Positions 1 to 64,000 of a stretch of DNA of 64,000 nucleotides are shown in pieces; the first letter of the stretch is position 1; each line of letters begins with the position of its first letter. The position numbers and the translations under genes are program-made. This DNA comes from a virus. The notes under the pieces are model-generated. The model was not told the DNA's origin and searched no databases. It saw nothing but the letters and a program-made list of their open reading frames with translations. The DNA is taken from the IMG/VR virus record IMGVR_UViG_3300025133_000044, positions 1-64,000 of that record, one strand, 5' to 3'.

Positions 1-35
1 TTCCAGTTTCCATTTTCGTCGGTCAGGTAAGCCAT
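1..35 (-). CDS. Start of an unidentified gene, cut by window edge
   Basis: The ATG at 35-33 is preceded by a strong ribosome-binding site (GGGAGGAAAACG, spacing about 6). Only about eleven residues (MAYLTDENGNW) are visible before the window ends, so the product cannot be named. The site and spacing make a real start likely. Confidence 0.55.
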   Translation of the reverse strand, partial: MAYLTDENGNW

Positions 36-80
36 CGTTTTCCTCCCGGTTGATGTCTTGCTTTAACTATAGTAACTAGT

Positions 81-314
81 CTAGGTCGGTAAAGATCTTT
101 TTCTTCGATACTTGGTTGTGTCACCAACCAAATGATGCGCGCATGCGCCGGTGTCGACGTGCTTGTACACGTCTTCTTTCTTAAGATCGAAGAAAGCACC
201 GGAATCGTTAGGATTGCTACAAATGAAATATCGAAAAGACGTAGACCTCACCTTCGTCACCACCGCGACCCGGCCATCATATTCGAGGAGATCGCCTACT
301 TTAAGTGTATACAT
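81..314 (-). CDS. Small SH3/KOW-like beta protein, unknown function
   Basis: 77 residues. The N-terminus (LKVGDLLEYDGRVAVVTKV) has the alternating hydrophobic/glycine pattern of a small beta-barrel such as KOW or SH3-like domains; the rest is polar with no catalytic motif. The ATG overlaps the stop of the preceding ribbon-helix-helix gene by one base, so the two are probably co-translated. Two further genes in the window (4020-4199 and 4917-5117) begin with the same M-K-[IV]-G-D-L-V signature, which suggests a paralogous family of small accessory proteins. The function is unknown; a role in nucleic-acid or protein binding is inference from fold type only. Confidence 0.7.
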   Translation of the reverse strand: MYTLKVGDLLEYDGRVAVVTKVRSTSFRYFICSNPNDSGAFFDLKKEDVYKHVDTGACAHHLVGDTTKYRRKRSLPT

Positions 315-508
315 TAACGTCCGCCACCTAGCGCTGCGTTAACGGACATACGCGTAGTTTCTCGCTCCAAACTCTTCATTATAATCCCTCGCAGAAATGC
401 ACTCCTTGAGATGTTAATCCCAACAGACTCAATGAGTTTGTTCCTTGCTGCGTCGATATCTTCAATCTCTGATGCGTCTAACCGCACTGTAATCCACTTC
501 TTTTTCAT
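314..508 (-). CDS. Ribbon-helix-helix-like DNA-binding protein
   Basis: 64 residues. An N-terminal beta strand (KKKWITVRLDASEIEDID) is followed by a helix, a short turn containing glycine, and a second helix with the sequence ISRSAFLRGIIMKSLE; this is the arrangement of MetJ/Arc/CopG ribbon-helix-helix proteins, which dimerise and contact DNA with the paired strand. The size fits the family. It lies directly upstream of the small gene at 81-314 and downstream of tRNA-Glu. A role as transcription repressor is inference; no operator was identified. Confidence 0.6.
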   Translation of the reverse strand: MKKKWITVRLDASEIEDIDAARNKLIESVGINISRSAFLRGIIMKSLERETTRMSVNAALGGGR

Positions 509-533
509 CGCTTGCTCTCCTATATGTAAAGCG

Positions 534-605
534 TAGCCCCGAGGGGAATCGAACCCCTATTACTGGCTTGAAAGGCCGGCGTTCTAACCGTTGAACTACG
601 GGGCC
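534..605 (-). tRNA. tRNA-Glu (anticodon UUC)
   Basis: The minus strand folds into a full cloverleaf of 72 nt: acceptor GGCCCCG with CGGGGCT (one G-U), D-stem GTTC/GAAC, anticodon loop CTTTCAA with anticodon TTC at its centre, T-arm AGGGG-TTCGATT-CCCCT and discriminator A. CCA is not encoded. The anticodon stem has one C-A mismatch at 28-42. It would decode GAA/GAG, frequent in this A+T-leaning genome. Confidence 0.95.
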
Positions 606-644
606 ATGCTAGAACTATAGGTACGTGAGCGAGCGAGTAAAAAA

Positions 645-3446
645 CTATCCGTATAAAACTGCTTCGATTTCTTCTCGGATGATCTGCTCAAGCTTTGTCT
701 CCTCAAACAACTGGCTCAACTCTTCCACTGTCTCTATCTGATTAACCTTGTCCTTGATGGCCTTAAATCGTGTTTGATATGTAAACCGGAAGTCACTAAT
801 ATATCTTAATATAGTTTGTGGTTTTTTCGATGCAGCAATATCGATGATTAAATCGTCAATGAGGTGTCTTACGTCTTCCCACTTCTGCATGTCTTGAGCG
901 GATCGAGCGGGGCGGTCTGATTGTGATTGTTCCCGTAGTCTATCAATCTCGGCCAAAACTGTAGCGTGCATAACCTTAAGTTGCTCAAACATATTAGCTA
1001 GTTCTTCGTCGGCGGCAACGATTTGACCTGAGACTTTCTGATCTGCGGTCTGTAACACGCCATTTATGGCGTGACGTAACTGTTCAATATCTTTATCTAA
1101 ATACTGCACAAACTTAACTGCTGCCAACATAAGTTCGTCTGCCTGATCGTCGGGGAAACCTTCTGGTGCATCGTCTTCGAGCACAAAACGTAGGACAGTG
1201 ACCCTGGCTTTTCTGGGCTCGCCTACCTTCATCTCGCGTTCTTGATTATTGCCAACTATTGCAGATGTGTAGCGCAATCGCTCAAGTCCGAGCACAAAAC
1301 CATCAGCGATATACTCTCGGATTTCTTCAGGTTTTACAGCAGGATAATTCGCGTGAATCCTCCCTTCTTCCCCTTCTCTCAAGTCCATTTGAAGTTGTTT
1401 GTTTGTTTCCTGTGCGGCGCGAACAAAATATTTCGTTAGTTGATTCAGCACGTCAGTCTTAAACTTCGGGGAATAAAAACTATTGCCCACTCCTCTCAAA
1501 TCGCGAGTGTCACCATATGTAACACCTAGCACACCACGTATATCTCCTGTCGTTGGGCCAATGAGAAAAACTTCGTCTTCCATCGGGTATGTTAAATTAT
1601 AGCCACCCTCGTTGTCATAGGTAATCTCAAAATTATCAAACTCTATTTCTTTTGATTCAATTTGAGCGCGTAACTTATCTATTCTCGATGGCTTTGCAAA
1701 CCCTAGTTCGACTAGTTTAGCACGGAAAGCAGCAACATGTTTTTCATATTCTTCATCGTCGTTCCGCACTCCGTTACAAAACTCTTCAAACCCAGTAGGA
1801 CTTGGATCGATATATCCTATTTCAAACTCAACTCTGAATTCTACTTCACCAACACTATTTTCTTGTATGTCATAGTCAGCAATTTCATTGCTGAAGTTCA
1901 TGTTGCCCATGACGTCTCTTGCGATGGCATGCTTGTCTGACCAGTTCATCGGAAACTCATCTGCGTCGGGACCGTCCAAATCAACTTCTAGAGTCATGCT
2001 ACCATCCATTCTGACCTGTGGTTCGTTCTCTTCGCCCTCGTAAGGATCGGTGTCATTGTCCCACTCTTCCCACTCTCGATTTACAATCTGGTAGCTGACG
2101 TGGGAATGGTCTAGGCTGAGATTCCTTTCAGTGTAATCGCAGCGATATTCATAATCTTCTGCCATTTCGATCAATTCTTGTGGTCGTTGATTTCCACGAA
2201 CCTGCTCTATCTCTTCAGACTCGTCGCCTTCCCAATCTCCACCAGACGCCCATTGGAAAGATTCTTTGCCATCATATTCCGCAAAAAGCCTACCAAACAT
2301 ATCACGAGGTTGGGTATCCCTATAGTGGCCACCTTTCATAACAAAATCACGTAAATAATCTGCGCTGATCTTACCATCTTCACCAATGGCTTCTTCCCAT
2401 TTATCTTTCTGGGTCTCCAAAGCCCACTCTCTTACTTTCTCGTAGAAACCAGGTATATCAGTGCCATAGGTGCTCCGTTCTGGAACTGCTAAATCATACT
2501 GATTGCCAGAAAAACTTTGGTACTTCTTCTTGAATCTGCGGACTCGGACGCGACCAACGGGCTCAATACCAGGCACGCTCCTTTCATCGTCTTCAAAAAT
2601 CTCGTCCTCTTGAAGGTCGTCAACTTCTTGCAGATCTTGCGTCTCAACAATAAAAGCCAGGATTTCACCTTCCTTTGCTGATTTCAGGGCGCAATATTCA
2701 AACTCTCCGCCTTCGCGGCGAGCGCCTTCGAGAGAATGACATGACTCGATGAGGTCAAAATCTGACATACGCAGGATGTCCATTGGACGGCGTGTAATAA
2801 TAATTGAATAGTCTGTCATCATTTTGTCAGGATTTTCGCGATAATACCTTGACTCTTTATTCCAAAACTCTACCCACTCTTCTAGGTAATTACCATAAGC
2901 CTGGTGTCTAAAGTGTTTCTCGTAATCGTCTTTAGCTTTGTTCTCTGCATTCTGTAGCACTTCATATTCTTTGGCCACATCCGGCTCCATCGCCGTGCTG
3001 CCGCGTTCTCTGTACCATTCGTTAGCAAATGTACCTCTTTTATCAGCTAGCTCTCTTATCTTCTTATTCATGCTAGCGGCGCGCTGCAAAACTTTACCAA
3101 TCTTCTGGTGCTTGACACGCATAACCTGTTCCGTTCCAGGTTTGCTGGGATCACCTGTGTAACTCATGAAGCCTTTTGACGCCAGGCCAGTTTTGAAATC
3201 TACTTCATAGCCTTGTTGTCCAAGCCAAGTTATAATCTTTTCAATTTTTGTGCCTTTCGTTATTGATTTGCCAAGGGGGACGATAGTTCGCCATTTACCT
3301 TTGAAGATGTCGTTGAAAGGCACTTCTTCAGGGCTCAAATGATCCGTTGCGTTCTCGATATATTCAGCGCGTTCGTAGGAAGCCATCTCCAAAAGAGCAT
3401 CCTTCCTGAAGTTTCTCCAATTCGCGAAAAGCTTTTGCATCTTCAT
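645..3446 (-). CDS. Large uncharacterised protein, possible packaged virion protein
   Basis: 933 residues, highly charged. The N-terminus MKMQKLFANWRNF resembles that of the gene just upstream (MKMQLLFEGWREYL), and both are amphipathic and followed by L-x-E sites, reminiscent of the capsid-targeting sequences of T4 internal proteins. A central stretch reads IITRRPMDILRMSDF followed by IESCHS, a pattern I associate with large polyvalent proteins of big phages, but I cannot assign activity. An acidic segment lies near residues 270-290. The start overlaps the stop of 3443-3985 (ATGA) and has GGAG eight bases upstream. It follows a late-type promoter motif at 3991. Function unknown. Confidence 0.8.
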   Translation of the reverse strand: MKMQKLFANWRNFRKDALLEMASYERAEYIENATDHLSPEEVPFNDIFKGKWRTIVPLGKSITKGTKIEKIITWLGQQGYEVDFKTGLASKGFMSYTGDPSKPGTEQVMRVKHQKIGKVLQRAASMNKKIRELADKRGTFANEWYRERGSTAMEPDVAKEYEVLQNAENKAKDDYEKHFRHQAYGNYLEEWVEFWNKESRYYRENPDKMMTDYSIIITRRPMDILRMSDFDLIESCHSLEGARREGGEFEYCALKSAKEGEILAFIVETQDLQEVDDLQEDEIFEDDERSVPGIEPVGRVRVRRFKKKYQSFSGNQYDLAVPERSTYGTDIPGFYEKVREWALETQKDKWEEAIGEDGKISADYLRDFVMKGGHYRDTQPRDMFGRLFAEYDGKESFQWASGGDWEGDESEEIEQVRGNQRPQELIEMAEDYEYRCDYTERNLSLDHSHVSYQIVNREWEEWDNDTDPYEGEENEPQVRMDGSMTLEVDLDGPDADEFPMNWSDKHAIARDVMGNMNFSNEIADYDIQENSVGEVEFRVEFEIGYIDPSPTGFEEFCNGVRNDDEEYEKHVAAFRAKLVELGFAKPSRIDKLRAQIESKEIEFDNFEITYDNEGGYNLTYPMEDEVFLIGPTTGDIRGVLGVTYGDTRDLRGVGNSFYSPKFKTDVLNQLTKYFVRAAQETNKQLQMDLREGEEGRIHANYPAVKPEEIREYIADGFVLGLERLRYTSAIVGNNQEREMKVGEPRKARVTVLRFVLEDDAPEGFPDDQADELMLAAVKFVQYLDKDIEQLRHAINGVLQTADQKVSGQIVAADEELANMFEQLKVMHATVLAEIDRLREQSQSDRPARSAQDMQKWEDVRHLIDDLIIDIAASKKPQTILRYISDFRFTYQTRFKAIKDKVNQIETVEELSQLFEETKLEQIIREEIEAVLYG

Positions 3447-3985
3447 ACGATTGACTCCGCTAAAGCTTTGGCTGCGCGCCAGTCTTCGATGGTGCGTTTA
3501 ACTAGTTTCTCTTTGAATTGCGCGCCTTCTGGATCATCCCATATTTTTTCTAACGCTTTGCCAAAGTCTGCTATTTCTTTTATGATTTGTTCTTCTATTG
3601 ATCCCAAAACATTCATTGCTGCTTCGTTGGCGGAATCCGGCGGCGCGTCGTGCCACGCGGCATGTATTTTGCTATGTAGAGACTCTGGAAGTTTGCTCTT
3701 GCCGAACAGAAGTTCATCGTGAAGAGCTTCTTTAATTTCTTCTGACGGATCATAAAGAAAACTCGGAAAAGAATCAAGTGTCGGAGAATAGATCTCGTCG
3801 ACCTGCGCAGTCTGGGTGCGCTTGGCGAGCATGCCGATAATGCGCTGGATCGCTGGACGGGCCCAAACCATCCACTCGTCGAACATGTCGACATCTCCGT
3901 CATCATGAGCGTCGGCTAGCTCTTGGCTATAATCAGCCTCAGACAAATATTCTCGCCAGCCTTCAAACAAAAGTTGCATCTTCAT
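3443..3985 (-). CDS. Unknown late protein with MKMQ-LF--W N-terminus
   Basis: 180 residues, mostly helical and acidic. It begins MKMQLLFEGWREYLSEA, a hydrophobic-basic amphipathic helix ending in L-S-E/A, which fits the L/I-x-E cleavage rule of T4-type prohead proteases. The downstream 933-residue protein shares the N-terminal pattern and overlaps by four bases, so the two form a unit. No ribosome-binding site is visible; the late motif ACTATTTA ends only five bases before the ATG, so the message would be nearly leaderless. Function is unknown; packaging in the capsid is an inference. Confidence 0.75.
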   Translation of the reverse strand: MKMQLLFEGWREYLSEADYSQELADAHDDGDVDMFDEWMVWARPAIQRIIGMLAKRTQTAQVDEIYSPTLDSFPSFLYDPSEEIKEALHDELLFGKSKLPESLHSKIHAAWHDAPPDSANEAAMNVLGSIEEQIIKEIADFGKALEKIWDDPEGAQFKEKLVKRTIEDWRAAKALAESIV

Positions 3986-3990
3986 AACAA

Positions 3991-3998
3991 TAAATAGT
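3991..3998 (-). promoter_or_regulatory. Late-promoter-like motif ACTATTTA
   Basis: Minus-strand ACTATTTATT, identical in core to eight other intergenic copies in the window. It lies five bases ahead of the gene at 3443-3985. Promoter function is inferred from position and conservation. Confidence 0.55.
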
Positions 3999-4019
3999 TG
4001 TCTACGCTTATAATGACAG

Positions 4020-4199
4020 CTAAACTATTAAAGCCAGTTGACTTGGGCCGTGTGTTGATTTGAATCCTGTGTCAAACCAATGTACCAAATAAGTTGTATA
4101 GATGTTCTTAGATTTTTTATTGGTCAACGATCTGACTTCAACAATAATGCCCCGTGAGCCAGGCTTTGTTTTATCTGTGACCAAATCTCCAATTTTCAT
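4020..4199 (-). CDS. 59-residue SH3/KOW-like protein
   Basis: A 59-residue gene starting MKIGDLVTDKTKPGSRGIIV and ending QLALIV. It matches the MK[IV]GDLV...GI[IV] pattern of 81-314 and 4917-5117, the signature of a small beta-barrel domain. The start lies three bases after the stop of 4203-4502, and the upstream sequence ends in GGAG-type purines within the preceding gene. It ends 34 bases before the next start. Function unknown. Confidence 0.65.
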   Translation of the reverse strand: MKIGDLVTDKTKPGSRGIIVEVRSLTNKKSKNIYTTYLVHWFDTGFKSTHGPSQLALIV

Positions 4200-4202
4200 T
4201 GG

Positions 4203-4502
4203 TCAATCGGAGACGATCTTGTTGATAGCTTCTAAAGTCTTCTCCAAGACTTTAAGTGCCATTATGTCTTTGATCCCTTCGACCATTTGTTCGGCGCCTG
4301 AATTATGTAAACTCAAAAAATCTTCTGTGCTCATGTTACATTTAGAATGATGACTGTTGAATTTCTCACTCGTAACGCTGGCTGCGCTATTTTGAGACTT
4401 TTGGCTATCATCCTGATTGTTAACACTCTGATTCTGTGTTTGCACAGACTGGCTCGGCTGCATTGGCCTCACCATCTGTGATGAAATTGAACCAACTTTC
4501 AT
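4203..4502 (-). CDS. Unknown Gln/Ser-rich small protein
   Basis: 99 residues from the ATG at 4502, chosen because AGAGGT lies six bases upstream; an in-frame ATG 18 codons earlier has no such site. The N-terminal half is rich in Q, S and N (low complexity, probably disordered). The C-terminal half is helical (MSTEDFLSLHNSGAEQMVEG, then KVLEKTLEAINKI). A late-promoter-like motif lies 57 bases upstream, so it is probably a late protein. I do not recognise the family. Confidence 0.65.
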   Translation of the reverse strand: MKVGSISSQMVRPMQPSQSVQTQNQSVNNQDDSQKSQNSAASVTSEKFNSHHSKCNMSTEDFLSLHNSGAEQMVEGIKDIMALKVLEKTLEAINKIVSD

Positions 4503-4559
4503 TTTGGTACCTCTTTTATAATCTCTGCTGTATCCTGTTAGTGGTAAATACATCAATAA

Positions 4560-4567
4560 TAAATAGT
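4560..4567 (-). promoter_or_regulatory. Late-promoter-like motif ACTATTTA
   Basis: GTACTATTTATTATTG on the minus strand, 57 bases before the ATG at 4502, in a 93-base intergenic gap that contains no other feature. Confidence 0.6.
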
Positions 4568-4595
4568 ACCAAGAAATCGTTAGTTTGTTAACATT

Positions 4596-4826
4596 TTATC
4601 TATTGCGTTCGTAAAAGTCTCTGTCAAACACAGCGTAAGACGCCTTCATGTAAGCCAACACTTGTTCCAAACTAACTTTGTGATCTTGCGCCTTCATAGC
4701 TTCGATAATGTTCTTTGCAATTTGTTTAGGCGGAGTGTAGTTTTTCTCCTGAGCATCGATGAGTTTCTTATAACCCTTGATTCTCTCAGCTTTGTATTTG
4801 GAATATATTTGTTGATTGCCTTTCAT
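4596..4826 (-). CDS. Unknown small basic helical protein
   Basis: 76 residues, basic and predicted helical throughout (YKAERIKGYKKLIDAQEK near the start, LEQVLAYMKASYAVFDRDF near the end). No cysteine pair, signal or catalytic motif is seen. It sits between two short intergenic gaps. I do not recognise it. Confidence 0.6.
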   Translation of the reverse strand: MKGNQQIYSKYKAERIKGYKKLIDAQEKNYTPPKQIAKNIIEAMKAQDHKVSLEQVLAYMKASYAVFDRDFYERNR

Positions 4827-4916
4827 TCTAGTAACACATATGATATATCAATACCATAATAACAATCAGGACCACATCAAATAAAAAAAACCTAAGGGCG
4901 GGATTAAAATCTTTCA

Positions 4917-5117
4917 TTAGTTCTCACTCACAATTACTAAATCTTGTTTCATAAAACTTCTAATCTCATCGGCGAGGGGCGGAAAGAGAACACTGCATAC
5001 ATCGCCTTTTTCTTGTATGATTATGCCTATAGTCTCAAAAGGAATGCCATTAATATCGACGTTACCAGTGGTAAAAGTTGAATGAACATTGAGTTTGACT
5101 AAATCTCCTACTTTCAT
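4917..5117 (-). CDS. Small SH3/KOW-like protein
   Basis: 66 residues, starting MKVGDLVKLNVHSTF and containing a second beta-rich segment (ETIGIIIQEKGDVCSVLF). It shares its opening with 81-314 and 4020-4199 and reads as a compact beta-barrel. It follows the serine-protease gene closely (17 bases). The function is unknown; the family resembles small accessory proteins common in large phages. Confidence 0.7.
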   Translation of the reverse strand: MKVGDLVKLNVHSTFTTGNVDINGIPFETIGIIIQEKGDVCSVLFPPLADEIRSFMKQDLVIVSEN

Positions 5118-5134
5118 TAAAACATAGTGACACG

Positions 5135-5815
5135 TCAGTCAGAGGAAACAACAAAACTTTGTAAAGACTTACGAGAAGGCGAAACAACAATATGATGAAA
5201 GCTTTTGTTGATTTGTGAAACAAGACCAATGATTTCACCAGAGATGTTAAGAATCGGTGCACCGGATGAGCCTGGATATGCGGGGATGGTAAAAACAGAT
5301 GTCAGGCTATCACCGCCGGCGAAATGTCCAGAAACAACAGGGGTTAGGCCCGGGCCGGACACACCATCGGGAGCCATCATGCTCCACACCACTTTGCCAC
5401 GCGAGGGGTTTCCAAACGCGATTGGTATCGGGTCAGCCAGCAGAGATCGATCAGTTTTCATCAGACAAATATCGCTTGAGGGGTGAATGTTCAATTCAAT
5501 TGCGGCATATGTATTTTCGTTGTCATCATGAATAGTTACAAGCACCTTATCAAGAACCTCAGATTGCGCTGCGTTATCAACCATCGCGCGAACTCCAGCA
5601 CATATGTGCCCAGCAGTTAAAACTTTGTTTGGGCCCACAACAGTTCCAGAGCCAAAACCAGTTTCTAATACGCAAGTAATACAGTTTGCTTTATAGCGTT
5701 TTACTTTAATTTGCACAAAAGAATCAAATGGAATATTTGGCTTTGTATCCACATACACACGGGTACATGAGCAAAAAATTGCTGCGCATAACAAAACCAA
5801 AAGTTTATTTTTCAT
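5135..5815 (-). CDS. Trypsin-like serine protease, lipoprotein
   Basis: 226 residues from the ATG at 5815, preceded by GGAGAAGGTTG. The N-terminus MKNKLLVLLCAAIFCSC is a lipoprotein signal with the lipid-attachment cysteine expected at the end of that stretch, so the mature protein should sit in a membrane. A chymotrypsin-fold catalytic triad is visible: His in TAGHIC, Asp in SSDICLMK, Ser in YPGSSGAP. Glycine-rich segments around the triad fit S1-family folding. Such exported proteases are rare in phages; a role against host surface proteins or in superinfection exclusion is speculation. The start overlaps the end of the MazG-like gene. Confidence 0.85.
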   Translation of the reverse strand: MKNKLLVLLCAAIFCSCTRVYVDTKPNIPFDSFVQIKVKRYKANCITCVLETGFGSGTVVGPNKVLTAGHICAGVRAMVDNAAQSEVLDKVLVTIHDDNENTYAAIELNIHPSSDICLMKTDRSLLADPIPIAFGNPSRGKVVWSMMAPDGVSGPGLTPVVSGHFAGGDSLTSVFTIPAYPGSSGAPILNISGEIIGLVSQINKSFHHIVVSPSRKSLQSFVVSSD

Positions 5816-6107
5816 CAACCTTCTCCAATATGATCCTATCATAAAACGCGCCGCGTTCATGACGCTTTTCTAATGCAACAGACTCCACCCCCACCATGGT
5901 GAGAGAATGTAAATCACAAATTGCGCGTAAAACCTCGTACATATCCGCTGCTTCTTCATAGGAAGGGTCGTCAATAAATTCATCAAGTTCCTCGCGCATC
6001 TTTTCATACAGGCTAGCCAGGTACTCATTGTGGTCAGCAAAATGATATTCGCATGTTTTGCCACTTCTGTTAATGATGCCAGGAATATTATCTCTAACTA
6101 GCTTCAT
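5805..6107 (-). CDS. MazG-like nucleotide pyrophosphohydrolase (COG4997 type)
   Basis: 100 residues opening with KLVRDNIPGII, the signature of small phosphoribosyl-ATP pyrophosphohydrolase-like proteins. The all-alpha MazG metal-binding pattern is present as EKMREELDEF followed by EEAADMYEV (EExxE and ExxD). These enzymes hydrolyse NTPs or dNTPs to monophosphates; in phages the role may be nucleotide-pool cleaning or lowering alarmone levels. The substrate is not predictable from sequence. It overlaps the GIY-YIG gene upstream by 14 bases and the protease gene downstream. Confidence 0.8.
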   Translation of the reverse strand: MKLVRDNIPGIINRSGKTCEYHFADHNEYLASLYEKMREELDEFIDDPSYEEAADMYEVLRAICDLHSLTMVGVESVALEKRHERGAFYDRIILEKVDEK

Positions 6108-6477
6108 GTATAATCTTCTCTTTTTGTTTTCGTGTTAGCTGTTTAAATTTATACTCAGCCTTTTGCGCCGTGGATCGATCTTCATAATCCACCCAATAAA
6201 CCAATCTAGCTGGTCGTCGCGGCTTCGTATATTTCGCGCCCTTCGAAGATGTGTTGTGCTCGTTGAGCCGACGAACGACGTCAGTCGTTATACCAGTATA
6301 GTAGCTACCATCGTTACATTGTAAAACATAAAGACACCACTTTTTTTCGTTTATTTCCTTCAAAAATTGATCGTTGCTCACGAGTTTGAGGTGTTTGCGC
6401 ACGTGCACAACGTATGCCAGTATTGACAAATACCAGATACCAAGAGCAATACACCATATCAACCAAAAATCGCGCAC
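6094..6477 (-). CDS. Membrane-anchored GIY-YIG nuclease-like protein
   Basis: 127 residues with a GTG start, preceded by AGGGTG. The C-terminal 80 residues match the UPF0213/YhbQ subgroup of GIY-YIG proteins: CLYVLQCNDGSYYTGITTD, catalytic-type arginine in VVRRLNEHN, then GAKYTKPRRPARLVY and the conserved glutamate in AEYKFKQLTR. Unusually, about 45 residues precede it, with one hydrophobic segment (FWLIWCIALGIWYLSILAYV), a probable membrane anchor. The family cleaves DNA or acts in repair; here a membrane-bound nuclease acting on incoming DNA is an attractive but unproven idea. It lies just after tRNA-Arg. Confidence 0.8.
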   Translation of the reverse strand: MRDFWLIWCIALGIWYLSILAYVVHVRKHLKLVSNDQFLKEINEKKWCLYVLQCNDGSYYTGITTDVVRRLNEHNTSSKGAKYTKPRRPARLVYWVDYEDRSTAQKAEYKFKQLTRKQKEKIIHEAS

Positions 6478-6496
6478 GTGCGCACCCTATTGTTAG

Positions 6497-6570
<74 letters not shown>

Positions 6571-6576
6571 ATAAAA

Positions 6577-6675
6577 TTATAGCCCAAATGCTACAAAAAC
6601 TACAGTACCGATAACCAATCCAATCATAATCCTTGTGAACAGCTTCTCGCTGTCTAAATGATGCATATTATCCAT
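6577..6675 (-). CDS. 32-residue single-pass membrane peptide
   Basis: ATG at 6675 with GGAGTAAAATT directly upstream (spacing 7). The peptide begins MDNMHHLDSEKLFTR and continues with one hydrophobic helix (IMIGLVIGTVVFVAFGL). It is wedged between tRNA-Leu and tRNA-Arg. The ribosome-binding site and clean hydrophobic segment support a real microprotein; its role is unknown. Confidence 0.6.
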   Translation of the reverse strand: MDNMHHLDSEKLFTRIMIGLVIGTVVFVAFGL

Positions 6676-6702
6676 AATTTTACTCCTTATATAGTATTCT
6701 GG

Positions 6703-6787
6703 TAGCCTCGGCGGGACTCGAACCCGCAAACCCGTATCGGGCGTCAGATTTTAAGTCTGATGTGTATGCCAATTCCACCACAAGGCC
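6703..6787 (-). tRNA. tRNA-Leu (anticodon UAA)
   Basis: 85 nt class II tRNA on the minus strand: acceptor GGCCTTG/CGAGGCT, anticodon arm TCAGA-CTTAAAA-TCTGA with anticodon TAA, long variable arm (CGCCCGATACGGGT), T-arm GCGGG-TTCGAGT-CCCGC, discriminator A. It decodes UUA. Its first base directly abuts the T-run of the terminator at 6788-6809. Confidence 0.96.
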
Positions 6788-6809
6788 AAAAAAAAGCGCC
6801 CGAAGGCGC
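6788..6809 (-). terminator. Intrinsic terminator after lipoprotein gene
   Basis: Minus strand GCGCC-TTCG-GGCGC followed by eight T. The UUCG tetraloop and T-run make a strong rho-independent terminator. It lies between the lipoprotein gene and tRNA-Leu, so the tRNA is separated from that transcript or made by readthrough and processing. Confidence 0.85.
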
Positions 6810-6828
6810 ACAAAACTTAAGAAAAGCT

Positions 6829-7059
6829 TTAGTTTTCTACGTCTACTTCAACAGTAGGAACGACGTCAGCTGCGTCAAGAGATACCTCTAGATCAGAACT
6901 AACGTCGACAACTTCATTTGCGTCTTCGTTTAACTCTTCAACTAAAATATCGCCGACAACAACATCGTTGTTCACTTGTTCCAACGCTGTTAGATCATCC
7001 GTAGTACAGCCTTGAATGGCTGTAATCATTAACAAAATCATTGCAAATGTGATTTTCAT
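6829..7059 (-). CDS. Small acidic lipoprotein
   Basis: 76 residues from the ATG at 7059, chosen because AAAGGAG lies seven bases upstream. MKITFAMILLMITAIQGC is a lipoprotein signal ending in the lipobox cysteine. The mature part is strongly acidic (many D, E, V) with no recognisable domain. It is followed by a strong terminator. Membrane-attached phage lipoproteins often act in superinfection exclusion or lysis control; that is only a possibility here. Confidence 0.75.
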   Translation of the reverse strand: MKITFAMILLMITAIQGCTTDDLTALEQVNNDVVVGDILVEELNEDANEVVDVSSDLEVSLDAADVVPTVEVDVEN

Positions 7060-7132
7060 AATATACTCCTTTGAAATCATGAAACATAAATATACTTACT
7101 ATTTTAAAAAAGTAAAAAATTATTTAACTCTA

Positions 7133-7318
7133 TTATCCTTCAGGATGTTTTTCTACTTCAGTTAGCAATACTTTTAACTTGTCTCTAATGTTGTCAGCCA
7201 TGGCAATTCTGCTGTCAGCAGTGCCAGAGCCATAGTCAATTGCCTTTTTAAGCAGATAAAGATCTTTGAGCACTTCGTTAATTACGCCCTCCTTCTTATC
7301 AGGAACGTATATTCTCAT
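7133..7318 (-). CDS. Unknown small helical protein
   Basis: 61 residues, starting MRIYVPDKKEGVINEVLKDL, helical with leucine heptads. The start is nine bases after the preceding stop and has AGGAGAAAAGC upstream. No known domain recognised. Confidence 0.6.
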   Translation of the reverse strand: MRIYVPDKKEGVINEVLKDLYLLKKAIDYGSGTADSRIAMADNIRDKLKVLLTEVEKHPEG

Positions 7319-7327
7319 GCTTTTCTC

Positions 7328-7486
7328 CTACAAATCAATTATAATAACTCTTTTTTCCTCGTCAAGAGGATTATCAAGTTTTGAATCGTCTTTTTTTGTT
7401 TTTGGGTTATAATCTTCTGGGCCGTAAGGAAAGGTATAATCTGGCGCAGGTATTTCTAGCCAAGGTCTTTCCAACTGCTCTGTCAT
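7328..7486 (-). CDS. 52-residue unknown protein, coupled start
   Basis: The ATG at 7486 overlaps the TGA of the preceding gene (ATGA) and has CAGGGACG just upstream, so I prefer it to an in-frame TTG eleven codons earlier. The protein begins MTEQLERPWLEIPAPDYTF, is proline and aspartate rich in the middle and ends in a hydrophobic strand (KRVIIIDL). Function unknown. Confidence 0.6.
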   Translation of the reverse strand: MTEQLERPWLEIPAPDYTFPYGPEDYNPKTKKDDSKLDNPLDEEKRVIIIDL

Positions 7487-7671
7487 CGTCCCTGGCCCCT
7501 GCGGGGCTTTTTTCGGCAATGAGCCTTCGTTGGCGGTGAACCAGCGCGGGCGCCGGCGTGGAAGGTCTCACCTCCAGAATGTGATCTTTTTGTGTATTTG
7601 CCAGTTCCCTGCGCAGTTTTCTTTTTGCTGCTAGGCAACCTATCCCTGGTTTTACCATAAATACTAGACAT
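7483..7671 (-). CDS. Unknown basic 62-residue protein
   Basis: ATG at 7671 with AAGGAGTTGTTTA upstream, overlapping the end of the deformylase gene by eight bases. The protein is very basic (LPSSKKKTAQGTGKYTKRSH, ending KKPRRGQGR) and probably nucleic-acid binding, but no fold is recognisable. A competing frame of similar length on the same strand lacks a ribosome-binding site. Translational coupling to the next gene supports this frame. Confidence 0.55.
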   Translation of the reverse strand: MSSIYGKTRDRLPSSKKKTAQGTGKYTKRSHSGGETFHAGARAGSPPTKAHCRKKPRRGQGR

Positions 7672-8107
7672 TAAACAACTCCTTTTTTACAGATCGATCA
7701 AACATTGTTATACCATTCAGGTGGTCAACTTCATGTTGAACACACACACACTCCAGTGCGTTTTTGTCGAATGAAAAAAACAAATGATTTTTATGATTAT
7801 CTGTTTTTACAACGATGTCCATCCATCGTTCAGTTATAACATAATCACCAGGAAAAGAAAGACAAGATTCCTGATAAAAGCTTTTTTTAAATTTTCCGAC
7901 TATCTCTGGATTTATCAAAATAATTGGCTCCGTCACTTTTATAACGCAAACAGCGGCATTGATGCCCACCTGATTTGCAGCTAGGCCGACTCCCTCTTTA
8001 ACGTCGGCCAAAATATCCAAAAGCTTTCTTCCGATAAAATGGCCCTCGGCGCCCTTACATCGTTTACATTTTTTTGTAAGCGTTTTTTTATCTTGGACGA
8101 ACTTCAT
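7664..8107 (-). CDS. def: Peptide deformylase
   Basis: 147 residues. All three deformylase motifs are present: motif I GVGLAANQVG, motif II ESCLSFPG with the metal-binding cysteine, and motif III VQHEVDHLNG with the two histidines and catalytic glutamate. The enzyme removes the formyl group from nascent chains using Fe or Zn. It is shorter than bacterial enzymes (about 170), as is usual for phage versions. Phage deformylases are common in marine viruses and may keep processing of phage proteins fast late in infection. A CxxC pair near residue 14 (KKCKRCKG) is an extra feature. Confidence 0.93.
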   Translation of the reverse strand: MKFVQDKKTLTKKCKRCKGAEGHFIGRKLLDILADVKEGVGLAANQVGINAAVCVIKVTEPIILINPEIVGKFKKSFYQESCLSFPGDYVITERWMDIVVKTDNHKNHLFFSFDKNALECVCVQHEVDHLNGITMFDRSVKKELFNV

Positions 8108-8140
8108 TAACAGGGTCCTGCCTCTTTTTAAAAGCGACGT

Positions 8141-8794
8141 TTAACTTTCGCTGCAGCCACCTCCTTTCTTAATAAATAGATGTGACAAAGCTAGAGAAAC
8201 ATTAAAACGTTCAATAAAATAATAAACTATGAAAGCTAAAAAGCATCCCGAAACAACATCCACTATATAATGTTGTTTTATAACCAGAGTTGACAAGGAG
8301 ATTCCAGATGCCCACAGCATGAACAAAAAGATAAGACCCAATCTTCCTTCTGTCAACTTGCTTTTTAACATGGTTATAAACATTAGCCATGAAAATACAA
8401 CGTGACCTGAGGGAAAAGTATTGTTAGCGCCATCCAGTGTTCTGGTAAAGTCAACTACTTGAGCCGATATACTAGCAAGATCGATTTCGAGCCTAGGATA
8501 AAATGAAGGTAACAACAAATAAAAAACAAGTAATAAAACGCTTGAAAATATACACGCCCAAAACGTTTTAAAAAATAAATGTTCTTCCTTTACAAGGAAT
8601 ACCATAACCAAAAAAATTTGAAAGTACAAGGAATGGTAAACCCATACAAATTCTGGTATAAAGGGGATTGCCTTATCAAGGTCCAAGATCAAGTCAAATT
8701 GACTTTGACTCATAAAGAATTGAACTGCAAAATAGAAACAAAAAAAGACAGCGAACAAACCAGTTGTATACGCTGCCTTTTTAGCAATTGTCAT
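8141..8794 (-). CDS. PAP2-family membrane phosphatase
   Basis: About 217 residues from the ATG at 8794 (AGAGG ten bases upstream); an in-frame ATG at 8854 has no ribosome-binding site. Five to six hydrophobic segments are visible. The PAP2 signatures are present: TFPSGHVVFSW (catalytic histidine of motif 2) and IKQHYIVDVVSG (nucleophile-activating His/Asp of motif 3); motif 1 is weak. The family removes phosphate from lipid substrates such as phosphatidic acid or undecaprenyl pyrophosphate in the membrane. A role in remodelling host envelope lipids is inference. Confidence 0.85.
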   Translation of the reverse strand: MTIAKKAAYTTGLFAVFFCFYFAVQFFMSQSQFDLILDLDKAIPFIPEFVWVYHSLYFQIFLVMVFLVKEEHLFFKTFWACIFSSVLLLVFYLLLPSFYPRLEIDLASISAQVVDFTRTLDGANNTFPSGHVVFSWLMFITMLKSKLTEGRLGLIFLFMLWASGISLSTLVIKQHYIVDVVSGCFLAFIVYYFIERFNVSLALSHLFIKKGGGCSES

Positions 8795-8910
8795 CCTAGT
8801 TAAACCTCTAGATACAGTAAAACATACATGATATGCGAGAGTTAACGCATTCATCTATTTTAAATATGTTAGAATATTCTAAAAAGTTCTTTTTATTAAA
8901 AAAATATTTG

Positions 8911-9399
8911 TTACTTGATTTTAATTTCCAGAGGCTTAGCTTCTTGCTTCACCGGTACGACGAGTCTCAGTAAACCATTCTCAAATTCCGCCGAGGCCGC
9001 ATTAAGGTCCAAATTATTGTCGTAATCCACATACGTCTTAGAAAAGTTTCGCCTTGCGACGCGACGTCGATGGAGGCGGAGGGCGCGATACGTCTCTCTG
9101 AGAGGGTCCGTACCGGTAGCGAGAGGGTCGACCGTGTCTTCGGCAGTGTTGGCACTGACTGTAATACTATTCTTCTCCGGCTTGATCTCGATCAAAAGAT
9201 CCTCCTTAGAAAAGCCTGCCAGGGCAAATTCCATCACGGTTTCACCATTTTCATGATAAATATCTGCAACAGGATATCCTCGTGTTGTTCGGTCCATCAA
9301 CGCTGGGAAGTCCAGCATTGAATCAAGGATGTCATCAAAAACGCCGCGACCTAGTAGGCTCGGGCGAAAATCAGCAAGTGTTAGTTCTGTAGTGTTCAT
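8911..9399 (-). CDS. Small heat-shock protein Hsp20 (alpha-crystallin domain)
   Basis: 162 residues. A crystallin domain covers about residues 40-155: YPVADIYHENGETVMEFALA, then GFSKEDLLIEI, and the terminal GLLRLVVPVK strand; the last residues (KPLEIKIK) carry the I-x-I tail used in oligomer contacts. A central arginine-rich insertion (RLHRRRVARRNFSK) replaces the typical RSF-F loop. Such ATP-independent holdases occur in T4-like marine phages and may help virion protein folding together with the GroEL in this window. A sigma70-like promoter lies at 9466-9493. Confidence 0.93.
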   Translation of the reverse strand: MNTTELTLADFRPSLLGRGVFDDILDSMLDFPALMDRTTRGYPVADIYHENGETVMEFALAGFSKEDLLIEIKPEKNSITVSANTAEDTVDPLATGTDPLRETYRALRLHRRRVARRNFSKTYVDYDNNLDLNAASAEFENGLLRLVVPVKQEAKPLEIKIK

Positions 9400-9465
9400 A
9401 ATAATTTCTCCTTATTAAGCAAGTTACGCCATGATTTCCTTACCAGCAAAATCGTAGCTGTTTAT

Positions 9466-9493
9466 ATAATAAACACCGTCTAGAAGTAATCAA
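9466..9493 (-). promoter_or_regulatory. Sigma70-like promoter for hsp20
   Basis: Minus-strand TTGATT (9493-9488), 16-base spacer, TATTAT (9471-9466), about 67 bases ahead of the hsp20 ATG. It is within the only sizeable gap nearby (9400-9510). Confidence 0.45.
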
Positions 9494-9510
9494 GAGAAAA
9501 AATATTTTTT

Positions 9511-9876
9511 TTAATGAAAAGCTACAGAATAAGGTGTTCTACCTAGTTCATTATTAGCATAGTAGTTGCTAACCAACATTGATTGTAAAATTTGCAAAGT
9601 TTCCTTCGTGATCACTAGCTCTATTTCTTTTCCATCTTTTTCTGTATCTGAAAGTAATGTTGCTGTTTCTAGTTCACGATTTATCAAAGTTAATGTCGAG
9701 TAATTTAGCCAAACAAGTTCACATGCTAAAGAATAAACATATTCATTTTTCTTATAAGCATCCTTTTCAGATAAGTGAACGAGAAGCTCTCGGGCGCCAT
9801 GCAGAGCCTCTTCAGCTTGAATAATCAATTCCAGGATATAATTTAACGACAGAGAATGTATTTTATTCTGTTCCAT
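9511..9876 (-). CDS. Unknown helical protein
   Basis: About 121 residues from the ATG at 9876 (AGAGGAAG upstream), overlapping the end of the thioredoxin-like gene by 14 bases. It is mainly alpha-helical with leucine-rich stretches (LNYILELIIQAEEALHGARE) and ends GRTPYSVAFH. No known domain recognised. Confidence 0.65.
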   Translation of the reverse strand: MEQNKIHSLSLNYILELIIQAEEALHGARELLVHLSEKDAYKKNEYVYSLACELVWLNYSTLTLINRELETATLLSDTEKDGKEIELVITKETLQILQSMLVSNYYANNELGRTPYSVAFH

Positions 9877-10123
9877 CTTCCTCTTCAAGAAATTGGACTA
9901 GATCAGTATATCCGCCAATAAAAGTGGTAGCTTCTTCGGTCCTCACAAAAGTCATTGGTACCGTTTTCCAGTTGTACTGTTCTTTAATATCGAGTAAAAT
10001 ATACTCTTGGTCTTCTTCAAATTTAGTTATTTTATGGTCATGTCCTTTTTCTTCAAGCAACTTAATAGCATCTTCACAAAAAGTGCACCCGTCAATAACC
10101 AATACAATAAATTTACGCTGCAT
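9863..10123 (-). CDS. Glutaredoxin/thioredoxin-like protein
   Basis: 86 residues from the ATG at 10123 (GAGGCTGGAA upstream). The thioredoxin-fold opening strand is followed by the redox site GCTFCEDAIKLL (C-x-x-C), then the cis-proline segment KTVPMTFV and the terminal IGGYTDLVQFLEE that matches glutaredoxins (GG-x-D-L). Its likely job is electron transfer, a plausible reductant partner for the phage ribonucleotide reductase, whose C-terminal cysteines need re-reduction. Confidence 0.85.
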   Translation of the reverse strand: MQRKFIVLVIDGCTFCEDAIKLLEEKGHDHKITKFEEDQEYILLDIKEQYNWKTVPMTFVRTEEATTFIGGYTDLVQFLEEEDGTE

Positions 10124-10427
10124 TTCCAGCCTCAATAGCTTTTTCTATAATGATAGTTGGGGCACCGACAACATCTATCTTCTTATAACAATTGGCAGTA
10201 GCTGTCAAATAAACACTAGAAAAACGCGTCAGTGGGTTATCTAAACCCGCAATTAACTGATTTTTATGTGCCAGTTCTTTCAAAGCCATATCTTCTTGTA
10301 AATAGACAATATGATTTGTGTTTATATATATTTTACGTAATCCATGCTCGGAAACAACAGCTTTAACTGCAGAGCTATACTCCGAACTTTTAGTGTATAT
10401 TTCTGTCAACTCAATGTAACTATTCAT
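10113..10427 (-). CDS. Unknown small beta-rich protein
   Basis: 104 residues. The pattern YIELTEIY...GLRKIYINTNHIVYLQED resembles short beta-sheet proteins in which one strand names a bound ligand loop, superficially like FlbD-type proteins, but similarity is too weak to assign. It overlaps neighbours on both sides by 8-11 bases and is part of the run downstream of groEL. Confidence 0.65.
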   Translation of the reverse strand: MNSYIELTEIYTKSSEYSSAVKAVVSEHGLRKIYINTNHIVYLQEDMALKELAHKNQLIAGLDNPLTRFSSVYLTATANCYKKIDVVGAPTIIIEKAIEAGNAA

Positions 10428-10644
10428 ATTTTACCTCATAAACTTCATTCTTTTTTACATACCATGTGTCGTTCTCATATAATACTTCATACAGATGTAG
10501 TTGCTCTTTTGTAATTAACAAATGAACTGGTTTCTTTAATTTAAGATAAGAATTGATTGTGGAATTTTCAAAGCCAGATGAGTCTTTTTCAAATTTGCAC
10601 AACATAACCTCCGCAGGAGCATAGACTAATTCACCCTTCTTCAT
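10420..10644 (-). CDS. Unknown small beta-barrel-like protein
   Basis: 74 residues beginning MKKGELVYAPAEVMLCKF, an opening like the MKVGDLV family, with later strands (KPVHLLITKEQLHLYEVLY, DTWYVKKNEVYEVKYE). Overlaps both neighbours (14 and 8 bases), indicating tight co-translation. Function unknown. Confidence 0.65.
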   Translation of the reverse strand: MKKGELVYAPAEVMLCKFEKDSSGFENSTINSYLKLKKPVHLLITKEQLHLYEVLYENDTWYVKKNEVYEVKYE

Positions 10645-10933
10645 TCTTTATCTCCGTTTCCAAATCTTCCAAAGAATATTCAACATCTTTACCTTCCTCT
10701 TCTTGAACATTGTGATATCCTATCATCATGTTCAAGCTGTCTTCTAGCTGAGAATCTATTAGATCTAGGTCTTCCCTAATCCCCCTTACCTCTTTAGTTA
10801 GCTGTGTTAAATTGCGTGGATTTAAATTCATTTTTGAGAATGTTCGGAACCTGCCTCTGCAATCGTTTAAAATTGAGTTAACCAAGTCTGGCACAGTATG
10901 ATATTCTGTGGTATAAGCAATTTTTACTTTCAT
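10631..10933 (-). CDS. Unknown protein directly downstream of groEL
   Basis: 100 residues; N-terminal strand (MKVKIAYTTEYHTVPDLVN) and a long acidic coiled region (REDLDLIDSQLEDSLNMMIG). It overlaps groEL by four bases (ATGA), so it is co-translated with the chaperonin. No known family recognised. Confidence 0.7.
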   Translation of the reverse strand: MKVKIAYTTEYHTVPDLVNSILNDCRGRFRTFSKMNLNPRNLTQLTKEVRGIREDLDLIDSQLEDSLNMMIGYHNVQEEEGKDVEYSLEDLETEIKNEEG

Positions 10934-12501
10934 TTCTTCTCCTCTATTATAGCATTGCTCGTTGTAAGTAAGGTAGACACCACCGAGACGGCATTTTGTA
11001 GTGCTACTTTCGTAACTTTTGCTGGATCGACTATCCCCTCCTCCATCATGTCTACTATCTTTTCTGTGTTAAAGTCGTAACCATGTGAATGTACTTCATT
11101 CTCCACAAGATTTGCAATCATGTCTTCCGAGGCGCAAGCGTTGCGAGCCATTTGTCGTAACGGTGCCTCTAAAGATTTTCTTAAAATTTCAGCTCCTAAA
11201 CTTTGATCCTCGTTTTCACTATCTATTTCAAATGCTTTACAACGGATCAAAGCCACGCCGCCGCCGGGGACTATTCCCTCTTCTTGGGCCGCTTTAACCG
11301 CGCCTAAAGCATCTTCAATTCTATGTTTTTTTTCTATCATCTCAACTTCAGATGGAGCACCAACGTGGATGATTGATACCCCGCTAACCAATCGCGTGAT
11401 TCTTTCCTGTAGTTGCCGACATTCTTCAATACCTTCTGTTTGTTTGATTTCAGACTTCAAAGAATCGATTCGATTATCTATTTTTTCCCAATCAGCATTG
11501 CCGTCAACAATCGTGGTAAGATTTTTCAGTATCTCAATTTTCTTACAGGTTCCAAAGTCAACTAATTTAACGTCTGATAACTTTTTACCTGATTCTCTAG
11601 TAACAAAAGTCGCGCCGACTGAAAGGCACAAATCCTCCATAATCTTACGTCTTTCTGTCCCATAACGAGGAGCCTTAATCGCAGCAACTCTCATGGTTCC
11701 TCTCACAGCGTTCATGATTAAAGCTGCAAGAGCTTGACCTTCAATTTCTTCAGCCACAATAATAAAAGGTTTAGCCTCTCTAGCTGCTAGTTCGAGCACA
11801 GGAAGCATATCTTGTACAGCGCTGATTTTATGATCAGTAACTAACAAGATTACATCTTCGTATTCCACTACGTTTCTACGTTCGTCCGTAACGAACGCCT
11901 GTGCAAAGTAGCCAGAATCAAAACGGAACCCCTCGACAACATCAAGTCGAGTTTCCATTGACTTTGCCTCCTCAATCGTTATTGCACCGTCGTGGCCAGC
12001 TTGACTCACCGCTGTGGCTATTAGCTCACCAATTGAAGTGTCTCCATTTGCAGAAATAGTCGCAATATGTTGAATATCTTCATGTGAAGTTACTTGTTGA
12101 GCTAGATTAGTTAGATTCTCCACAATCTCCTTACATGCCTTATCCATTCCCCTCTTTAATTCGACCGGAGAACTGCCGGCTGCCAAGTATTTTTGTGCAT
12201 TATTGAAGATATCTCTAGCTAGTACAGTCGAAGTTGTTGTTCCATCGCCAGCTAAATTATTTGTTTCAGATGCCACCTGTTTTAAAATTTGGCAGGCTAT
12301 GTCCTCAAAAGGATCCTCAAGCTCCATGAATTTTGCCACAGTAACTCCGTCTTTGGTAACAACTGGATTACTTCCAAGCTTGGCAAGTATGACGTTTCTG
12401 CCCTTTGGCCCCAACGTTGTTGCCACGTTGTCAGCTAACTTGTTGACACCATTAAAGACTTTTCTCTGAAGTTCACCATCACTAGCATACTTCTTAGACA
12501 T
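10930..12501 (-). CDS. groL: GroEL-type chaperonin (Hsp60)
   Basis: 523 residues, slightly shorter than E. coli GroEL (548). The equatorial ATP site is intact: TLGPKGRNVIL, VTKDGVTVAK, DGTTTSTVLAR, and near the C-terminus VPGGGVALIR. The apical domain with APRYGTERRK is present. The disordered Gly-Gly-Met tail is missing; the protein ends AIIEEKK. It should form ring complexes that fold phage (for example capsid) proteins. The GroES-like partner lies 12 kb away at 24794. A sigma70-like promoter (12523-12550) precedes it. Confidence 0.97.
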   Translation of the reverse strand: MSKKYASDGELQRKVFNGVNKLADNVATTLGPKGRNVILAKLGSNPVVTKDGVTVAKFMELEDPFEDIACQILKQVASETNNLAGDGTTTSTVLARDIFNNAQKYLAAGSSPVELKRGMDKACKEIVENLTNLAQQVTSHEDIQHIATISANGDTSIGELIATAVSQAGHDGAITIEEAKSMETRLDVVEGFRFDSGYFAQAFVTDERRNVVEYEDVILLVTDHKISAVQDMLPVLELAAREAKPFIIVAEEIEGQALAALIMNAVRGTMRVAAIKAPRYGTERRKIMEDLCLSVGATFVTRESGKKLSDVKLVDFGTCKKIEILKNLTTIVDGNADWEKIDNRIDSLKSEIKQTEGIEECRQLQERITRLVSGVSIIHVGAPSEVEMIEKKHRIEDALGAVKAAQEEGIVPGGGVALIRCKAFEIDSENEDQSLGAEILRKSLEAPLRQMARNACASEDMIANLVENEVHSHGYDFNTEKIVDMMEEGIVDPAKVTKVALQNAVSVVSTLLTTSNAIIEEKK

Positions 12502-12522
12502 ATTGTACTCCTTTGTACAAAT

Positions 12523-12550
12523 ACTATAATCACATTATAAATTAAGTCAA
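12523..12550 (-). promoter_or_regulatory. Sigma70-like promoter for groEL
   Basis: Minus strand TTGACT (12550-12545), 16-base spacer, TATAGT (12528-12523), 21 bases before the groEL ATG, which has AAAGGAG. This suggests early or middle transcription by host polymerase. Confidence 0.6.
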
Positions 12551-12574
12551 CGCGGACTTTAAATTTATTTTTAA

Positions 12575-14278
12575 TTATTCTAGTTGTCCGCCAAGGCCCA
12601 TGGGCCGGGTTTTCTTTCCAACGCCTAGGCGGCCGCGTGGAGCGGGGGCCTCGTCAGCTGGGACGTAGTCTACTACATCCGAATCTGGAGCAAGCTCGGT
12701 GCCGGCAGTCTTTACATATTCTCTCTGACCTGCTGAAATTTCTTGTGCTGTATCAGCGGCTGCGAGGCCTTTTGTTTTGTCCCCACCAATAAAATAAGCA
12801 TTGATCTGATTTGCCAAAAGTTCAACTTTTTCAAAGAGGTCAAAAATTTGTTGGTTAAGGACATCAACATAGTTCTGAGCTAGATTAGTAACTGCAGCCT
12901 TCCCAACAGGAATTTGACCAATAAATCCCATGCCATCCGCGTTATAACTTTTTCTTTCATAATATTCACGATGAATATCAAATTGGGTTATACCTGAAAC
13001 TCCGCCGGCGTAGCCTAACGTTTTAGCAATTAACCCCCAAAATTTATCAGGGCTTTCTACCAACGCTTCTTCCAGTTTTCTAATAGAAGTTTTCATATCC
13101 AGGTATTTTTCATGATGAATTGCCCCAACCTTCTTAAGATGTTCAGATCCTTTCGGTGGTTCCCATGGAAGTTGCTGTAGAGTTCCAGGTTGAGGTCTAT
13201 TAAAAGTTTTCCCGGTATCTTTCCATACTAAAGCTTTTTTGTTTCCCTTGCTTCCTTCTATGTCAATAATTATCATTTTTGAAAAAAGTGCTCTGGCAAA
13301 ATCAACATCGTATTTATCAGCTATGCGCGCTAACTTCTGTTTGTCGACTGCGTAAAGGAAGTCATAGTCATCGCCAAATACCGTTCGAATAAAATCCGCT
13401 GAATTCATCTCTTCCCCGCCTGAATCTAGATGAGTCGATGCAGGATCATCACTTGGATCATTCTGTAAATCTGAGGGAAGCAATAATAGTTTGGCGTTGT
13501 GTGAATTCGATCTCATCGCATCTAAAAAATTCCTCGCATTAAAATCAAATTGATAAAATCTTATTGTCGCTGCTTCTTCACCAGTCAATGCCGCTTCGGC
13601 TCCTTTTTCTTGAAAAGACTTAAGAACAACAAGATAAGTCATTTTGCCTTCGGCGCCTGCTCCTGCAAGATATTGTTCGCTCTCTGGGTCTTGTTTGAGG
13701 TCACCAGGATCAATGAAGTGGCCACACAAATCTCGGTAGCTGCCTTCAACAGAGGCTGAGCCTGCTTCTGTCAAAAGCTTTAAACTAAATGGAATCTTAT
13801 CGTTATCGATGATATCTTGGATACCTGATTGGGAGCCTGCAGGGATTTGTTGTCCTCCGACAAGAGCGGCCAAGAAGCCTTCAAAGGTAAAGCCGGCCGC
13901 AGAAGCATTAAAATGTAACATAATATTGGTTAATGTATCCAATAAGACAACGTGAGTTAAGATCTCCGATATGTCTGTAGTTTGCGGAGGTGTCGTGACA
14001 AAATTAGCAACTCTGATTATTCTGTCTCTTGGAGTACCACCACCTTCGACAATCTTTTGAAGTAAGTTTTGAATAATAGCACGATCTTCTGTGCCTTCCT
14101 TGCCCCACATCTTCTCTGAGAGTCGGATAATTGGAAGTTTAAGAGTTATGTCTCTTTGTTCATCTTCTGTTAGAAGGCCACTAGCTTTGATTTGGTCTAT
14201 CATCTCAAAGATGAGATTTAAATCGACGTTTTGTTTTAAAAAGTTTTTTTTAATATATTCTAATTCTTGCTTGATCAT
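12575..14278 (-). CDS. Unknown 567-residue protein
   Basis: 567 residues with TAGAGGTGC upstream of the ATG. The N-terminal 100 residues are helical, the centre mixed alpha/beta, and the C-terminus is Pro/Ala/Gly-rich and basic (PRGRLGVGKKTRPMG), suggesting a flexible tail. No signal, membrane segment or catalytic motif is recognised. It lies between groEL and clpP, 18 bases after clpP. A virion or host-takeover role cannot be decided from sequence. Confidence 0.8.
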   Translation of the reverse strand: MIKQELEYIKKNFLKQNVDLNLIFEMIDQIKASGLLTEDEQRDITLKLPIIRLSEKMWGKEGTEDRAIIQNLLQKIVEGGGTPRDRIIRVANFVTTPPQTTDISEILTHVVLLDTLTNIMLHFNASAAGFTFEGFLAALVGGQQIPAGSQSGIQDIIDNDKIPFSLKLLTEAGSASVEGSYRDLCGHFIDPGDLKQDPESEQYLAGAGAEGKMTYLVVLKSFQEKGAEAALTGEEAATIRFYQFDFNARNFLDAMRSNSHNAKLLLLPSDLQNDPSDDPASTHLDSGGEEMNSADFIRTVFGDDYDFLYAVDKQKLARIADKYDVDFARALFSKMIIIDIEGSKGNKKALVWKDTGKTFNRPQPGTLQQLPWEPPKGSEHLKKVGAIHHEKYLDMKTSIRKLEEALVESPDKFWGLIAKTLGYAGGVSGITQFDIHREYYERKSYNADGMGFIGQIPVGKAAVTNLAQNYVDVLNQQIFDLFEKVELLANQINAYFIGGDKTKGLAAADTAQEISAGQREYVKTAGTELAPDSDVVDYVPADEAPAPRGRLGVGKKTRPMGLGGQLE

Positions 14279-14296
14279 GTATGCACCTCTAAATAA

Positions 14297-14932
14297 TTAG
14301 AAAACTATATCGGCAATTCCCAATTCAACTGCTTTTTCTGCATCAATATAAACATTTGTTTTCTTATTCATCATTTTTCTAATTTCTTTCTCTGACATGT
14401 TTGTTTCTTTAACCAGTGCCTCAACATAGAGTTTCTGTGTCATTTTGGCTTCTGAAAATTCGTTCTCCACGTCTGCTATATGGCCATGTTGACCTGAAAT
14501 AACGCCATGAATCATGACTCTACAGTTCTTGCCAATTCTCCGTTCGCCTTCGGTGCCGGCAGCGAGTAACAGCACGCCGGCCGACATTACCTTGCCAATA
14601 CCGTAAGTCCTAATGGGTATTTGTCCTTTGATAAGCCGCATCATATCATAAACTGCAAACATTTCAGAAGCTTGGCCGCCATATGTTGAAACATAAAAAT
14701 CGATTGGTTCTATAATTAATTTTAATTCTTCTGAATCATCGGATACGCTGCTAATCCCTGTTTGTTCTAGAGCTAGCAAGCCATAAATTGCTTCCGAACA
14801 CTTTTCTTCTGTAATATCCCCGTATATTCCAGTAACTCTTAATTCTGGCTTGTCGAGTGCCACACTTAACTTAGATACTAAGTCATTAGCATCTTCTGAA
14901 ACCTCTTCTTTATTATTTGAAGCAAATTTCAT
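14297..14932 (-). CDS. clpP: ClpP-like serine protease (S14)
   Basis: 211 residues, the normal ClpP length. The fold landmarks are visible: FYVSTYGGQASEMFAVYD (substrate-binding strand), the nucleophile serine in GKVMSAGVLLLAAGTEG, and the catalytic histidine in RVMIHG. The usual acidic triad position lies in TNVYIDAEKAVELG, where asparagine seems to stand in place of aspartate. No Clp ATPase is present in the window, so the protein may use a host partner or act alone, for example in virion maturation. GGAGGTGAGCA precedes the ATG. Confidence 0.9.
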   Translation of the reverse strand: MKFASNNKEEVSEDANDLVSKLSVALDKPELRVTGIYGDITEEKCSEAIYGLLALEQTGISSVSDDSEELKLIIEPIDFYVSTYGGQASEMFAVYDMMRLIKGQIPIRTYGIGKVMSAGVLLLAAGTEGERRIGKNCRVMIHGVISGQHGHIADVENEFSEAKMTQKLYVEALVKETNMSEKEIRKMMNKKTNVYIDAEKAVELGIADIVF

Positions 14933-14958
14933 TGCTCACCTCCTATTTTTCAATATTT

Positions 14959-14990
14959 AAAAAAAAAGGCAGGGGAAGTCCCTGCCTTTT
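14959..14990 (-). terminator. Strong intrinsic terminator
   Basis: Minus strand GGCAGGG-loop-CCCTGCC followed by nine T; the plus strand also has a T-run, so it could act in both directions. It ends the transcript of 15012-15665 and separates it from clpP. Confidence 0.85.
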
Positions 14991-15011
14991 AACGTCATTA
15001 CTCTCTTTAAC

Positions 15012-15665
15012 TTATTTTCTTCTCGTACTTCTTTTTCTGTTGCGGCGGGGTTTCTGAGCTTTCACCAGTCTTTTTGCAACCCGACGGGCAACTTCATTAA
15101 TAATATCAACTTTTCTTAGATCGTTGGCACGGCCAGATGAGACATACAATTCAGATTCTTCTAAGCGTTTAAATACCCCTTCGGCGACTACTTTGTCTTC
15201 TTCGTCCGGCGCCATGGTCGGAGGAGCTTCTACGGGGGCTTCTGGCTCAGTGTCGAGGCCAAGGTCTCCTACTTCTGCCTCAGGCTCTCCAAGTTCATCA
15301 GGCGCTTCCTCTCCTCCGCCGGCTACTTCACGCACTTGGTCTGCGAGGTCTTCTAAAACAGGAGCTACAATTTCAGCTTCTTCCGCAGTGAGATGCCAAG
15401 TCACTTCTTCGCCGGCCTCCTCACCTTCTGGTTCGGCGCCTAACTCGTCGCCTAGCTCGGGCTCTAACTCGGGCTCTGCTTCTGGGGGTGGCTCTTCCGT
15501 GGCGCCTGCTGCATCCATGCCGGGATCAGCGAATTCCGGCTCATCTTGCTCAGTCACCATATCATCTTCTTCTAATTGATCAATAAAAGTTTCTGTGAGG
15601 GGTTGTAAGTTTGCAAATTTCATGAATTTACGAACTTCATTTTCACTTAAAAGCTTCTTTTTCAT
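15012..15665 (-). CDS. Acidic Pro/Glu-rich protein, unknown
   Basis: 217 residues. A conserved-looking N-terminal helix (MKKKLLSENEVRKFMKFANL) is followed by a long acidic low-complexity stretch of E, P, A and G (about residues 40-150) and a basic C-terminus (VAKRLVKAQKPRRNRKRS). The opposite charges at the ends suggest a scaffold-like or DNA-mimic protein. CAAGGAGAAC precedes the ATG and a terminator follows. Function unknown; a structural role is a guess. Confidence 0.75.
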   Translation of the reverse strand: MKKKLLSENEVRKFMKFANLQPLTETFIDQLEEDDMVTEQDEPEFADPGMDAAGATEEPPPEAEPELEPELGDELGAEPEGEEAGEEVTWHLTAEEAEIVAPVLEDLADQVREVAGGGEEAPDELGEPEAEVGDLGLDTEPEAPVEAPPTMAPDEEDKVVAEGVFKRLEESELYVSSGRANDLRKVDIINEVARRVAKRLVKAQKPRRNRKRSTRRK

Positions 15666-15702
15666 TGTAAGTTCTCCTTGGGCGTATTTTTACTAATACA
15701 CT

Positions 15703-15942
15703 TTAAATAGATTCTTTGTCCAACAAATGACTTATTTTTTTTAGCGTTTTATCCTGAATTTGTTTTACTCTGACGAAACTCATTCCCAGACGATCTCCTG
15801 CCTGTCTTAATGTCATTGGCCCGTTAACTCTAACGCTCTCCAATGTACAATTTCTTTCCTGAGAATATTCTATCCAGTATCTGCATTCTTTCACTGGGCA
15901 TTCAACATCTAATTGATGACATATTTCTAGACATTTTCTCAT
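15703..15942 (-). CDS. Sigma-factor region 4-like regulator with Cys cluster
   Basis: 79 residues. The C-terminal half is a sigma70 region 4.2 helix-turn-helix: MTLRQAGDRLGMSFVRVKQI followed by QDKTLKKI, where sigma factors have TLEEVG-----V-RERIRQIE. The N-terminal half carries cysteines in C-x3-C-x6-C-x4-C spacing plus one more, a possible zinc site. No region 2 is present, so it cannot be a complete sigma factor; it could be an accessory late-transcription factor, comparable in role to T4 gp33 or gp55. It overlaps 15939-16277 by four bases. Confidence 0.75.
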   Translation of the reverse strand: MRKCLEICHQLDVECPVKECRYWIEYSQERNCTLESVRVNGPMTLRQAGDRLGMSFVRVKQIQDKTLKKISHLLDKESI

Positions 15943-16277
15943 ATTTTACCATCTGCTTCAATGACATCGAATATATTTTCAATCTCGCCTTCGTTCAAGT
16001 TAAACTTTGTTTTAGTTTCCTCCATCTTAGTATAATTTCTGGAAATCTTTCTTCTCTTCTGAATTCCTTGGCCGCCAAATCTCTCCTTACATCTATCGAC
16101 AAACTTAATTATATCAGGATTTTGTTCCAGATAGCCAGTTAACATGTATCGGAAGAATTGTGATTGGTTTATCCCATCATATCGACATCTAATTTTTAAC
16201 CTAGCCTGCCTATCAGATGTGTCGTAAAACATAATTTTTTTTCTATCATTCACATCAGGTATAGTCTTGTCGCTCAT
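15939..16277 (-). CDS. Ribbon-helix-helix-like DNA-binding protein
   Basis: 112 residues. The core KKIMFYDTSDRQARLKIRCR, then GINQSQFFRYMLTGYLEQ, looks like a strand plus two helices of a ribbon-helix-helix domain; the basic segment after it (GIQKRRKISRNY) may add DNA contacts. The ATG overlaps the stop of the IMP dehydrogenase gene (ATGA) with GGGGAAATAA upstream. Together with the sigma-like gene just downstream it forms a small regulatory pair; function inferred. Confidence 0.6.
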   Translation of the reverse strand: MSDKTIPDVNDRKKIMFYDTSDRQARLKIRCRYDGINQSQFFRYMLTGYLEQNPDIIKFVDRCKERFGGQGIQKRRKISRNYTKMEETKTKFNLNEGEIENIFDVIEADGKI

Positions 16278-17296
16278 TTATTTCCCCGTAGGATGTGTGT
16301 AGCGCTCTCCGCTTGGCCGGCTGAAGATTGTAAGATAAATTCATGACGTATCTGAAGTTCCGGTATGGAAGATACTCCAGAATAAGATAAGCCGCTACGT
16401 AAACCACCAGCAACACTTTGGAGTATCTTCTTAACGCCACCTCTAAACGGAATAGTAGTTGAAATTCCTTCTGGTGTGGAAGTTTTTCCCCTCCAAGCAT
16501 TTTGAGCATTAGCTGAGGCCATGCCCCTGTATACCTTATATTTCTTGTTTTTACTACCAAAAAACACCTCGCCCGGTGTTTCTTTGGTCCCGGCCAAAAG
16601 AGAACCAACCATGACAAAGTCTGCGCCGGCGGCAAAAGCCTTAACCATATCGCCCGTTGTTCTTATCCCGCCATCGGCAATAATTTTCACATCATGGCTG
16701 GTTTTTGCACACTCTAAAATGCTTTGAAAAGTTGGGATACCGTGGCCCGTGACTAACCGCGTGGAACATATTGATCCCCCGCCTATCCCTACACGAATTG
16801 AGTCGGCGCCCCAATCTGCTAAAGTGTCAAAGCCCTCTAGAGTTGCAACGTTTCCAGCCATCACATGTACTTTGTTTCCTAAAACGCCGCGAAGAACAGA
16901 CAAAGCATTCTTTACCAAAGAATGGTGTCCGTGTGCTACGTCAATACAAAGGATCCTGGCGCCGGCATCATATAAAGCGCAGGCCCTTTCTTCGTAGTCG
17001 CCAGTTGCACCTATCGCTGCCGCGATTGAGGCAGAGCCGCCGGCGGCGCATTCTTTAACCATTGCCGTTTGTTTTTCAATACTATTATATCGATGAATTA
17101 TTCCAAGGCCGCCGAATTCGGCCATGGCTGTGGCCATCGCACCTTCAGTTACTGTGTCCATTGGGCTGGAAATGACTGGCAACTCCAATCGCAAAAAGGA
17201 ATCTAAATTATTGCTGATATTGATTTGTGCTCTGCTTTTAATATTACTGTATTTAGGTACCAGCAAAACATCATCAAAGGAATAGGCTTGTTTCAT
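16274..17296 (-). CDS. guaB: IMP dehydrogenase-like enzyme (IMPDH/GMPR family)
   Basis: 340 residues from the ATG at 17296, overlapping the preceding stop (TAATG) with GGAGGAACT upstream. A TIM-barrel IMPDH core is complete: [23 protein letters not shown], the NAD/IMP strand [10 protein letters not shown], the catalytic cysteine in [13 protein letters not shown], phosphate-binding [12 protein letters not shown] and the flap PEGIS. The CBS regulatory domains usually inserted in bacterial IMPDH are absent, giving a minimal enzyme that should escape purine-nucleotide feedback. It converts IMP to XMP towards dGTP. GMP reductase is the alternative, but flap sequence favours IMPDH. Confidence 0.88.
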
Positions 17297-17595
17297 TATA
17301 GTTCCTCCAAGTATCTTTGTAAATACCATATAGCCTTCGCAATATCTTTTTTTGCTTGCCCTTTGTACTTATGCCTGGAGATGTATTTGACAGCATTACC
17401 ACAGTGGAAATCTAACCCCCAATCTTCAATCACATCAATAGTTTCATATTTTCCGTGGTTGTAATGAGGAGGATGGTCAACTAAGTCTAACTTATAATTT
17501 ACAAGAGTTTCTAAGTCTTCTTCTCTTTCGTCCCACCTATCTTCCAGCTGAGATGGGCTAATAAGAATTTTCATTGTTTCATTTTTATCTGACAT
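17296..17595 (-). CDS. DUF3310 protein
   Basis: 99 residues. The second half matches the DUF3310 family (VDHPPHYNHGKYETIDVIED, then AVKYISRHKYKG and IAKAIWYLQRYLE), very common in phages and sometimes labelled nucleotide-kinase-like without proof. It sits in a nucleotide-metabolism run between dUTPase and IMP dehydrogenase. AAGGAGAAGAT precedes the ATG. Confidence 0.9.
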   Translation of the reverse strand: MSDKNETMKILISPSQLEDRWDEREEDLETLVNYKLDLVDHPPHYNHGKYETIDVIEDWGLDFHCGNAVKYISRHKYKGQAKKDIAKAIWYLQRYLEEL

Positions 17596-17604
17596 ATCTT
17601 CTCC

Positions 17605-18096
17605 TTAAAACCCTGATATTTGGCCCAGAGGGTGAGAGCCAGGAGCATCTGTACTACCCAGCGCAGCAGGGCCACGATTGGAAATCGTAATCGGCTCTCG
17701 ATATAAGTGACCATCAACTAGTTTGGCTCGAAAATGGACTACTGGTACCAAAATTAATTGCGCAATCTTTGCGTCGACTTCGACGAACTGTACTTCGCCC
17801 CCAATATTGTGAAGGTCAATAAAAACTTCACCATCATAACCACTATCAATAATATGGGCTCCGACCACCAAGGACCGCTTTACACCCATACTAGATCTGT
17901 TACAAACCTGTAACATGTATCCATGGGGTATACCAAAACTTAATCCCGTTGCAAGCATCTGGTTTTCACCAGGCTTAATTTTGGAAACTGTGACTTTGGG
18001 ATCTTTTGGACAGTAGAAAACGTCCAAACCCGCGTCACTAGGATTTGCCCTCGTCGGTGCCTTCGCTTCTTCTCTCTTTGTGTATTCTAAAATCAT
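17605..18096 (-). CDS. dut: dUTP diphosphatase (dUTPase)
   Basis: 163 residues from the ATG at 18096 (AGAGGTTAAAA upstream). All trimeric-dUTPase motifs are present: SDAGLDVF (1), NRSSMGVKRSL (2), GAHIIDSGYDGEV with the catalytic aspartate (3), KIAQLILVPV (4) and a C-terminal RGPAALGST (5, glycine-rich P-loop-like). It cleaves dUTP to dUMP, preventing uracil incorporation and feeding the ThyX encoded at 24087. The start overlaps the end of the zinc-finger gene. Confidence 0.95.
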   Translation of the reverse strand: MILEYTKREEAKAPTRANPSDAGLDVFYCPKDPKVTVSKIKPGENQMLATGLSFGIPHGYMLQVCNRSSMGVKRSLVVGAHIIDSGYDGEVFIDLHNIGGEVQFVEVDAKIAQLILVPVVHFRAKLVDGHLYREPITISNRGPAALGSTDAPGSHPLGQISGF

Positions 18097-18343
18097 TTTT
18101 AACCTCTTCAATAATTTTACGTGCTTTGTCCCAACACTCGGGACAGTATAATCTTACCACTTTTTCTTTCTCTCTTACAACAACACTCCAAGTTGTAACA
18201 TGTTCTTTTAAATTTTTATCAAATTCCTTGGCACAAGCGTAGCACTCATCACTTAATTTGCCGAACATTGTTATCTGTTCTTTTATATTTTTGTTAAGAC
18301 GCTTTGCGGCCTTGCGTGCCAATTTTCTTTTTAAACTTCCCAT
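18038..18343 (-). CDS. Small zinc-ribbon-like protein downstream of dnaE
   Basis: 101 residues from the ATG at 18343, which lies directly after the dnaE stop. A basic N-terminal helix (GSLKRKLARKAAKRLNKN) precedes a C-x2-C pair (DECYACAKEF) and a second pair (YCPECWDKA), a likely zinc ribbon. An ATG 23 codons upstream would overlap dnaE and lacks support. Position suggests a replication accessory role; no function is known to me. Confidence 0.7.
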   Translation of the reverse strand: MGSLKRKLARKAAKRLNKNIKEQITMFGKLSDECYACAKEFDKNLKEHVTTWSVVVREKEKVVRLYCPECWDKARKIIEEVKNDFRIHKERRSEGTDEGKS

Positions 18344-18344
18344 G

Positions 18345-21300
18345 TTATCCCAACATTTTAAAAGAATGTCTAATCGATCTCGTACTAAATCCCCAATCCT
18401 CATTGTGATCAAGTTTAGCTGCGTACGGCCTGTTTAATTGTACAATTCCCCTATCGTGGTCTTTGACACCCCAACATCGAATTGTTGTCATAGTAGAAGT
18501 ATCGTCAATTACCTTCAAGATCCAATAAGTTTTACCGTTTTTAGTCTTCTTACTAATCTTCTCTCTTGGGATGAACCAGGCGACGCCCAATCTTTTATCC
18601 CATTTTGCGATGGGTGGAACTTTCCACTTGTCTATGGATTCAAGGATGTTATCAGTCATGACCAACTCAAATGGGAAAAGGCCTGTCAGCGAAGATACAT
18701 ATTCAATCTTTTCTTCACGCGTGAAGTCCTTTTCTGGAGAATATAGATCTATATTTTCCCGAAGTCTTTTGAGGTTTTTAGGCCGGTCTTGGATACATGC
18801 CATCCAAAAATGCTTACATCCAGTAAACCTTTCATCAATAATACTGTCAAGGGCGCCGGAGCGACACAACGCGTCCAAGGCCCTTTTGTTCAACTTAGAA
18901 TATACGACATCTTCATTAAATAATAATTCCTCGGGTGTCGTGAACGGTCTATTGTTGATGATCTGTTCAATTGCCTTGTCTCCTAACCCCTTAATAGAGC
19001 TAAAAGGTTGAATGAGAGTTTTCCCATCTTTTGTAAGTTCCCATTGAGCCGTAGAAGTGTTGATATCTATCCCTTGAATATCGAAGCCATGCTTTCGTGC
19101 GAGACTTATAGCTGCTTCTTTGCGGGTTTCAGGTTCCTTATCAAGAAAAGCTGCCATCCAACATTCTGGAAAATAATTTAATAAGTAGGCACACTGGTAA
19201 GATAGAATAGAATAAGAAACTGCATGAGATTTGTTGAAGCCATAGCCGGAAAAATATTCAAAATTCTGCCACATCCTCTCTGCGGTAGAGCGATCGATCT
19301 TCTTTTCCATGCATCCAAGAATAAATCTATGTTGGAGTTTTTCTTTCTCTTCTGAAACTTCTCCCGTTCCTTTCTTGGTTAGTAGTTTTCTTAGTTTGTT
19401 ACCGTCGTCAAGAGAAATGTTCTTTCCAAGCTTATGCGCCAGTATGGCAATTTGCTCTTGGAAAATCAAGAACCCTGCAGTCTCTTCTGTATGTTCTTTA
19501 ACAATTTTATGAGGATACATGATATCCTTAAAATTCTTTTTCCTTGAAACGTATTCTTTAGCGACGCCGGCACTTAAAGGTCCTGGACGGTAAATAGATG
19601 TAATGGCGGAAATATCAATTATGTTATTGGGGCTAGCTTTCTTACAAAAGTTTTGGGCGCCTCCGTTTGTAAACTGAAAAATCCCAACAAACTTGCCCTT
19701 ATGAAAGATATTCTTATACACTTTTTGGTCGTCGAGATCAATAACGTCTGGATGTATATTATTATCATAGTACTCCTTAATATTCTTATAAGAAGGATTC
19801 TCAACACCATGATGTCTTCTTAAGACATGGCCGATCGCTGACTGGATCATTTCTAAAGTAGTGAGGCCAAGCAAATCAAATTTGATAAACCCAAGCGGCT
19901 CCAGATGGCGTACGTTCTGTCCCTCTGACCATGGAGTTTGGATAACTCCCTTGGAGCAGATTAACGGCATATGTTTATCCAAGTCCTCGCCGATTACAAC
20001 ACCTCCTGCGTGTCGACTAGTCGATCTGACTTGGCCTACGAGAGCTTCGGCGTGCGTCTTAATGTGAGGATATTTGTAAAGAAATCTCTGCAAGGAATCT
20101 GAATATTCCATAACTTCCTCGAAGGTAGGAACATATACTCCTGCTTTGATGCCATGTTTTGCTTTCGCCTTCGGTGTGGCTTCGCGAACCATTACATTCG
20201 TCACATTATTGACTTCGGTAAAATCAACACCGTAGAATTTACCGATATCTTTGATAAGCGATCGCAACTGCAACGTATTATAATTAGAAATAGGAACAAC
20301 CGCAGTCTCTCCCCAGGCCTCTGCTAAAATTTCTTTAAGCCCGAAAGCGTCGCTGACGTCATAGTCAATGTCAGGGTAATCTTTGGCGTCAGAGCGTAAA
20401 AATCGGCTAAACAGTAAACCATGTTTGATCGGATCAACCTGCGTGATCCCCAATACGTAAGCGACGAGAGAACCAGCAGCAGATCCGCGGCCCGGGCCGG
20501 AGAGCATATTTTCATTCGCTTTGTCAGCGATCGCCTTCATCGTTAAAAAGTATTTACTAAACCCTCTGTTGTCGATAACTCCCATTTCATGCCGAAGTCT
20601 TTTGATATATTGTTTATCCTCATGTAAGTTTCGGGCACGAAGGCCAGTAATACAAGCTTTGGTCAAAGCTTCTGTAGCTGTGGCGCCGTCCGGAACGACA
20701 AATTCAGGGAGCCTCACTGTATCGTCGGGCATGAAATCGCTAATCCTCTCATTGGCAATCCAGTGAGTTTTTACGAGTGAATCGTAAATTAAATCATCGT
20801 CATACTCGACTTCACACTCCTCAGAATATTTTTTATAAGAAGCCCACATCTGGTCACCATTTTTTGGATACAATTCCATACCAAGTTCATCAACATCAAT
20901 TGGTAATTCTGACGTCAACCATTCTGGCTTGCTCGTTTTGCCTAACCACCCAAGACGCTTGTATAGCTCTCTGTCTTTAAACGCGTCCGGACTTGGGTAG
21001 TGGCTGTCGGCAGTTGAAATTAGCTCGATACCAAACTCTTTTTGCATCTGGATAACGTATTTGTTTAACCTGTGCTGTTCCGGCACATTGTTCCACTGTA
21101 GTTCACCGTACCACCTGTCTCCAAGGGTAGCGACCATCTTCTTCGTTGTCTCGCGCATCGCGTTTAAGATTGCGTCTTCGTCTTCTCCAATCTTCTTGGT
21201 TTTTGTTTTACCATTCTCGTCGACATACTCTTTATAGATACAGTTGTCCCAGTAGTCTCCAGCGTATACACCGCCGAGGCATGCGGAGGAGGCCATGATA

Positions 21301-21833
21301 CCTTCTCCATATTCCTCAAGCATCTTATAGTCTAGGCGTGGATATCGATAGAAATTATCTCCCTGGTGAGAGTCAGAAACAATCTTATATATGTTATTTA
21401 AGCCTTTTTGATTTAATGCAACAAGTACAAGATGCCTTCTAGAATTGATTCTATTTTTTGTCTTCTGCTTTGAGGCTGACTCGTCCTCGGCTGCAACCTT
21501 GTCGGTGTCATTAATAACTTTTTTGGCTTGCTTTTTATCCGTTTTAACCCTTTCATATTCCTCTTTCCACTCTTTGATGGAAGGAATAAAATAGGCTTCA
21601 ACGCCAAAGATTGGTTTAAATTGTTTACCCTCTTTCTTCATTTTTTTTGCATGAAGAACTTGATGTGAAAGCCCATTCATATTTCCGTGGTCGGTTAAAG
21701 CCAGGGCGCCCATGCCATTTTGGTATGCAAAGTCCATGTGCTCCGGCGGGTACCCGAATCCGTCGAATACAGACCCCGCGACACTATGCGCATGAAGGCC
21801 CACAAACGGGATTTTAGATTTAATTCGTTCCAT
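18345..21833 (-). CDS. dnaE: DNA polymerase III alpha subunit (family C)
   Basis: 1162 residues. The PHP domain starts at residue 12 (VGLHAHSVAGSV, ALTDHGNMNG). A Lys-rich insertion at about 95-130 splits it. The polymerase core has GPGRGSAAGSLVAYVLG (446-462), the catalytic aspartates in YPDIDYDV (486-493), and the conserved YRPGPLSAGV segment. A C-terminal OB fold (KNGKTYWILKVIDDTST) ends the protein; the tau-binding domain found after it in E. coli is missing. Family C replicases are uncommon in T4-like phages. A sigma70-like promoter lies at 21851. The window also encodes a family A polymerase. Confidence 0.95.
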   Translation of the reverse strand: MERIKSKIPFVGLHAHSVAGSVFDGFGYPPEHMDFAYQNGMGALALTDHGNMNGLSHQVLHAKKMKKEGKQFKPIFGVEAYFIPSIKEWKEEYERVKTDKKQAKKVINDTDKVAAEDESASKQKTKNRINSRRHLVLVALNQKGLNNIYKIVSDSHQGDNFYRYPRLDYKMLEEYGEGIMASSACLGGVYAGDYWDNCIYKEYVDENGKTKTKKIGEDEDAILNAMRETTKKMVATLGDRWYGELQWNNVPEQHRLNKYVIQMQKEFGIELISTADSHYPSPDAFKDRELYKRLGWLGKTSKPEWLTSELPIDVDELGMELYPKNGDQMWASYKKYSEECEVEYDDDLIYDSLVKTHWIANERISDFMPDDTVRLPEFVVPDGATATEALTKACITGLRARNLHEDKQYIKRLRHEMGVIDNRGFSKYFLTMKAIADKANENMLSGPGRGSAAGSLVAYVLGITQVDPIKHGLLFSRFLRSDAKDYPDIDYDVSDAFGLKEILAEAWGETAVVPISNYNTLQLRSLIKDIGKFYGVDFTEVNNVTNVMVREATPKAKAKHGIKAGVYVPTFEEVMEYSDSLQRFLYKYPHIKTHAEALVGQVRSTSRHAGGVVIGEDLDKHMPLICSKGVIQTPWSEGQNVRHLEPLGFIKFDLLGLTTLEMIQSAIGHVLRRHHGVENPSYKNIKEYYDNNIHPDVIDLDDQKVYKNIFHKGKFVGIFQFTNGGAQNFCKKASPNNIIDISAITSIYRPGPLSAGVAKEYVSRKKNFKDIMYPHKIVKEHTEETAGFLIFQEQIAILAHKLGKNISLDDGNKLRKLLTKKGTGEVSEEKEKLQHRFILGCMEKKIDRSTAERMWQNFEYFSGYGFNKSHAVSYSILSYQCAYLLNYFPECWMAAFLDKEPETRKEAAISLARKHGFDIQGIDINTSTAQWELTKDGKTLIQPFSSIKGLGDKAIEQIINNRPFTTPEELLFNEDVVYSKLNKRALDALCRSGALDSIIDERFTGCKHFWMACIQDRPKNLKRLRENIDLYSPEKDFTREEKIEYVSSLTGLFPFELVMTDNILESIDKWKVPPIAKWDKRLGVAWFIPREKISKKTKNGKTYWILKVIDDTSTMTTIRCWGVKDHDRGIVQLNRPYAAKLDHNEDWGFSTRSIRHSFKMLG

Positions 21834-21850
21834 TTAACTTCTCCTTTATA

Positions 21851-21879
21851 AGAATATAAAAACATTTAAGATAAGTCAA
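21851..21879 (-). promoter_or_regulatory. Sigma70-like promoter for dnaE
   Basis: Minus strand TTGACT (21879-21874), 17-base spacer, TATTCT (21856-21851), 17 bases before the ATG, in a 42-base gap. The -35 hexamer overlaps the stop of the upstream gene and is the same TTGACTTA as ahead of groEL. Confidence 0.45.
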
Positions 21880-22724
21880 TCATCTTTTCCTATTTCATTC
21901 CATTCACCATGGTTTAAAATTAATGGCTTTTTATACTGTATGTCCTGAGACAGGAAATTACAATAGTTTTCCCAATTGCTTATATCGTGATAGTTCTCTA
22001 CATTACAAACTTTGTATTTATTTGTTTCTAAAGTATCAAAAACTTGACTTGGTTTAAAGTTTCTATAAGAAAATCTCTCATCTAGTGGTAGTCTCTTATC
22101 ACGAGTATCAGGATTTGACCACATGCCTGTCGATTTCTCGCGTATTTCAGATCTCAATTCTAAAGCTTGCTCCAGCGTGATGTTGAAGCCAAGGTATTTA
22201 TCGTTTTGTATTGTTTTGTCCTGATGAGCTAACATAAAATTTCGATTTAATATATCTTTTCTATGTTCACGTACAGCATGTGGTAAATAACAACCATATG
22301 GCCAAGCTATATAAAATCTTTTTGGAACCAACCAGCTACTTATTGATTTGATAATTTTATTAGCAACAATAACACCATAAATCGCGCTCCAGCTGAGACA
22401 GTCCCTCTTGTTGATATCTTTGATATCAATTGGAACGTAATAAACACGTATAAACCTTTTAAAATCTTTTTTACTATGCTCGAAATGTCGATGGCGGTAA
22501 ACAGGATCTTCTACTTGCTCTCCTACTTGATATCTAATCAAAGGTTGTACATCGTCACTGCATATCAACCATATTGTTGAACAACCAGCATAGGCACATT
22601 CAGCCACAGCACGTTCAACAGCTAAATAATTAGGAGAAATAGGCATCAAAGAATCATGCCATGGCATGTCATAATCTAATTTTCTACCAGAAATCGGCAC
22701 TATCCCTGCTATTTGTGCTGACAC
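21876..22724 (-). CDS. Nucleotidyltransferase-like protein
   Basis: 282 residues with a GTG start behind GATGGGGGCTGC. The opening (IAGIVPISGRKLDYDMPWHD, LMPISPNYLAVERAV) and the strand STIWLICSDDVQ follow the GT-A/nucleotidyltransferase pattern of sugar-nucleotide pyrophosphorylases and IspD-like enzymes, but the usual GxGxR-P loop is altered. I infer a nucleotidyltransferase-like fold; substrate unknown. It overlaps the next upstream gene by 16 bases and is paired with it, suggesting a shared pathway. Confidence 0.55.
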   Translation of the reverse strand: MSAQIAGIVPISGRKLDYDMPWHDSLMPISPNYLAVERAVAECAYAGCSTIWLICSDDVQPLIRYQVGEQVEDPVYRHRHFEHSKKDFKRFIRVYYVPIDIKDINKRDCLSWSAIYGVIVANKIIKSISSWLVPKRFYIAWPYGCYLPHAVREHRKDILNRNFMLAHQDKTIQNDKYLGFNITLEQALELRSEIREKSTGMWSNPDTRDKRLPLDERFSYRNFKPSQVFDTLETNKYKVCNVENYHDISNWENYCNFLSQDIQYKKPLILNHGEWNEIGKDD

Positions 22725-23446
22725 GCAGCCCCCATCAAAAATATATCATTTTGATTCTCACCACAGATCTTTTTTATCGGATATATATCTCGCTTCCACA
22801 GTCGTAAATTAGGTTTCTCGATCCCGATCTGTTTCAATTGCTCAATAATTTTGAATCTTGCTATTGTATCAGTGTAATTTACATCGTTTATTTGTTCCAA
22901 TGTTAAGATTGATTCAGCAACGATGTCTTTATGTGCACGGGATCCATCAATCCTCGTAGAATCAAAAAAGGATATTTTTTTAATGAAATCTGAACTCAGA
23001 TCTTCTAAAGATTCTACATCGACTTTACCGCCAGTAGTATGGACATCAAACCAATCTAACACACGGTAACGTAGAATTTCCTGACTAAATACATCTTCCA
23101 CCCCTAAAACATTTTCCAAATCAAATATATAAAGCTTGTCGTAACCAACAAGAGACCTCATCTCATTTTTGGTGAAAACTTTAACGAGTTTCTCTTTTCT
23201 ATCAATACGAAGCGTTTTAATTGTGTTGGAAAAAGGATTCTTACCTTCTTGATAGAGCCTATAAGAGGTCTTTGCCCAGGTCTCTTCTAACGTAGAATCA
23301 AATTCAGAACATGAAGGTTGATAAGAATGGAAGTGAGGATCACAATTAAACAATATGTGATTCTTGTTTTTAAAGGCAAATCGTACTGCATCTAATTCAC
23401 TCCCCACAACTGTGTGAGCCCAATGAAAATCAGCAACCACACCCAT
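22709..23446 (-). CDS. Unknown protein paired with nucleotidyltransferase-like gene
   Basis: 245 residues. The N-terminal segment (VVADFHWAHTVVGSELDAV) and the strand KLYIFDLENVLG give an alpha/beta look without a clear nucleotide-binding loop. It overlaps both neighbours (16-17 bases). No known family recognised; the shared overlap suggests joint function with 21876-22724. Confidence 0.7.
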   Translation of the reverse strand: MGVVADFHWAHTVVGSELDAVRFAFKNKNHILFNCDPHFHSYQPSCSEFDSTLEETWAKTSYRLYQEGKNPFSNTIKTLRIDRKEKLVKVFTKNEMRSLVGYDKLYIFDLENVLGVEDVFSQEILRYRVLDWFDVHTTGGKVDVESLEDLSSDFIKKISFFDSTRIDGSRAHKDIVAESILTLEQINDVNYTDTIARFKIIEQLKQIGIEKPNLRLWKRDIYPIKKICGENQNDIFLMGAACQHK

Positions 23447-24080
23447 TTATCTCACATTCTTTTTTCTGTTTAATGATATTCTTGTGCCACTTCTTAAGCA
23501 GTCGGTAGTGCTTGGGGACTTGACGGCATCTATTATTTTTTGTAGGGTAGCGTATTGCTCTCACCCAAGCAGCAATCCATATTCTCTTGTCGGTGCGATA
23601 CTTGCATGTTCTTTTGATAAATTTAATTTGTTTCGTGATATGGCGCATCCACGCATCTGCAGCCTCAACCGGATTTCTCCTGTCAATGCCATAGCCATGA
23701 GATTTCTTTTCCCACCAAGGCCACATCTGAAAAAGACCCACTGCCATTGGAGTCTTCCCATTTTTACTAAATTTTCTATCGCCCAAAGCATTAGGGTTGT
23801 AACCTGACTCTTGGCATGCGGCAGCAAGTATTAAACCTTTTAGCTCTGCAGGGGGGTTATACTTCTTTTCAACTGCTATCAATTTATCTAGCAGTTCATA
23901 ATCAACCTTATCCGAGTCGGTAAACCTACAATTGAAGACTGCTTCGTTTAGGATATCCTCGTAAGTCATTGAGGCGCTAGCGTCAAGCTTAATAGGTTTA
24001 GTATACTCTTTTTCAGGTGTTGTAGCCTCTGTTAGATTAGCAGTTGGGATTAAAAGTATTAAAGGTAAAATGTAATTCAT
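23430..24080 (-). CDS. Lytic transglycosylase (endolysin-like, SLT fold)
   Basis: 216 residues with a hydrophobic N-terminal signal (MNYILPLILLIPTANLTEA). The transglycosylase core has the catalytic glutamate in AAACQESGYNP, the AVGLFQMWPWW motif (family GLMQ position) and the final AYIRAI-like WVRAIRYP. It cleaves peptidoglycan between MurNAc and GlcNAc. A signal sequence on a phage transglycosylase fits either a lysis enzyme exported by the host or a periplasmic one; the tail is basic and cysteine-rich (CEINGCGC). No holin was recognised next to it. Confidence 0.8.
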   Translation of the reverse strand: MNYILPLILLIPTANLTEATTPEKEYTKPIKLDASASMTYEDILNEAVFNCRFTDSDKVDYELLDKLIAVEKKYNPPAELKGLILAAACQESGYNPNALGDRKFSKNGKTPMAVGLFQMWPWWEKKSHGYGIDRRNPVEAADAWMRHITKQIKFIKRTCKYRTDKRIWIAAWVRAIRYPTKNNRCRQVPKHYRLLKKWHKNIIKQKKECEINGCGC

Positions 24081-24086
24081 ATTTTT

Positions 24087-24797
24087 TTATTCTCCGTGAA
24101 CATCAATGTAAGCTTCGATAGCCGTTGGCCATAAGTCTTTAGCTATTGTTAGCATTGCTTTAGCCAGTTGTTGTATTTCCCATTGAGAGCCTTCATGAGT
24201 TCTAAGTTGTATAAATTTAAGTAGATTATTTAAATTGCAAGTGCCATAATATTCTGTGTACATGTTTTGTGGCAATGTTCCCCGGGCCTGCTCTCTACAT
24301 ATGCCCGCTGAAAGTAAAGAATTGTATAGTAGCAAGCTGCGTTCGTGGTGGAGCTTGATCATCTGCACCGCGGAACTGGATGCCCCATGGGGTGTTTTAA
24401 CATAACCAATTATTGGGTTTATCAAACTCTCAGAATCGCTAGATTGTCTGTTAGATTCGTGCTGAGTTCTATAACCACGGGGTTCATAAAATTCAAGATT
24501 GAAATCGGTATATCTTCTGCTGATTTCATTGTAGGACCAAGTTCTATGACGATGATGTTGTGATCGTATGAATAAAGGCACCTTAATTCGAAAAGTTAAA
24601 ACATTGTGTTCGAACGTGCTCGTATGCTTATGCTTGACAAGATATTCAATTAACTTTTTATCTTTTTTATCTAGCTTATCCTTCTGCTTCCCAAAAGACA
24701 CACGAGCACTGTTGACAATAGTCAAATCCGTACCCATGTGGTCGACAAGCTCAACGTAACCTAATTCGTCATCGTATAACTCAATTTTTGTTTTCAT
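24087..24797 (-). CDS. thyX: Flavin-dependent thymidylate synthase ThyX
   Basis: 236 residues. The ThyX motif RHR-x7-S is intact as RHRTWSYNEISRRYTDF. Supporting segments include HTSTFEHNVLTFRIKVP and the C-terminal REQARGTLPQNMYTEYY. The enzyme methylates dUMP with folate and FAD. It follows the dUTPase/dCMP-deaminase route to dTMP encoded in the same window. Its start overlaps the GroES-like gene by four bases (ATGA). Confidence 0.96.
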   Translation of the reverse strand: MKTKIELYDDELGYVELVDHMGTDLTIVNSARVSFGKQKDKLDKKDKKLIEYLVKHKHTSTFEHNVLTFRIKVPLFIRSQHHRHRTWSYNEISRRYTDFNLEFYEPRGYRTQHESNRQSSDSESLINPIIGYVKTPHGASSSAVQMIKLHHERSLLLYNSLLSAGICREQARGTLPQNMYTEYYGTCNLNNLLKFIQLRTHEGSQWEIQQLAKAMLTIAKDLWPTAIEAYIDVHGE

Positions 24798-25066
24798 GAG
24801 TCCTCAAGTAGAAATCCAATAACGTGATTTTCTAGAATCATATGGTATGTTTTTCCAAAGATGCTTGCTTCCTCAATCATGTGTTTTGGCACTAGTAATT
24901 TTGTACCTTCTTCGAGATGTGAAGAGGCGTGAGGCTTTACTATTTTCACCACGCCATAACGAGAACTATCGATATTAACATTTTCAGGAATCAAGATTGT
25001 TACATCTTGTGATTTCTGTTCTCTAATCGGCTCAACAACCAAATATTTGTTAACGGGAACGAGCAT
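24794..25066 (-). CDS. GroES/gp31-like co-chaperonin
   Basis: 90 residues from the ATG at 25066 (AGGAGCTTGAACAGA upstream); an in-frame TTG three codons earlier is too close to the site. The pattern LVPVNKYLVVEPIREQK, then YGVVKIVKP, LLVPKHMIEEA and ENHVIGFL follows the GroES beta-barrel (PLxDRVLVKxxE...G.V.AVG....G..V.F), with a mobile loop rich in I/V (VTILIPENV). It should cap the phage GroEL encoded at 10930 or the host GroEL. The pair is split by 12 kb. Confidence 0.72.
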   Translation of the reverse strand: MLVPVNKYLVVEPIREQKSQDVTILIPENVNIDSSRYGVVKIVKPHASSHLEEGTKLLVPKHMIEEASIFGKTYHMILENHVIGFLLEDS

Positions 25067-25071
25067 TCTGT

Positions 25072-25326
25072 TCAAGCTCCTGAAATTTTTAAGGTCAGTT
25101 TGTCAAAGTAAGTCTTAAGTTCGTTAATATCGTCCCCCTGCTTAAGCATCCTGTACGCGCGCACGACTTGGCGCATTTCGTTACGAGTTAGCCAGCCGTT
25201 CTGGACATAATTTTTTCTAAGATCTCTCTTGTGTTCCTTGTAAGGTTCCATCTCTTCTTCTACTGCCTTAAACGCCTTGATAAATTCAACCGCATATTCT
25301 TCTTTAGTTGCTTCTTTGTCGCTCAT
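25072..25326 (-). CDS. GapR/DUF2312-like small coiled protein
   Basis: 84 residues, helical and charged. The spacing EFIKAFKAVEEEMEPYKEHK, then YVQNGWLTRNEMRQVVRAYR resembles the DUF2312/GapR DNA-binding family (LE-E----IKEVYAEAKGNGFD-K-LR-VVR). GapR stimulates topoisomerases at overtwisted DNA; a replication-associated role would suit the location. Similarity is judged by eye only. GGAGGTCGCT precedes the ATG. Confidence 0.5.
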   Translation of the reverse strand: MSDKEATKEEYAVEFIKAFKAVEEEMEPYKEHKRDLRKNYVQNGWLTRNEMRQVVRAYRMLKQGDDINELKTYFDKLTLKISGA

Positions 25327-25388
25327 AGCGACCTCCTTTTATTTTATATTCTAATAATAGCAACGGCATAACAAAAAGTAATTTATAT

Positions 25389-27245
25389 TTAAACTATTTC
25401 GCATGCTCCGCCGCTACAGGCGATTTCTCCGGAAAGATTAGTATTGTCTTCTATTTCAATAATTTTAGACACATCTACCTCCCTCAAAGCCTTATACAGC
25501 TCTTCATATTGTTCTTGTGTACAATCTTCAAATGGAGGTTGTTTATATGTATGTTTTGAATATGGTAAAATAGAAAGCCCGTTATAAATAGACTTATTTT
25601 CCCACATCCATTCTGATACGGCGCGCCATTCGTCTTCTTTTATTGATATGGTCGCAGAAATATTATGAGTATTTTGACCACGCTGGTGGCCAGGTTTAAT
25701 CCATTCCGCAGACATTTTTTTAATTCTTTTTAATAAATCAATTGCTGTTTCTTGTCTGGTGATCGCGCCGGTGGGGGCCTTTTGTGGCACCTCAATAACG
25801 GCCGTGTCGTGAGGTCTAAAAAATTCATCCTTAATCAATTCAGGATGATGTATTACCAAATGAGTATAAATTGGCTCATTCTTACCTACTCTCATTCTTC
25901 GAATATAATATTCATTATGCCAAGCATGAATTCCGCTAGATGTACCTAAAGTCAAAGAAGTCGTCCCAGCTGGTTTTACACAAGTCGTCCGTGCCGACGG
26001 CCTAATGCCTATCTGGCCTGCGACGCGTCGGTTTTCTTTTTTAACCTCTAGAGCAGCAGATTTCATGTCTAAATTTAGTACCGTTCCAGATGCTATACCA
26101 GTCATCGATACACCGATCAAAGCCTCTTTTTCCGTTGTTTTCTTCCAGATATCTCTTAGATAGTGAAAATCAGTATATCCAGCCTGTAAAGTAGCGATAA
26201 AGGTTGCAGCTTTAACTCTATATATTAATTCTTCTTGAGTTTCTATATCCGATGCATTAATTTCTACCAGGTTACAAAACTGGTACGGACGAAGAGCAAT
26301 CTCACAGCAGGGATTAGTACCCCAATCTTTGTCGTTCGAAAAATAAAAACCTGGCTCTCCGCAGCCAGATGCCTTAACTCGTTCCCACAAAGACATGAAG
26401 TAATCATGAGTTATACGGTGACGAAGCAGCACTACAGAATTGTTAGCTCGTCCTCTTTGTGGGTTTGCTTCCCACCAATTGCCTGCTTTTGCGGCCAGCA
26501 TCTCTTCGTCATCAGCTGAAAAAAGTGAAATAAGAGCAGCGCGACGAATCCCCCCGGCAAGAACAGCATCAGCAATATGACAAATGATATCATGAACTTC
26601 GATTGGTTCAAGCTGATCTCCCAAATCTTTTTCATCTAAGATTCCTTTGATTTTTAATAAGCACTCTTTAAGAGGCTGCGGACCGGGTGCTTTGCCTCCA
26701 GAAGTAATTAGTCTGGCGCCCTTCGGGCGGATGTCGCTAAAATCAAAACGTATTTTAGAGCCGCCCTTAAAATAAGAATTTACCAAAACTTTAACTGCGT
26801 CAGCCCATCCTTCGATTGAATCGCCTACAAGAAAACGACGAGTTCTTTTTGTACTAAGGCCTTGAATTTCGGGGAGTTTTTCAACATGATGCTTCTGTAC
26901 TGAATATCCGACACCAGTTCCCCCAAGTAAGAGAAACATGCACTCGCTAAAAGCAGCAGGATGATCGATAGACATGTAAGCACAGTTATATATCCGGTTA
27001 GGAGCCACCTCAATCGGCTTACCCCCGAACTGCATTGATCGCATTGATGGTAGGACTTTCTTTTCATAAACATATTTGTAAACATTTTCAATATCCTCTC
27101 TTAACGAAGGATATTTTTTAATGTGCATTTTTTTATTCCTAGTAACGACTTCTTTCCATGTTTCTCTTCTTTCCTTTTTTGGCAGATATTGTGCATATTT
27201 CATATGTACAGTGATATCAGATAAAATCTTACTAGCTAGTTCCAT
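25389..27245 (-). CDS. nrdJ: Class II (B12-dependent) ribonucleotide reductase
   Basis: 618 residues. It matches the monomeric adenosylcobalamin-dependent ribonucleoside-triphosphate reductase: LPSMRSMQFGGKPIE and NRIYNCAYMSIDHP near the start (first active-site cysteine), GGTGVGYSV, the thiyl cysteine with partner residues in FCNLVEINAS, RTTCVKPAGTTSLTLGTSSG, and the C-terminal redox pair SGEIACSGGACEIV. It makes dNTPs from NTPs without oxygen or a second subunit, but needs cobalamin. Overlaps the helicase gene by 14 bases. Confidence 0.95.
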   Translation of the reverse strand: MELASKILSDITVHMKYAQYLPKKERRETWKEVVTRNKKMHIKKYPSLREDIENVYKYVYEKKVLPSMRSMQFGGKPIEVAPNRIYNCAYMSIDHPAAFSECMFLLLGGTGVGYSVQKHHVEKLPEIQGLSTKRTRRFLVGDSIEGWADAVKVLVNSYFKGGSKIRFDFSDIRPKGARLITSGGKAPGPQPLKECLLKIKGILDEKDLGDQLEPIEVHDIICHIADAVLAGGIRRAALISLFSADDEEMLAAKAGNWWEANPQRGRANNSVVLLRHRITHDYFMSLWERVKASGCGEPGFYFSNDKDWGTNPCCEIALRPYQFCNLVEINASDIETQEELIYRVKAATFIATLQAGYTDFHYLRDIWKKTTEKEALIGVSMTGIASGTVLNLDMKSAALEVKKENRRVAGQIGIRPSARTTCVKPAGTTSLTLGTSSGIHAWHNEYYIRRMRVGKNEPIYTHLVIHHPELIKDEFFRPHDTAVIEVPQKAPTGAITRQETAIDLLKRIKKMSAEWIKPGHQRGQNTHNISATISIKEDEWRAVSEWMWENKSIYNGLSILPYSKHTYKQPPFEDCTQEQYEELYKALREVDVSKIIEIEDNTNLSGEIACSGGACEIV

Positions 27246-28623
27246 TCGCTGTCTCCCCTCTTCCTTTTCTAAAGTTTTTATATTTTTCTCTCAAATTCTT
27301 GGCCAAATCCTGCGGAGTAGAAGCGCTAACGGCAGCATGCTGCGTATAGTCAACAGCCGTTAAGACCTTCAACTGTACAGTGCTCGTATCAATATACATT
27401 GGGAATACTAGTCCGTCTGGCCCATTGCGATTTTTTGCAATAAACATTCTAGCCGTATTGGCATTTTTATCTCTGATTGTTCGTGAAATAGAACAAATGA
27501 AATCCGCCACAAAACACTTATTGAATGCCTCAGAAATAGATTCCATTGTTACAACCTCCGCGTTTAAGCCCGATCTGTTTGTTTGTGACGCTGTCCAAAC
27601 TGGGCATTTATACTCTTGAGCGAGTGCTCTTAAGTTTTCATAAATAGACTCCAACTCGTTCCTTTTCTCCTTATAATGTGTACATGGTCGGAGCAAATCA
27701 GCGTAATCTACTATAATCATATCGATTTTATGATTTCTTTTTTTTAATTTTTCTATATGCGCCTTTAAAACATTTGGTGTTGCTGTTTTAGTTGGATATT
27801 CCTTGATAATCAACGTTCCGTCTAGGTCGCTAATTGCCTCTAGAACCTCTTCTTTCCTATGAAATAAGGTAGACAATGGAACTTGACTGATGCAGCTGTC
27901 ATAACGCTGGCCTGTGATGCTCTCTGACAATTCTAATGTATAATGTACAACATTTTTGCCAGCCTTGATCGCATGGGCGCCTAAATGTGCGAGAGCCATC
28001 GATTTACCTGCGCCCGTTGGAGCGATTATCACACCAAGTTCGCCTACACCTAATCCATTTCTCGTTAGCTTGTCAATTTTTTCCCATCCAGTGGTGATCG
28101 GATTACGAGCCTTAACTTCATATCTTAGTTCAAAATCTTTTAGAAAGTCATGGCCAAAATTATTGTCTGTTCCTAGTTTTAACGCCTCGTCGATAACCTG
28201 CTTAACTTCATCATATGAAGACATCTGGATTAGATCCACCGACTTCATAAGAGCTTCTTTCAGCTTCTGCTTTTTACAGAAGTCTAGTGAGGTCTCCTTA
28301 ATGTATTGTTCGTCTTGAATCCCCTTAATTGTGATTCTGGCAAAATAATCTCGTACCTGTTTTTGCGTTGCCTCACTTTCGCTGTCAAGCTCTGTTCTAA
28401 AGATTGAAGCAATAATTTTATCAGTTGGATGAACTCCGTACTTTCTTCTGTAACTGTAAATTTGTGAAATGAAAACTCGCAAGTACTGCAGTTCGAAAAA
28501 GTTTGTATTTAATACCTCTTCAAGTTGATCCGCGAAAGGGCGGTCTTGCAAAACCAGTTGAGCCAGAGACTCTTGAAATTGCTTCCCATACTTAGAGAAA
28601 CTAATTTTATCATTTTTAACCAT
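27232..28623 (-). CDS. dnaB: Replicative DNA helicase (DnaB/gp41 type)
   Basis: 463 residues. The RecA-type motor carries Walker A in GPTGAGKSMALAHLG (about residues 200), the Walker B strand MIIVDYADLLRP, the H3 motif TASQTNRSGLN, and the terminal ISRTIRDKNANTARMFIAKNR segment typical of DnaB/T4 gp41. The N-terminal 180 residues are helical. It unwinds DNA 5'-3' ahead of the polymerase. No primase gene was recognised in the window. The next gene (nrdJ) starts inside its end. Confidence 0.94.
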   Translation of the reverse strand: MVKNDKISFSKYGKQFQESLAQLVLQDRPFADQLEEVLNTNFFELQYLRVFISQIYSYRRKYGVHPTDKIIASIFRTELDSESEATQKQVRDYFARITIKGIQDEQYIKETSLDFCKKQKLKEALMKSVDLIQMSSYDEVKQVIDEALKLGTDNNFGHDFLKDFELRYEVKARNPITTGWEKIDKLTRNGLGVGELGVIIAPTGAGKSMALAHLGAHAIKAGKNVVHYTLELSESITGQRYDSCISQVPLSTLFHRKEEVLEAISDLDGTLIIKEYPTKTATPNVLKAHIEKLKKRNHKIDMIIVDYADLLRPCTHYKEKRNELESIYENLRALAQEYKCPVWTASQTNRSGLNAEVVTMESISEAFNKCFVADFICSISRTIRDKNANTARMFIAKNRNGPDGLVFPMYIDTSTVQLKVLTAVDYTQHAAVSASTPQDLAKNLREKYKNFRKGRGETANGTS

Positions 28624-28660
28624 GTAATAATCCTGTTACTAGAAATTTAAGGACTTCTGC

Positions 28661-29632
28661 TTAATTGTCCAGACAAATTTTATTAAAATGCTGGAACAGT
28701 TCAACAAAATTAATTTCGCCGAAACCATCTTTTAACATCATCTTTATTATTTCAGTTCTGTTAAAAGATAAGTCTGGATTTCTGATCGTTTCTCGAATAG
28801 TGTTTTTAGCTCCGATTGAAAGCATTGGAGAATAAAGTTGCATCATTTGGTAATTTATTTTCAAAAGACCTTCATTCTCGATAACTGATTGGTATACTTT
28901 TATTGAATTTTCTTTTACCATTTCATGACAATGATTTAAAATGTCATCAAAAGTTACCGACTCTTTATTTGTGAAGAATGGGAATCTCTTTGCAACGGTT
29001 TTGAGGCCCACACCAGGAATTCCCTCAATATTATCTGATTTGTCTCCAACCAGAGCCCGGGCCATGGCAAAATTGGCAGGATGGATATCAAACTTCTTTA
29101 AAATAGAGTTTTCATTTAATATTTCACGCTGTATCGGCCTGTATAATACTGTATTATTCTCAAGTAATTGAAAAAAATCTTTGTCACTTGATACAATAAG
29201 TTTTTCCCAATCCAAATATTCTGGCGTTTGGGAAAGATATGCAATAATGTCATCTGCTTCAACACCGGAAAACATAAATTGTATCATTGGGGTGTAATTA
29301 AAATACTCGATTAATCTTGTCTGCTGCCAGATTTTATTTTCTATTTCTTGATGCTCAGTTAAAGATTTAACAGATCGATTAAGTCGAATTGGCTTCCGCC
29401 CTTCTTTATAATCTTTTTTTAACAATTTTCTTTTTTTAGAACCGCCTTCGCCGTCCCAACAGATTACAATCAAATCAGGTTTGGATTCCCTGACGATTTT
29501 TTGAATGCTTTGAAAGCATCCCCGCAAACCACCGATGGGTTGTCCGTTGAGAGAAAGGCTGGGGTTAACAATATAATTTCTAAAAAACAGGTTTAACTGA
29601 TCAATGATCAGTAATCTTTTCTTGCGCTTCAT
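28661..29632 (-). CDS. 5'-3' exonuclease / RNase H-like flap nuclease
   Basis: 323 residues. PIN/FEN-type acidic residues: LLIIDQLNLFFRN at the start, VICWDGEGGSKKRKLLKKDY, VEADDIIAYL, SSDKDFFQLL and the helix-hairpin-helix VGDKSDNIEGIPGVGLKTV. This is the pattern of T4 RNase H and the Pol I 5'-nuclease, which remove RNA primers and flaps. AAAAGAGGAAC precedes the ATG. It complements the family A polymerase at 33623, which lacks such a domain. Confidence 0.93.
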   Translation of the reverse strand: MKRKKRLLIIDQLNLFFRNYIVNPSLSLNGQPIGGLRGCFQSIQKIVRESKPDLIVICWDGEGGSKKRKLLKKDYKEGRKPIRLNRSVKSLTEHQEIENKIWQQTRLIEYFNYTPMIQFMFSGVEADDIIAYLSQTPEYLDWEKLIVSSDKDFFQLLENNTVLYRPIQREILNENSILKKFDIHPANFAMARALVGDKSDNIEGIPGVGLKTVAKRFPFFTNKESVTFDDILNHCHEMVKENSIKVYQSVIENEGLLKINYQMMQLYSPMLSIGAKNTIRETIRNPDLSFNRTEIIKMMLKDGFGEINFVELFQHFNKICLDN

Positions 29633-29647
29633 GTTCCTCTTTTATTC

Positions 29648-29980
29648 TTATCTGTAAATTCTACTGAATACTCTTTCGACCTTTGCAACGATAAAAGAAG
29701 AGACCCCGTCAATCTTCCTCGCCGCATTTGACATCTTTATGACAGTTTCTTCCATCGTAGGATCCAGTTTATGAAACTTAATTCTTAGTTCAGTTCTTTC
29801 ATGTGTGCTGGAGACCGGTCGGGCGGCTGCAGCGATTGTGCATACGGTTATCCCACATATGCCACGTATATTGTCCGCTATTATTGTAATATTATAATCA
29901 CGAGAAGAGCGCAAAACAACAGTTGCTTCGTACAAGTTCTTCTTTAGGTGTTCGCGGACAAGAGCTTTGAGACTGTTCAT
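29648..29980 (-). CDS. Unknown protein with late-type promoter
   Basis: 110 residues. N-terminal helix (LKALVREHLKKNLYEATVVL) then beta strands with ITIIADNIRGICGITVCTI, a layout suggesting a ferredoxin-like alpha/beta domain. It has GGAGG before the ATG and an ACTATTTA element 20 bases upstream, so it is probably expressed late despite lying in the replication region. Function unknown. Confidence 0.7.
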   Translation of the reverse strand: MNSLKALVREHLKKNLYEATVVLRSSRDYNITIIADNIRGICGITVCTIAAAARPVSSTHERTELRIKFHKLDPTMEETVIKMSNAARKIDGVSSFIVAKVERVFSRIYR

Positions 29981-30000
29981 TTATAAAACCTCCATTTATA

Positions 30001-30008
30001 TAAATAGT
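30001..30008 (-). promoter_or_regulatory. Late-promoter-like motif ACTATTTA
   Basis: AAACTATTTATATAAATGG on the minus strand, 20 bases before the ATG at 29980 and immediately after the stop of the dCMP deaminase gene. Confidence 0.55.
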
Positions 30009-30458
30009 TTATAATTTATACATCTCAATTACATCTTCATTAGTCGTGTAATAAACTCTTTTTACACCAACATGCTTAAGCGCTTCGTGGCACATAGTGC
30101 AAGGTTTGCTATTACGAAATTCACCTTGTCTGTTAACCCGGCAGACATATATATCCGCCCCAACTGTAACATTTCTAGATAAACCTAGAATACAGCCTAG
30201 TTCGGCATGTACCGTTGGGCGCCCTCGATTTGAATCTCGAAACCGGGCCCCAAAAGAACAAAATTTGTCTTTGTTACAGCACACGTTGAGAACTGAACCT
30301 CCCTTCACTAAAACTGCACCATGCTTAATTTTACCATATGTGCTTTGCCAGGCTATATTCTTGGCAAGGTTCAAGTATCTTTGGGTTCTGTTCGTCTTCT
30401 GTATTATATTTCCCGCAATTCCGTTGCGGGGCTTAAATGATGAAATGCCTCTAGGCAT
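30009..30458 (-). CDS. dCMP/cytidine deaminase-family protein
   Basis: 149 residues from the ATG at 30458; the frame extends six codons to a TTG inside a hairpin and is not preferred. Zinc-site motifs: VHAELGCILG (His and catalytic Glu) and SKPCTMCHEALKHVG (two Cys). The sequence around them fits dCMP deaminase, supplying dUMP for ThyX. The ribosome-binding site (GGGGG) lies in the 3' arm of the hairpin at 30461-30495, so translation could be limited by folding. Confidence 0.85.
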   Translation of the reverse strand: MPRGISSFKPRNGIAGNIIQKTNRTQRYLNLAKNIAWQSTYGKIKHGAVLVKGGSVLNVCCNKDKFCSFGARFRDSNRGRPTVHAELGCILGLSRNVTVGADIYVCRVNRQGEFRNSKPCTMCHEALKHVGVKRVYYTTNEDVIEMYKL

Positions 30459-30460
30459 AG

Positions 30461-30495
30461 AAAACCCCCTGTACAATCAATATAGGTACAGGGGG
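30461..30495 (-). terminator. uvsX terminator hairpin that also holds the next RBS
   Basis: Minus strand CCCCCTGTAC, 11-base loop, GTACAGGGGG, then TTTTCT: a ten-base perfect stem with T-run, 36 bases after the uvsX stop. The 3' arm contains the AGGGGG that would act as ribosome-binding site for the deaminase ATG six bases further on. It can thus act as terminator, translation switch, or both. Confidence 0.75.
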
Positions 30496-30531
30496 CGTGT
30501 AAGTCAAGGTTACCGGTGACGATGCCTCTTC

Positions 30532-31635
30532 TTAATCAATATCATAAAATTCTTCTGCTTTCCCTTCCTTCTTATCAAAACGCATGATAATATCTTCATC
30601 CATGATTTGAAGGACTCGATTGCGGAATTTTTCGTTAGTTAGTTTATCTTTCCACTTAGCCGCTTGAAACTTTTCAGTTGTGCCATTTTCGTAAACTAGG
30701 TTATACCAAGCACCGCTTTGCTCTAGTGAGTCTGATCCCTTAATAGCTTCAAGCCAGCTCTCCTCGTCCTGGATACCGACTTCTCCGCCCCAAAGAATTT
30801 TAAATGTGCATTGTCTACCATCTGTACCAAATCGACTTTTCTTCAGTGTTACTTTAACTTCTGAACCAATTCTGTATCCATTTTCATCTTCGAGAAAAGA
30901 TGCTTTTGCCTTACGTCCTGTTAACCATATACGTAATGAATAGGCATAGTGCATTGCTTTGCCGCCAGGTGTGACGTAAGGTGTCGTCATTGCTTCTGCT
31001 GCAAATCTAGTAATGTTAGTTTTAAGCTGGTTCAGTACTAAAAAAGTAGATTGTGAGCCGGCGATAGGAACTGTCAACTTAGACATGCCTTTTGCTAAAA
31101 TTCTCGCTTTAACCGCCATTGAAGATTGGGGATTAAAATCTCCGTCGACGTCGCTAATAGAGGGCGTGAGAGCGAGAGAATCCCAAATAAATAACATCTT
31201 GTTTTCGTTAGAACCTAGCAACTCTTCAATAGTCTCTAGGACATATTCAACGCTAGGTGGCTGCATATATAATATATTATTTACATCACAGCCGGCGCTG
31301 GCTAAGAATCCAGGGTCAATTGCAGATTCAGCATCGAAGTATACGACATCAATTCCCATCTTTTGAGCATTCGCCGCAACTTGAGCTGCCATATAAGATT
31401 TACCAGAACCTTCTAGGCCGGCAATTTCAATAATTTTGCCCACTGGTATACCAGCTAGTTGGCCTCGACAGATGATACTGTCGAGCCATCGCGAGCCAGT
31501 TGGGATCCACTCTTTAACCTGTGTTGGGTTATCCTTCGTTAGATCGAAGGCAACCTCCATTCCCGCTTTTTTATTGACAAGATTTCTCATCTCATCAATA
31601 TTTAGTCGACCTAGTTTCTTTGCTTTCTTTGCCAC
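30532..31635 (-). CDS. uvsX: UvsX/RecA-type recombinase
   Basis: 367 residues from a GTG at 31635 (CGAGGGTACC upstream); earlier in-frame codons fall inside a terminator. Walker A is GLEGSGKSY (about residues 73-81), Walker B follows as KMLFIWDSLALTPS, and loop regions include NQLKTNITRFA and a PGGKAMHYAYSLR segment typical of RecA. The protein forms filaments on single-stranded DNA for recombination-dependent replication, working with the gp32-like protein two genes upstream. Confidence 0.93.
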   Translation of the reverse strand: MAKKAKKLGRLNIDEMRNLVNKKAGMEVAFDLTKDNPTQVKEWIPTGSRWLDSIICRGQLAGIPVGKIIEIAGLEGSGKSYMAAQVAANAQKMGIDVVYFDAESAIDPGFLASAGCDVNNILYMQPPSVEYVLETIEELLGSNENKMLFIWDSLALTPSISDVDGDFNPQSSMAVKARILAKGMSKLTVPIAGSQSTFLVLNQLKTNITRFAAEAMTTPYVTPGGKAMHYAYSLRIWLTGRKAKASFLEDENGYRIGSEVKVTLKKSRFGTDGRQCTFKILWGGEVGIQDEESWLEAIKGSDSLEQSGAWYNLVYENGTTEKFQAAKWKDKLTNEKFRNRVLQIMDEDIIMRFDKKEGKAEEFYDID

Positions 31636-31647
31636 GGTACCCTCGTT

Positions 31648-31688
31648 TTTAAAAATTGAGGCCTCTGTAAACCCAGGCCTCCCTGCGG
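31648..31688 (-). terminator. Intrinsic terminator, copy 1 of a duplicated element
   Basis: Minus strand CCGCAGG, then GAGGCCT-loop-AGGCCTC followed by AATTTTT. The 12-base CCGCAGGGAGGC starts seven bases after the stop of the gene at 31696. A similar element with matching distance follows the ssb gene. Confidence 0.75.
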
Positions 31689-31695
31689 CTATCAA

Positions 31696-31878
31696 TTAGG
31701 ACTTCGTCTGTACAAATTGATAAAGTTTCTCAGCTTCGCGGATGACATCTTCAGTTGTCGCGCCGCTCCACTGCTTTGTTTGCTCAAAACGCATATGCGC
31801 ATTTTGCTCACAAATGTCCTTAGCTAAGCCAAGTAAACCTTCGCGGATTTCATATCCACTTCTGTTATTTTCACTCAT
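31696..31878 (-). CDS. Unknown 60-residue protein between ssb and uvsX
   Basis: 60 residues, ATG with GGAGCTTATT upstream. Helical, acidic/basic balanced (SGYEIREGLLGLAKDICEQN, EDVIREAEKLYQFVQ). It sits between two copies of the same terminator, as if a cassette. The pattern resembles small conserved proteins next to phage ssb genes; function unknown. Confidence 0.7.
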   Translation of the reverse strand: MSENNRSGYEIREGLLGLAKDICEQNAHMRFEQTKQWSGATTEDVIREAEKLYQFVQTKS

Positions 31879-31898
31879 AATAAGCTCCTGTGTGTGTG

Positions 31899-31936
31899 AA
31901 AAGTTGAGACACCTGTAACCCCGTGCCTCCCTGCGG
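31899..31936 (-). terminator. Intrinsic terminator, copy 2 of a duplicated element
   Basis: Minus strand CCGCAGG, then GAGGCAC-loop-GTGTCTC followed by AACTTTTC. It starts seven bases after the ssb stop. Stem bases differ from copy 1 but pairing is kept (one G-U), which is a covariation signal. The T-run is shorter, so termination may be partial. Confidence 0.6.
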
Positions 31937-31943
31937 GGAAGGA

Positions 31944-32687
31944 CTAGTTTCCCAAAAGCTCTTTAAAGGCTTGGTCAACGGAACTCGTGCCTTTATTACT
32001 ATACCTTGACGATTCAGAAGAAACATCCTCAGCATCTTCCTCGCTTAGGAGGAATTCATCAAGCATTCCTTGAACCTGTTCTGGAGTCTTTCGTTCAAAA
32101 ACAGTACTGTAATCAGGCACCTGTTCAAGTAGAGATTGAATATCCTCTTCCTTTTCAACCAAAGGCGAATTGCGGCGCCGGGGAGTGATAGTCGTCTGTG
32201 GGAACTGGGCGCCGGCCGGCTTACCATAATTGATGACCAGATCAACTCCTTCGTTCACATCGGTGATATCACCGTATTCCGGGTTGAGAACAAGATTTAA
32301 TAGTTCTCTATAGGCCATTTTACCAAAGCCCCATAGTCGCACACCCTGATCTTCCTCGCCGCGTACAAGAACGGGACTAAAAAAGCGTTGCCGTGCTGAC
32401 AATGTCTTCGCCATCTTGATGGCGTCATCACTGCCATCCTTATAAAGTTGACGGATAAAGTCATCAAGAGGATCACTTTCTCCAAAGTTTTTCTTTGGGC
32501 TCAAGAATCCAGGGTTCTTACCTAGGTTATAGTGAAACCAGTATTGCTTAAACGGATCTCCGTCCGAAGTTGGCAAAATACGAATTGTTTGTTCACCGTC
32601 CTCTGGACGCCAGAAAACGCTCTTGCCTGCGCCATGATTTTCCAAGGCGTCGCGCTTTGCCTTCATTTTTTCTAAATCAATACCCAT
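31944..32687 (-). CDS. Single-stranded DNA-binding protein, gp32-like
   Basis: 247 residues. The family layout of T4 gp32-like proteins is visible: a basic N-terminal helix (EKMKAKRDAL), the OB-fold core starting SVFWRPEDGEQTIRILPT, FHYNLGKNPGFLSP, then GVRLWGFGKMAYRELLNLV, and an acidic C-terminal tail ending FKELLGN that would bind partners. A metal-binding cysteine cluster as in T4 is not obvious. Together with UvsX it belongs to the recombination and replication set. AAGGAGAAAGACT precedes the ATG. Confidence 0.85.
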   Translation of the reverse strand: MGIDLEKMKAKRDALENHGAGKSVFWRPEDGEQTIRILPTSDGDPFKQYWFHYNLGKNPGFLSPKKNFGESDPLDDFIRQLYKDGSDDAIKMAKTLSARQRFFSPVLVRGEEDQGVRLWGFGKMAYRELLNLVLNPEYGDITDVNEGVDLVINYGKPAGAQFPQTTITPRRRNSPLVEKEEDIQSLLEQVPDYSTVFERKTPEQVQGMLDEFLLSEEDAEDVSSESSRYSNKGTSSVDQAFKELLGN

Positions 32688-32777
32688 AGTCTTTCTCCTT
32701 TTTAGGTAAAGTATGATTAGCTAATATTCCAATCATCTAGTCTAGTATCATAATAACAACGTATAAAGAAAGGTAAA

Positions 32778-33626
32778 CTATAAATTTGAATTTTCTTCTT
32801 GTATCAAAGAAGCGTAATGTACGCTATAGATGTAATTTTGATCGTAACTTGTTGAATATATTGAAAAAGCAACATCAACTTTTTCTTCTTTTTTCTGCGC
32901 CCTTACAAAAGCACGTATATCCTGTAATAGATTTTTATTAGATTCTAATTCAACTGAGTTAATCGCAAAATAATATATTTTTATACGAGGGTATTTTAAA
33001 TCGTAAAACATTTTCTCTTCTTTCGATTCGTAATCAACAAGCCCAAAAGTACCAATTCTCGCTGTTATTGGTATCATGGACGGTGATAAAGTAGTCAACA
33101 AAGGCTCTATATTATTATACACATTCATCATGTGATGTGTTCCCACAATCAGCTCATTTAGACTATCCCAGTATTTTGTAATAGATAATTGTGTGACAAG
33201 TTTTTCAACTAACATATTGTTTACAATATAAATTTTTTCAAAAACAGCAGAACGAGCGTACTGTTGTAACACTTGCAAGGTTAACCTATGTTTTAACTTT
33301 GCCTCCACACCCAATGATATTTCATCTGGCTTTATGTATAAAACGCTAATCTGCTTATCTTTCAACTCTTCTAAAATTCTTAAAACAATACCACTTATAT
33401 TCCCAACTCCTGAAAGGATGAGTATGATGGGGGCATCCTTTAACTCTAGTTTAACAGATGTATAGTTTGCTTCATATTGTTCATGACTTTCCTGTTCTTC
33501 AATTTTTATAAAGGTACCGTCATAATCATTATCTTCTGTATCCATATAAAATATTTTATATTCCGGATATCCTGAAAAAATTTTTGCCATGGCGCAGCCG
33601 GGATGTCCTAGACCAACTATATTCAT
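32778..33626 (-). CDS. Putative tubulin/FtsZ-like GTPase-fold protein
   Basis: 282 residues. Reading against the FtsZ fold, the order matches: T1-like IVGLGHPGCAMAKIF (residues 3-17), T2-like YMDTED, then hydrophobic PIILILSGVGNISGIVLRIL (66-85) in the place of the GGGTGTG loop, VLYIKPDE, a helix KHRLTLQVLQQYAR, and IYIVNN (T5/T6 region). The glycine signature is degenerate, so GTP binding is uncertain; a Rossmann-type alternative remains. Its ATG overlaps the polymerase stop. No partner genes are recognised. Confidence 0.5.
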   Translation of the reverse strand: MNIVGLGHPGCAMAKIFSGYPEYKIFYMDTEDNDYDGTFIKIEEQESHEQYEANYTSVKLELKDAPIILILSGVGNISGIVLRILEELKDKQISVLYIKPDEISLGVEAKLKHRLTLQVLQQYARSAVFEKIYIVNNMLVEKLVTQLSITKYWDSLNELIVGTHHMMNVYNNIEPLLTTLSPSMIPITARIGTFGLVDYESKEEKMFYDLKYPRIKIYYFAINSVELESNKNLLQDIRAFVRAQKKEEKVDVAFSIYSTSYDQNYIYSVHYASLIQEENSNL

Positions 33627-34801
33627 GCTATTTGTTTCATACTCCCAAAATCTGTACCCATACTCAAATGGCTTGTAAATTTACCATATATAGTATCAGT
33701 AAATATATTGATTACCTCTTGCAAAATGTCCTTTTCTTCTTTGCAAATGTCTATTATCAAGCTGTCATGAATACAAAATGCAATCTTAGATTCGTATTTT
33801 TTTAACAGATTATGTACCCTCAACGCTGATCTTAAAAAAAGATCACTAGCAGTGCTTTGTACTAAATAATTTAGTACTTTGTCTTCTTTTACTTCTATCT
33901 TTCTACCAAAAGGAGTAGTAACAACACCATCATGATAATATTTTTTTATTATCTCATTCTTATCTATGTATTGCCCTAGCTTTTTGTTTCGAGCCTTGGG
34001 GTTATACAACCATGCGAAAACACGTCTCTTGCTCTCTTCTCTATCATATTTTGAATCAAAAACATGCTTATTGATTAAATTATGGATATCTCCCACAGGT
34101 TGTTCACGCCCTAAGAGACCGAATAAAGTACGTATTTCTGCTGCACTAAAATCCAATTCAACGAACAAATCATTATTAGGTCGCAAAATGCTTCGTAGCT
34201 CTTTATTTAAAGTAAGGATTGGGAAGCTTTCCTTTTCAGTTGTTAATCGGCCAGTCACGGTTCCCCAAGGCTTATATTTAATGTAGTTTGCCGAATTTTT
34301 AATTTTATTAAGTGTTTCTCTGTTTTTTATATTAATAAAATCCAAATTTTCAACACGTGTGTTTAACTCTTGCTCACTAATTTCTTTAAGGAATTTTACG
34401 AGTTCTAACATAAAATTATAGTTACTTGGTTTTTTATAATGTTCAAAAACATAATTTGCTATTTTGTTTTTAACTTCACAGTACTTAAGCAGAAACTTTT
34501 TTGGAACCAAGTCATAAAAACAAACATCGTTTAAATTGACTCCGGCTTCTTTAAAAGAAGTTAGAAAAGCCCTCGCCTTGGTTTCGACTTCACTCCACTC
34601 CTCTTTAAGATGTTCAGGACAAGTCTCCGAGAGAGATTTCCCTGCAGCCCAGATCTGAGCATATTCAACAGATCGGTTTTCAAAGTGTGGTGTATGGGCC
34701 CATGTATGTGTTAAACTTAAGTTGTTGGGATAATGGTAAAGATCACCGTCGCTATAAATAGCATAACATTCTTTTTTGTTGTCTAGCGTTTGAAATAGCA
34801 A
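33623..34801 (-). CDS. Family A DNA polymerase, polymerase domain only
   Basis: 392 residues with a TTG start (GAGGAACA upstream). Motifs: TVTGRLTT (181-188), motif A DFSAAEIR (217-224), motif B REESKRRVFAWLYN (254-267, T7 type R-x3-K-x7-Y), QSTASD (315-320), motif C HDSLII (345-350) where HDE is usual. The 3'-5' exonuclease domain of Pol I and T7 polymerase is absent, and the first 170 residues match no known domain. It could act in repair, primer-gap filling or lesion bypass beside the family C enzyme. A tubulin-like gene follows with ATGA overlap. Confidence 0.88.
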   Translation of the reverse strand: MLFQTLDNKKECYAIYSDGDLYHYPNNLSLTHTWAHTPHFENRSVEYAQIWAAGKSLSETCPEHLKEEWSEVETKARAFLTSFKEAGVNLNDVCFYDLVPKKFLLKYCEVKNKIANYVFEHYKKPSNYNFMLELVKFLKEISEQELNTRVENLDFINIKNRETLNKIKNSANYIKYKPWGTVTGRLTTEKESFPILTLNKELRSILRPNNDLFVELDFSAAEIRTLFGLLGREQPVGDIHNLINKHVFDSKYDREESKRRVFAWLYNPKARNKKLGQYIDKNEIIKKYYHDGVVTTPFGRKIEVKEDKVLNYLVQSTASDLFLRSALRVHNLLKKYESKIAFCIHDSLIIDICKEEKDILQEVINIFTDTIYGKFTSHLSMGTDFGSMKQIA

Positions 34802-34808
34802 ATGTTCC

Positions 34809-36155
34809 TCATTTTTTGTTTAAGACACCAGTCAAAGGCGCGGGCACTCGATCGGGCGAAGCTACTTTGGATTCTGCTTCCCTTTTTCTGCGATCGTAAA
34901 TAGACTTTGGATTACCGTGCCAATATTTGCCTTCTGTATTAAATATAGTTTTCAACATGCCCCTAGTCAAGTCATTTATATAATCTAACGCTGCTCCAGA
35001 TCCAAACATCCTGCTTCGTCTAATTAACTCTTTAGAATAATTAGAAAAATTAACTTTATTATGAGGAGTATTAGACTCTAATAATCTGAGTTTTAAAATA
35101 ATTTTTAGCCAGTATTCGCTGCCGTATACGTTAACGTGTCCCGGCGCATCAGCAAATGGAAGGTGAGCGGAAAGGAACAGTGGTTCTCTAAAATTCTGTT
35201 GTTGTTTCACTTTAATCTTGGAGCATTCTCCACTGGAGTTGGTTTCGTATTTTATTTTTGTGTAAGCCTCAAATTGAGAATAGAAAGTATTATAAAAAGA
35301 AAACATATAGTTTTTAAAATTATCAAGTTCTGCAAGATGGGCTTTTTCATAATAATATTCAAAAACATTTTCAAATTGAATACCGTAATTTCCCATGTAT
35401 TTTTTTGCACCCAGAACTCCAGCATCTTCAGAATTCGGCAATGCGCCGGAGGCGACATTAAAAACCAGGCGCCACGGAGCATTCTTATCTACCATAAAAC
35501 CAAACTTTTTTGCTGTTTTTACGAAAAATACAAAATTAGGATCGCTAACATACTTTAAAACATTTTTATTGTTTGCTACTCCATGCAGTTCTGGTGCGAT
35601 TTCTAACATCAAACCACTAATGTAAGGACTACAATGGTGTGATAAAATATATCCGGTTCTTGTAATCGGAAAATAATAGACTATTCTGCTAATATAAATT
35701 AAAAACTGTTGCATGAAATCATGAAAATTTTTAATTTTTTCAAAACGACGTTCAATCATTAAATATTTTTCAACAAAATCATTATATATTTTGTTCACGT
35801 ATTGATAGTACGACCACTCTAAGTCACCAGCTCTCTGAGCTTTATGAACCTTTATCCTTCTATACAACAAGCTTTTTTTGTTGAGGCCAGGATCCATTTT
35901 TCGTACGTAGCCGCGCATATCATTAAAAGCCTCGGCTACAAAATCGATAGCTAGTTCAGTTCTGTCCCCGCCAGTATAAATTTCTGCCAAGTTTGCAACA
36001 TTAGCCAGATAAATTGCATCTCCTCGCCGGTCTATTCTACCATAAAGAAGTTGTTTTCGTTCTAAGTCGAAATGTTTTACACCATCGAAATTAGGATAAA
36101 AATTATGTAAATTACTTTTGGAATTGAAAATAGCTTCTGTGACTTTATTTGACAT
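34809..36155 (-). CDS. Unknown 448-residue protein
   Basis: 448 residues, rich in aromatic residues (many Y and F), mostly helical, with a Pro/Lys-rich tail (PDRVPAPLTGVLNKK). AGAGGAAAATAAATT precedes the ATG. It lies between the family A polymerase and baseplate genes. I see no catalytic motif. Position and size fit a baseplate-associated or replication accessory protein; undecided. Confidence 0.7.
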   Translation of the reverse strand: MSNKVTEAIFNSKSNLHNFYPNFDGVKHFDLERKQLLYGRIDRRGDAIYLANVANLAEIYTGGDRTELAIDFVAEAFNDMRGYVRKMDPGLNKKSLLYRRIKVHKAQRAGDLEWSYYQYVNKIYNDFVEKYLMIERRFEKIKNFHDFMQQFLIYISRIVYYFPITRTGYILSHHCSPYISGLMLEIAPELHGVANNKNVLKYVSDPNFVFFVKTAKKFGFMVDKNAPWRLVFNVASGALPNSEDAGVLGAKKYMGNYGIQFENVFEYYYEKAHLAELDNFKNYMFSFYNTFYSQFEAYTKIKYETNSSGECSKIKVKQQQNFREPLFLSAHLPFADAPGHVNVYGSEYWLKIILKLRLLESNTPHNKVNFSNYSKELIRRSRMFGSGAALDYINDLTRGMLKTIFNTEGKYWHGNPKSIYDRRKREAESKVASPDRVPAPLTGVLNKK

Positions 36156-36158
36156 AAT

Positions 36159-39080
36159 TTATTTTCCTCTTTTTTTGCCAAACCCTTGCTGTTTCCCTGT
36201 CAAGCGGGTTTCATAATGACCTGAACTTATTTCCATCTCTGTTTCCATGATCGCAAAATATCCACCCAAATTTAACTGATAGGCTAATGATTTAGCATCT
36301 GCGACATCTCCCAGACCAAGAAGACTAGCATTTGCGTAAAAAAGCATACCAGGTGTAAAAAGAGAATTTCCAATTAAAGTTACATCACAATCATATACTT
36401 CTCTCAATTGCGCAAGTTGGTCACCTCCGCCTTCGATCGCATGAAAGCTCCTCATTACGCCGAGGCCTTTTAGAGCGCTTTTTTTAAATTTCATACTTTT
36501 TAGTAAGCCACGATCAGATCCAATGTTGAAGTGGAATAAGCCATCTTTTATATCTTCCTGGGGGCGTCCTGTTCTTTTTGTTATATCTCTTATTGTAGAG
36601 ACTTGAACTAACCAGTAGTCAAAAGAAGTTCTAATCATTGATTCATCAGAAGTAACCTGGCGCGCCTTATCATAGTAATTAACAGTAAACTCATCACTGT
36701 ATATATCAATTTCTGGTTCAAGTGGCAACAGTTCAGTCACTGGAGATGTGGGCCGGCCACAGATGGTTATTTTTGCACCTTTCATTTGTCGTCCTGGAAG
36801 GGACAAACTTATGCTTTCCGTTCGAGTGCCACGAGGTTTAAGTGCTCTTATAAAGTCAGTAGATAAAGCAGGCATCACTAGTTGATTGATAATTTTTGTA
36901 ATGAAAGTACCAATTGGCATTTTAATTTTAGCTTTTCTTACAATTGTTTGAAGAAACCAAGCCTGGAAAAGATCAAAAGAAATTGGGAATTGAGCTAGAT
37001 TAATTCGTTGTAAAGTAGAGCTGCTATCATAATATTCTAAAGGACCTAGTAACAAACGTACTCCATTTAATGGGTAATCTAAAGCAGACTCTTCACCCTC
37101 TATATAGCTTTCTTGTACATAAATATGCGATCCTTGATTAGGCATCGTAGGATTTTTGGTGTCTCTACCCTCAGCAAGAGCAAGAGTCTGTGATGGGAGC
37201 TTTAAAGCTTTTAATCCTGCATTTTTGCAAGCTAACTCAATAATATCTCCTAAAAACAAAAAGTAGTATTTATGAGGACCCTCGGATGGAGATAATACCG
37301 ATACCTTGGCAGGATCTCTTTCAGGTGGCTCATCTGCTTTTTTTCCATCTTTTGATTTTGATTCTTCTTCTACAGCTGCTTTAATAGAGTTGGCAGTCGA
37401 TTGTTTAAGATTTGCCAAAGATTTATCAGACGACATTTTTATTTCACTGCACCGACCGACAGCCAAAGTTTTACTAGCCTCTCCTATAGCGGTGGTACTT
37501 TCCCTTTTTGCTTCTTCTCTTTTTATCTTGCTTTTTTTTGTTGCTTCGTCGCCGGCTGAGTTAATTAATCCCATAGCTTGTTGGACTTTTTCTTTATTAG
37601 CGGAAGCACAAAATAATCGAGTTCCATTCCCGCCCGCAGTTTGAGGGTTTCCATCAATTAACTGAGCCATGAAACCTTCATAAACCTGTTCTCTAAATGC
37701 TGCTCCTTTCTTTTTTAGTGCACTTATTAGTAGGTTAACATTATCAGCCTCTTTAAACCATTCAAATATTTTAGCTAAATCAGGAGTTTTATCTGATGCG
37801 CCGGGAACGTTTTCCGCCTTTATTATGGATACAAATAATTCACTCTCTTTTAGCAATTTTTGTATTAATTTTTTTGCTTCGCAATCAGGTATTTTACATG
37901 CTGGCGAATTCATTCCTCTATGCGCAGATAAAATTTGACTTGAAAGTTTAGCTAACGCACCATAATTATTCTTAATTTCTGCTTTGGGGCTGTACAAGAG
38001 ATTTCCTTCCTTCCCTACAACAAACGTTTCTTGAAAAATGTTAGCGTAACTATTGTTTAAGACTGATTCTATTCGTCCCCAGTAATTGATAGATAAAGTT
38101 ACAGAACCGTCGTCGTCTATATTAAAATCATAATCTCTCAAAGATAATGCTAAAACAATGTTCATTTTTTCCAAGCTTTCAAGTAATTTTACTTGTTTAG
38201 AATTAGAAGGTTCAGAGCCGATATTTTGAATCATATCTTTGGTGGGAGAATGATATCCCAATAAAACTTTAATTTCATAGTGCATGGGATTTATGTGTTC
38301 AGTCTCTCTATCAATTCTAGCGCCTGGATGGATAACCAAATCTACGTATCTCAAACCTCCTTTCTCTGGTGGCGGTTCACCGGGTGGTTGAGCAGTCAAG
38401 TCTTTAAGACTTTTTAATTTTATTTGAAGAGAGCATTCTATATTATGTTCGACTGCACCATGAGAAGTACCTATTTGTCTCACCCTAAACGATTCTAGGC
38501 CAATATTTCTCCACGAGGCTTTCGTTGATTCGCTAGCCAAGTAATCTTCAACAGAAGCAGCATTTTCCCTACCAAAATTATCTGAAAACTTGAACTCCCT
38601 GTAACACGGGGTGTTAAGCGGTATCCTTTGGCCGGTTGCCATAGTTTGGACTTCTGTAAATCCATCTGGAGAAGAGCCCTCCGTGGGTCCTTCTGCGTCG
38701 ATTACAGTTTCTGTGGCGGCTTCAGGGGCCAATTCTTCATAAGTAACACGATATATTTTAATTTTTGGCTGCAACAAAGATAGTGTGGAATTCTTTAATC
38801 CCAAAAAAGGAGATAGGTCTGGCAACCCCCTTAATCTAGTCACAATATCTGGGCTGCTGCCATTAACCTGTCGAAAAGTTCTATAAGCGAAAAGACCTAG
38901 ATGTTCCCTGTAGTAAGAAGAGACTTCATTAATATTTTGACTTAAAATATACTGCTCTACATTACGAAAATTTCTTTCATGTCTTCGAACACGTTTCTCT
39001 TCTTTAAGGCGGCGCTTCTTTTCTTCTGAAACTTCGTCTTTCCCATCTTTGCTAGCTGCATCTTTTTTGGGGTCAGCCAT
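36159..39080 (-). CDS. Large baseplate/tail structural protein
   Basis: 973 residues. A basic coiled N-terminus (KKRRLKEEKRVRRHERNF) leads into beta-rich domains. The last 100 residues (VYDCDVTLIGNSLFTPGMLF, then LGGYFAIMETEMEISSGHYE) follow the pattern of phage hub proteins where a loop-strand pair (PGM-x-Y, GGYY-V) closes the fold. It precedes the LysM wedge gene (13 bases), so a baseplate hub or wedge role is likely. A low-complexity charged region lies around residues 500-610. Confidence 0.7.
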   Translation of the reverse strand: MADPKKDAASKDGKDEVSEEKKRRLKEEKRVRRHERNFRNVEQYILSQNINEVSSYYREHLGLFAYRTFRQVNGSSPDIVTRLRGLPDLSPFLGLKNSTLSLLQPKIKIYRVTYEELAPEAATETVIDAEGPTEGSSPDGFTEVQTMATGQRIPLNTPCYREFKFSDNFGRENAASVEDYLASESTKASWRNIGLESFRVRQIGTSHGAVEHNIECSLQIKLKSLKDLTAQPPGEPPPEKGGLRYVDLVIHPGARIDRETEHINPMHYEIKVLLGYHSPTKDMIQNIGSEPSNSKQVKLLESLEKMNIVLALSLRDYDFNIDDDGSVTLSINYWGRIESVLNNSYANIFQETFVVGKEGNLLYSPKAEIKNNYGALAKLSSQILSAHRGMNSPACKIPDCEAKKLIQKLLKESELFVSIIKAENVPGASDKTPDLAKIFEWFKEADNVNLLISALKKKGAAFREQVYEGFMAQLIDGNPQTAGGNGTRLFCASANKEKVQQAMGLINSAGDEATKKSKIKREEAKRESTTAIGEASKTLAVGRCSEIKMSSDKSLANLKQSTANSIKAAVEEESKSKDGKKADEPPERDPAKVSVLSPSEGPHKYYFLFLGDIIELACKNAGLKALKLPSQTLALAEGRDTKNPTMPNQGSHIYVQESYIEGEESALDYPLNGVRLLLGPLEYYDSSSTLQRINLAQFPISFDLFQAWFLQTIVRKAKIKMPIGTFITKIINQLVMPALSTDFIRALKPRGTRTESISLSLPGRQMKGAKITICGRPTSPVTELLPLEPEIDIYSDEFTVNYYDKARQVTSDESMIRTSFDYWLVQVSTIRDITKRTGRPQEDIKDGLFHFNIGSDRGLLKSMKFKKSALKGLGVMRSFHAIEGGGDQLAQLREVYDCDVTLIGNSLFTPGMLFYANASLLGLGDVADAKSLAYQLNLGGYFAIMETEMEISSGHYETRLTGKQQGFGKKRGK

Positions 39081-39092
39081 ATTCTTCTCCGA

Positions 39093-39425
39093 TTAATATC
39101 CCATGTAGTATAACACAGAATCCAAAGGAAGTGGGATATATATTATTTGTCCTGGTCTAACATGAAACTCTGTTGGCTTCTGGTTGTAGAGAGCAATGAC
39201 CCACCATTTTTCTGGATCGTTGTAAAACTCATTAGCCAGTTTAAAGAAACGATCTCCAACGCCCCAAACGTGCTGGGCTCTTTTAAAATTCTTAAGATCT
39301 GCGACAGAAGGATGGCGGAATTGAGGTGTATCATACTGACGTATGAATTTCTTTCCTCTACTCTTTAAATAACGTCTATAGGCAGAGTTATTGTTAATAT
39401 AAATGTTTTGATTAAAATATCTCAT
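39093..39425 (-). CDS. Baseplate wedge protein with LysM domain (gp53-like)
   Basis: 110 residues. The LysM-like core is clear: HVWGVGDRFFKLANEFYNDP, then WWVIALYN and VRPGQIIYIP. This matches T4 gp53 and other baseplate LysM proteins, which use the domain for assembly and not for peptidoglycan binding. It lies between the 973-residue baseplate protein and 39430-40608. TAGGAGGAGAAGG precedes the ATG. Confidence 0.85.
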   Translation of the reverse strand: MRYFNQNIYINNNSAYRRYLKSRGKKFIRQYDTPQFRHPSVADLKNFKRAQHVWGVGDRFFKLANEFYNDPEKWWVIALYNQKPTEFHVRPGQIIYIPLPLDSVLYYMGY

Positions 39426-39429
39426 AATA

Positions 39430-40608
39430 TTATCCTTCTCCTCCTAGAGTAAGGTTGCCGACACCGAGCCCCAGGGGACTCGGCTCAAAAAAGCCTTCAG
39501 GTTGGCCACCCTGGCCAGTGAGATCGAAGATGCGGTCTTCTTCAACCGCCTGCTCACGAATCGCTGCTTGGTTTTCTTCCAGGCAACCTTCGAGTTTTCC
39601 ATCGGCGGGGTTGACGTCGCAAAGTCTCTCGGTTGGAGCATCAACGACAGCATCTTCGACGGGGTTGACGTTAACTGCTGCGGCATCTTTATCCTTTGTT
39701 GGATCAGGTAGGTCTTTATCCAATTCTATGCCATATGGAAAAGAGCGCGCAATGTTTGAACCTTCGTTGGACGGTCCGCGCCAGTCTCCAGTATTGTGGT
39801 CCCACCCTAATGAATGTTCATGAATAGCGGTTAAATTAAAACTGAGTTTATATTCTGCTGGAATTACAAAATTAGATGGTCGAGTTGTTCCTTCGCCTAT
39901 CAAAGCGTCATATCGATCTTGGTCGTTAACCCGGCCGGTGGGGGCAACGACCAAGCCCTCCAGATCCCGTAGGGGATCTGGTCCCGCGGGGTCAACACCC
40001 AAATGCTGGTCTACAACAATCGGTATAAAACCAGCTTTCTTATTGTGACTAACTCTTACTCCTGTGATAGTGCATAATAGACCCTCAAAATGATTTGCAG
40101 ACATAATCATATTAGCGTATTTAACTCTGAAAAGAGGTGAGGCGGAAACTGCATTTGTTCCGTGAGAATCCTCCTTGTAAGCAGGGTATAGAGAAGCCAA
40201 GAACCAATTTATATTAGCGAGATTTCTTAATGCCATATTCTTTCCACTAGATGGTACAGTAATAGTTAATGCCAGATTACGCTGTGAAGCTTTCCAAATA
40301 TGATATCTATCGGGACGTCCATAAACATTTACTGAATTAAAGTCTGGACGGAAATTATCTACAAAAGCGTCCAAGAAAGCTATAAATGTAATCCTAGGTG
40401 GATTTTTAATGTGCATTGGTATAATTTCTATTAGAGTTCCTCGGGCGGCGGCGGTGGTGACGACACTATCTTTTTCCTCTCCCGACTTTATTATTTCTGG
40501 AGTGACTTTTGTAAAGCTTTTCTGCATGCCGTTGACATCGTTCTTTGCGATTAAGCTTCTTTCGTACGGGAGAAAGCTTTGTTTTGCCTGAAAAAATTTA
40601 TTTGCCAT
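39430..40608 (-). CDS. Tail-tip/baseplate structural protein
   Basis: 392 residues, beta-rich core (ITFIAFLDAFVDNFRPDF, VYGRPDRYHIWKASQRN) and an acidic disordered C-terminus. It directly follows the tape measure gene (2-base gap), the usual place of proteins that join tube to baseplate (T4 gp48/gp54 role). The match is by position and architecture, not clear homology. AAAGGTAGATAATA precedes the ATG. Confidence 0.65.
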   Translation of the reverse strand: MANKFFQAKQSFLPYERSLIAKNDVNGMQKSFTKVTPEIIKSGEEKDSVVTTAAARGTLIEIIPMHIKNPPRITFIAFLDAFVDNFRPDFNSVNVYGRPDRYHIWKASQRNLALTITVPSSGKNMALRNLANINWFLASLYPAYKEDSHGTNAVSASPLFRVKYANMIMSANHFEGLLCTITGVRVSHNKKAGFIPIVVDQHLGVDPAGPDPLRDLEGLVVAPTGRVNDQDRYDALIGEGTTRPSNFVIPAEYKLSFNLTAIHEHSLGWDHNTGDWRGPSNEGSNIARSFPYGIELDKDLPDPTKDKDAAAVNVNPVEDAVVDAPTERLCDVNPADGKLEGCLEENQAAIREQAVEEDRIFDLTGQGGQPEGFFEPSPLGLGVGNLTLGGEG

Positions 40609-40610
40609 TA

Positions 40611-42854
40611 TTATCTACCTTTCTGCACCGCTGCTTTAAGTTTACCTTCCATAGTGTGCGGCAGCAGGATCCGGAAAAGTTTCAAGCCGTCGACGTTGAC
40701 AATAAGTTCCTGCTGGCCTGCGCCAGATTGGCCGGTGGCCTGGTCTGCTTCCTCGCGGGGGTGCACCACGATAGTGGGGGCGTTTAAAAGTTGAGTGATC
40801 AGCCCTTTGATCTGATCTACACTCCCGGGATCTGAGATATTTACAGCATTTAACATTACCGCAGCATCCTGGAAAGTTTTGCCGGCAGCTTCGGCAGCGG
40901 CTGTGTCGATATTAACAACCCAATCAAATGGTTTGGAAGCACCTAGGGCCGCGGCGGCAGCTGCAGCGCGCTCCATCCCACCGACAAAAGGAGTAAGTTT
41001 AGTATCCACTTCGGATTGTGAAGGCATACCTGTCCATATAGTTCCAGTTTCATCTGTTATCTCTTTGATCTTGTCCATCGACTCTCTGACTCTTTCTTCA
41101 ATCTTTGTGCCGGCCGTCTCATCGCCGCCGAATATTACACCCCACATGCCAAGTTCTCTTATACTACCCAGGAAGGGTAATTTATCTATTACGTCAGCAG
41201 CCTTAGTTACTTTTTCTATTACTGATTCTATCATAAGTAGACCAGCCGGGCCTGCAATTTTCCTGTCCAGGTTGGCGCCGGCCGGTTCAGCCAGAACGTC
41301 AATAAGGCTTTGAAGGGCTTTGACTGGTTTGACTCCCAACATTTCATTGACTTCTCTAACGATATTAGTATAATCTCTCATTGGACCTGCTAGTTCAGAC
41401 CAGCTTTTCTTCAATAGGTCCGTAGAACTTATTGCTTTTTTAATGCGCTCTTCCATTTCGTCTTGTTTGGTTGCCGCAGTATCCATTCCCTCACCAGCCA
41501 TTTGGAAATCTTCTTGGCTACCAAATAATCTTGCAGCAGATTCAACGTCCATGTCAAGAGCGTTGGCGATGACCAACCTTTGGCGACGATCCATGTCTTC
41601 AAAAGCAACACCCGCATCTGCCACTGCTTCTTTTATCAATTCAAATTTTTCAGCAGGGTCCGCATGGACAAGCTCCATAACAGATAAATGAGTACCACCC
41701 AATATCGCGTTTAGTTTGCCGGCTGCGTTCGCCGCGCCATCGAATGTATCAAATTTTTGTGCAAACTTATCCAAGTTTGCTAAAGATATTCCAGTCGCTT
41801 GAGCTTGAGCTGCCATACCAGCAAAAACGTCAATAGAACGATCACCATACTGAATTAATGTTTTTGCTGAAGTGTTAAAATCGGCTATTGCTTGGTTAAC
41901 ATCAATGCCCAAAGAGACTGCCAAACCATCCAATCTTTTGGTGCTTTCCATGGCCATGGCTGGAGTTTGTTTTAAAGCTCTCATAAACAGATCAATATTT
42001 TTTGTTGAGGCCTCAGTCGTCACGCCATATTTGGCCATACCAGCCACTAAATTAGCAACTCGACTCATTACTTCTCGATCCCCTAAAGAATGCAAACCTG
42101 TGCGGAGGCCAGAAATATGTTTTGTTATGGCCTGCATCGAAAGGCCGAGATCCTTTCCATCCAAGCCAATCTCACGCATAATTCCTCTATATGCCACCAT
42201 TCCTTCGGGGGTCTTAAAAGCTCCCATGGCGGAGACCTGTACTCTCTCAAGCGCTTCAGAATACAAACCAGTGGCAGCGGTATACTTATGAAGGCCAGTG
42301 TCCATTGTTTTCGCGAAGTCATTCATGTTCTCTGTTATTTTGCCAAAAAATTCAGTAACTGGAGTATGGAACCTGGCAATTGCAATTTTTTGATTGCTTA
42401 CATTGTCGGCTATTTTTACACTCGATCTTTTCCAAGCGTCCTCATATTTCTTAAGTTCTTTCATGGCCTCGTCGTCGCCGACGGCCTTGCGCTTGCGGGC
42501 CCAGTCTGCCGTTTCTGCTTCTTTCATGTTTGCAGCTGCAATTTTTTGTTTAGCAGCTGCAAGCTTTAAATTTTCAGCTTTGAGTTTCGCTACCGCGGCG
42601 AGGGCGTCTTTGTACTTCTTTGTTTCCTCGTTGCCGAGGTCAATTATTTCTTGCGCTTTATCAATTAAGCCTTCTCTTTTAGTTATCATGCGTTGATAAC
42701 CGTCAACATTGGCCGTAATCATATCAGCCATGTGTTTCAAGTTCTCTTCTTCGGCGGTGCTTAATTCAGCTGCAGCTTCGCTTTTTGCTTTTCTTAGCTT
42801 TTTATAAAGAGTAATCAGCTTTTCTACATCTTCTGGATTGTCTGGTACCGCCAT
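40611..42854 (-). CDS. Tail tape measure protein
   Basis: 747 residues from the ATG at 42854 (GAGGGGGATGAA upstream). An N-terminal coiled coil (about 1-130, E/K/A heptads) is followed by a long helical region with small repeats (MGAFKTPEGMVAYRGIMREI) and hydrophobic patches typical of tape measures; the end is Ala-rich. At roughly 1.5 angstrom per residue the tail would be about 110 nm. It follows the gp26-like and 54-residue genes, as tape measures do after assembly chaperones, and has the late motif 25 bases upstream. Confidence 0.85.
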   Translation of the reverse strand: MAVPDNPEDVEKLITLYKKLRKAKSEAAAELSTAEEENLKHMADMITANVDGYQRMITKREGLIDKAQEIIDLGNEETKKYKDALAAVAKLKAENLKLAAAKQKIAAANMKEAETADWARKRKAVGDDEAMKELKKYEDAWKRSSVKIADNVSNQKIAIARFHTPVTEFFGKITENMNDFAKTMDTGLHKYTAATGLYSEALERVQVSAMGAFKTPEGMVAYRGIMREIGLDGKDLGLSMQAITKHISGLRTGLHSLGDREVMSRVANLVAGMAKYGVTTEASTKNIDLFMRALKQTPAMAMESTKRLDGLAVSLGIDVNQAIADFNTSAKTLIQYGDRSIDVFAGMAAQAQATGISLANLDKFAQKFDTFDGAANAAGKLNAILGGTHLSVMELVHADPAEKFELIKEAVADAGVAFEDMDRRQRLVIANALDMDVESAARLFGSQEDFQMAGEGMDTAATKQDEMEERIKKAISSTDLLKKSWSELAGPMRDYTNIVREVNEMLGVKPVKALQSLIDVLAEPAGANLDRKIAGPAGLLMIESVIEKVTKAADVIDKLPFLGSIRELGMWGVIFGGDETAGTKIEERVRESMDKIKEITDETGTIWTGMPSQSEVDTKLTPFVGGMERAAAAAAALGASKPFDWVVNIDTAAAEAAGKTFQDAAVMLNAVNISDPGSVDQIKGLITQLLNAPTIVVHPREEADQATGQSGAGQQELIVNVDGLKLFRILLPHTMEGKLKAAVQKGR

Positions 42855-42879
42855 TTCATCCCCCTCACATGGTGCATAG

Positions 42880-42887
42880 TAAATAGT
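42880..42887 (-). promoter_or_regulatory. Late-promoter-like motif ACTATTTA
   Basis: TCTACTATTTACTATG on the minus strand, 25 bases before the tape measure ATG. Confidence 0.6.
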
Positions 42888-42933
42888 AGACTTGGGCAAA
42901 ATAAAAAAGCCCAAAAGGATCTTTTATTAACTG

Positions 42934-43098
42934 TTATCCGTTTCGAGCTTCTTCCATGGCTTCTTTCTGTTTTTCAAAATGTTCTGTTAGCTTATTCAGA
43001 AACCACGAACGCAGCCCAACAGGAAGATTATAAGCTTCTATGAAGCTCCAGCCACCATGGAATTTTAGAACAAAAAATTGCTCATAAACTTTTTCCAT
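42934..43098 (-). CDS. 54-residue probable tail assembly chaperone partner
   Basis: 54 residues starting MEKVYEQFFVLKFHGGWSF, ending KEAMEEARNG. Seven bases separate its ATG from the stop of the gp26-like gene. No good ribosome-binding site is seen, but the frame stays open upstream through codons reading FGLSEEY across the T7 run at 43117-43123. So it may be made mainly as a frameshift extension of the gp26-like protein, as tail chaperones of many phages are. It sits directly ahead of the tape measure gene. Confidence 0.65.
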   Translation of the reverse strand: MEKVYEQFFVLKFHGGWSFIEAYNLPVGLRSWFLNKLTEHFEKQKEAMEEARNG

Positions 43099-43105
43099 GT
43101 ATTCT

Positions 43106-43960
43106 TCACTCAGGCCAAAAAAACGCCGTGGTAAACGGCACCTCCAGGTCAGCTACAGAATAACATTTTTGGCACACAAACACCCGTTTAAAGTCTATAT
43201 TAGGCACCAATTGTGAATATAATTTTCTCAAGTGTTTTGAATCCATGGCCGGCATGGAATCAACAAAGTTTTTAATTGTATATCTGTCTTCCACTCCATT
43301 GACTGAAGAGATTATTGTAAACAAAAGATCTGTGACATCAGCTTCTTCCACTCTTTCTTTTCTAATCTTTGCCAGCTGTTGTTCATCTTGGCCTGTCATA
43401 AGTTGGACGCCGACCACAACTTTTGATTTGGGAAGTTCAACTTCAAAGTCCCCAGTTTTAGACTGAACCGTGATTTTGTTTTCCTTTAAAAATTCTTTAT
43501 CAAAGCATTTTCCACTATATTCTATTTCATTAAGATCATATTCTTCATCATGTGGAGCGTTACATTCAGGGCAAGTTACTTTTGTACTATAAGAACTGCC
43601 ATAAGCAGACTTGCGTGTGGCAATCATTATCGCATTTCGATCTCCAACAAAAAGATCAGTCGATTTAATTCTTTCATCCAGCACAAGATTGTTAATAAGT
43701 CTTTCCAAGACAACCCCTTTCTTGATAAGGGTCATCGAAGTAAGAATATCTTCCTCCTTCGCGGTCATAAACTTTATTTCAATCGTGTCTTCACCGTGAA
43801 GAGGATGACCTTCTGGATAGAAGGCCCCCTTCGAAGGCAACTCAACAAACTCTGTTGGCACCACAAATGCCAAAGGGGAGCCTTGTTGAGAAGCTCCCGC
43901 TACATCGCTTGGCTGTGGTCCTCCAGGGACCATCCCCAAACGTTTCTCATTATTGCGCAT
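43106..43960 (-). CDS. Baseplate hub/assembly protein, T4 gp26-like
   Basis: 284 residues. T4 gp26-type features are clear: LPSKGAFYPEGHPLHG, IEIKFMTAKEEDILTS, VGDRNAIMIATRKSAYG and zinc-type cysteines (TCPECNAPH, FVCQKCY). In this phage group the gene lies between tail tube and tape measure, where tail assembly chaperones normally sit. Its last codons include GCG TTT TTT TGG, a run of seven T that may cause ribosomal frameshifting into the next gene. AACGAGAGGTTAAA precedes the ATG. Confidence 0.85.
   Translation of the reverse strand: MRNNEKRLGMVPGGPQPSDVAGASQQGSPLAFVVPTEFVELPSKGAFYPEGHPLHGEDTIEIKFMTAKEEDILTSMTLIKKGVVLERLINNLVLDERIKSTDLFVGDRNAIMIATRKSAYGSSYSTKVTCPECNAPHDEEYDLNEIEYSGKCFDKEFLKENKITVQSKTGDFEVELPKSKVVVGVQLMTGQDEQQLAKIRKERVEEADVTDLLFTIISSVNGVEDRYTIKNFVDSMPAMDSKHLRKLYSQLVPNIDFKRVFVCQKCYSVADLEVPFTTAFFWPE
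43117..43123 (-). promoter_or_regulatory. Candidate programmed frameshift site (T7)
   Basis: On the minus strand TTT-TTT-T precedes the gp26-like stop by four codons. A +1 slip (or -2) lets tRNA-Phe re-pair perfectly and moves into the open frame that continues through GLSEEY into the 54-residue gene. A -1 slip meets a stop after two codons. The site is inferred from sequence only. Confidence 0.5.
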
Positions 43961-43982
43961 TTTAACCTCTCGTTAAATTCTA

Positions 43983-44603
43983 TTAAGTGTATTGACCTAG
44001 ACCGTTAGATGAAGTAGAAGTAGCATATTTAGCAAAATCATAAGTCAGACCGACAGTCACTTCGACCAAGCCGGCGTCAGCCGCGTAAGTCATCTCGCCA
44101 GACCAAGCCACGTCTTTAACAAATGCATTTTTCAAGGTCCACTCTTCTCTGATAAAGGGCCCAATAGCGGGTCCAACAATGTTGCCTGGGTCGAGGACAA
44201 TGGGGCCTCCGGCGCCGGCTCTGTGGCCGCCGTCTAATTGTCTTATCACGACATCACCGATTGTGGCCACAGATGCGGTCTTGGTGAGCCCCATTAGAGA
44301 ATTCGTAAAGTTAGTAGGAAGATCGTAACCATTGTTCAAAAGAACATTCCAAAACACACTACCTATATTCGGTTCAAAAGCATCAACAAGCGTTACATTG
44401 ACATCCTGCCATGAAACAATGCCAGGATATTTAAATTCATGATTCATAAATTGATGTTTTGTAGGTGTTGAGGTAAATTTAGGTTTCGAAACACCTTTAG
44501 CCATGAATACTAGATCATTACCAAGATGCTTAAAACTTACAGTCCACCGATGTTTTCTTTTAGGCTCGAATCCGCCTGGTCCTGAATCTGAGTAAAATGG
44601 CAT
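43983..44603 (-). CDS. Tail tube protein (gp19-like)
   Basis: 206 residues. The opening HRWTVSFKHLGNDLVFMAKG and KPKFTSTPTKHQFMNHEFKYP with DVNVTLVDAFEPN and the C-terminal EMTYAADAGLVEVTVGLTYDF follow the T4 gp19 tube fold. It follows the sheath gene, 54 bases apart, with its own late motif 25 bases upstream and AAGGGAGAC before the ATG. It builds the inner tube around the tape measure. Confidence 0.9.
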   Translation of the reverse strand: MPFYSDSGPGGFEPKRKHRWTVSFKHLGNDLVFMAKGVSKPKFTSTPTKHQFMNHEFKYPGIVSWQDVNVTLVDAFEPNIGSVFWNVLLNNGYDLPTNFTNSLMGLTKTASVATIGDVVIRQLDGGHRAGAGGPIVLDPGNIVGPAIGPFIREEWTLKNAFVKDVAWSGEMTYAADAGLVEVTVGLTYDFAKYATSTSSNGLGQYT

Positions 44604-44628
44604 TATTTTAAGTCTCCCTTATCTCTAA

Positions 44629-44636
44629 TAAATAGT
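44629..44636 (-). promoter_or_regulatory. Late-promoter-like motif ACTATTTA
   Basis: ACACTATTTATTAGAG on the minus strand, 25 bases before the tail tube ATG. Confidence 0.6.
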
Positions 44637-44657
44637 GTTTTATTTAAATTTTTATTT

Positions 44658-47600
44658 TTAATCGTCAAATGAAGCGCCGCTTCTGGTAATTATAAAGTCA
44701 AGGGCTATAAATTCAATAGCTCTTGCAGGCTTTAAGAAGATTTTAGCGTATAGAATATTTCTATCAACTAAATCTGGCGTTGTGGTTGTCTCGTCCAGCA
44801 CAACCCTAAAGTCCGTTAAGCCTAATCCAGCTTTGACACCCTCCAAGAAAGGCTCGACCTGACCAGTAAACTTATCCCACGTGGCTACAACATTCTGGTC
44901 GAAAAGAATTCTAGAAGCGATTTGTGAAATTTCTTTCTTAATGAAGATAAGAAGTCTTCTTACGTTGATTCTGTCCAAGGCGGAAGGAGTTACCTGCAGG
45001 GTTTTCTGGCCAAAGATAACGATTCCTTCAGCTGGGAAACTAGCGATTGGGTTAACATTTGCATCGTAAAGTTTATCGCGGAGAGCAGAGGTGAGACGTT
45101 CTCTTACCCCAATTACCGGTAAACCTGCCGAACCTTCGCTTAAGCCGCCGCGAGTAAAGCCAGCTGGTGCGAACCAAACTGCTGATTTTCTCTGTGAGCT
45201 TGAAAAAGTACCAAGAGCGACAACAGAAGGCGGAACATATAATATAGCGTCATTGACGTTATCTTTAATACGCACCCACGGGTAGAAAGCACAGCCATAA
45301 CTCGAATTGAGGGACAGATCTTTTGCTTTATTAACGATATCAGAGACAGTACCCATTCGAGCGGCCTCGTCATCATCATTTTCGTGTCTTGGCTTATAAC
45401 CGCCTTCGACATCGATAATAGCCAAAGCATCAGCACGATCCTCACAAGCGTTAACTAACATAGTATTTAATTTAGAGTTTGTGAGGCCCGGTATAGTAGC
45501 AACATCGAATTCTGCAAATTCGCTATCCGATAAGATATCAATTGCTTTTTTGACCGAGTAATATGCATAATTAGTATTTTCGGAGCCGTTGTCTATATAT
45601 TCATTACGGAAAGGATCGGCTTCTGTTATATCCAATCCATCAAAGCCACCGAACATGGGAGAAGTAAACCTATTCCAATCTCTTTCCAACACTTCTGCAG
45701 AAGAGGTGACCGATGGAGTGCCTGTCTCGCCAGCAGTTATAGAACGGCCGCTAGCTCTGGAGCCACTTACCCATATCGCCTTTGAAGTATCAAACCCGCC
45801 GCTGCCGCTAACTGATTCTACATCATCTAGGGTAAATACCCAAGAATATTTTGTTTCGTTAGCCAAACTACCTGCTAGCACGCCTGCAGGTTGACCTCTT
45901 AGAAGATCAAGGTTGGTTTTATCAAATATTCTAGTGTCTGCTAAAGTTGACTGGTAGCCGAAGTAAGCACGAGTTGCCATAACCATATTGCCCTCAGAAG
46001 CAGAAACTCTAAGTCTTGTAGAGGGCCACTGTAGAGAGGCGGTGAGACCACTAGCATTTGACGGAGTCGTAAGATGGTTGCTTTCTACTGCGGCGCCGGG
46101 GCCAACGCTGATCAGGCCGGCAGCTGCATGGCCAGTAACCAAAGAATCAGCAGGAAGTGATCCAGTACTGGCAATCCATGGATCAATATCGACACCAGCA
46201 TTATCAGTTATATTAGAAACTAGTGAACCGCTTAAAAGCTGAAGTTCTCTTGGGATAACAGGTCCATAGACACCATAAGGCAATAGACCTTCGGCTCCTG
46301 CGTCGTCGACAATACGTTTGGTTTCCACTCGAACATACTTAGATCTGTTGGGATATTCTCCATGCTCAGTAATAGTTTTGGTAGTTTGATTATAAGCGTA
46401 ACTTCTATCACCCACAACTTTCTTTATGTAATCAGCAGAATTTGGATTTAAGTTAAGTCCGCTAAAACGCTCAAGAATAACAGGATTGTTATCTGAATCT
46501 CCAGCTGCTCTAACAGCTAAAGTAAAAGTACCAAACTTATTAAAGTTATCAGTTGGCGCTTTGATATCCTGAAGGGAGATCTTAATATCTCTATTTATGT
46601 GCTCTCCGCTATCGTGAGCTACAAATCTAAACAACTCTTCTGTGTCGACGGTGGGATTAAAGCTAGCTGTAGTAAGACCTCTGGTATCTTGAGAAATATA
46701 CCAACCAGTTCTAGCTGCGACGGCTTTTTGTAAACGGTCTGCCCAATCGACATCCCAGCCATTGCCCTGGAGACCTACAACCGCACCCCAGAACTGGCCT
46801 GTCGAAGTGACTGCTGCTCCGGTGACAGCCATATCATTTAAAACATTAGTTTCAAAAGTTTCACCAAGCCAATAAACTTGTTCAGAGTCAGCTGGAGTTA
46901 TCTGAGTATTTGTTTTGGTTGGGTCCGTATTAAAAAGTTTTCTAATGTACAAATCACTGTCTTTATCAAAATTGAATGTCGCAGCTTTTACAGTTGAGCC
47001 AGATGCATCTTTTACTTTTGCTGTAAACTGTTGATTTGTTGATCTAATTAGTACGCCACAACCTTCTGTTGCTCTTCCATTGGGAGCTGTGCCAGTTATT
47101 TCAACGGTTGAACCCCCATCCTGTACATACCATATAGCAGCTAAAGTTCCCGTAACAGCAGGGCATGTGCCGCCGCCGGCCCATGCCGTCGCCCCGCCGC
47201 CGCTGTTGGCGAGGATCACATTGTCGGTCACCGCGGATCCTTCTGTGGCCGTTATACTATTCCCGACCGTACCATTCACACTTGAAACTAAGCGTACGCC
47301 TGCGGTCGTCACCGGATCAGCCACGGCCTGGACCTTTAAAGTGCCCGCTGTATATGCAGCGTTGACCGCGTCTATGATGTTTGTCGCGAATTGAGCTGCG
47401 TTGCTATTAGCGTTCCCAAAAGCTATAACAGTCGCTGTCGAGGTCGACGTGGTATTATCTATATCAAACTCTACAGACTGACTGTCAGCATCATATATCT
47501 TAAGTTTTCTTGTGTTTGCGGCGCCGGCGGTGCAGGACGTGGCTACAACTATACTATGAGCCCCATTTCCAGAATTAGTAGCTGTATATTGATCTCCGTC

Positions 47601-48041
47601 TGGCGTCACAAACAAACCAAATGCCCCACCACAGGTAGCGCGATCGGTAGTTAATAACTCATCAGTTCTCCAGCCTGGCAATGCTTTGTCGAAGGACTCG
47701 TAACTTGTTTCAGCAGAAGTTGGGTGGTCACCCAAAAGTCGGTAGACAGTACAAGGAGAGTTATTTCGCAACCAAGCTTGAACTGCATATGCAGCATAAG
47801 TTGGAGCAGTTAACGCTCCATTACGCCATACGTCCCCGCTCGGAGTTCCCGCCGAGGGTCGACCAAAGATTTGAACAAACTCTTTAAATGTTTCTACTTT
47901 AATCGGCCTGTTTGCCGGACCTTTTGCAAAACGACCAACGATTACTGGTCCCATGCGCTCCGGAAGTGCCGGTAATGCGGACTCGTCAATCTCATCCATA
48001 AAAATACCGGGTGAAATAAATTTAAATTTATCGACTGCCAT
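44658..48041 (-). CDS. Tail sheath protein (gp18-like), extra-long
   Basis: 1127 residues versus 659 in T4. The N-terminus (FKFISPGIFMDEIDESAL, VGRFAKGPANRPIKVETF) and the C-terminus (GIVIFGQKTLQVTPSALDRI, NVRRLLIFIKKEI, VVLDETTTTPDLVDRN) are the conserved inner sheath domains. Between about residues 130 and 350 lie Ser/Thr/Ala/Gly-rich beta segments resembling bacterial Ig-like or jelly-roll insertions, and a further insertion follows near 600-720. These should protrude from the sheath surface. A late motif and a stem-loop lie in the leader. AAGGGAG precedes the ATG. Confidence 0.93.
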   Translation of the reverse strand: MAVDKFKFISPGIFMDEIDESALPALPERMGPVIVGRFAKGPANRPIKVETFKEFVQIFGRPSAGTPSGDVWRNGALTAPTYAAYAVQAWLRNNSPCTVYRLLGDHPTSAETSYESFDKALPGWRTDELLTTDRATCGGAFGLFVTPDGDQYTATNSGNGAHSIVVATSCTAGAANTRKLKIYDADSQSVEFDIDNTTSTSTATVIAFGNANSNAAQFATNIIDAVNAAYTAGTLKVQAVADPVTTAGVRLVSSVNGTVGNSITATEGSAVTDNVILANSGGGATAWAGGGTCPAVTGTLAAIWYVQDGGSTVEITGTAPNGRATEGCGVLIRSTNQQFTAKVKDASGSTVKAATFNFDKDSDLYIRKLFNTDPTKTNTQITPADSEQVYWLGETFETNVLNDMAVTGAAVTSTGQFWGAVVGLQGNGWDVDWADRLQKAVAARTGWYISQDTRGLTTASFNPTVDTEELFRFVAHDSGEHINRDIKISLQDIKAPTDNFNKFGTFTLAVRAAGDSDNNPVILERFSGLNLNPNSADYIKKVVGDRSYAYNQTTKTITEHGEYPNRSKYVRVETKRIVDDAGAEGLLPYGVYGPVIPRELQLLSGSLVSNITDNAGVDIDPWIASTGSLPADSLVTGHAAAGLISVGPGAAVESNHLTTPSNASGLTASLQWPSTRLRVSASEGNMVMATRAYFGYQSTLADTRIFDKTNLDLLRGQPAGVLAGSLANETKYSWVFTLDDVESVSGSGGFDTSKAIWVSGSRASGRSITAGETGTPSVTSSAEVLERDWNRFTSPMFGGFDGLDITEADPFRNEYIDNGSENTNYAYYSVKKAIDILSDSEFAEFDVATIPGLTNSKLNTMLVNACEDRADALAIIDVEGGYKPRHENDDDEAARMGTVSDIVNKAKDLSLNSSYGCAFYPWVRIKDNVNDAILYVPPSVVALGTFSSSQRKSAVWFAPAGFTRGGLSEGSAGLPVIGVRERLTSALRDKLYDANVNPIASFPAEGIVIFGQKTLQVTPSALDRINVRRLLIFIKKEISQIASRILFDQNVVATWDKFTGQVEPFLEGVKAGLGLTDFRVVLDETTTTPDLVDRNILYAKIFLKPARAIEFIALDFIITRSGASFDD

Positions 48042-48061
48042 GCTTATAACTCCCTTAGTGG

Positions 48062-48081
48062 TTTCTAGTCAAAACTAGAAA
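48062..48081 (-). other. Stem-loop in the sheath leader
   Basis: Perfect inverted repeat TTTCTAGT-caaa-ACTAGAAA (eight-base stem, four-base loop) between the late motif (48096) and the sheath ATG (48041). It would form in the 5' leader of the mRNA; stabilising or regulatory role is inference. Confidence 0.6.
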
Positions 48082-48095
48082 TACATTTTCTTAAT

Positions 48096-48103
48096 TAAAT
48101 AGT
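48096..48103 (-). promoter_or_regulatory. Late-promoter-like motif ACTATTTA
   Basis: AAGACTATTTAATTAAG on the minus strand, 54 bases before the sheath ATG. Confidence 0.6.
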
Positions 48104-48124
48104 CTTGGTTGGTTGGAAACTCCT

Positions 48125-48973
48125 TTAAAATCTAAATTCTCCATCTTCGTCACCAATGACAATTCGCTCCCTAGCAAAGCGAATTTGTACAGCATTCTCC
48201 CTTCTTACTGTTCTGCGCTGAACTTGATTTTTTCCATCTCCTATAAGATACCCCAAAACATTGATAGTTAAACTACTTTCATATTTACGTTCTGCCTGTT
48301 CATAAGCAGAAATGTTATTAGCCACATTAAGTTCCCCTTCTATGAAAGCCTCATAATTGTTGTAGTTGTGTTTTATCATAATCCTCTTATGGGCGTGTGC
48401 TCTGCGCATAAAGGGCGCGACAACATCATTCATTTGCTCTTGGTACTCAGTTCTGATAGTAATATTATATCCGAGTTCCACATAGATAGGCAAGGGTATG
48501 GTAATGGTTTCAAAGACTATTTTACCATTTTTCTTGTTCCTATATGTAGGGAAATTAAGCTGTGTTCGTTTTTTATAAGCGTCAGCATTAGCGAAATTAG
48601 AAGTCTTATCTTGCTTAATAACTTTATTAATTGTCAAGTAGCCTCCTTCCAGGTCGCCTCTGGGGTCAACTGCAGCGTATGGAACACCTTTGTTTTCGAA
48701 TTGTTTTGTGACTTTTGTTCTTTCGACAACAATAGCTGGTAAAATGATCATCCCGGTCTTATCGCGCTTTATATCAGTATTTTTTATATTATGTGCCCTC
48801 TCCGAGCCGGCCCAGATTACGGGGATTTTTTGAAAACCTTTATTTGTTTTTGTATGTATATCCATAGAATCATTAATAAATTCATATAAAGCCATATCAA
48901 TATCTTCTAGATCAGATTTATATCTTGGTACATCTCTGGCGACGTCTTCATTTATAGAATCTTTAGGTGCCAT
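48125..48973 (-). CDS. Neck/tail terminator protein (gp15-position)
   Basis: 282 residues from the ATG at 48973, chosen because GAGAGGGCC lies upstream and the overlap with the prior gene is only 11 bases; an earlier ATG at 49039 would overlap by 77. Core strands VIWAGSERAHNIKNTDI, MIILPAIVVERTKV and the TIPLPIYVELGYNITIRTEY segment are beta-rich. Its place just ahead of the sheath gene matches the tail completion or sheath-stabiliser proteins of T4-like phages. Identity is inferred from order. Confidence 0.65.
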   Translation of the reverse strand: MAPKDSINEDVARDVPRYKSDLEDIDMALYEFINDSMDIHTKTNKGFQKIPVIWAGSERAHNIKNTDIKRDKTGMIILPAIVVERTKVTKQFENKGVPYAAVDPRGDLEGGYLTINKVIKQDKTSNFANADAYKKRTQLNFPTYRNKKNGKIVFETITIPLPIYVELGYNITIRTEYQEQMNDVVAPFMRRAHAHKRIMIKHNYNNYEAFIEGELNVANNISAYEQAERKYESSLTINVLGYLIGDGKNQVQRRTVRRENAVQIRFARERIVIGDEDGEFRF

Positions 48974-49457
48974 CAAAAAGGCCCTCTCTAGACTTGATAC
49001 ATTCTGCAGATATTTCAATTCTTCTATCTGCTTGCCCAAATAATTCTTTTGGTTCTTCTAATTTAACTATCTCATAGTAATTCTCGCCATAAGCAAGAAA
49101 ATCACCTTCACGTACAAAAAGATCCTGATCTTCTGTTAATCGTCTTTTATGGAAATGAACAGTTATTTTAACAGTTTTATCTATACCGTATTTATCAGTT
49201 TGAGTTGTTTGGCCTTTAAATTCAACCAAAGCGTAAACCCTAACAGGGGGCAAAAAAGTTTTAACAATTGCTTCGTTGTATAATGAGTGAAAATTTGTAT
49301 GTTCTAAGTCTATTGGATAGTATGCAATTTGTTGTCCAATCACTCTTTCGATTAATTCATCGTTGACCTGCTTAACCAAATCTCGCTCTTTTTCACCAAG
49401 GAAAAGAGGAGGTGGAGGAGCTGCTGGCTGTGTCCATTTATTTTTCTCACTTGCCAT
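48963..49457 (-). CDS. Neck/head-completion protein
   Basis: 164 residues with a Pro-rich start (WTQPAAPPPPLFLGEKERDL) followed by beta segments (TFLPPVRVYALVEF, VHFHKRRLTEDQDLFVREG). It lies between the gp13-like gene and the gp15-like gene, so it should act where head meets tail. No enzymatic motif is seen. AGGGGTAAAATTTAA precedes the ATG. Confidence 0.6.
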   Translation of the reverse strand: MASEKNKWTQPAAPPPPLFLGEKERDLVKQVNDELIERVIGQQIAYYPIDLEHTNFHSLYNEAIVKTFLPPVRVYALVEFKGQTTQTDKYGIDKTVKITVHFHKRRLTEDQDLFVREGDFLAYGENYYEIVKLEEPKELFGQADRRIEISAECIKSREGLFDGT

Positions 49458-49464
49458 TTAAATT

Positions 49465-50760
49465 TTACCCCTGATAGACAGAATATGGGTAGGTACGTAC
49501 AAGCTCCTGAGTTTGTTTCGCCATATTAGTTTGAGTTGTCGTGATTTTCTCGTATGTTAGTTCATCTAACACTTTTTGCAGTTCTTCTCTTAGTTCCTTT
49601 TGTTCTGCTTTGGCCTCTGTGATCATTGCTGTTCCGTTAAGAGTCACTGAAGCGCCGGGAATGGGGATTGTGGCGAACTTACTACGAATCTGCCCAAGAA
49701 CCTCCTTGCACAGGGCTATAGTAAACCTTCTAATCCACTGCTTTCCTATGCTGTTGATATTTTTATAGGATATATTCGCAAAAGGCAAAGTATTCATGTT
49801 GTTGATACCAGCCAAGCCGTCTTTGCGATCGTCTTGCTCCTCCCAAGGGTCTTCGTTGACTGTGAATTCAAACCAAATTGACCGAGGGCTGGTGCTGGTT
49901 GGGATCGGGAATATTCTTAATTTATTATTTTTAATTTCATAAGAATAATGAGAATTTCGTGTATAAATTGCATCTTCATATGTTATTGCTTGCAACTTGT
50001 TTTGCCATGGCGGAATTACTTCAAAAGTAGAATCATCGGCAAACATGCCATAAGTTGACATGTTTCCTACTGCGTTTAAGCCACCATAATAACCATAGAA
50101 TCTCCACATTGCGTGTGGGGTCTTGAAATAGACTCTTCTTATGATGACACGCTTATTGTTGATTTTATTGTAATAATTGTATTCAGGCGACAAAGAATTA
50201 GTTTGAATCTCTTGCTGCAAATCGTAATCTTGCTTAAGTCTGGTCGTGCCAATCGACCCTGAATATACAGTAGCAGTTCCACCAAGTCCCGTTTCCTGGA
50301 TCGTATTGTCCATAATCTTTTTTGAATAACCTAGCTTATATTTAGGATACTTTAGTTCAACGTTGCTTCCACTCAGTGAATCAGTTCTTTGCCCATCTTG
50401 ATCAAAAGTACCAGTTGTGTGGCCAAGAGAACTATGTAAGATATTTTTAGCCTGATGAATATTAACAATATAAGAATATTCTAGTATTGCTTCTTCATAA
50501 GCAGCATACACGTTCTTTTCTGTCAGCTCAATATCAAGTACATCGCCGCCGAGCTTTCTATAAGTAAAGTTTACCTGCTCAATAGCACCAGTGATGAAAT
50601 TAACGTCATAAAGCTCATTTGATGTACCATCAGCCTTCGTCTCGCTGGCGTATAAACCATATGGATAGTTTGTTGAGACACTAGCTACGGAAAACGTGCC
50701 GGTCTGCGGTAATACAACAGTTGAAGTCTGTGAACTGGGTGTGAGTGTCGGCGTCGCCAT
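49465..50760 (-). CDS. Neck protein (gp13-like)
   Basis: 431 residues, beta-rich with a C-terminal helix pair (IGKQWIRRFTIALCKEVLGQ, EELQKVLDELTYEK). A region SIWFEFTVNEDPWEEQDDRK is characteristic of neck proteins in aquatic T4-like phages, as I recall them. Position between capsid and sheath genes fits. TAGGAGGCACTAATGA precedes the ATG. Exact T4 equivalent (gp13 or gp14) not certain. Confidence 0.6.
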   Translation of the reverse strand: MATPTLTPSSQTSTVVLPQTGTFSVASVSTNYPYGLYASETKADGTSNELYDVNFITGAIEQVNFTYRKLGGDVLDIELTEKNVYAAYEEAILEYSYIVNIHQAKNILHSSLGHTTGTFDQDGQRTDSLSGSNVELKYPKYKLGYSKKIMDNTIQETGLGGTATVYSGSIGTTRLKQDYDLQQEIQTNSLSPEYNYYNKINNKRVIIRRVYFKTPHAMWRFYGYYGGLNAVGNMSTYGMFADDSTFEVIPPWQNKLQAITYEDAIYTRNSHYSYEIKNNKLRIFPIPTSTSPRSIWFEFTVNEDPWEEQDDRKDGLAGINNMNTLPFANISYKNINSIGKQWIRRFTIALCKEVLGQIRSKFATIPIPGASVTLNGTAMITEAKAEQKELREELQKVLDELTYEKITTTQTNMAKQTQELVRTYPYSVYQG

Positions 50761-50805
50761 TCATTAGTGCCTCCTATACAATGTAATTAGTTAGGAGAGA
50801 CTTAA

Positions 50806-51219
50806 TTAGCCCTCAGAGGTTTTCTTCGTTGCTTTTTTTGGAGTAGTTTTTCTTTTTGCAAAAACGCTCTTCTTTTTCTTCTTTGTTTTCGCAGGAGCCT
50901 TTGCAGCTTTTTTTACTTCTGGTTTTGGAGCCACAACTTCAGCTGCGGCCTCTGAAGCTTTTTCAGCAACTTCTTTTACTTCCTCTACTACTGTCATAAC
51001 AACTTCTTTTACTTCTTCTGCTGCTATTGTGACAACTGCTTCAACTAATTCTTCTTTTGCCTGTTTGATTTGCACAGCTTCTTGTTCTGTGACCACGCTA
51101 TCGGCTTCTGCTTCCTCGATTACCTCGCGCAATTTAGTTACAGCCTTGGTGTAAGGATGGGAAGCATATTTTTTCCCATATTTTTGAGGATATCTTCTAA
51201 TTCTTGCTTTTTTACCCAT
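50806..51219 (-). CDS. Histone H1-like Lys/Ala-rich protein
   Basis: 137 residues. A basic N-terminus (KKARIRRYPQKYGKKYASHP), an acidic coiled middle (about 35-85) and a C-terminal KAAKAPAKTKKKKKS and KRKTTPKKATKK tail like eukaryotic histone H1 or bacterial DNA-binding tails. It could bind packaged DNA or be a structural linker. Own late motif 24 bases before the ATG and CAAGGAGGCC as ribosome-binding site. Homology to histones is compositional only. Confidence 0.6.
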   Translation of the reverse strand: MGKKARIRRYPQKYGKKYASHPYTKAVTKLREVIEEAEADSVVTEQEAVQIKQAKEELVEAVVTIAAEEVKEVVMTVVEEVKEVAEKASEAAAEVVAPKPEVKKAAKAPAKTKKKKKSVFAKRKTTPKKATKKTSEG

Positions 51220-51243
51220 TGTGGGCCTCCTTGTTCTACCTAG

Positions 51244-51251
51244 TAAATAGT
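51244..51251 (-). promoter_or_regulatory. Late-promoter-like motif ACTATTTA
   Basis: AATAACTATTTACTAGG on the minus strand, 24 bases before the ATG at 51219. It lies in the 180-base gap 51220-51399, which also holds the terminator at 51333; nothing else is seen there. Confidence 0.6.
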
Positions 51252-51332
51252 TATTTAAAAAATGAAAATCTCAAAAATTGGTCATGCGATTTTTTTGGCA
51301 TATCGACATTCTTAACCTTGAATATATATAGC

Positions 51333-51367
51333 AAAAAACCCCTTGTCTGTAAAAGAGCAAGGGGTTT
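51333..51367 (-). terminator. Intrinsic terminator after decoration-type gene
   Basis: Minus strand AAACCCCTTG-loop-CAAGGGGTTT followed by TTT: ten-base stem with T-run, 33 bases after the stop at 51400. Confidence 0.85.
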
Positions 51368-51399
51368 AATACTTTTGATTTATGACTTATTAGTCACAT

Positions 51400-51885
51400 C
51401 TATACCGCGGTAGCGTTTGGAGTCACAGCACCAGTGGCTTTGTTGCCCTCAGTGAGTACGCCACTGACATACCAGTCTGTTCCATCAGAGATACACTCAA
51501 GATAATCACCAGCGCTTACTGCGCCTTCTGATGAATCAAGAATGAGTCTAGAAATACTAGTGCCAGCATGTTCAATAGCAGCAGGGAAACCGCCTATCTC
51601 TACTGCACCAGAGTTACCAGTGACAAGAGGTCCTTGAATGTCACATGCAGAATCGTGTGTCGTCAAGGTAAAATCATTTGTAGCTTCTCCATGTGCCGCG
51701 ACAGCAATGATAAATTTAAAATACATTCCTGCCCTAGGGGTTGGCAATGTGACAACAACCGAACTGGATGAAATATCAATGAAGTATACTTCTCCGGTCT
51801 CTGCATCACCAATTGTTTTATCGGCAGAGACGGTTTCGACTCTCATGAGCGATGAATTTCTTGATGCTCTTCCTACTTTAGCCAT
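51400..51885 (-). CDS. Probable capsid decoration/virion surface protein
   Basis: 161 residues, beta-rich, Ser/Gly/Thr/Ala-rich: GEVYFIDISSSSVVVTLPTP, then FTLTTHDSACDIQGPLVTG and GDYLECISDGTDWYVSGVL. This is the type of compact beta domain found in head decoration or short fibre proteins. It has its own late motif, a hairpin in the leader and a terminator after it, so it forms a monocistronic late transcript suited to an abundant product. No certain homologue named. Confidence 0.6.
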   Translation of the reverse strand: MAKVGRASRNSSLMRVETVSADKTIGDAETGEVYFIDISSSSVVVTLPTPRAGMYFKFIIAVAAHGEATNDFTLTTHDSACDIQGPLVTGNSGAVEIGGFPAAIEHAGTSISRLILDSSEGAVSAGDYLECISDGTDWYVSGVLTEGNKATGAVTPNATAV

Positions 51886-51906
51886 GTTTGTTTTCTCCTT
51901 TTAAAA

Positions 51907-51921
51907 AAGGCTTTCTGCCTT
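51907..51921 (-). other. Hairpin with T-run in leader of 51400-51885
   Basis: Minus strand AAGGC-AGAAA-GCCTT followed by TTTTAA, between the late motif (51933) and the ATG (51885). It may end readthrough transcripts from the capsid operon, or act as attenuator or stabiliser of the message. Confidence 0.5.
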
Positions 51922-51932
51922 ATCAATCATTA

Positions 51933-51940
51933 TAAATAGT
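51933..51940 (-). promoter_or_regulatory. Late-promoter-like motif ACTATTTA
   Basis: TTACTATTTATAATGATTG on the minus strand, 47 bases before the ATG at 51885. Confidence 0.6.
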
Positions 51941-51964
51941 AATGTGTTTGCTTAAATGTCTAAA

Positions 51965-52165
51965 TTATTCTGATTCTTCTTCGACGGCTTCTTCAACATC
52001 TGTCCCTTCTTCCGGCGGTGGTGCAGGGGGAACGAAATGGTTAACTGCTTGGGATACCAAAGAGGCCTCATTAAGATTAAAGGCTCCTCGCTGTTGAGCC
52101 AATTGAGCAGCCTGAATTAACATATGTACTGCTTGCTGCTGTGTTTCTACAGTTTCTTGTGACAT
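51965..52165 (-). CDS. Unknown 66-residue protein downstream of capsid gene
   Basis: 66 residues: helical Gln-rich N-terminus (VETQQQAVHMLIQAAQLAQQ), a helix (NEASLVSQAVNHFV) and an acidic Pro-rich tail (PAPPPEEGTDVEEAVEE). AAAAAGGAGTTTACC precedes the ATG. It lies after the capsid terminator, so it is probably made by readthrough or an unseen promoter. Unknown function; capsid cofactor possible. Confidence 0.65.
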   Translation of the reverse strand: MSQETVETQQQAVHMLIQAAQLAQQRGAFNLNEASLVSQAVNHFVPPAPPPEEGTDVEEAVEEESE

Positions 52166-52236
52166 GGTAAACTCCTTTTTCTATGTCAGATATTATAATT
52201 ATAACAATCTTAAATTTTAATGTTAAGTTTTATTTA

Positions 52237-52273
52237 ATAAAAAAACCCGCCAAGAGAAAACTCAAGGCGGGTT
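52237..52273 (-). terminator. Intrinsic terminator after the capsid gene
   Basis: Minus strand AACCCGCC-loop-GGCGGGTT followed by TTTTT, about 25 bases after the capsid stop. Strong, eight-base GC-rich stem. Confidence 0.9.
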
Positions 52274-52297
52274 GGTTTAGTTACCTAGTAATCAGGC

Positions 52298-54142
52298 TTA
52301 GGAGCCAGATTCACCAAGCAGGCCGCGAACAACGACAAGACCATACATATCAGGTCGAACCATCTGTTTCGCATACCGAGTCATCACGCCCTTACGGGGT
52401 ACGAAGTCTTCGGTACCAAAGATGGTCGGAGTGACCTGTAGCGGTACGTATGGAGCGTAGACATAGCCACTTTCCAAGAAACTTGAACCGTTACGACCGA
52501 CAAGAAGGACGTTACGCGGGAAATAGGGGTCCACGTAGACATCAAACTTGCGGCTGAGGCTGCCAGCGTTAACTGCGCCGATAGTGCCACGATCATCATC
52601 ATGAGTAACGTTCGCACGGAACCCTGAGGTGAACTCAAGGATGTTAGCAACTTCAGGTGAACACACCACGAAGTTAGCTCCGCCACGAAGCGTCTTACGA
52701 TGAATCTGAGCAGACACGTCGTTAATGGTCTCGACAAGAGTCTCGTACCATTCACTTACCGTACCAGTGAAATCAGGAGCAGCTGCAGTAGCACCTAGCT
52801 CTGCACCGGTTTCGCGGTTAACGAAAAGGCCCGGTGAGCGAGCCCAGTAGTAACGAGCAGCAGTGCCACCCTGAACCAGAGCACCTAGGATTTCACGATC
52901 GATTTCAAGGGCGATCTGCTCAGAAAGAATCTGAGTTAGTTCGACCTCTGCATCGAGGTTGTGATAGGCGTTAAGGTCCTGACCGAGTTCCGGAGTCCAC
53001 TTAGCTTTGAGCTTCTTGGTAACCGCAGTAACAGCGATACTGTCAACCCTGATGTCAATTTCAGGAATGGCACCAGTATTCTCCAAGCCCCACGGTGTAC
53101 CCATTGCAACGATACCAATAGCATCCTGTCCAGTGCCCGCATTTGGCGCGGCATTCATGTTATCGACAAGTGGGAACGTGAAGTCCATATCGGCCCCCGT
53201 AGGCATCGTGGTGCCGGCCGCGCCGGCGTTGGCCGGGTCGACCTGATCGTCCTGACCAATCCACGTAAGATACAAGGTATCCTTGACACCATCCCAAGCA
53301 GCTTCAGACGGATGGTTGGCCCAAGAGCCAAGAGTAGTTAAACGTCGAACCATAACAGCATTTACCATGTTGCCACCGCCGGTGTGCTCAATAGTTATAA
53401 GCTTATCTCGATCCAAAATTTGGCCAGATTGGCCGGCCTCCTGATTTTCAAAGTTAGATACCCGAACTCTAGCTACGACGGCTTCGTGACCAGCGCCAAG
53501 ACCGAGAACATCTTCGTCCCAACGAAGAATTCGTTTTTCAGCCTCACTGGGGTTAGTAAGATCGATGATGCCGACGTGCGTAACAAGTTGCGCAGCCGTG
53601 AGGTTCGTTACCGAACCAGTAGTCGAAGAATAACCAGTATTCAAGTTGTAGAAACCTTCATCTGGGCTATCGCCACTTACACCAACAGCGTCACCCATGG
53701 TCGCGGACGATTGGTACCCCAACTCAACACCACCTGTGATCTCATGACCAACTTTGCCACCGCCATAGAGCGATTCATTGTCGCCCATAGTGGGCCCAGT
53801 GACAGATGCAGCAGTAAAGTCCAGGAAGAAGATGAGGCCAGACGGCAAACTCATCGGCTGGACCGAAACGAGATTATTGGCGACGAGACCGCCAAAGACA
53901 CGACGAACGATCGGGAACGCTACGGAAGCGAAACCCTCGACATCGCCTGCACTCATACTCGATGCTTCCTTAAGAAGCTGTGCAGCTTGATTTTCTAATA
54001 GACGGGCCATACCCTGCCTACTGGCATCTCCAGTAAGTCCTTCAAGAAGACCAGTACGTTCCCACTTGTCAAGTAAGGCAGCACCCTCTCTTTGAAGACT
54101 TCGCGAGGCGATACCTTCAGTTAGCTTTTGTAAAACAGACAT
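52298..54142 (-). CDS. Major capsid protein (gp23-like)
   Basis: 614 residues. The gp23-type hallmark VSVQPMSLPSGLIFFLDF (about residues 95-112) is clear. A pro-sequence (1-60) ends in LLKE/ASS, fitting the L/I-x-E cleavage rule of the gp21-type protease encoded upstream; mature start predicted at about residue 61. Long beta/Gly-rich segments follow, then TTIFGTEDFVP-type strands near the end (VTPTIFGTEDFVPRKG). ATAGGAGG precedes the ATG and a strong terminator follows. Forms the hexameric shell. Confidence 0.95.
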   Translation of the reverse strand: MSVLQKLTEGIASRSLQREGAALLDKWERTGLLEGLTGDASRQGMARLLENQAAQLLKEASSMSAGDVEGFASVAFPIVRRVFGGLVANNLVSVQPMSLPSGLIFFLDFTAASVTGPTMGDNESLYGGGKVGHEITGGVELGYQSSATMGDAVGVSGDSPDEGFYNLNTGYSSTTGSVTNLTAAQLVTHVGIIDLTNPSEAEKRILRWDEDVLGLGAGHEAVVARVRVSNFENQEAGQSGQILDRDKLITIEHTGGGNMVNAVMVRRLTTLGSWANHPSEAAWDGVKDTLYLTWIGQDDQVDPANAGAAGTTMPTGADMDFTFPLVDNMNAAPNAGTGQDAIGIVAMGTPWGLENTGAIPEIDIRVDSIAVTAVTKKLKAKWTPELGQDLNAYHNLDAEVELTQILSEQIALEIDREILGALVQGGTAARYYWARSPGLFVNRETGAELGATAAAPDFTGTVSEWYETLVETINDVSAQIHRKTLRGGANFVVCSPEVANILEFTSGFRANVTHDDDRGTIGAVNAGSLSRKFDVYVDPYFPRNVLLVGRNGSSFLESGYVYAPYVPLQVTPTIFGTEDFVPRKGVMTRYAKQMVRPDMYGLVVVRGLLGESGS

Positions 54143-54167
54143 TTTTTAAACCTCCTATAGTATATTA

Positions 54168-55496
54168 TTAAGTCTTATTAATTCCAGCTAGGAATTTCCA
54201 GCGATCATACACTGGTACTTTTTTCTGTCTTGCAGATTTGTTTTCTCTGCTCGACAGAATCATTGAAGAAGACTTTTCAACTGCCTCGCTCAGTGACTTA
54301 GGCTGCTTAGCATTTCTGCGAGAGGTGCTGCCCACTGTGCTTTGAAGTGTTTCAAAAATAACTTTTGCTTCTTCAATATTGTCGGCACTAGAAATAGCTT
54401 CGGCAAGCTTACGCTTTTGCCGCTCATTCAGGGAGTCGCTGTCCAATGCCTTGTTCGTGTAAAGTAGTTTTGCGTTTGTAAGAGAAGCTGCATCGAGCTT
54501 CTCTTTTAATATTACAACTGCGTCTCGTAATCTTTTAACATAATCATCTGATTTTGATAGAGACTTTGCTAGTTGTTTGTTTTTCTTTCCTAATGATTCG
54601 TTAACTTTTTCAAGTTCGCTAACAGCCTTTCTTATGGCGTCTTTTTCTTCTCGAACTTTCGAATCTTGTTCTAAAGCCAATAATTCTTCATCAGCTAGCT
54701 CTAGTAAGGGCCCGGGCGTCCCAGCCCAGCCGCTCTTTTGGGGGTGAATATCAACTGTCAACTGTTCATAGATCTGACTATAAAGTTCTTCTTCTAGTTC
54801 CTCTTCAGAGAGGGTATCTTCCAAGAATAATTCTTCGTCTAGACCTTCCTCATAAGCATCTTCATCGTAAACAGCTTCCTCATAAAGATCTTCGTCTAAA
54901 TAATCTTCGTCTAAAGATCCTTCACCCAAATAGTCTTCGTCCAGGTAGTCTTCATCTAGACTCTGTTCTCCAAGTGCGGGGGCGCCGACGCTTGAATAAT
55001 CTGCTTCGCCCCAAAGATCTTCTTCGTATAAGTCTTCTGCCATCAAATCTTCCAAAAGGCCTTCAGTAAGTTCAACTTCTTCTTTGTTTTCTGTGTCTTC
55101 ATTCAACTTTTCTATTTGTTCTAGTAAGGCATCAAGAGGAATTTCAATTTCTGCGTCAATTGCGCCAAGTTTCTGAGTTGCTGCCTTGGGGATATGTTCC
55201 ATAACAGAACTTTCTTCTACTTTTTCTCCCATGGCCATATCGTCAGTTGGGGCGCCTATATCCATACCAAGTCCGCCAGCAAGAGGGTCTGCTCCTGCTG
55301 CTCCTGGTGCAGGAGGGGCCCCTGCCATCATTGGATCCGCTGCAAGCGGATCAGGCATGTCTTGTTCTAGTAAAGATTCTACAGCTCCCTTGATCTGCCT
55401 TGAATATTTTTCTAAAACCATTGATTCAGCATTTTTGACTGCAGCTTCACGAAGAGCATCCGCATCAATTATTGCTTGTTCTAACATGTTGGACAT
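54168..55496 (-). CDS. Prohead scaffold protein (gp22-like)
   Basis: 442 residues, mostly helical, very acidic. It begins SNMLEQAIIDADALREAAVK and EKYSRQIKGAVESLLEQ, resembling the N-terminus of gp22-like core proteins. A repetitive acidic stretch (units like LDEDYLDEDYLGEGS, about residues 180-235) and a coiled coil (VNESLGKKNKQLAKSLSKS) follow. The position between protease-side genes and the capsid gene is the standard gp21-gp22-gp23 order. It guides shell assembly and is degraded by the protease. Late motif 31 bases upstream. Confidence 0.85.
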   Translation of the reverse strand: MSNMLEQAIIDADALREAAVKNAESMVLEKYSRQIKGAVESLLEQDMPDPLAADPMMAGAPPAPGAAGADPLAGGLGMDIGAPTDDMAMGEKVEESSVMEHIPKAATQKLGAIDAEIEIPLDALLEQIEKLNEDTENKEEVELTEGLLEDLMAEDLYEEDLWGEADYSSVGAPALGEQSLDEDYLDEDYLGEGSLDEDYLDEDLYEEAVYDEDAYEEGLDEELFLEDTLSEEELEEELYSQIYEQLTVDIHPQKSGWAGTPGPLLELADEELLALEQDSKVREEKDAIRKAVSELEKVNESLGKKNKQLAKSLSKSDDYVKRLRDAVVILKEKLDAASLTNAKLLYTNKALDSDSLNERQKRKLAEAISSADNIEEAKVIFETLQSTVGSTSRRNAKQPKSLSEAVEKSSSMILSSRENKSARQKKVPVYDRWKFLAGINKT

Positions 55497-55527
55497 TTAT
55501 TGACTCCTGATAGACTATTTGTCAAAA

Positions 55528-55535
55528 TAAATAGT
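55528..55535 (-). promoter_or_regulatory. Late-promoter-like motif ACTATTTA
   Basis: CATACTATTTATTTTGAC on the minus strand, 31 bases before the scaffold ATG; likely drives gp22 and the capsid gene. Confidence 0.6.
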
Positions 55536-55560
55536 ATGTTGGATATTAAAGTGACTCATT

Positions 55561-58413
55561 TTAAGTTGAACAAACTCCAGTGACATGATACCTGATATCG
55601 TTTAATTGAGCATAGATACATGTAATGTCAACGTAGTCACCGTTAACGGCGCCGGCAATAATAGTTAAAGTTTGATCATCGGTGTGTACAATGTTAGCGG
55701 GTGCGCCTTCATCTGCAACTGAAACAATCCTAGAAATAAAAGTATCATTAGTGCCCGCGCCGGAAGCTGTCTCAATTGTGACTGCCTCATCGGTGACACC
55801 GACGTCGCGGCTGGTGCCTGTCGCGGTTTCATCGTTAACTATTACTCTTATATGCCAACCTTGAAGCGCTTTAAGTGTCGCCGCGTTGGTGGTGGTTGGC
55901 AGCGTAATTGCAAATGCTGCACCGGTGGTGCTAACAAGAATAGTTGCTCCATAATAGCCCTGCCAAGTACTAGTCAAATCGAGAGCAGAAGCAGCTCGGT
56001 GCACTGGTTTCTTGTAACCAAAGCCCCCCTCGCTGTTCCAGTCGTAACTGTATGCCGTAACGATACCGGCGCCTGGACCTCCACCATATGACAGGAAAGC
56101 TAAATCCATATCATCAACATTGGCGCCGAGACCGAGGAGGTCGGGCACTCCATGAGTAGCGGTACCTTGGACGGCCAGGCCGGATGAAAGGGTGAGAGCG
56201 CCGCTGTCGGTGATCCTCATGTGCTCAGTCGAAGTCGTATCATCGTCGTCATCAATGACGGATGTACCGAACACAAGGTCGCCACCTTTATCGCCGTCGC
56301 CATGATCTTCTGCAGCGTACGCAGCAATAAATACGGAAGCTTCTGTAATCGTGCTAGGCACATTGCCGTCTGTTGAATCAAAACCGATGCCGCCGAGCAA
56401 ATTAGTGTCTGCAGTTGAACTATCCGCACGAACGATCATTAAGCCATCGTCGCCGTCGACGCCAGTATGATCAATCTGCAGTTTGTTTGAAGGCGATGTC
56501 GTTCCGATGCCGACGTTATCGCCCAAAATAGCCATCTTGGTGTTTCCGCCAGTTTTAAATAAAAATCTGTCGGAGCCGTGATCGTAGTCGATTTGTCCCT
56601 CATCGTTGTCAGTGGGCGACCCAAAAATAATAGAACCACCATAAGCACCGGGAGATTGAAAATGTATCTTTGGCTTTTCATTGGACTCTAGAGTTAAAAT
56701 AGCGCCGTCCGTGGTGGCGATAGCTCCAGCAGAGCCGTTTTGAAGGTGTAGTGATGTTTCTGGGCTAGCCGTTCCGATACCGACGTTGCCACCGATGCCG
56801 ACGTTGCCAACGGGAGTTAATAGAATATCAGCGCCTGATTCGATTGTGAGATCGGTGCCATCGCCAGAGATTTTTTCACCACTGTCGCCGAACTCAAGCG
56901 ATTTTCCGCTAGCTATGAGGAAGGTCTCGCGGCCTCCATCAATTCTACAAATTTCGTTGCCATCAGAATCCATAAATTTGATATCTTTTTCTGCGGCGCC
57001 GTTGTAAATTTCGCAATCACCACTGTTGTTGGTGAATTTTATGAATTGTGTTCCAGCGTCTTTCAGGATAACATCGTTTGCAGCCGCATCAAGAATAATG
57101 TCACCAGATGCATCAAGTAAAATATCACCGGTGCCATCAAGCGTAATCCCTGCCACAGCAGCGAGGGCTGCGGCGCCGTTGACGTCAACTGTAAGAGTGG
57201 CAAACTTTGATCCATCATATGACCATTTTTGTTGTGTGCTGGTTGATAGCACTTCAAGCTGAGTATCTGGATCTCCCACGCCTAGGCCGACGTTGCCCTC
57301 GACAATTAACCCGTTTGTGGGAGCGGCAGTTGATCCAGCTTGACCGGCGCCGATGGTGACGCCTCCTGCAACATCAAGCTTTGATGCCACGGTGGCTGTT
57401 CCGATGCCGACGTTGCCGGACTCATCAATACGCAATCGCTCCAAATCCGAGGTGCGAAGCGTCAAGTCCCCGGCTGTATCAGATGAGCCTCTGAAACAGC
57501 GTATACCTGTGATGGGTGAGGCGCCCTCATTGTAAAACTGTATGAGGGCAGCAATATCGCCATCGGAGGTTCTGTTGTTATCAAACCTTAGTACTGTTAC
57601 TTCATCAACTTCTGTGGACTCTATCTTTACGGTTGGGTTTGATCCGGCGCTTTTTACGTGAAGAATGGTGTCGGGGGCCGCAGTGCCAATGCCAACACTG
57701 TCACCCAAAATTGTCATTTTGGTGTTCCCGCCTGTTTTAAACAGAAATCTATCTGAACCATGGTCGTAATCAATCTGCCCTTCGTCGTTATCAGTAGGAG
57801 ATCCAAATATAATAGAGCCGCCATAACCACCAGGAGACTGAAAATGTATTTTAGGCTTTTCATTAGACTCCAAGGTTAAAAGTGCGCCATCGGTTGTTGC
57901 GATAGTGCCAGCAGAGCCGTTTTGGATATGAAGTGATGTTTCTGGGCTGGCCGTGCCAACGCCGACCCTATTGTTGCTAGCATCTAAATATAAAGTGTTT
58001 GAATCAAAGTTTAGATTATTTGGGATTGTGACAGCTGATGCGCTAATAATAAGATTGTCGCCACTTGCGTCACCAATAGTTGTAGTGTCAGCTGAAATCT
58101 TGAAATCTTGTACGTGAGCATCAAGAGTTCCAGTAACATATAAGTTACCAGTAATACGAGCGTCACCCGTAACATCAAGTTCGTAAGCTGGATTTAATGT
58201 TTTGATACCAACATTATCCATAAAAGAAACAGCGTTGCCAGAACCAGACTGGAGAAATGATCCTGAAACAATGATGTGGGAACCGCTCAAGGTTAGATAT
58301 GAACCGCTCAAAGTTGCCTTTGCCGCATCAGTTTCACGTGAACCACTCAAGGCTAGATAAGAACCTGATAGCGGTCCGATGTTATTTACGTATAATCTGC
58401 TAGGGTTAGCCAT
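55561..58413 (-). CDS. Long fibre-like virion protein with internal duplication
   Basis: 950 residues, Gly/Ser/Asp-rich with beta-helix-like repeats (NVGIGTASPETSLHI type, recurring about every 95-280 residues). The N-terminus has SGSYLALSGS/SGSYLTLSGS repeats. A 95-residue unit occurs twice with only about seven substitutions (DNA 56501-56785 and 57682-57966). Such trimeric fibre/spike layouts serve in receptor binding or capsid surface display; which one cannot be told from sequence. AAAAGGAAAAATAAAC precedes the ATG. Placed between head genes, so a head fibre is possible. Confidence 0.8.
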   Translation of the reverse strand: MANPSRLYVNNIGPLSGSYLALSGSRETDAAKATLSGSYLTLSGSHIIVSGSFLQSGSGNAVSFMDNVGIKTLNPAYELDVTGDARITGNLYVTGTLDAHVQDFKISADTTTIGDASGDNLIISASAVTIPNNLNFDSNTLYLDASNNRVGVGTASPETSLHIQNGSAGTIATTDGALLTLESNEKPKIHFQSPGGYGGSIIFGSPTDNDEGQIDYDHGSDRFLFKTGGNTKMTILGDSVGIGTAAPDTILHVKSAGSNPTVKIESTEVDEVTVLRFDNNRTSDGDIAALIQFYNEGASPITGIRCFRGSSDTAGDLTLRTSDLERLRIDESGNVGIGTATVASKLDVAGGVTIGAGQAGSTAAPTNGLIVEGNVGLGVGDPDTQLEVLSTSTQQKWSYDGSKFATLTVDVNGAAALAAVAGITLDGTGDILLDASGDIILDAAANDVILKDAGTQFIKFTNNSGDCEIYNGAAEKDIKFMDSDGNEICRIDGGRETFLIASGKSLEFGDSGEKISGDGTDLTIESGADILLTPVGNVGIGGNVGIGTASPETSLHLQNGSAGAIATTDGAILTLESNEKPKIHFQSPGAYGGSIIFGSPTDNDEGQIDYDHGSDRFLFKTGGNTKMAILGDNVGIGTTSPSNKLQIDHTGVDGDDGLMIVRADSSTADTNLLGGIGFDSTDGNVPSTITEASVFIAAYAAEDHGDGDKGGDLVFGTSVIDDDDDTTSTEHMRITDSGALTLSSGLAVQGTATHGVPDLLGLGANVDDMDLAFLSYGGGPGAGIVTAYSYDWNSEGGFGYKKPVHRAASALDLTSTWQGYYGATILVSTTGAAFAITLPTTTNAATLKALQGWHIRVIVNDETATGTSRDVGVTDEAVTIETASGAGTNDTFISRIVSVADEGAPANIVHTDDQTLTIIAGAVNGDYVDITCIYAQLNDIRYHVTGVCST
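56501..56785. repeat. Internal duplication, copy 1
   Basis: 285 bases, equal in length and frame to 57682-57966 (offset 1181, no gaps), encoding 95 residues with the block HGSDRFLFKTGGNTKMAILG. Copies differ mainly at third codon positions. Confidence 0.85.
57682..57966. repeat. Internal duplication, copy 2
   Basis: 285 bases matching 56501-56785 without gaps, encoding HGSDRFLFKTGGNTKMTILG in the corresponding place. The protein is conserved while many codons differ, so the duplication is old and under selection for its protein sequence. Confidence 0.85.
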
Positions 58414-58437
58414 GTTTATTTTTCCTTTTAATCAATT

Positions 58438-58974
58438 TTAGGGGTTCCATGTTTTATCAAATGCAAGCTCGCCCGAGACCAGCACTTGTCCTTGGATCTC
58501 AGTATCAGTAAACATGGAAAGGCGTGTATCGCCAGAGACAATGGACTGTATCCCTGTTGCGATCGAAACCTGGTCGCCCGGGCCTTCATGTATTTGGCCG
58601 GCCGTGCAGGTGTTTCCTATTACTATCGAAGCAATCGTATCTTGAAAAGATAATTTGATCCACTTACGTGGGAGGGTGTCATCAACGCAGCTACCTGAAT
58701 ATATAACCCAATCGTTATTCTGCCAATTTGATATTCCATCAACTGTTGTGGTTCCAGCAGTATTAACCTGCCAGTAATCTGCAACTGATGCTGTGAGATT
58801 GGTTGTAGAGTGATAACCACCAGCAGCAGTGGTTGTAGCAAAAACAGAAGGTGAAACTGAGCCCTGCACAGAACCGTCGATGTCGGCTCCTGCACCAGTA
58901 TTAGCATCAGCGTTCCAAAAACCTTGGAATCTGGCTGCTCCTAGAAAGGATATGCTACCTGTTGCTGTTGGCAT
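58438..58974 (-). CDS. Fibre/collar-type virion protein
   Basis: 178 residues, Gly/Ser/Thr-rich with segments like LGAARFQGFWNADANTGAG and ISNWQNNDWVIYSGS, the pattern of receptor-binding or tail fibre domains that display a loop-rich beta fold. CAGGAGAATTTTCAAC precedes the ATG and a variant late motif lies 27 bases upstream. Homology is not certain. Confidence 0.65.
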   Translation of the reverse strand: MPTATGSISFLGAARFQGFWNADANTGAGADIDGSVQGSVSPSVFATTTAAGGYHSTTNLTASVADYWQVNTAGTTTVDGISNWQNNDWVIYSGSCVDDTLPRKWIKLSFQDTIASIVIGNTCTAGQIHEGPGDQVSIATGIQSIVSGDTRLSMFTDTEIQGQVLVSGELAFDKTWNP

Positions 58975-59001
58975 GTTGAAAATTCTCCTGCTACAGATAA
59001 G

Positions 59002-59009
59002 TAGATAGT
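59002..59009 (-). promoter_or_regulatory. Variant late-promoter-like motif ACTATCTA
   Basis: GGAACTATCTACTTATC on the minus strand, 27 bases before the ATG at 58974; one mismatch to the consensus. It is in the 88-base gap 58975-59062. Confidence 0.45.
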
Positions 59010-59062
59010 TCCAATTAAAATCGTCTTGTTAAACTTTTTTAATCAACGCCTAATATTGCTGT

Positions 59063-59134
59063 CTACCCTGGTGCCCATCCGAACGGGTTCGTGGCGATGG
59101 TACTGGTGAGGAGAGTATACCATTTTACTCTCAT
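59063..59134 (-). CDS. Possible 23-residue peptide with coupled start
   Basis: An ATG overlaps the stop of 59131-59622 (ATGA) and opens MRVKWYTLLTSTIATNPFGW, ending after APG. The upstream gene could couple translation into it. No ribosome-binding site of its own is seen. It may be real (the sequence is non-random and hydrophobic) or a by-chance extension. Confidence 0.35.
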   Translation of the reverse strand: MRVKWYTLLTSTIATNPFGWAPG

Positions 59135-59622
59135 TCAGTTATGCCTGAACCAGTTAAGTGAGGCATCCTTTGAGTTGGAATATTTGTTAATTCAGCATAA
59201 ACCATATACCTTAAATTACTAGTATCTCCTGTCAAATTAGAAATATATAATTTTGTGCATTTAACGCTCATGAGGCCAGTGGTTGCAAATTGGACAAGGG
59301 GCATATAATGGAAGCCTGCAATCACATCGGCGGTCGCGGCGATGTCCTGGTGGCCGGTGGGGCCGGGTACTGTAACTGCAGCTGCTGAACCGCTTTGAAA
59401 ATGTACTAAAATCGGTTTATCCGCGGCGCTAACATTAGCTACAGTAATCGTTTTTGTAACATAAGGAAATTCAATCATGTGTACTTTGCCATCATCTAAA
59501 TCCCAAGACCCGGTCACCCACGGCATGCCAGAAACCTGGTATGAACCTACGTTTCTTAATCCAACTCTGGGGGCGCCCCCAAATACTACGTGATCAGTCG
59601 CTACCTTTGGATTTTCAGCCAT
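59131..59622 (-). CDS. Unknown virion-type surface protein
   Basis: 163 residues, beta-rich: GLRNVGSYQVSGMPWVTGSW, then HMIEFPYVTKTITVANVS and VGDIAA-type Gly-rich loops. It fits a small head-surface or decoration protein. It lies in the head module between bS21-like and fibre genes. TAAGGTAGGAGAAAAAA precedes the ATG. No certain homologue. Confidence 0.65.
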   Translation of the reverse strand: MAENPKVATDHVVFGGAPRVGLRNVGSYQVSGMPWVTGSWDLDDGKVHMIEFPYVTKTITVANVSAADKPILVHFQSGSAAAVTVPGPTGHQDIAATADVIAGFHYMPLVQFATTGLMSVKCTKLYISNLTGDTSNLRYMVYAELTNIPTQRMPHLTGSGITE

Positions 59623-59631
59623 TTTTTTCTC

Positions 59632-59865
59632 CTACCTTATATTTAGTTTTCTATTCCTTTCCTGCTCAGCTTTTCTGGCATTCTGGAATTTTTTAATTTT
59701 TTCTTGTCTGCGTTTTTTTGATGGCTTGACATAGAATCTTCTATCTAAATAGTCTTCAATTATTCTTTCTTTTTTGACCTTTTTAATAAACTTTCTTATT
59801 AAGCGATTTATATCACCGCCTACTTCTCTTATATCAACTGTTACGTTGGCGGGTCTTTTGCTCAT
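59632..59865 (-). CDS. rpsU: Ribosomal protein bS21-like
   Basis: 77 residues from the ATG at 59865, which overlaps the stop of 59862-60242. It matches bS21 in layout: a variable strand (NVTVDIREVGG) then DINRLIRKFIKKVKKERIIE (for DVALRRFKRSCEKAGVL), DRRFYVKPSKKRRQEK (for RREFYEKPTTERKR) and a basic tail. Phage bS21 is known from aquatic phages and may replace host bS21 in ribosomes, biasing initiation. The location in the head operon is notable. Homology by eye. Confidence 0.75.
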   Translation of the reverse strand: MSKRPANVTVDIREVGGDINRLIRKFIKKVKKERIIEDYLDRRFYVKPSKKRRQEKIKKFQNARKAEQERNRKLNIR

Positions 59866-60242
59866 ATCATTTGTTTCCACTTTTCATCTACGATATTTAA
59901 TATACCAGAGATATCAACACCAGAATCGTTAGAAGCAACACCAGCAAGTGGAGATCCAGGCTGCGAGTCCGTTATTTCCGGAACATTTTCAAAAACATCC
60001 GCTTTAACTTTTGCTGACTCATTTAAACGTCGAATTCGTTCTTGGCGATCTCGTTCGTATCGTTCTTCCAAATCTTCTTTTTCTGAGTTTTTATTCTTTT
60101 TCGTTTCCATCACGACATTTGAATTTAAACCTTTAACAACTTCAGTAATAATACCTGATAATATTCCTTCTTCTAATATTACTTCTTTAACTGTTTGTTT
60201 AATTAAGGGTTTAAGAATTTTTTTAAAATCTGCTCTTTTCAT
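59862..60242 (-). CDS. Unknown helical head-module protein
   Basis: 126 residues. N-terminal basic helix (RADFKKILKPLIKQTVKEVI) then a charged middle (EDLEERYERDRQERIRRL) and a flexible end. It lies directly after the prohead protease (one-base gap) and overlaps the bS21 gene by four bases. Possibly a minor core or assembly protein; unknown. Confidence 0.65.
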   Translation of the reverse strand: MKRADFKKILKPLIKQTVKEVILEEGILSGIITEVVKGLNSNVVMETKKNKNSEKEDLEERYERDRQERIRRLNESAKVKADVFENVPEITDSQPGSPLAGVASNDSGVDISGILNIVDEKWKQMI

Positions 60243-60243
60243 T

Positions 60244-60861
60244 TTAATCTCTTAATATTGAATCTAATAGTTCATCAATTTTATTATTTTTTGATTCTCT
60301 CAAATATAAATTAACTTCTGGACTGATGTCCGTAGTCGGCGTTAAATATGCACCTGGCGTTGAAGGTTCTGACACCATATCAAAACAAATAAGTTGGAAA
60401 TCATCTTCAACGATTGTTTTTCCATCTTTTTCTTTGACGGAGCCCAAGCCACGAGATGAGATACCAAGTTTGACATTGGCTTTTACAAGATCTTTGAGAA
60501 TTTTGCCTGAAGGGGTATCGAGTACTTCAAATTTTCCCATTACATTCTCGCCATCCCACCACATTTTTATAGCAAGATGAGAAGCGTTCTTAAGATTGAT
60601 CACGCTATCATCCGGATGGTCGAGTTCACCTAGAGATCTCCTTTCTCGAATCGCTTTTTGATAATTTTCAACTTCACGATTAAGAGTCTCTTTGCGATAC
60701 ACCCGTCCATTGCCATTTTTAGTGCCGGCCTTTTGACAGACGCCCACGAGGTATACTGCCCCGTCCATAGCTCTTTTTCTTTCAGCTTCGGTTAAAACAT
60801 TTACTGGGCAACGACCTTCAGGGCACAGCTCAAAGTATTCTTGTAAAAGCTGTTGTGCCAT
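60244..60861 (-). CDS. Prohead maturation protease (gp21-like)
   Basis: 205 residues. The herpes/T4-type serine protease motif is intact: GELDHPDDS with the catalytic histidine and GISSRGLGSV with the nucleophile serine. The C-terminus is the likely scaffolding/self-cleaved tail. It should process gp22, gp23 (at LLKE/A), portal-associated core proteins and possibly the MKMQ proteins at 645-3985. The ribosome-binding site is weak (GAGAAAATAATAAAAA). Confidence 0.92.
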   Translation of the reverse strand: MAQQLLQEYFELCPEGRCPVNVLTEAERKRAMDGAVYLVGVCQKAGTKNGNGRVYRKETLNREVENYQKAIRERRSLGELDHPDDSVINLKNASHLAIKMWWDGENVMGKFEVLDTPSGKILKDLVKANVKLGISSRGLGSVKEKDGKTIVEDDFQLICFDMVSEPSTPGAYLTPTTDISPEVNLYLRESKNNKIDELLDSILRD

Positions 60862-60867
60862 TTTTTA

Positions 60868-61023
60868 TTATTTTCTCACTTTTGTTGTCAAGTTCGGGCC
60901 AATTTTACCTTTACCAGCGCCTGGGGGTGCTTGATTTGCAACTTTACCCGGATTTTTAACTCCCCATTTCATTGAATCTGCGTTGCCAGTAGACTGACTA
61001 GTCCCTTTTTCTTTCTCAGACAT
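60868..61023 (-). CDS. 51-residue unknown Lys/Gly-rich peptide
   Basis: ATG at 61023 with AAAAGGAGAAAAAA upstream, a good ribosome-binding site. Begins MSEKEKGTSQSTGNADSMKW, basic and Gly/Pro-rich at the end (GAGKGKIGPNLTTKVRK), probably disordered. It lies directly ahead of the protease. Function unknown. Confidence 0.6.
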   Translation of the reverse strand: MSEKEKGTSQSTGNADSMKWGVKNPGKVANQAPPGAGKGKIGPNLTTKVRK

Positions 61024-61124
61024 TTTTTTCTCCTTTTAAAAAGTTTATACAATTTGTGAGGCTCCCCCTCACGCGATATCGCTACCGTTACAGCAGCGAC
61101 GGACTTGTGGAATATTACGCCGTT

Positions 61125-61439
61125 TCATTGTTCATCACCTCCATGTGTATTTCTAAATTTTAAGCCGAAATCATTCAATAACATGCTCAAGAAATAACTT
61201 GTCCCGGCTGATAACCATCCCAAAAGTAATCCGTTTATTAAATTGTATTCAAATGTAAATAGTTCTGTAAAACAGTTGATCCCCCACAAAAAAACACCTA
61301 CCCAAAATCCTAAACAAAGAGGACAATGGAACAATTCACCTAATTTACCTTTAGCTGGTCTAATCCAATCAAAAATTGAGCCGTAAATAAGGATATACGT
61401 TAAGCCGTAAGCACACAAAACAAAATATATTAATTCCAT
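61125..61439 (-). CDS. Small membrane protein, DUF1360-like
   Basis: 104 residues with three hydrophobic segments (YFVLCAYGLTYILIYGSIF, FWVGVFLWGINCF, LINGLLLGWLSAGTSYFL) and a CPLCLGFWVG motif as in DUF1360 proteins. The C-terminus is hydrophilic (GLKFRNTHGGDEQ). It sits in the head module, upstream of the 51-residue gene after a 101-base gap with a palindrome and a weak hairpin. Function unknown. Confidence 0.7.
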   Translation of the reverse strand: MELIYFVLCAYGLTYILIYGSIFDWIRPAKGKLGELFHCPLCLGFWVGVFLWGINCFTELFTFEYNLINGLLLGWLSAGTSYFLSMLLNDFGLKFRNTHGGDEQ

Positions 61440-61446
61440 GAGTTAC

Positions 61447-61971
61447 CTATATACGATAAATTGACGATATGCCATAGGCCGGCCCATTCGGGCGCATGGA
61501 GCCTTTTCTGTCACTATGATATCTTGCAGGATCAAATTCTGTATATTCATCAACCTCTGGTTCAAGCAAATTCCTCTCCACTTCTTTTTCAAACTCTTTT
61601 TGATCTTTATAAAACGGTAAGTCCTCGTCAAAGTACTTAGATATTGCGTATAAACAGTATTGAACAGCGTCACCTTCTTTTGGGTCAGGATAAGAAGCCT
61701 CCATAGACATAAATAAATTTCCAGCTTGTACAGTATCATAATTTATGACACCATTTAAATTTAAAAACTTAAAAAGTCGAGCTTGTGTTTCATAAATTTC
61801 ATCGTCTAACTCTTCTTTTGGTAAAGCAACTATTTTCTTTTGGGCCGGCAAAATCATAATATCAAGCTCTGGATGGTCAACAATTATTATGTTTCCATCA
61901 ATAGTCTTCTTTGCCTTAAGCTTGATTTTTTCAATCGAAGGCTCTTCTATGATTTTAATAACTATCGGCAT
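61447..61971 (-). CDS. Unknown head-module protein
   Basis: 174 residues: beta N-terminus (IVIKIIEEPSIEKIKLKAKK, NIIIVDHPELDIMILP), an acidic middle and an unstructured end (RPNGPAYGISSIYRI). The start shares one base with the stop of the preceding gene (TAATG). Located between portal-side genes and the protease. No family recognised. Confidence 0.7.
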   Translation of the reverse strand: MPIVIKIIEEPSIEKIKLKAKKTIDGNIIIVDHPELDIMILPAQKKIVALPKEELDDEIYETQARLFKFLNLNGVINYDTVQAGNLFMSMEASYPDPKEGDAVQYCLYAISKYFDEDLPFYKDQKEFEKEVERNLLEPEVDEYTEFDPARYHSDRKGSMRPNGPAYGISSIYRI

Positions 61972-62777
61972 TATTTATTCATCTCGCTAGCTAGTGATTG
62001 TATTTGAAAAATTTCAAGTATTAAATCTTTATCTAATTTTCTCTGATTATAATTCGATATACGCTCTAAGAGTTTTTGTACCTTCTCTTTTGTTATATCA
62101 TCTTGAGATATTATTTTTTCTTCTAACGTACTTGAAAGTCTGGAGATCTCTTCGTATAAGAGAGCTTTAAACTCCAAGCCATTATCCATATATGATGTAA
62201 TATATTTGTTTAGAAGGTCTCTTTGTGATTCGTTTAGCTTCGTTGAATATTCTTGATTAAATTTCTCAACGAAATTTTTCATAGCTAAATTATTAATTTT
62301 AGGAAACTTATTTTTATCTTTCTGTTCTACCAAAAAAGTATCTAAAAACTTTTTTTCAAGTAAAACTTGCTTTTTAGGGCTTAAATTCTCTTGTAAAAGT
62401 TGGTTGATGGTAGCTAGTTTTTTAAAAGAAGGAACAAAATTTTTCCAAACACTTCTTGTTAGAGACTTATTCATCTTATTAATCAATTTGGTTTGTTGGT
62501 TGAAAATATCTTTTCTGTCCAGTGAACTAAATTGTTTTTTAGCTTCAATTATTAATTTTTCTAAAGTCTCCCTTGAGAATCCTTCAACTCCTGTAAAAGA
62601 ATCATATATATCTTTTTCTTTACCTAAGCTTTTTCCTTTGCCAAAGGACTCTTTAAGAAGAGAAACAATCATATTTTTTTTAGTAGTGTCTTCTCGTAAA
62701 ACAGCTTTAGTTAACTCTTTGATTAATATTTCATAAATCAAAGCAGTGTTTCTTTTTTTATTATGACTAAGTTTCAT
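61971..62777 (-). CDS. Unknown helical head protein next to portal
   Basis: 268 residues from the ATG at 62777, overlapping the portal stop by 11 bases; a longer in-frame start lacks support. Almost entirely helical and basic (KKRNTALIYEILIKELTKAV, then KLIIEAKKQFSSL), with many Lys/Leu repeats. Likely an assembly or core protein as in T4 gp67/gp68 position, but without sequence proof. Confidence 0.7.
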   Translation of the reverse strand: MKLSHNKKRNTALIYEILIKELTKAVLREDTTKKNMIVSLLKESFGKGKSLGKEKDIYDSFTGVEGFSRETLEKLIIEAKKQFSSLDRKDIFNQQTKLINKMNKSLTRSVWKNFVPSFKKLATINQLLQENLSPKKQVLLEKKFLDTFLVEQKDKNKFPKINNLAMKNFVEKFNQEYSTKLNESQRDLLNKYITSYMDNGLEFKALLYEEISRLSSTLEEKIISQDDITKEKVQKLLERISNYNQRKLDKDLILEIFQIQSLASEMNK

Positions 62778-64000
62778 CAATAGTTTTCTCCAAAGAATCA
62801 ATCAGAACTTTAATTTCGTAATTTTCTTTAAATAATTTAGCTTCTTGTTCATCATAATTAGATTCTACTTCTTCCGAAAGATTATAAAGTGATTTTAAAT
62901 CAGCGTATCCTTTTAAAGTATTTCTTGTAGTGCCACTACCCAGTTCTGCGCCGACCATACCAAGCATTGAGCGTCTTCGAGGACCAGACGATTTTCTCTT
63001 ATCGTGGTCGCGCGGTTTATACCAACCATGAGATTTAGACGTAGTGGTCTGTCGTCTACCATATTTGTCTCTTTTAGTATATGGCCAATCGTCGCGATTG
63101 CCGGGTGCTTTGGCGGCGTCGCCTGGGTCTTGGCCGGCGCCGGCAAGAAGTGGACCTCCCTCTTCCTCTGGGCCTTCTGGAGCGCCGGGTGCTTCGGCGC
63201 CTAATTCTTCAGCGCCTTCTAGTTCACCTCCCATCTCGGGGCCTGCTCCTTCAAAATCTTCCATGCCCCCAAGGGCGCCGCCCATGCCTCCGCCGGCTGC
63301 TGCTGCAGCCTCAGCAACTTGTTCTAAAGCAAAATCGTGTTTTCTATCATAATATGCTTCATGCTGCATTCTTTGGAACTCCTGTTCACTAATATTCAAA
63401 ATGTTCTTGGAAACCCAGCGTCGACTGAAATATCCTTCACTTGCGGCGTCTGCAGCCTCAAATCTAGCTTTCCAATGTTCAAGCTCTTGCAGTTCTGATA
63501 TCTTTGAAGGATTATTTAAAGCTAATTTATAAGACAATAAATCGTTTCCACGATAACCCATTGTGAAAAGGTGTACGATCCCTACTTTTTCAAGTTCTGA
63601 TACAAGCGATCTTTGCAATCTTTGAATTGTTCTAGCGAATCTAACATCTTTTTGTGCTAATGTTGCCTTATCTTCTTCAGACCCTTCTCCTCTTGATAAA
63701 TATGAAGCAGGTATTTTTAATGCACTGAAGAGTTTATCCCTTAAATATTTAACATCATCGATAGCGTCAGTATACTTGCCTCCGCCGAGATTTTCTATCT
63801 TTGTGTTTGAAGCTTGGCCTCGGACTGGAATGTAATAATCTTCTTCAATACTCAATGGGTTATAGCGTAAATCAACTCGGCCACTATTAACGTCGACAAT
63901 TTGATTTCTTTTCATCTGAGTCATAACTTTTTGCATATATTGTTCTACATCTTCTGGTGGTATGTTGCCAACATCGATATAAAATGCCCTACGGTCAGGA
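62767..64000 (-). CDS. Portal protein (gp20-like), N-terminus outside window
   Basis: About 410 residues are visible and the frame runs on past base 64000 (FYIDVGNIPPEDVEQYM). Portal hallmarks: VNSGRVDLRYNPLSIEEDYY, GGGKYTDAIDDVKYLRDKLF, ALKIPASYLSRGEGSEEDKA, and WKARFEAADAASEGYFSRRW. A Gly/Ala/Glu low-complexity stretch (about 215-280 of the visible part) and a basic Arg/Lys/Ser tail follow. It forms the dodecameric vertex for DNA packaging and head-tail joining. Confidence 0.93.
   Translation of the reverse strand, partial: PDRRAFYIDVGNIPPEDVEQYMQKVMTQMKRNQIVDVNSGRVDLRYNPLSIEEDYYIPVRGQASNTKIENLGGGKYTDAIDDVKYLRDKLFSALKIPASYLSRGEGSEEDKATLAQKDVRFARTIQRLQRSLVSELEKVGIVHLFTMGYRGNDLLSYKLALNNPSKISELQELEHWKARFEAADAASEGYFSRRWVSKNILNISEQEFQRMQHEAYYDRKHDFALEQVAEAAAAAGGGMGGALGGMEDFEGAGPEMGGELEGAEELGAEAPGAPEGPEEEGGPLLAGAGQDPGDAAKAPGNRDDWPYTKRDKYGRRQTTTSKSHGWYKPRDHDKRKSSGPRRRSMLGMVGAELGSGTTRNTLKGYADLKSLYNLSEEVESNYDEQEAKLFKENYEIKVLIDSLEKTIDET

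Follow-up and report, generated by a model that had tools for sequence, protein, structure and literature searches.

The locus and its distribution

The DNA analysed (the window; 64,000 nucleotides of a 103.5-kb virus record) carried an open reading frame (ORF) at exactly the span given in the initial annotation, 32778-33626, with the minus strand as added detail (Table 1); the plus-strand frame of the same span contained stops throughout and allowed no reading. The strings on which a tubulin/FtsZ-like assignment had been proposed were all found in the order described: GLGHPGCAMA (residues 5-14), MDTED (28-32), SGVGNISGIVLRIL (72-85), QVLQQYAR (118-125) and IYIVNN (132-137). The stop of the family A DNA polymerase (PolA) gene overlapped the start of the tubulin-like gene (ATGA). 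The family A polymerase had been named as a neighbour and the phage had been called T4-like, and both statements held, the first by a Pfam DNA_pol_A match and the second by genes for a T4-type major head protein, portal, head protease, tail sheath, single-strand DNA-binding protein (SSB) and UvsX.

Table 1. Position of the tubulin-like gene, its protein elements and its neighbours in the window
Feature	Position	Strand	Basis
Tubulin/FtsZ-superfamily gene, degenerate (predicted)	32778..33626	-	ORF, ATG start, 282 aa; AlphaFold pLDDT 94.2; FtsZ/TubZ fold matches in the PDB
T1-loop equivalent GLGHPGCAMA, residues 5-14	33585..33614	-	G5, G7, G10 and C11 at 97-100% of 121 members
T2 equivalent MDTED, residues 28-32	33531..33545	-	D29 in 95% of 121 members
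Region of FtsZ T3/H2, residues 47-56	33459..33488	-	Short helix, E49, Y51 and E52 conserved, no GAG loop; DSSP and conservation
T4-loop equivalent SGVGNISG, residues 72-79	33390..33413	-	Tally of 121 members
Family-specific motif Q-x-Y-x-R-S, residues 121-126	33249..33266	-	Q121, R125 and S126 invariant in 121 members
Strand and T6 equivalent IYIVNN, residues 132-137	33216..33233	-	N137 in 97%; model; segment aligned to FtsZ by hhalign
Central helix, H7 equivalent, residues 152-172	33111..33173	-	DSSP; Y152, W153, N157, H165 and N168 conserved
Region of FtsZ T7/H8, residues 173-190	33057..33110	-	NxDxxD and H8 absent
C-terminal mixed alpha/beta domain, shortened, residues 191-272	32811..33056	-	DSSP; full-length fold match
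Short family A DNA polymerase, polymerase domain only	33623..34801	-	Pfam DNA_pol_A 1.9e-13; conserved catalytic motifs
gp32-like SSB, downstream neighbour	31944..32687	-	Pfam gp32 4.2e-12; phrog_1192 1.9e-25
UvsX/RecA-like recombinase	30532..31695	-	Follows the SSB gene

Compared with a 69%-identical relative, the tubulin-like gene had a dN of about 0.18 and a dS of about 1.8 (near saturation), and is under purifying selection. It was taken as a real gene because dozens of contigs have a homolog (about 34-70% identity) at the equivalent position and dN was far below dS.

IMG/VR was scanned with the polymerase and SSB that flank the gene, and the ORFs read out between them yielded 62 distinct full-length homologs, the query among them (34-69% identical to it); a profile-guided scan found relatives encoded in at least 581 IMG/VR stretches. 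Gene order was counted in 76 loci found by protein similarity and chosen without reference to their neighbours: SSB lay downstream in all 73 loci with room for it and PolA upstream in 59 of 62. These loci are the nearest relatives, so the figures may drop further out. The gene is thus carried by hundreds of uncultured, mostly marine T4-like phages, between the PolA and SSB genes; the marine label is our assumption from the nature of the related phages and general knowledge of IMG/VR samples, not from sample metadata. Each of ten related contigs (94-184 kb, completeness unknown) had one copy, and PF00091 detected no canonical tubulin or FtsZ elsewhere in the genome of the window or in those ten contigs.

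Neither the window protein nor a divergent member had a relative by tblastn in 50,697 phage records, and E. coli FtsZ and phiKZ PhuZ used as seeds in viral contigs recovered no relatives of the family. Patterns drawn from a closer alignment of the family matched 123 times in 84,980 species genomes of bacteria and archaea, and none of the matches was a relative; only those patterns that could be made were used. With no relative in these genomes by those patterns, the family looks phage-specific. No split or diverged copy was found in Flavobacterium phage immuto, Microcystis phage Mel-JY01 or Rhodothermus phage RM378. Immuto and Mel-JY01 are T4-like and have the same polA...ssb-recA order without the tubulin-like gene, so the protein is not an obligatory or universal part of the replisome. 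The PolA-SSB interval of immuto (L173; 1346-2318) was occupied by two unrelated small ORFs (151 and 171 aa).

Several other genes of the phage, all on the minus strand, were recorded. The window encoded a DNA polymerase III alpha subunit of bacterial type (PHP, DNA_pol3_alpha and finger domains; 18345-21833), which gives the phage two polymerases, this one and the short family A enzyme without an exonuclease domain. Directly upstream of the PolA gene was a 448-aa ORF (34809-36155) with no Pfam or PHROG family. A B12-type ribonucleotide reductase (25389-27245) was 67% identical to the Mel-JY01 enzyme and 58-60% identical to those of Oceanospirillum and Vibrio phages, where the match was annotated as 'recombinase'. 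The tail sheath protein (44658-48041) was unusually long at 1127 aa; it matched a 496-position sheath family along its whole length and must therefore contain large insertions. A GroEL (10930-12501; phrog_5725, 8.7e-139) and a ClpP-like protease (14297-14932; 4.5e-28) were also encoded. Phage tubulin and HSP60 co-occur according to a survey of jumbo phages (PMC7824862).

Predicted fold and nucleotide site

Sequence similarity to known families was slight. Single-sequence searches of Pfam, PHROGs and the PDB with the window protein gave no significant match, NCBIfam gave only scattered weak matches across the 62 members, and PF00091 did not match the family. Local alignment with hhalign placed family residues 130-160 (T6/H7) on FtsZ 158-189 (P 0.025), which was weak and suggestive only; the score was reached by none of 100 column-shuffled decoys. 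The FtsZ alignment consisted of E. coli FtsZ and seven of eight retrieved proteins called 'FtsZ' in phage records, and such matches in phage records seem mostly to reflect contamination of unverified contigs with bacterial DNA. The link to FtsZ at the level of sequence is weak.

An AlphaFold2 model of the window protein from the 62-sequence alignment (pLDDT 94.2, pTM 0.92) had the order beta-glycine loop-helix-beta, a short region, beta-glycine loop-helix-beta-helix-beta, a 21-residue helix and a mixed alpha/beta domain. Its top 50 Foldseek matches in the PDB were all FtsZ or TubZ over the whole chain (E from 6e-14, TM 0.60-0.71). Among the viral models of BFVD, the one that matched it best was a phage 'FtsZ Cell division GTPase' (E 4e-13, TM 0.74), and the next matches were cell-division and tubulin-like proteins of phages. 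A second AlphaFold model, which used 40 aligned sequences from divergent subfamily members (pLDDT 94.1, pTM 0.91), again had only FtsZ, TubZ or tubulin among its top 50 PDB matches, at full length. Both models contained the Rossmann-like N-domain, the central H7 helix and the C-terminal alpha/beta domain; TM was 0.60-0.73 across their PDB matches, and the rmsd of these models, 4-6 A, is that of a distant relative. The tubulin/FtsZ fold put forward in the initial annotation was therefore recovered in two subfamilies, and on these models membership in the superfamily at the level of fold is very probable.

The nucleotide site was mapped by sequence register and secondary structure, without 3D superposition, and conservation was tallied over 121 family members. 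The T1 equivalent had the consensus G[LI]GxAGCxIA. T3 was reduced to a short helix with E-x-Y-E. Most members had G[SA]Gx[IV]S[GA] as the T4 equivalent and none of the 121 had the canonical GGGTG(S/T)G; no acidic motif corresponding to T7 NxDxxD was conserved after H7. Helix H8 between H7 and the next strand was absent from both models, and neither model had the T7 aspartate or the C-terminal helix H11 of PhuZ. N137 (97%), Y152-[WYF]153 and N157 (97%) aligned with residues of FtsZ that contact guanine, namely an asparagine in T6 and, in H7, an aromatic residue and an asparagine/aspartate. Near-invariant residues specific to the family were Q121, Y123, R125, S126, H165 and N168.

Judged by its motifs and models, the protein is not a canonical GTPase, because T4 is replaced, T7 NxDxxD and H8 are missing and T3 is reduced. 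The T1 glycines and the putative guanine-contact residues N137 and N157 are about 97% conserved, so the protein may bind a nucleotide without normal hydrolysis, binding being inferred. The altered GTP-binding loop that the initial annotation had noted is common to all 121 relatives; that claim stands and is extended, as the T7 motif and H8 are also missing and the family is widespread and syntenic.

Possible roles of the protein

The reading preferred here, held at slightly less than even confidence, is that of a phage-only pseudo-GTPase tubulin that keeps nucleotide binding, lacks the usual hydrolysis and serves as a scaffold or positioning factor in replication; the function is inferred. Translation of the protein would be coupled to that of PolA, as inferred from the ATGA overlap, and the three proteins PolA, SSB and the tubulin-like one would be produced as a set. 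Through the T1 loop, N137 and N157 the protein would still bind a nucleotide, probably with guanine as its base, and would not hydrolyse it in the usual head-to-tail way, an inference from the loss or alteration of T3, the T4 threonine and T7. The protein might then act as a stable scaffold or positioning factor, as a monomer, a dimer or a non-dynamic filament, for the phage replisome of PolA, gp32-like SSB and UvsX. The gene neighbourhood suggests a role in replication and does not prove it.

The initial annotation had named a Rossmann dehydrogenase-like fold as the result that would refute it, and structure prediction with fold search did not find one. An NAD-binding Rossmann or TrkA_N-type protein had some weak support: TrkA_N matched 20 of the 62 members (best 6.8e-6; none for the window protein itself), the family profile matched KtrA over residues 3-98 (E 9.6e-4), and the T1 loop reads as GxGxxG. 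However, these matches were limited to the first 100 residues, beta-GxGxxG-alpha-beta-D is common to both folds, and the top 50 fold matches of either model included no Rossmann enzyme. The protein is not a dehydrogenase, because the whole chains of both models match FtsZ, TubZ and tubulin; a Rossmann or TrkA identity was rejected and is left with very little probability. A GTP-driven phage filament like PhuZ or TubZ, which would position, segregate or move phage DNA or capsids with a variant T4 and a catalytic residue supplied from elsewhere, is unlikely but has more in its favour, namely the tubulin/FtsZ fold of both models, tubulin-like proteins of phages in the best fold matches to viral models, conserved T1 and guanine-contact positions, and a T1 region resembling that of phiKZ PhuZ. 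Against it, none of the 121 members retains T3, the T4 threonine, the T7 acidic residues or H8 intact; these elements form the hydrolysis site and the protofilament interface in phiKZ TubZ, where T7, the base of H8 and S9 make the canonical interface and the catalytic aspartate lies in T7 (PMC3678025). The related contigs (94-184 kb, completeness unknown) are also below the size of nucleus-forming jumbo phages.

The missing H8 and T7, the face for the next subunit, would be expected of a capping mimic, and FtsZ is the closest fold; a host-directed mimic, which would cap host FtsZ or assemble with it and stop the infected cell from dividing, was considered. Other means of FtsZ inhibition by phages are known, for example lambda Kil (PMC11762379). 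This role is doubtful, since the strict position between PolA and SSB and the inferred coupling to PolA favour replication, the sequence is very distant from FtsZ, and no retained surface similarity was shown. Equally doubtful is a regulator of replication that senses a nucleotide (e.g., GTP, dGTP or an alarmone) without oligomerising: the putative pocket is conserved with its catalytic parts degraded and the gene is placed with polymerase and SSB, but there is no evidence of a ligand and the fold is classically self-assembling. The non-hydrolysing scaffold remained the preferred reading. Its wider form, still more tentative, is that a phage-only tubulin lineage without hydrolysis has become dedicated to replication in an abundant group of T4-like phages of the ocean, where it would scaffold the replisome or organise a compartment and not form a GTP-driven filament.

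The open-access literature searched, which cannot prove absence, described no tubulin-like protein encoded in a T4-like replication operon; as a lineage of non-jumbo T4-like phages, this degenerate replication-operon tubulin appears to be new. Phage tubulins have so far come mainly from nucleus-forming jumbo phages and TubZ partition systems. The family would widen the known occurrence of phage cytoskeleton-like proteins to hundreds of non-jumbo T4-like phages and to a core replication operon. Nature here provides a test of how the tubulin fold is used without its GTPase cycle, and spatial organisation of replication by a tubulin-family protein becomes a possibility that can be tested in T4-like phages.

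Comparison with known systems

Compared with FtsZ (S. aureus 7ojb and Odinarchaeota FtsZ1 9v7v), the predicted structure shared the two-domain fold and central H7 (E 6e-14, TM up to 0.73), and the T1 glycines and T6/H7 asparagines were in register with the family. In contrast, identity was only 10-15%, T3 was reduced, and the family lacked GGGTG(S/T)G, T7 NxDxxD, H8 and the long C-terminal tail.

Matched TubZ chains of Bacillus plasmids and phage c-st (4ei7 and 2xka) had the same fold but were larger (about 380-410 aa). TubZ proteins are GTP-driven and have the partner TubR; no partition gene was recognised beside the tubulin-like gene. Phage tubulins already known are PhuZ in nucleus-forming jumbo phages (PMC10299810, PMC13282480, PMC9123017) and TubZ (PMC3678025). 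PhuZ and phiKZ TubZ resembled the family in being phage-encoded, with a tubulin/FtsZ fold and a similar N-terminal T1 region, and no family match between PhuZ and the tubulin-like proteins was found at the level of sequence. Unlike the family, PhuZ is an active GTPase with the T7 aspartate, H8 and the C-terminal H11 (PMC3678025), and its hosts are Chimalliviridae of more than 200 kb (PMC10299810), compared with contigs of 94-184 kb, of unknown completeness, for the tubulin-like gene.

FtsZl1 and FtsZl2 (PMC2875224) are, like this family, divergent side branches of the superfamily that were recognised from distant similarity. These FtsZ-like families were described through an intact GGGTG(S/T)G loop and occur in a membrane-remodelling gene context (PMC2875224), whereas the tubulin-like family has an altered loop and lies among phage replication genes.
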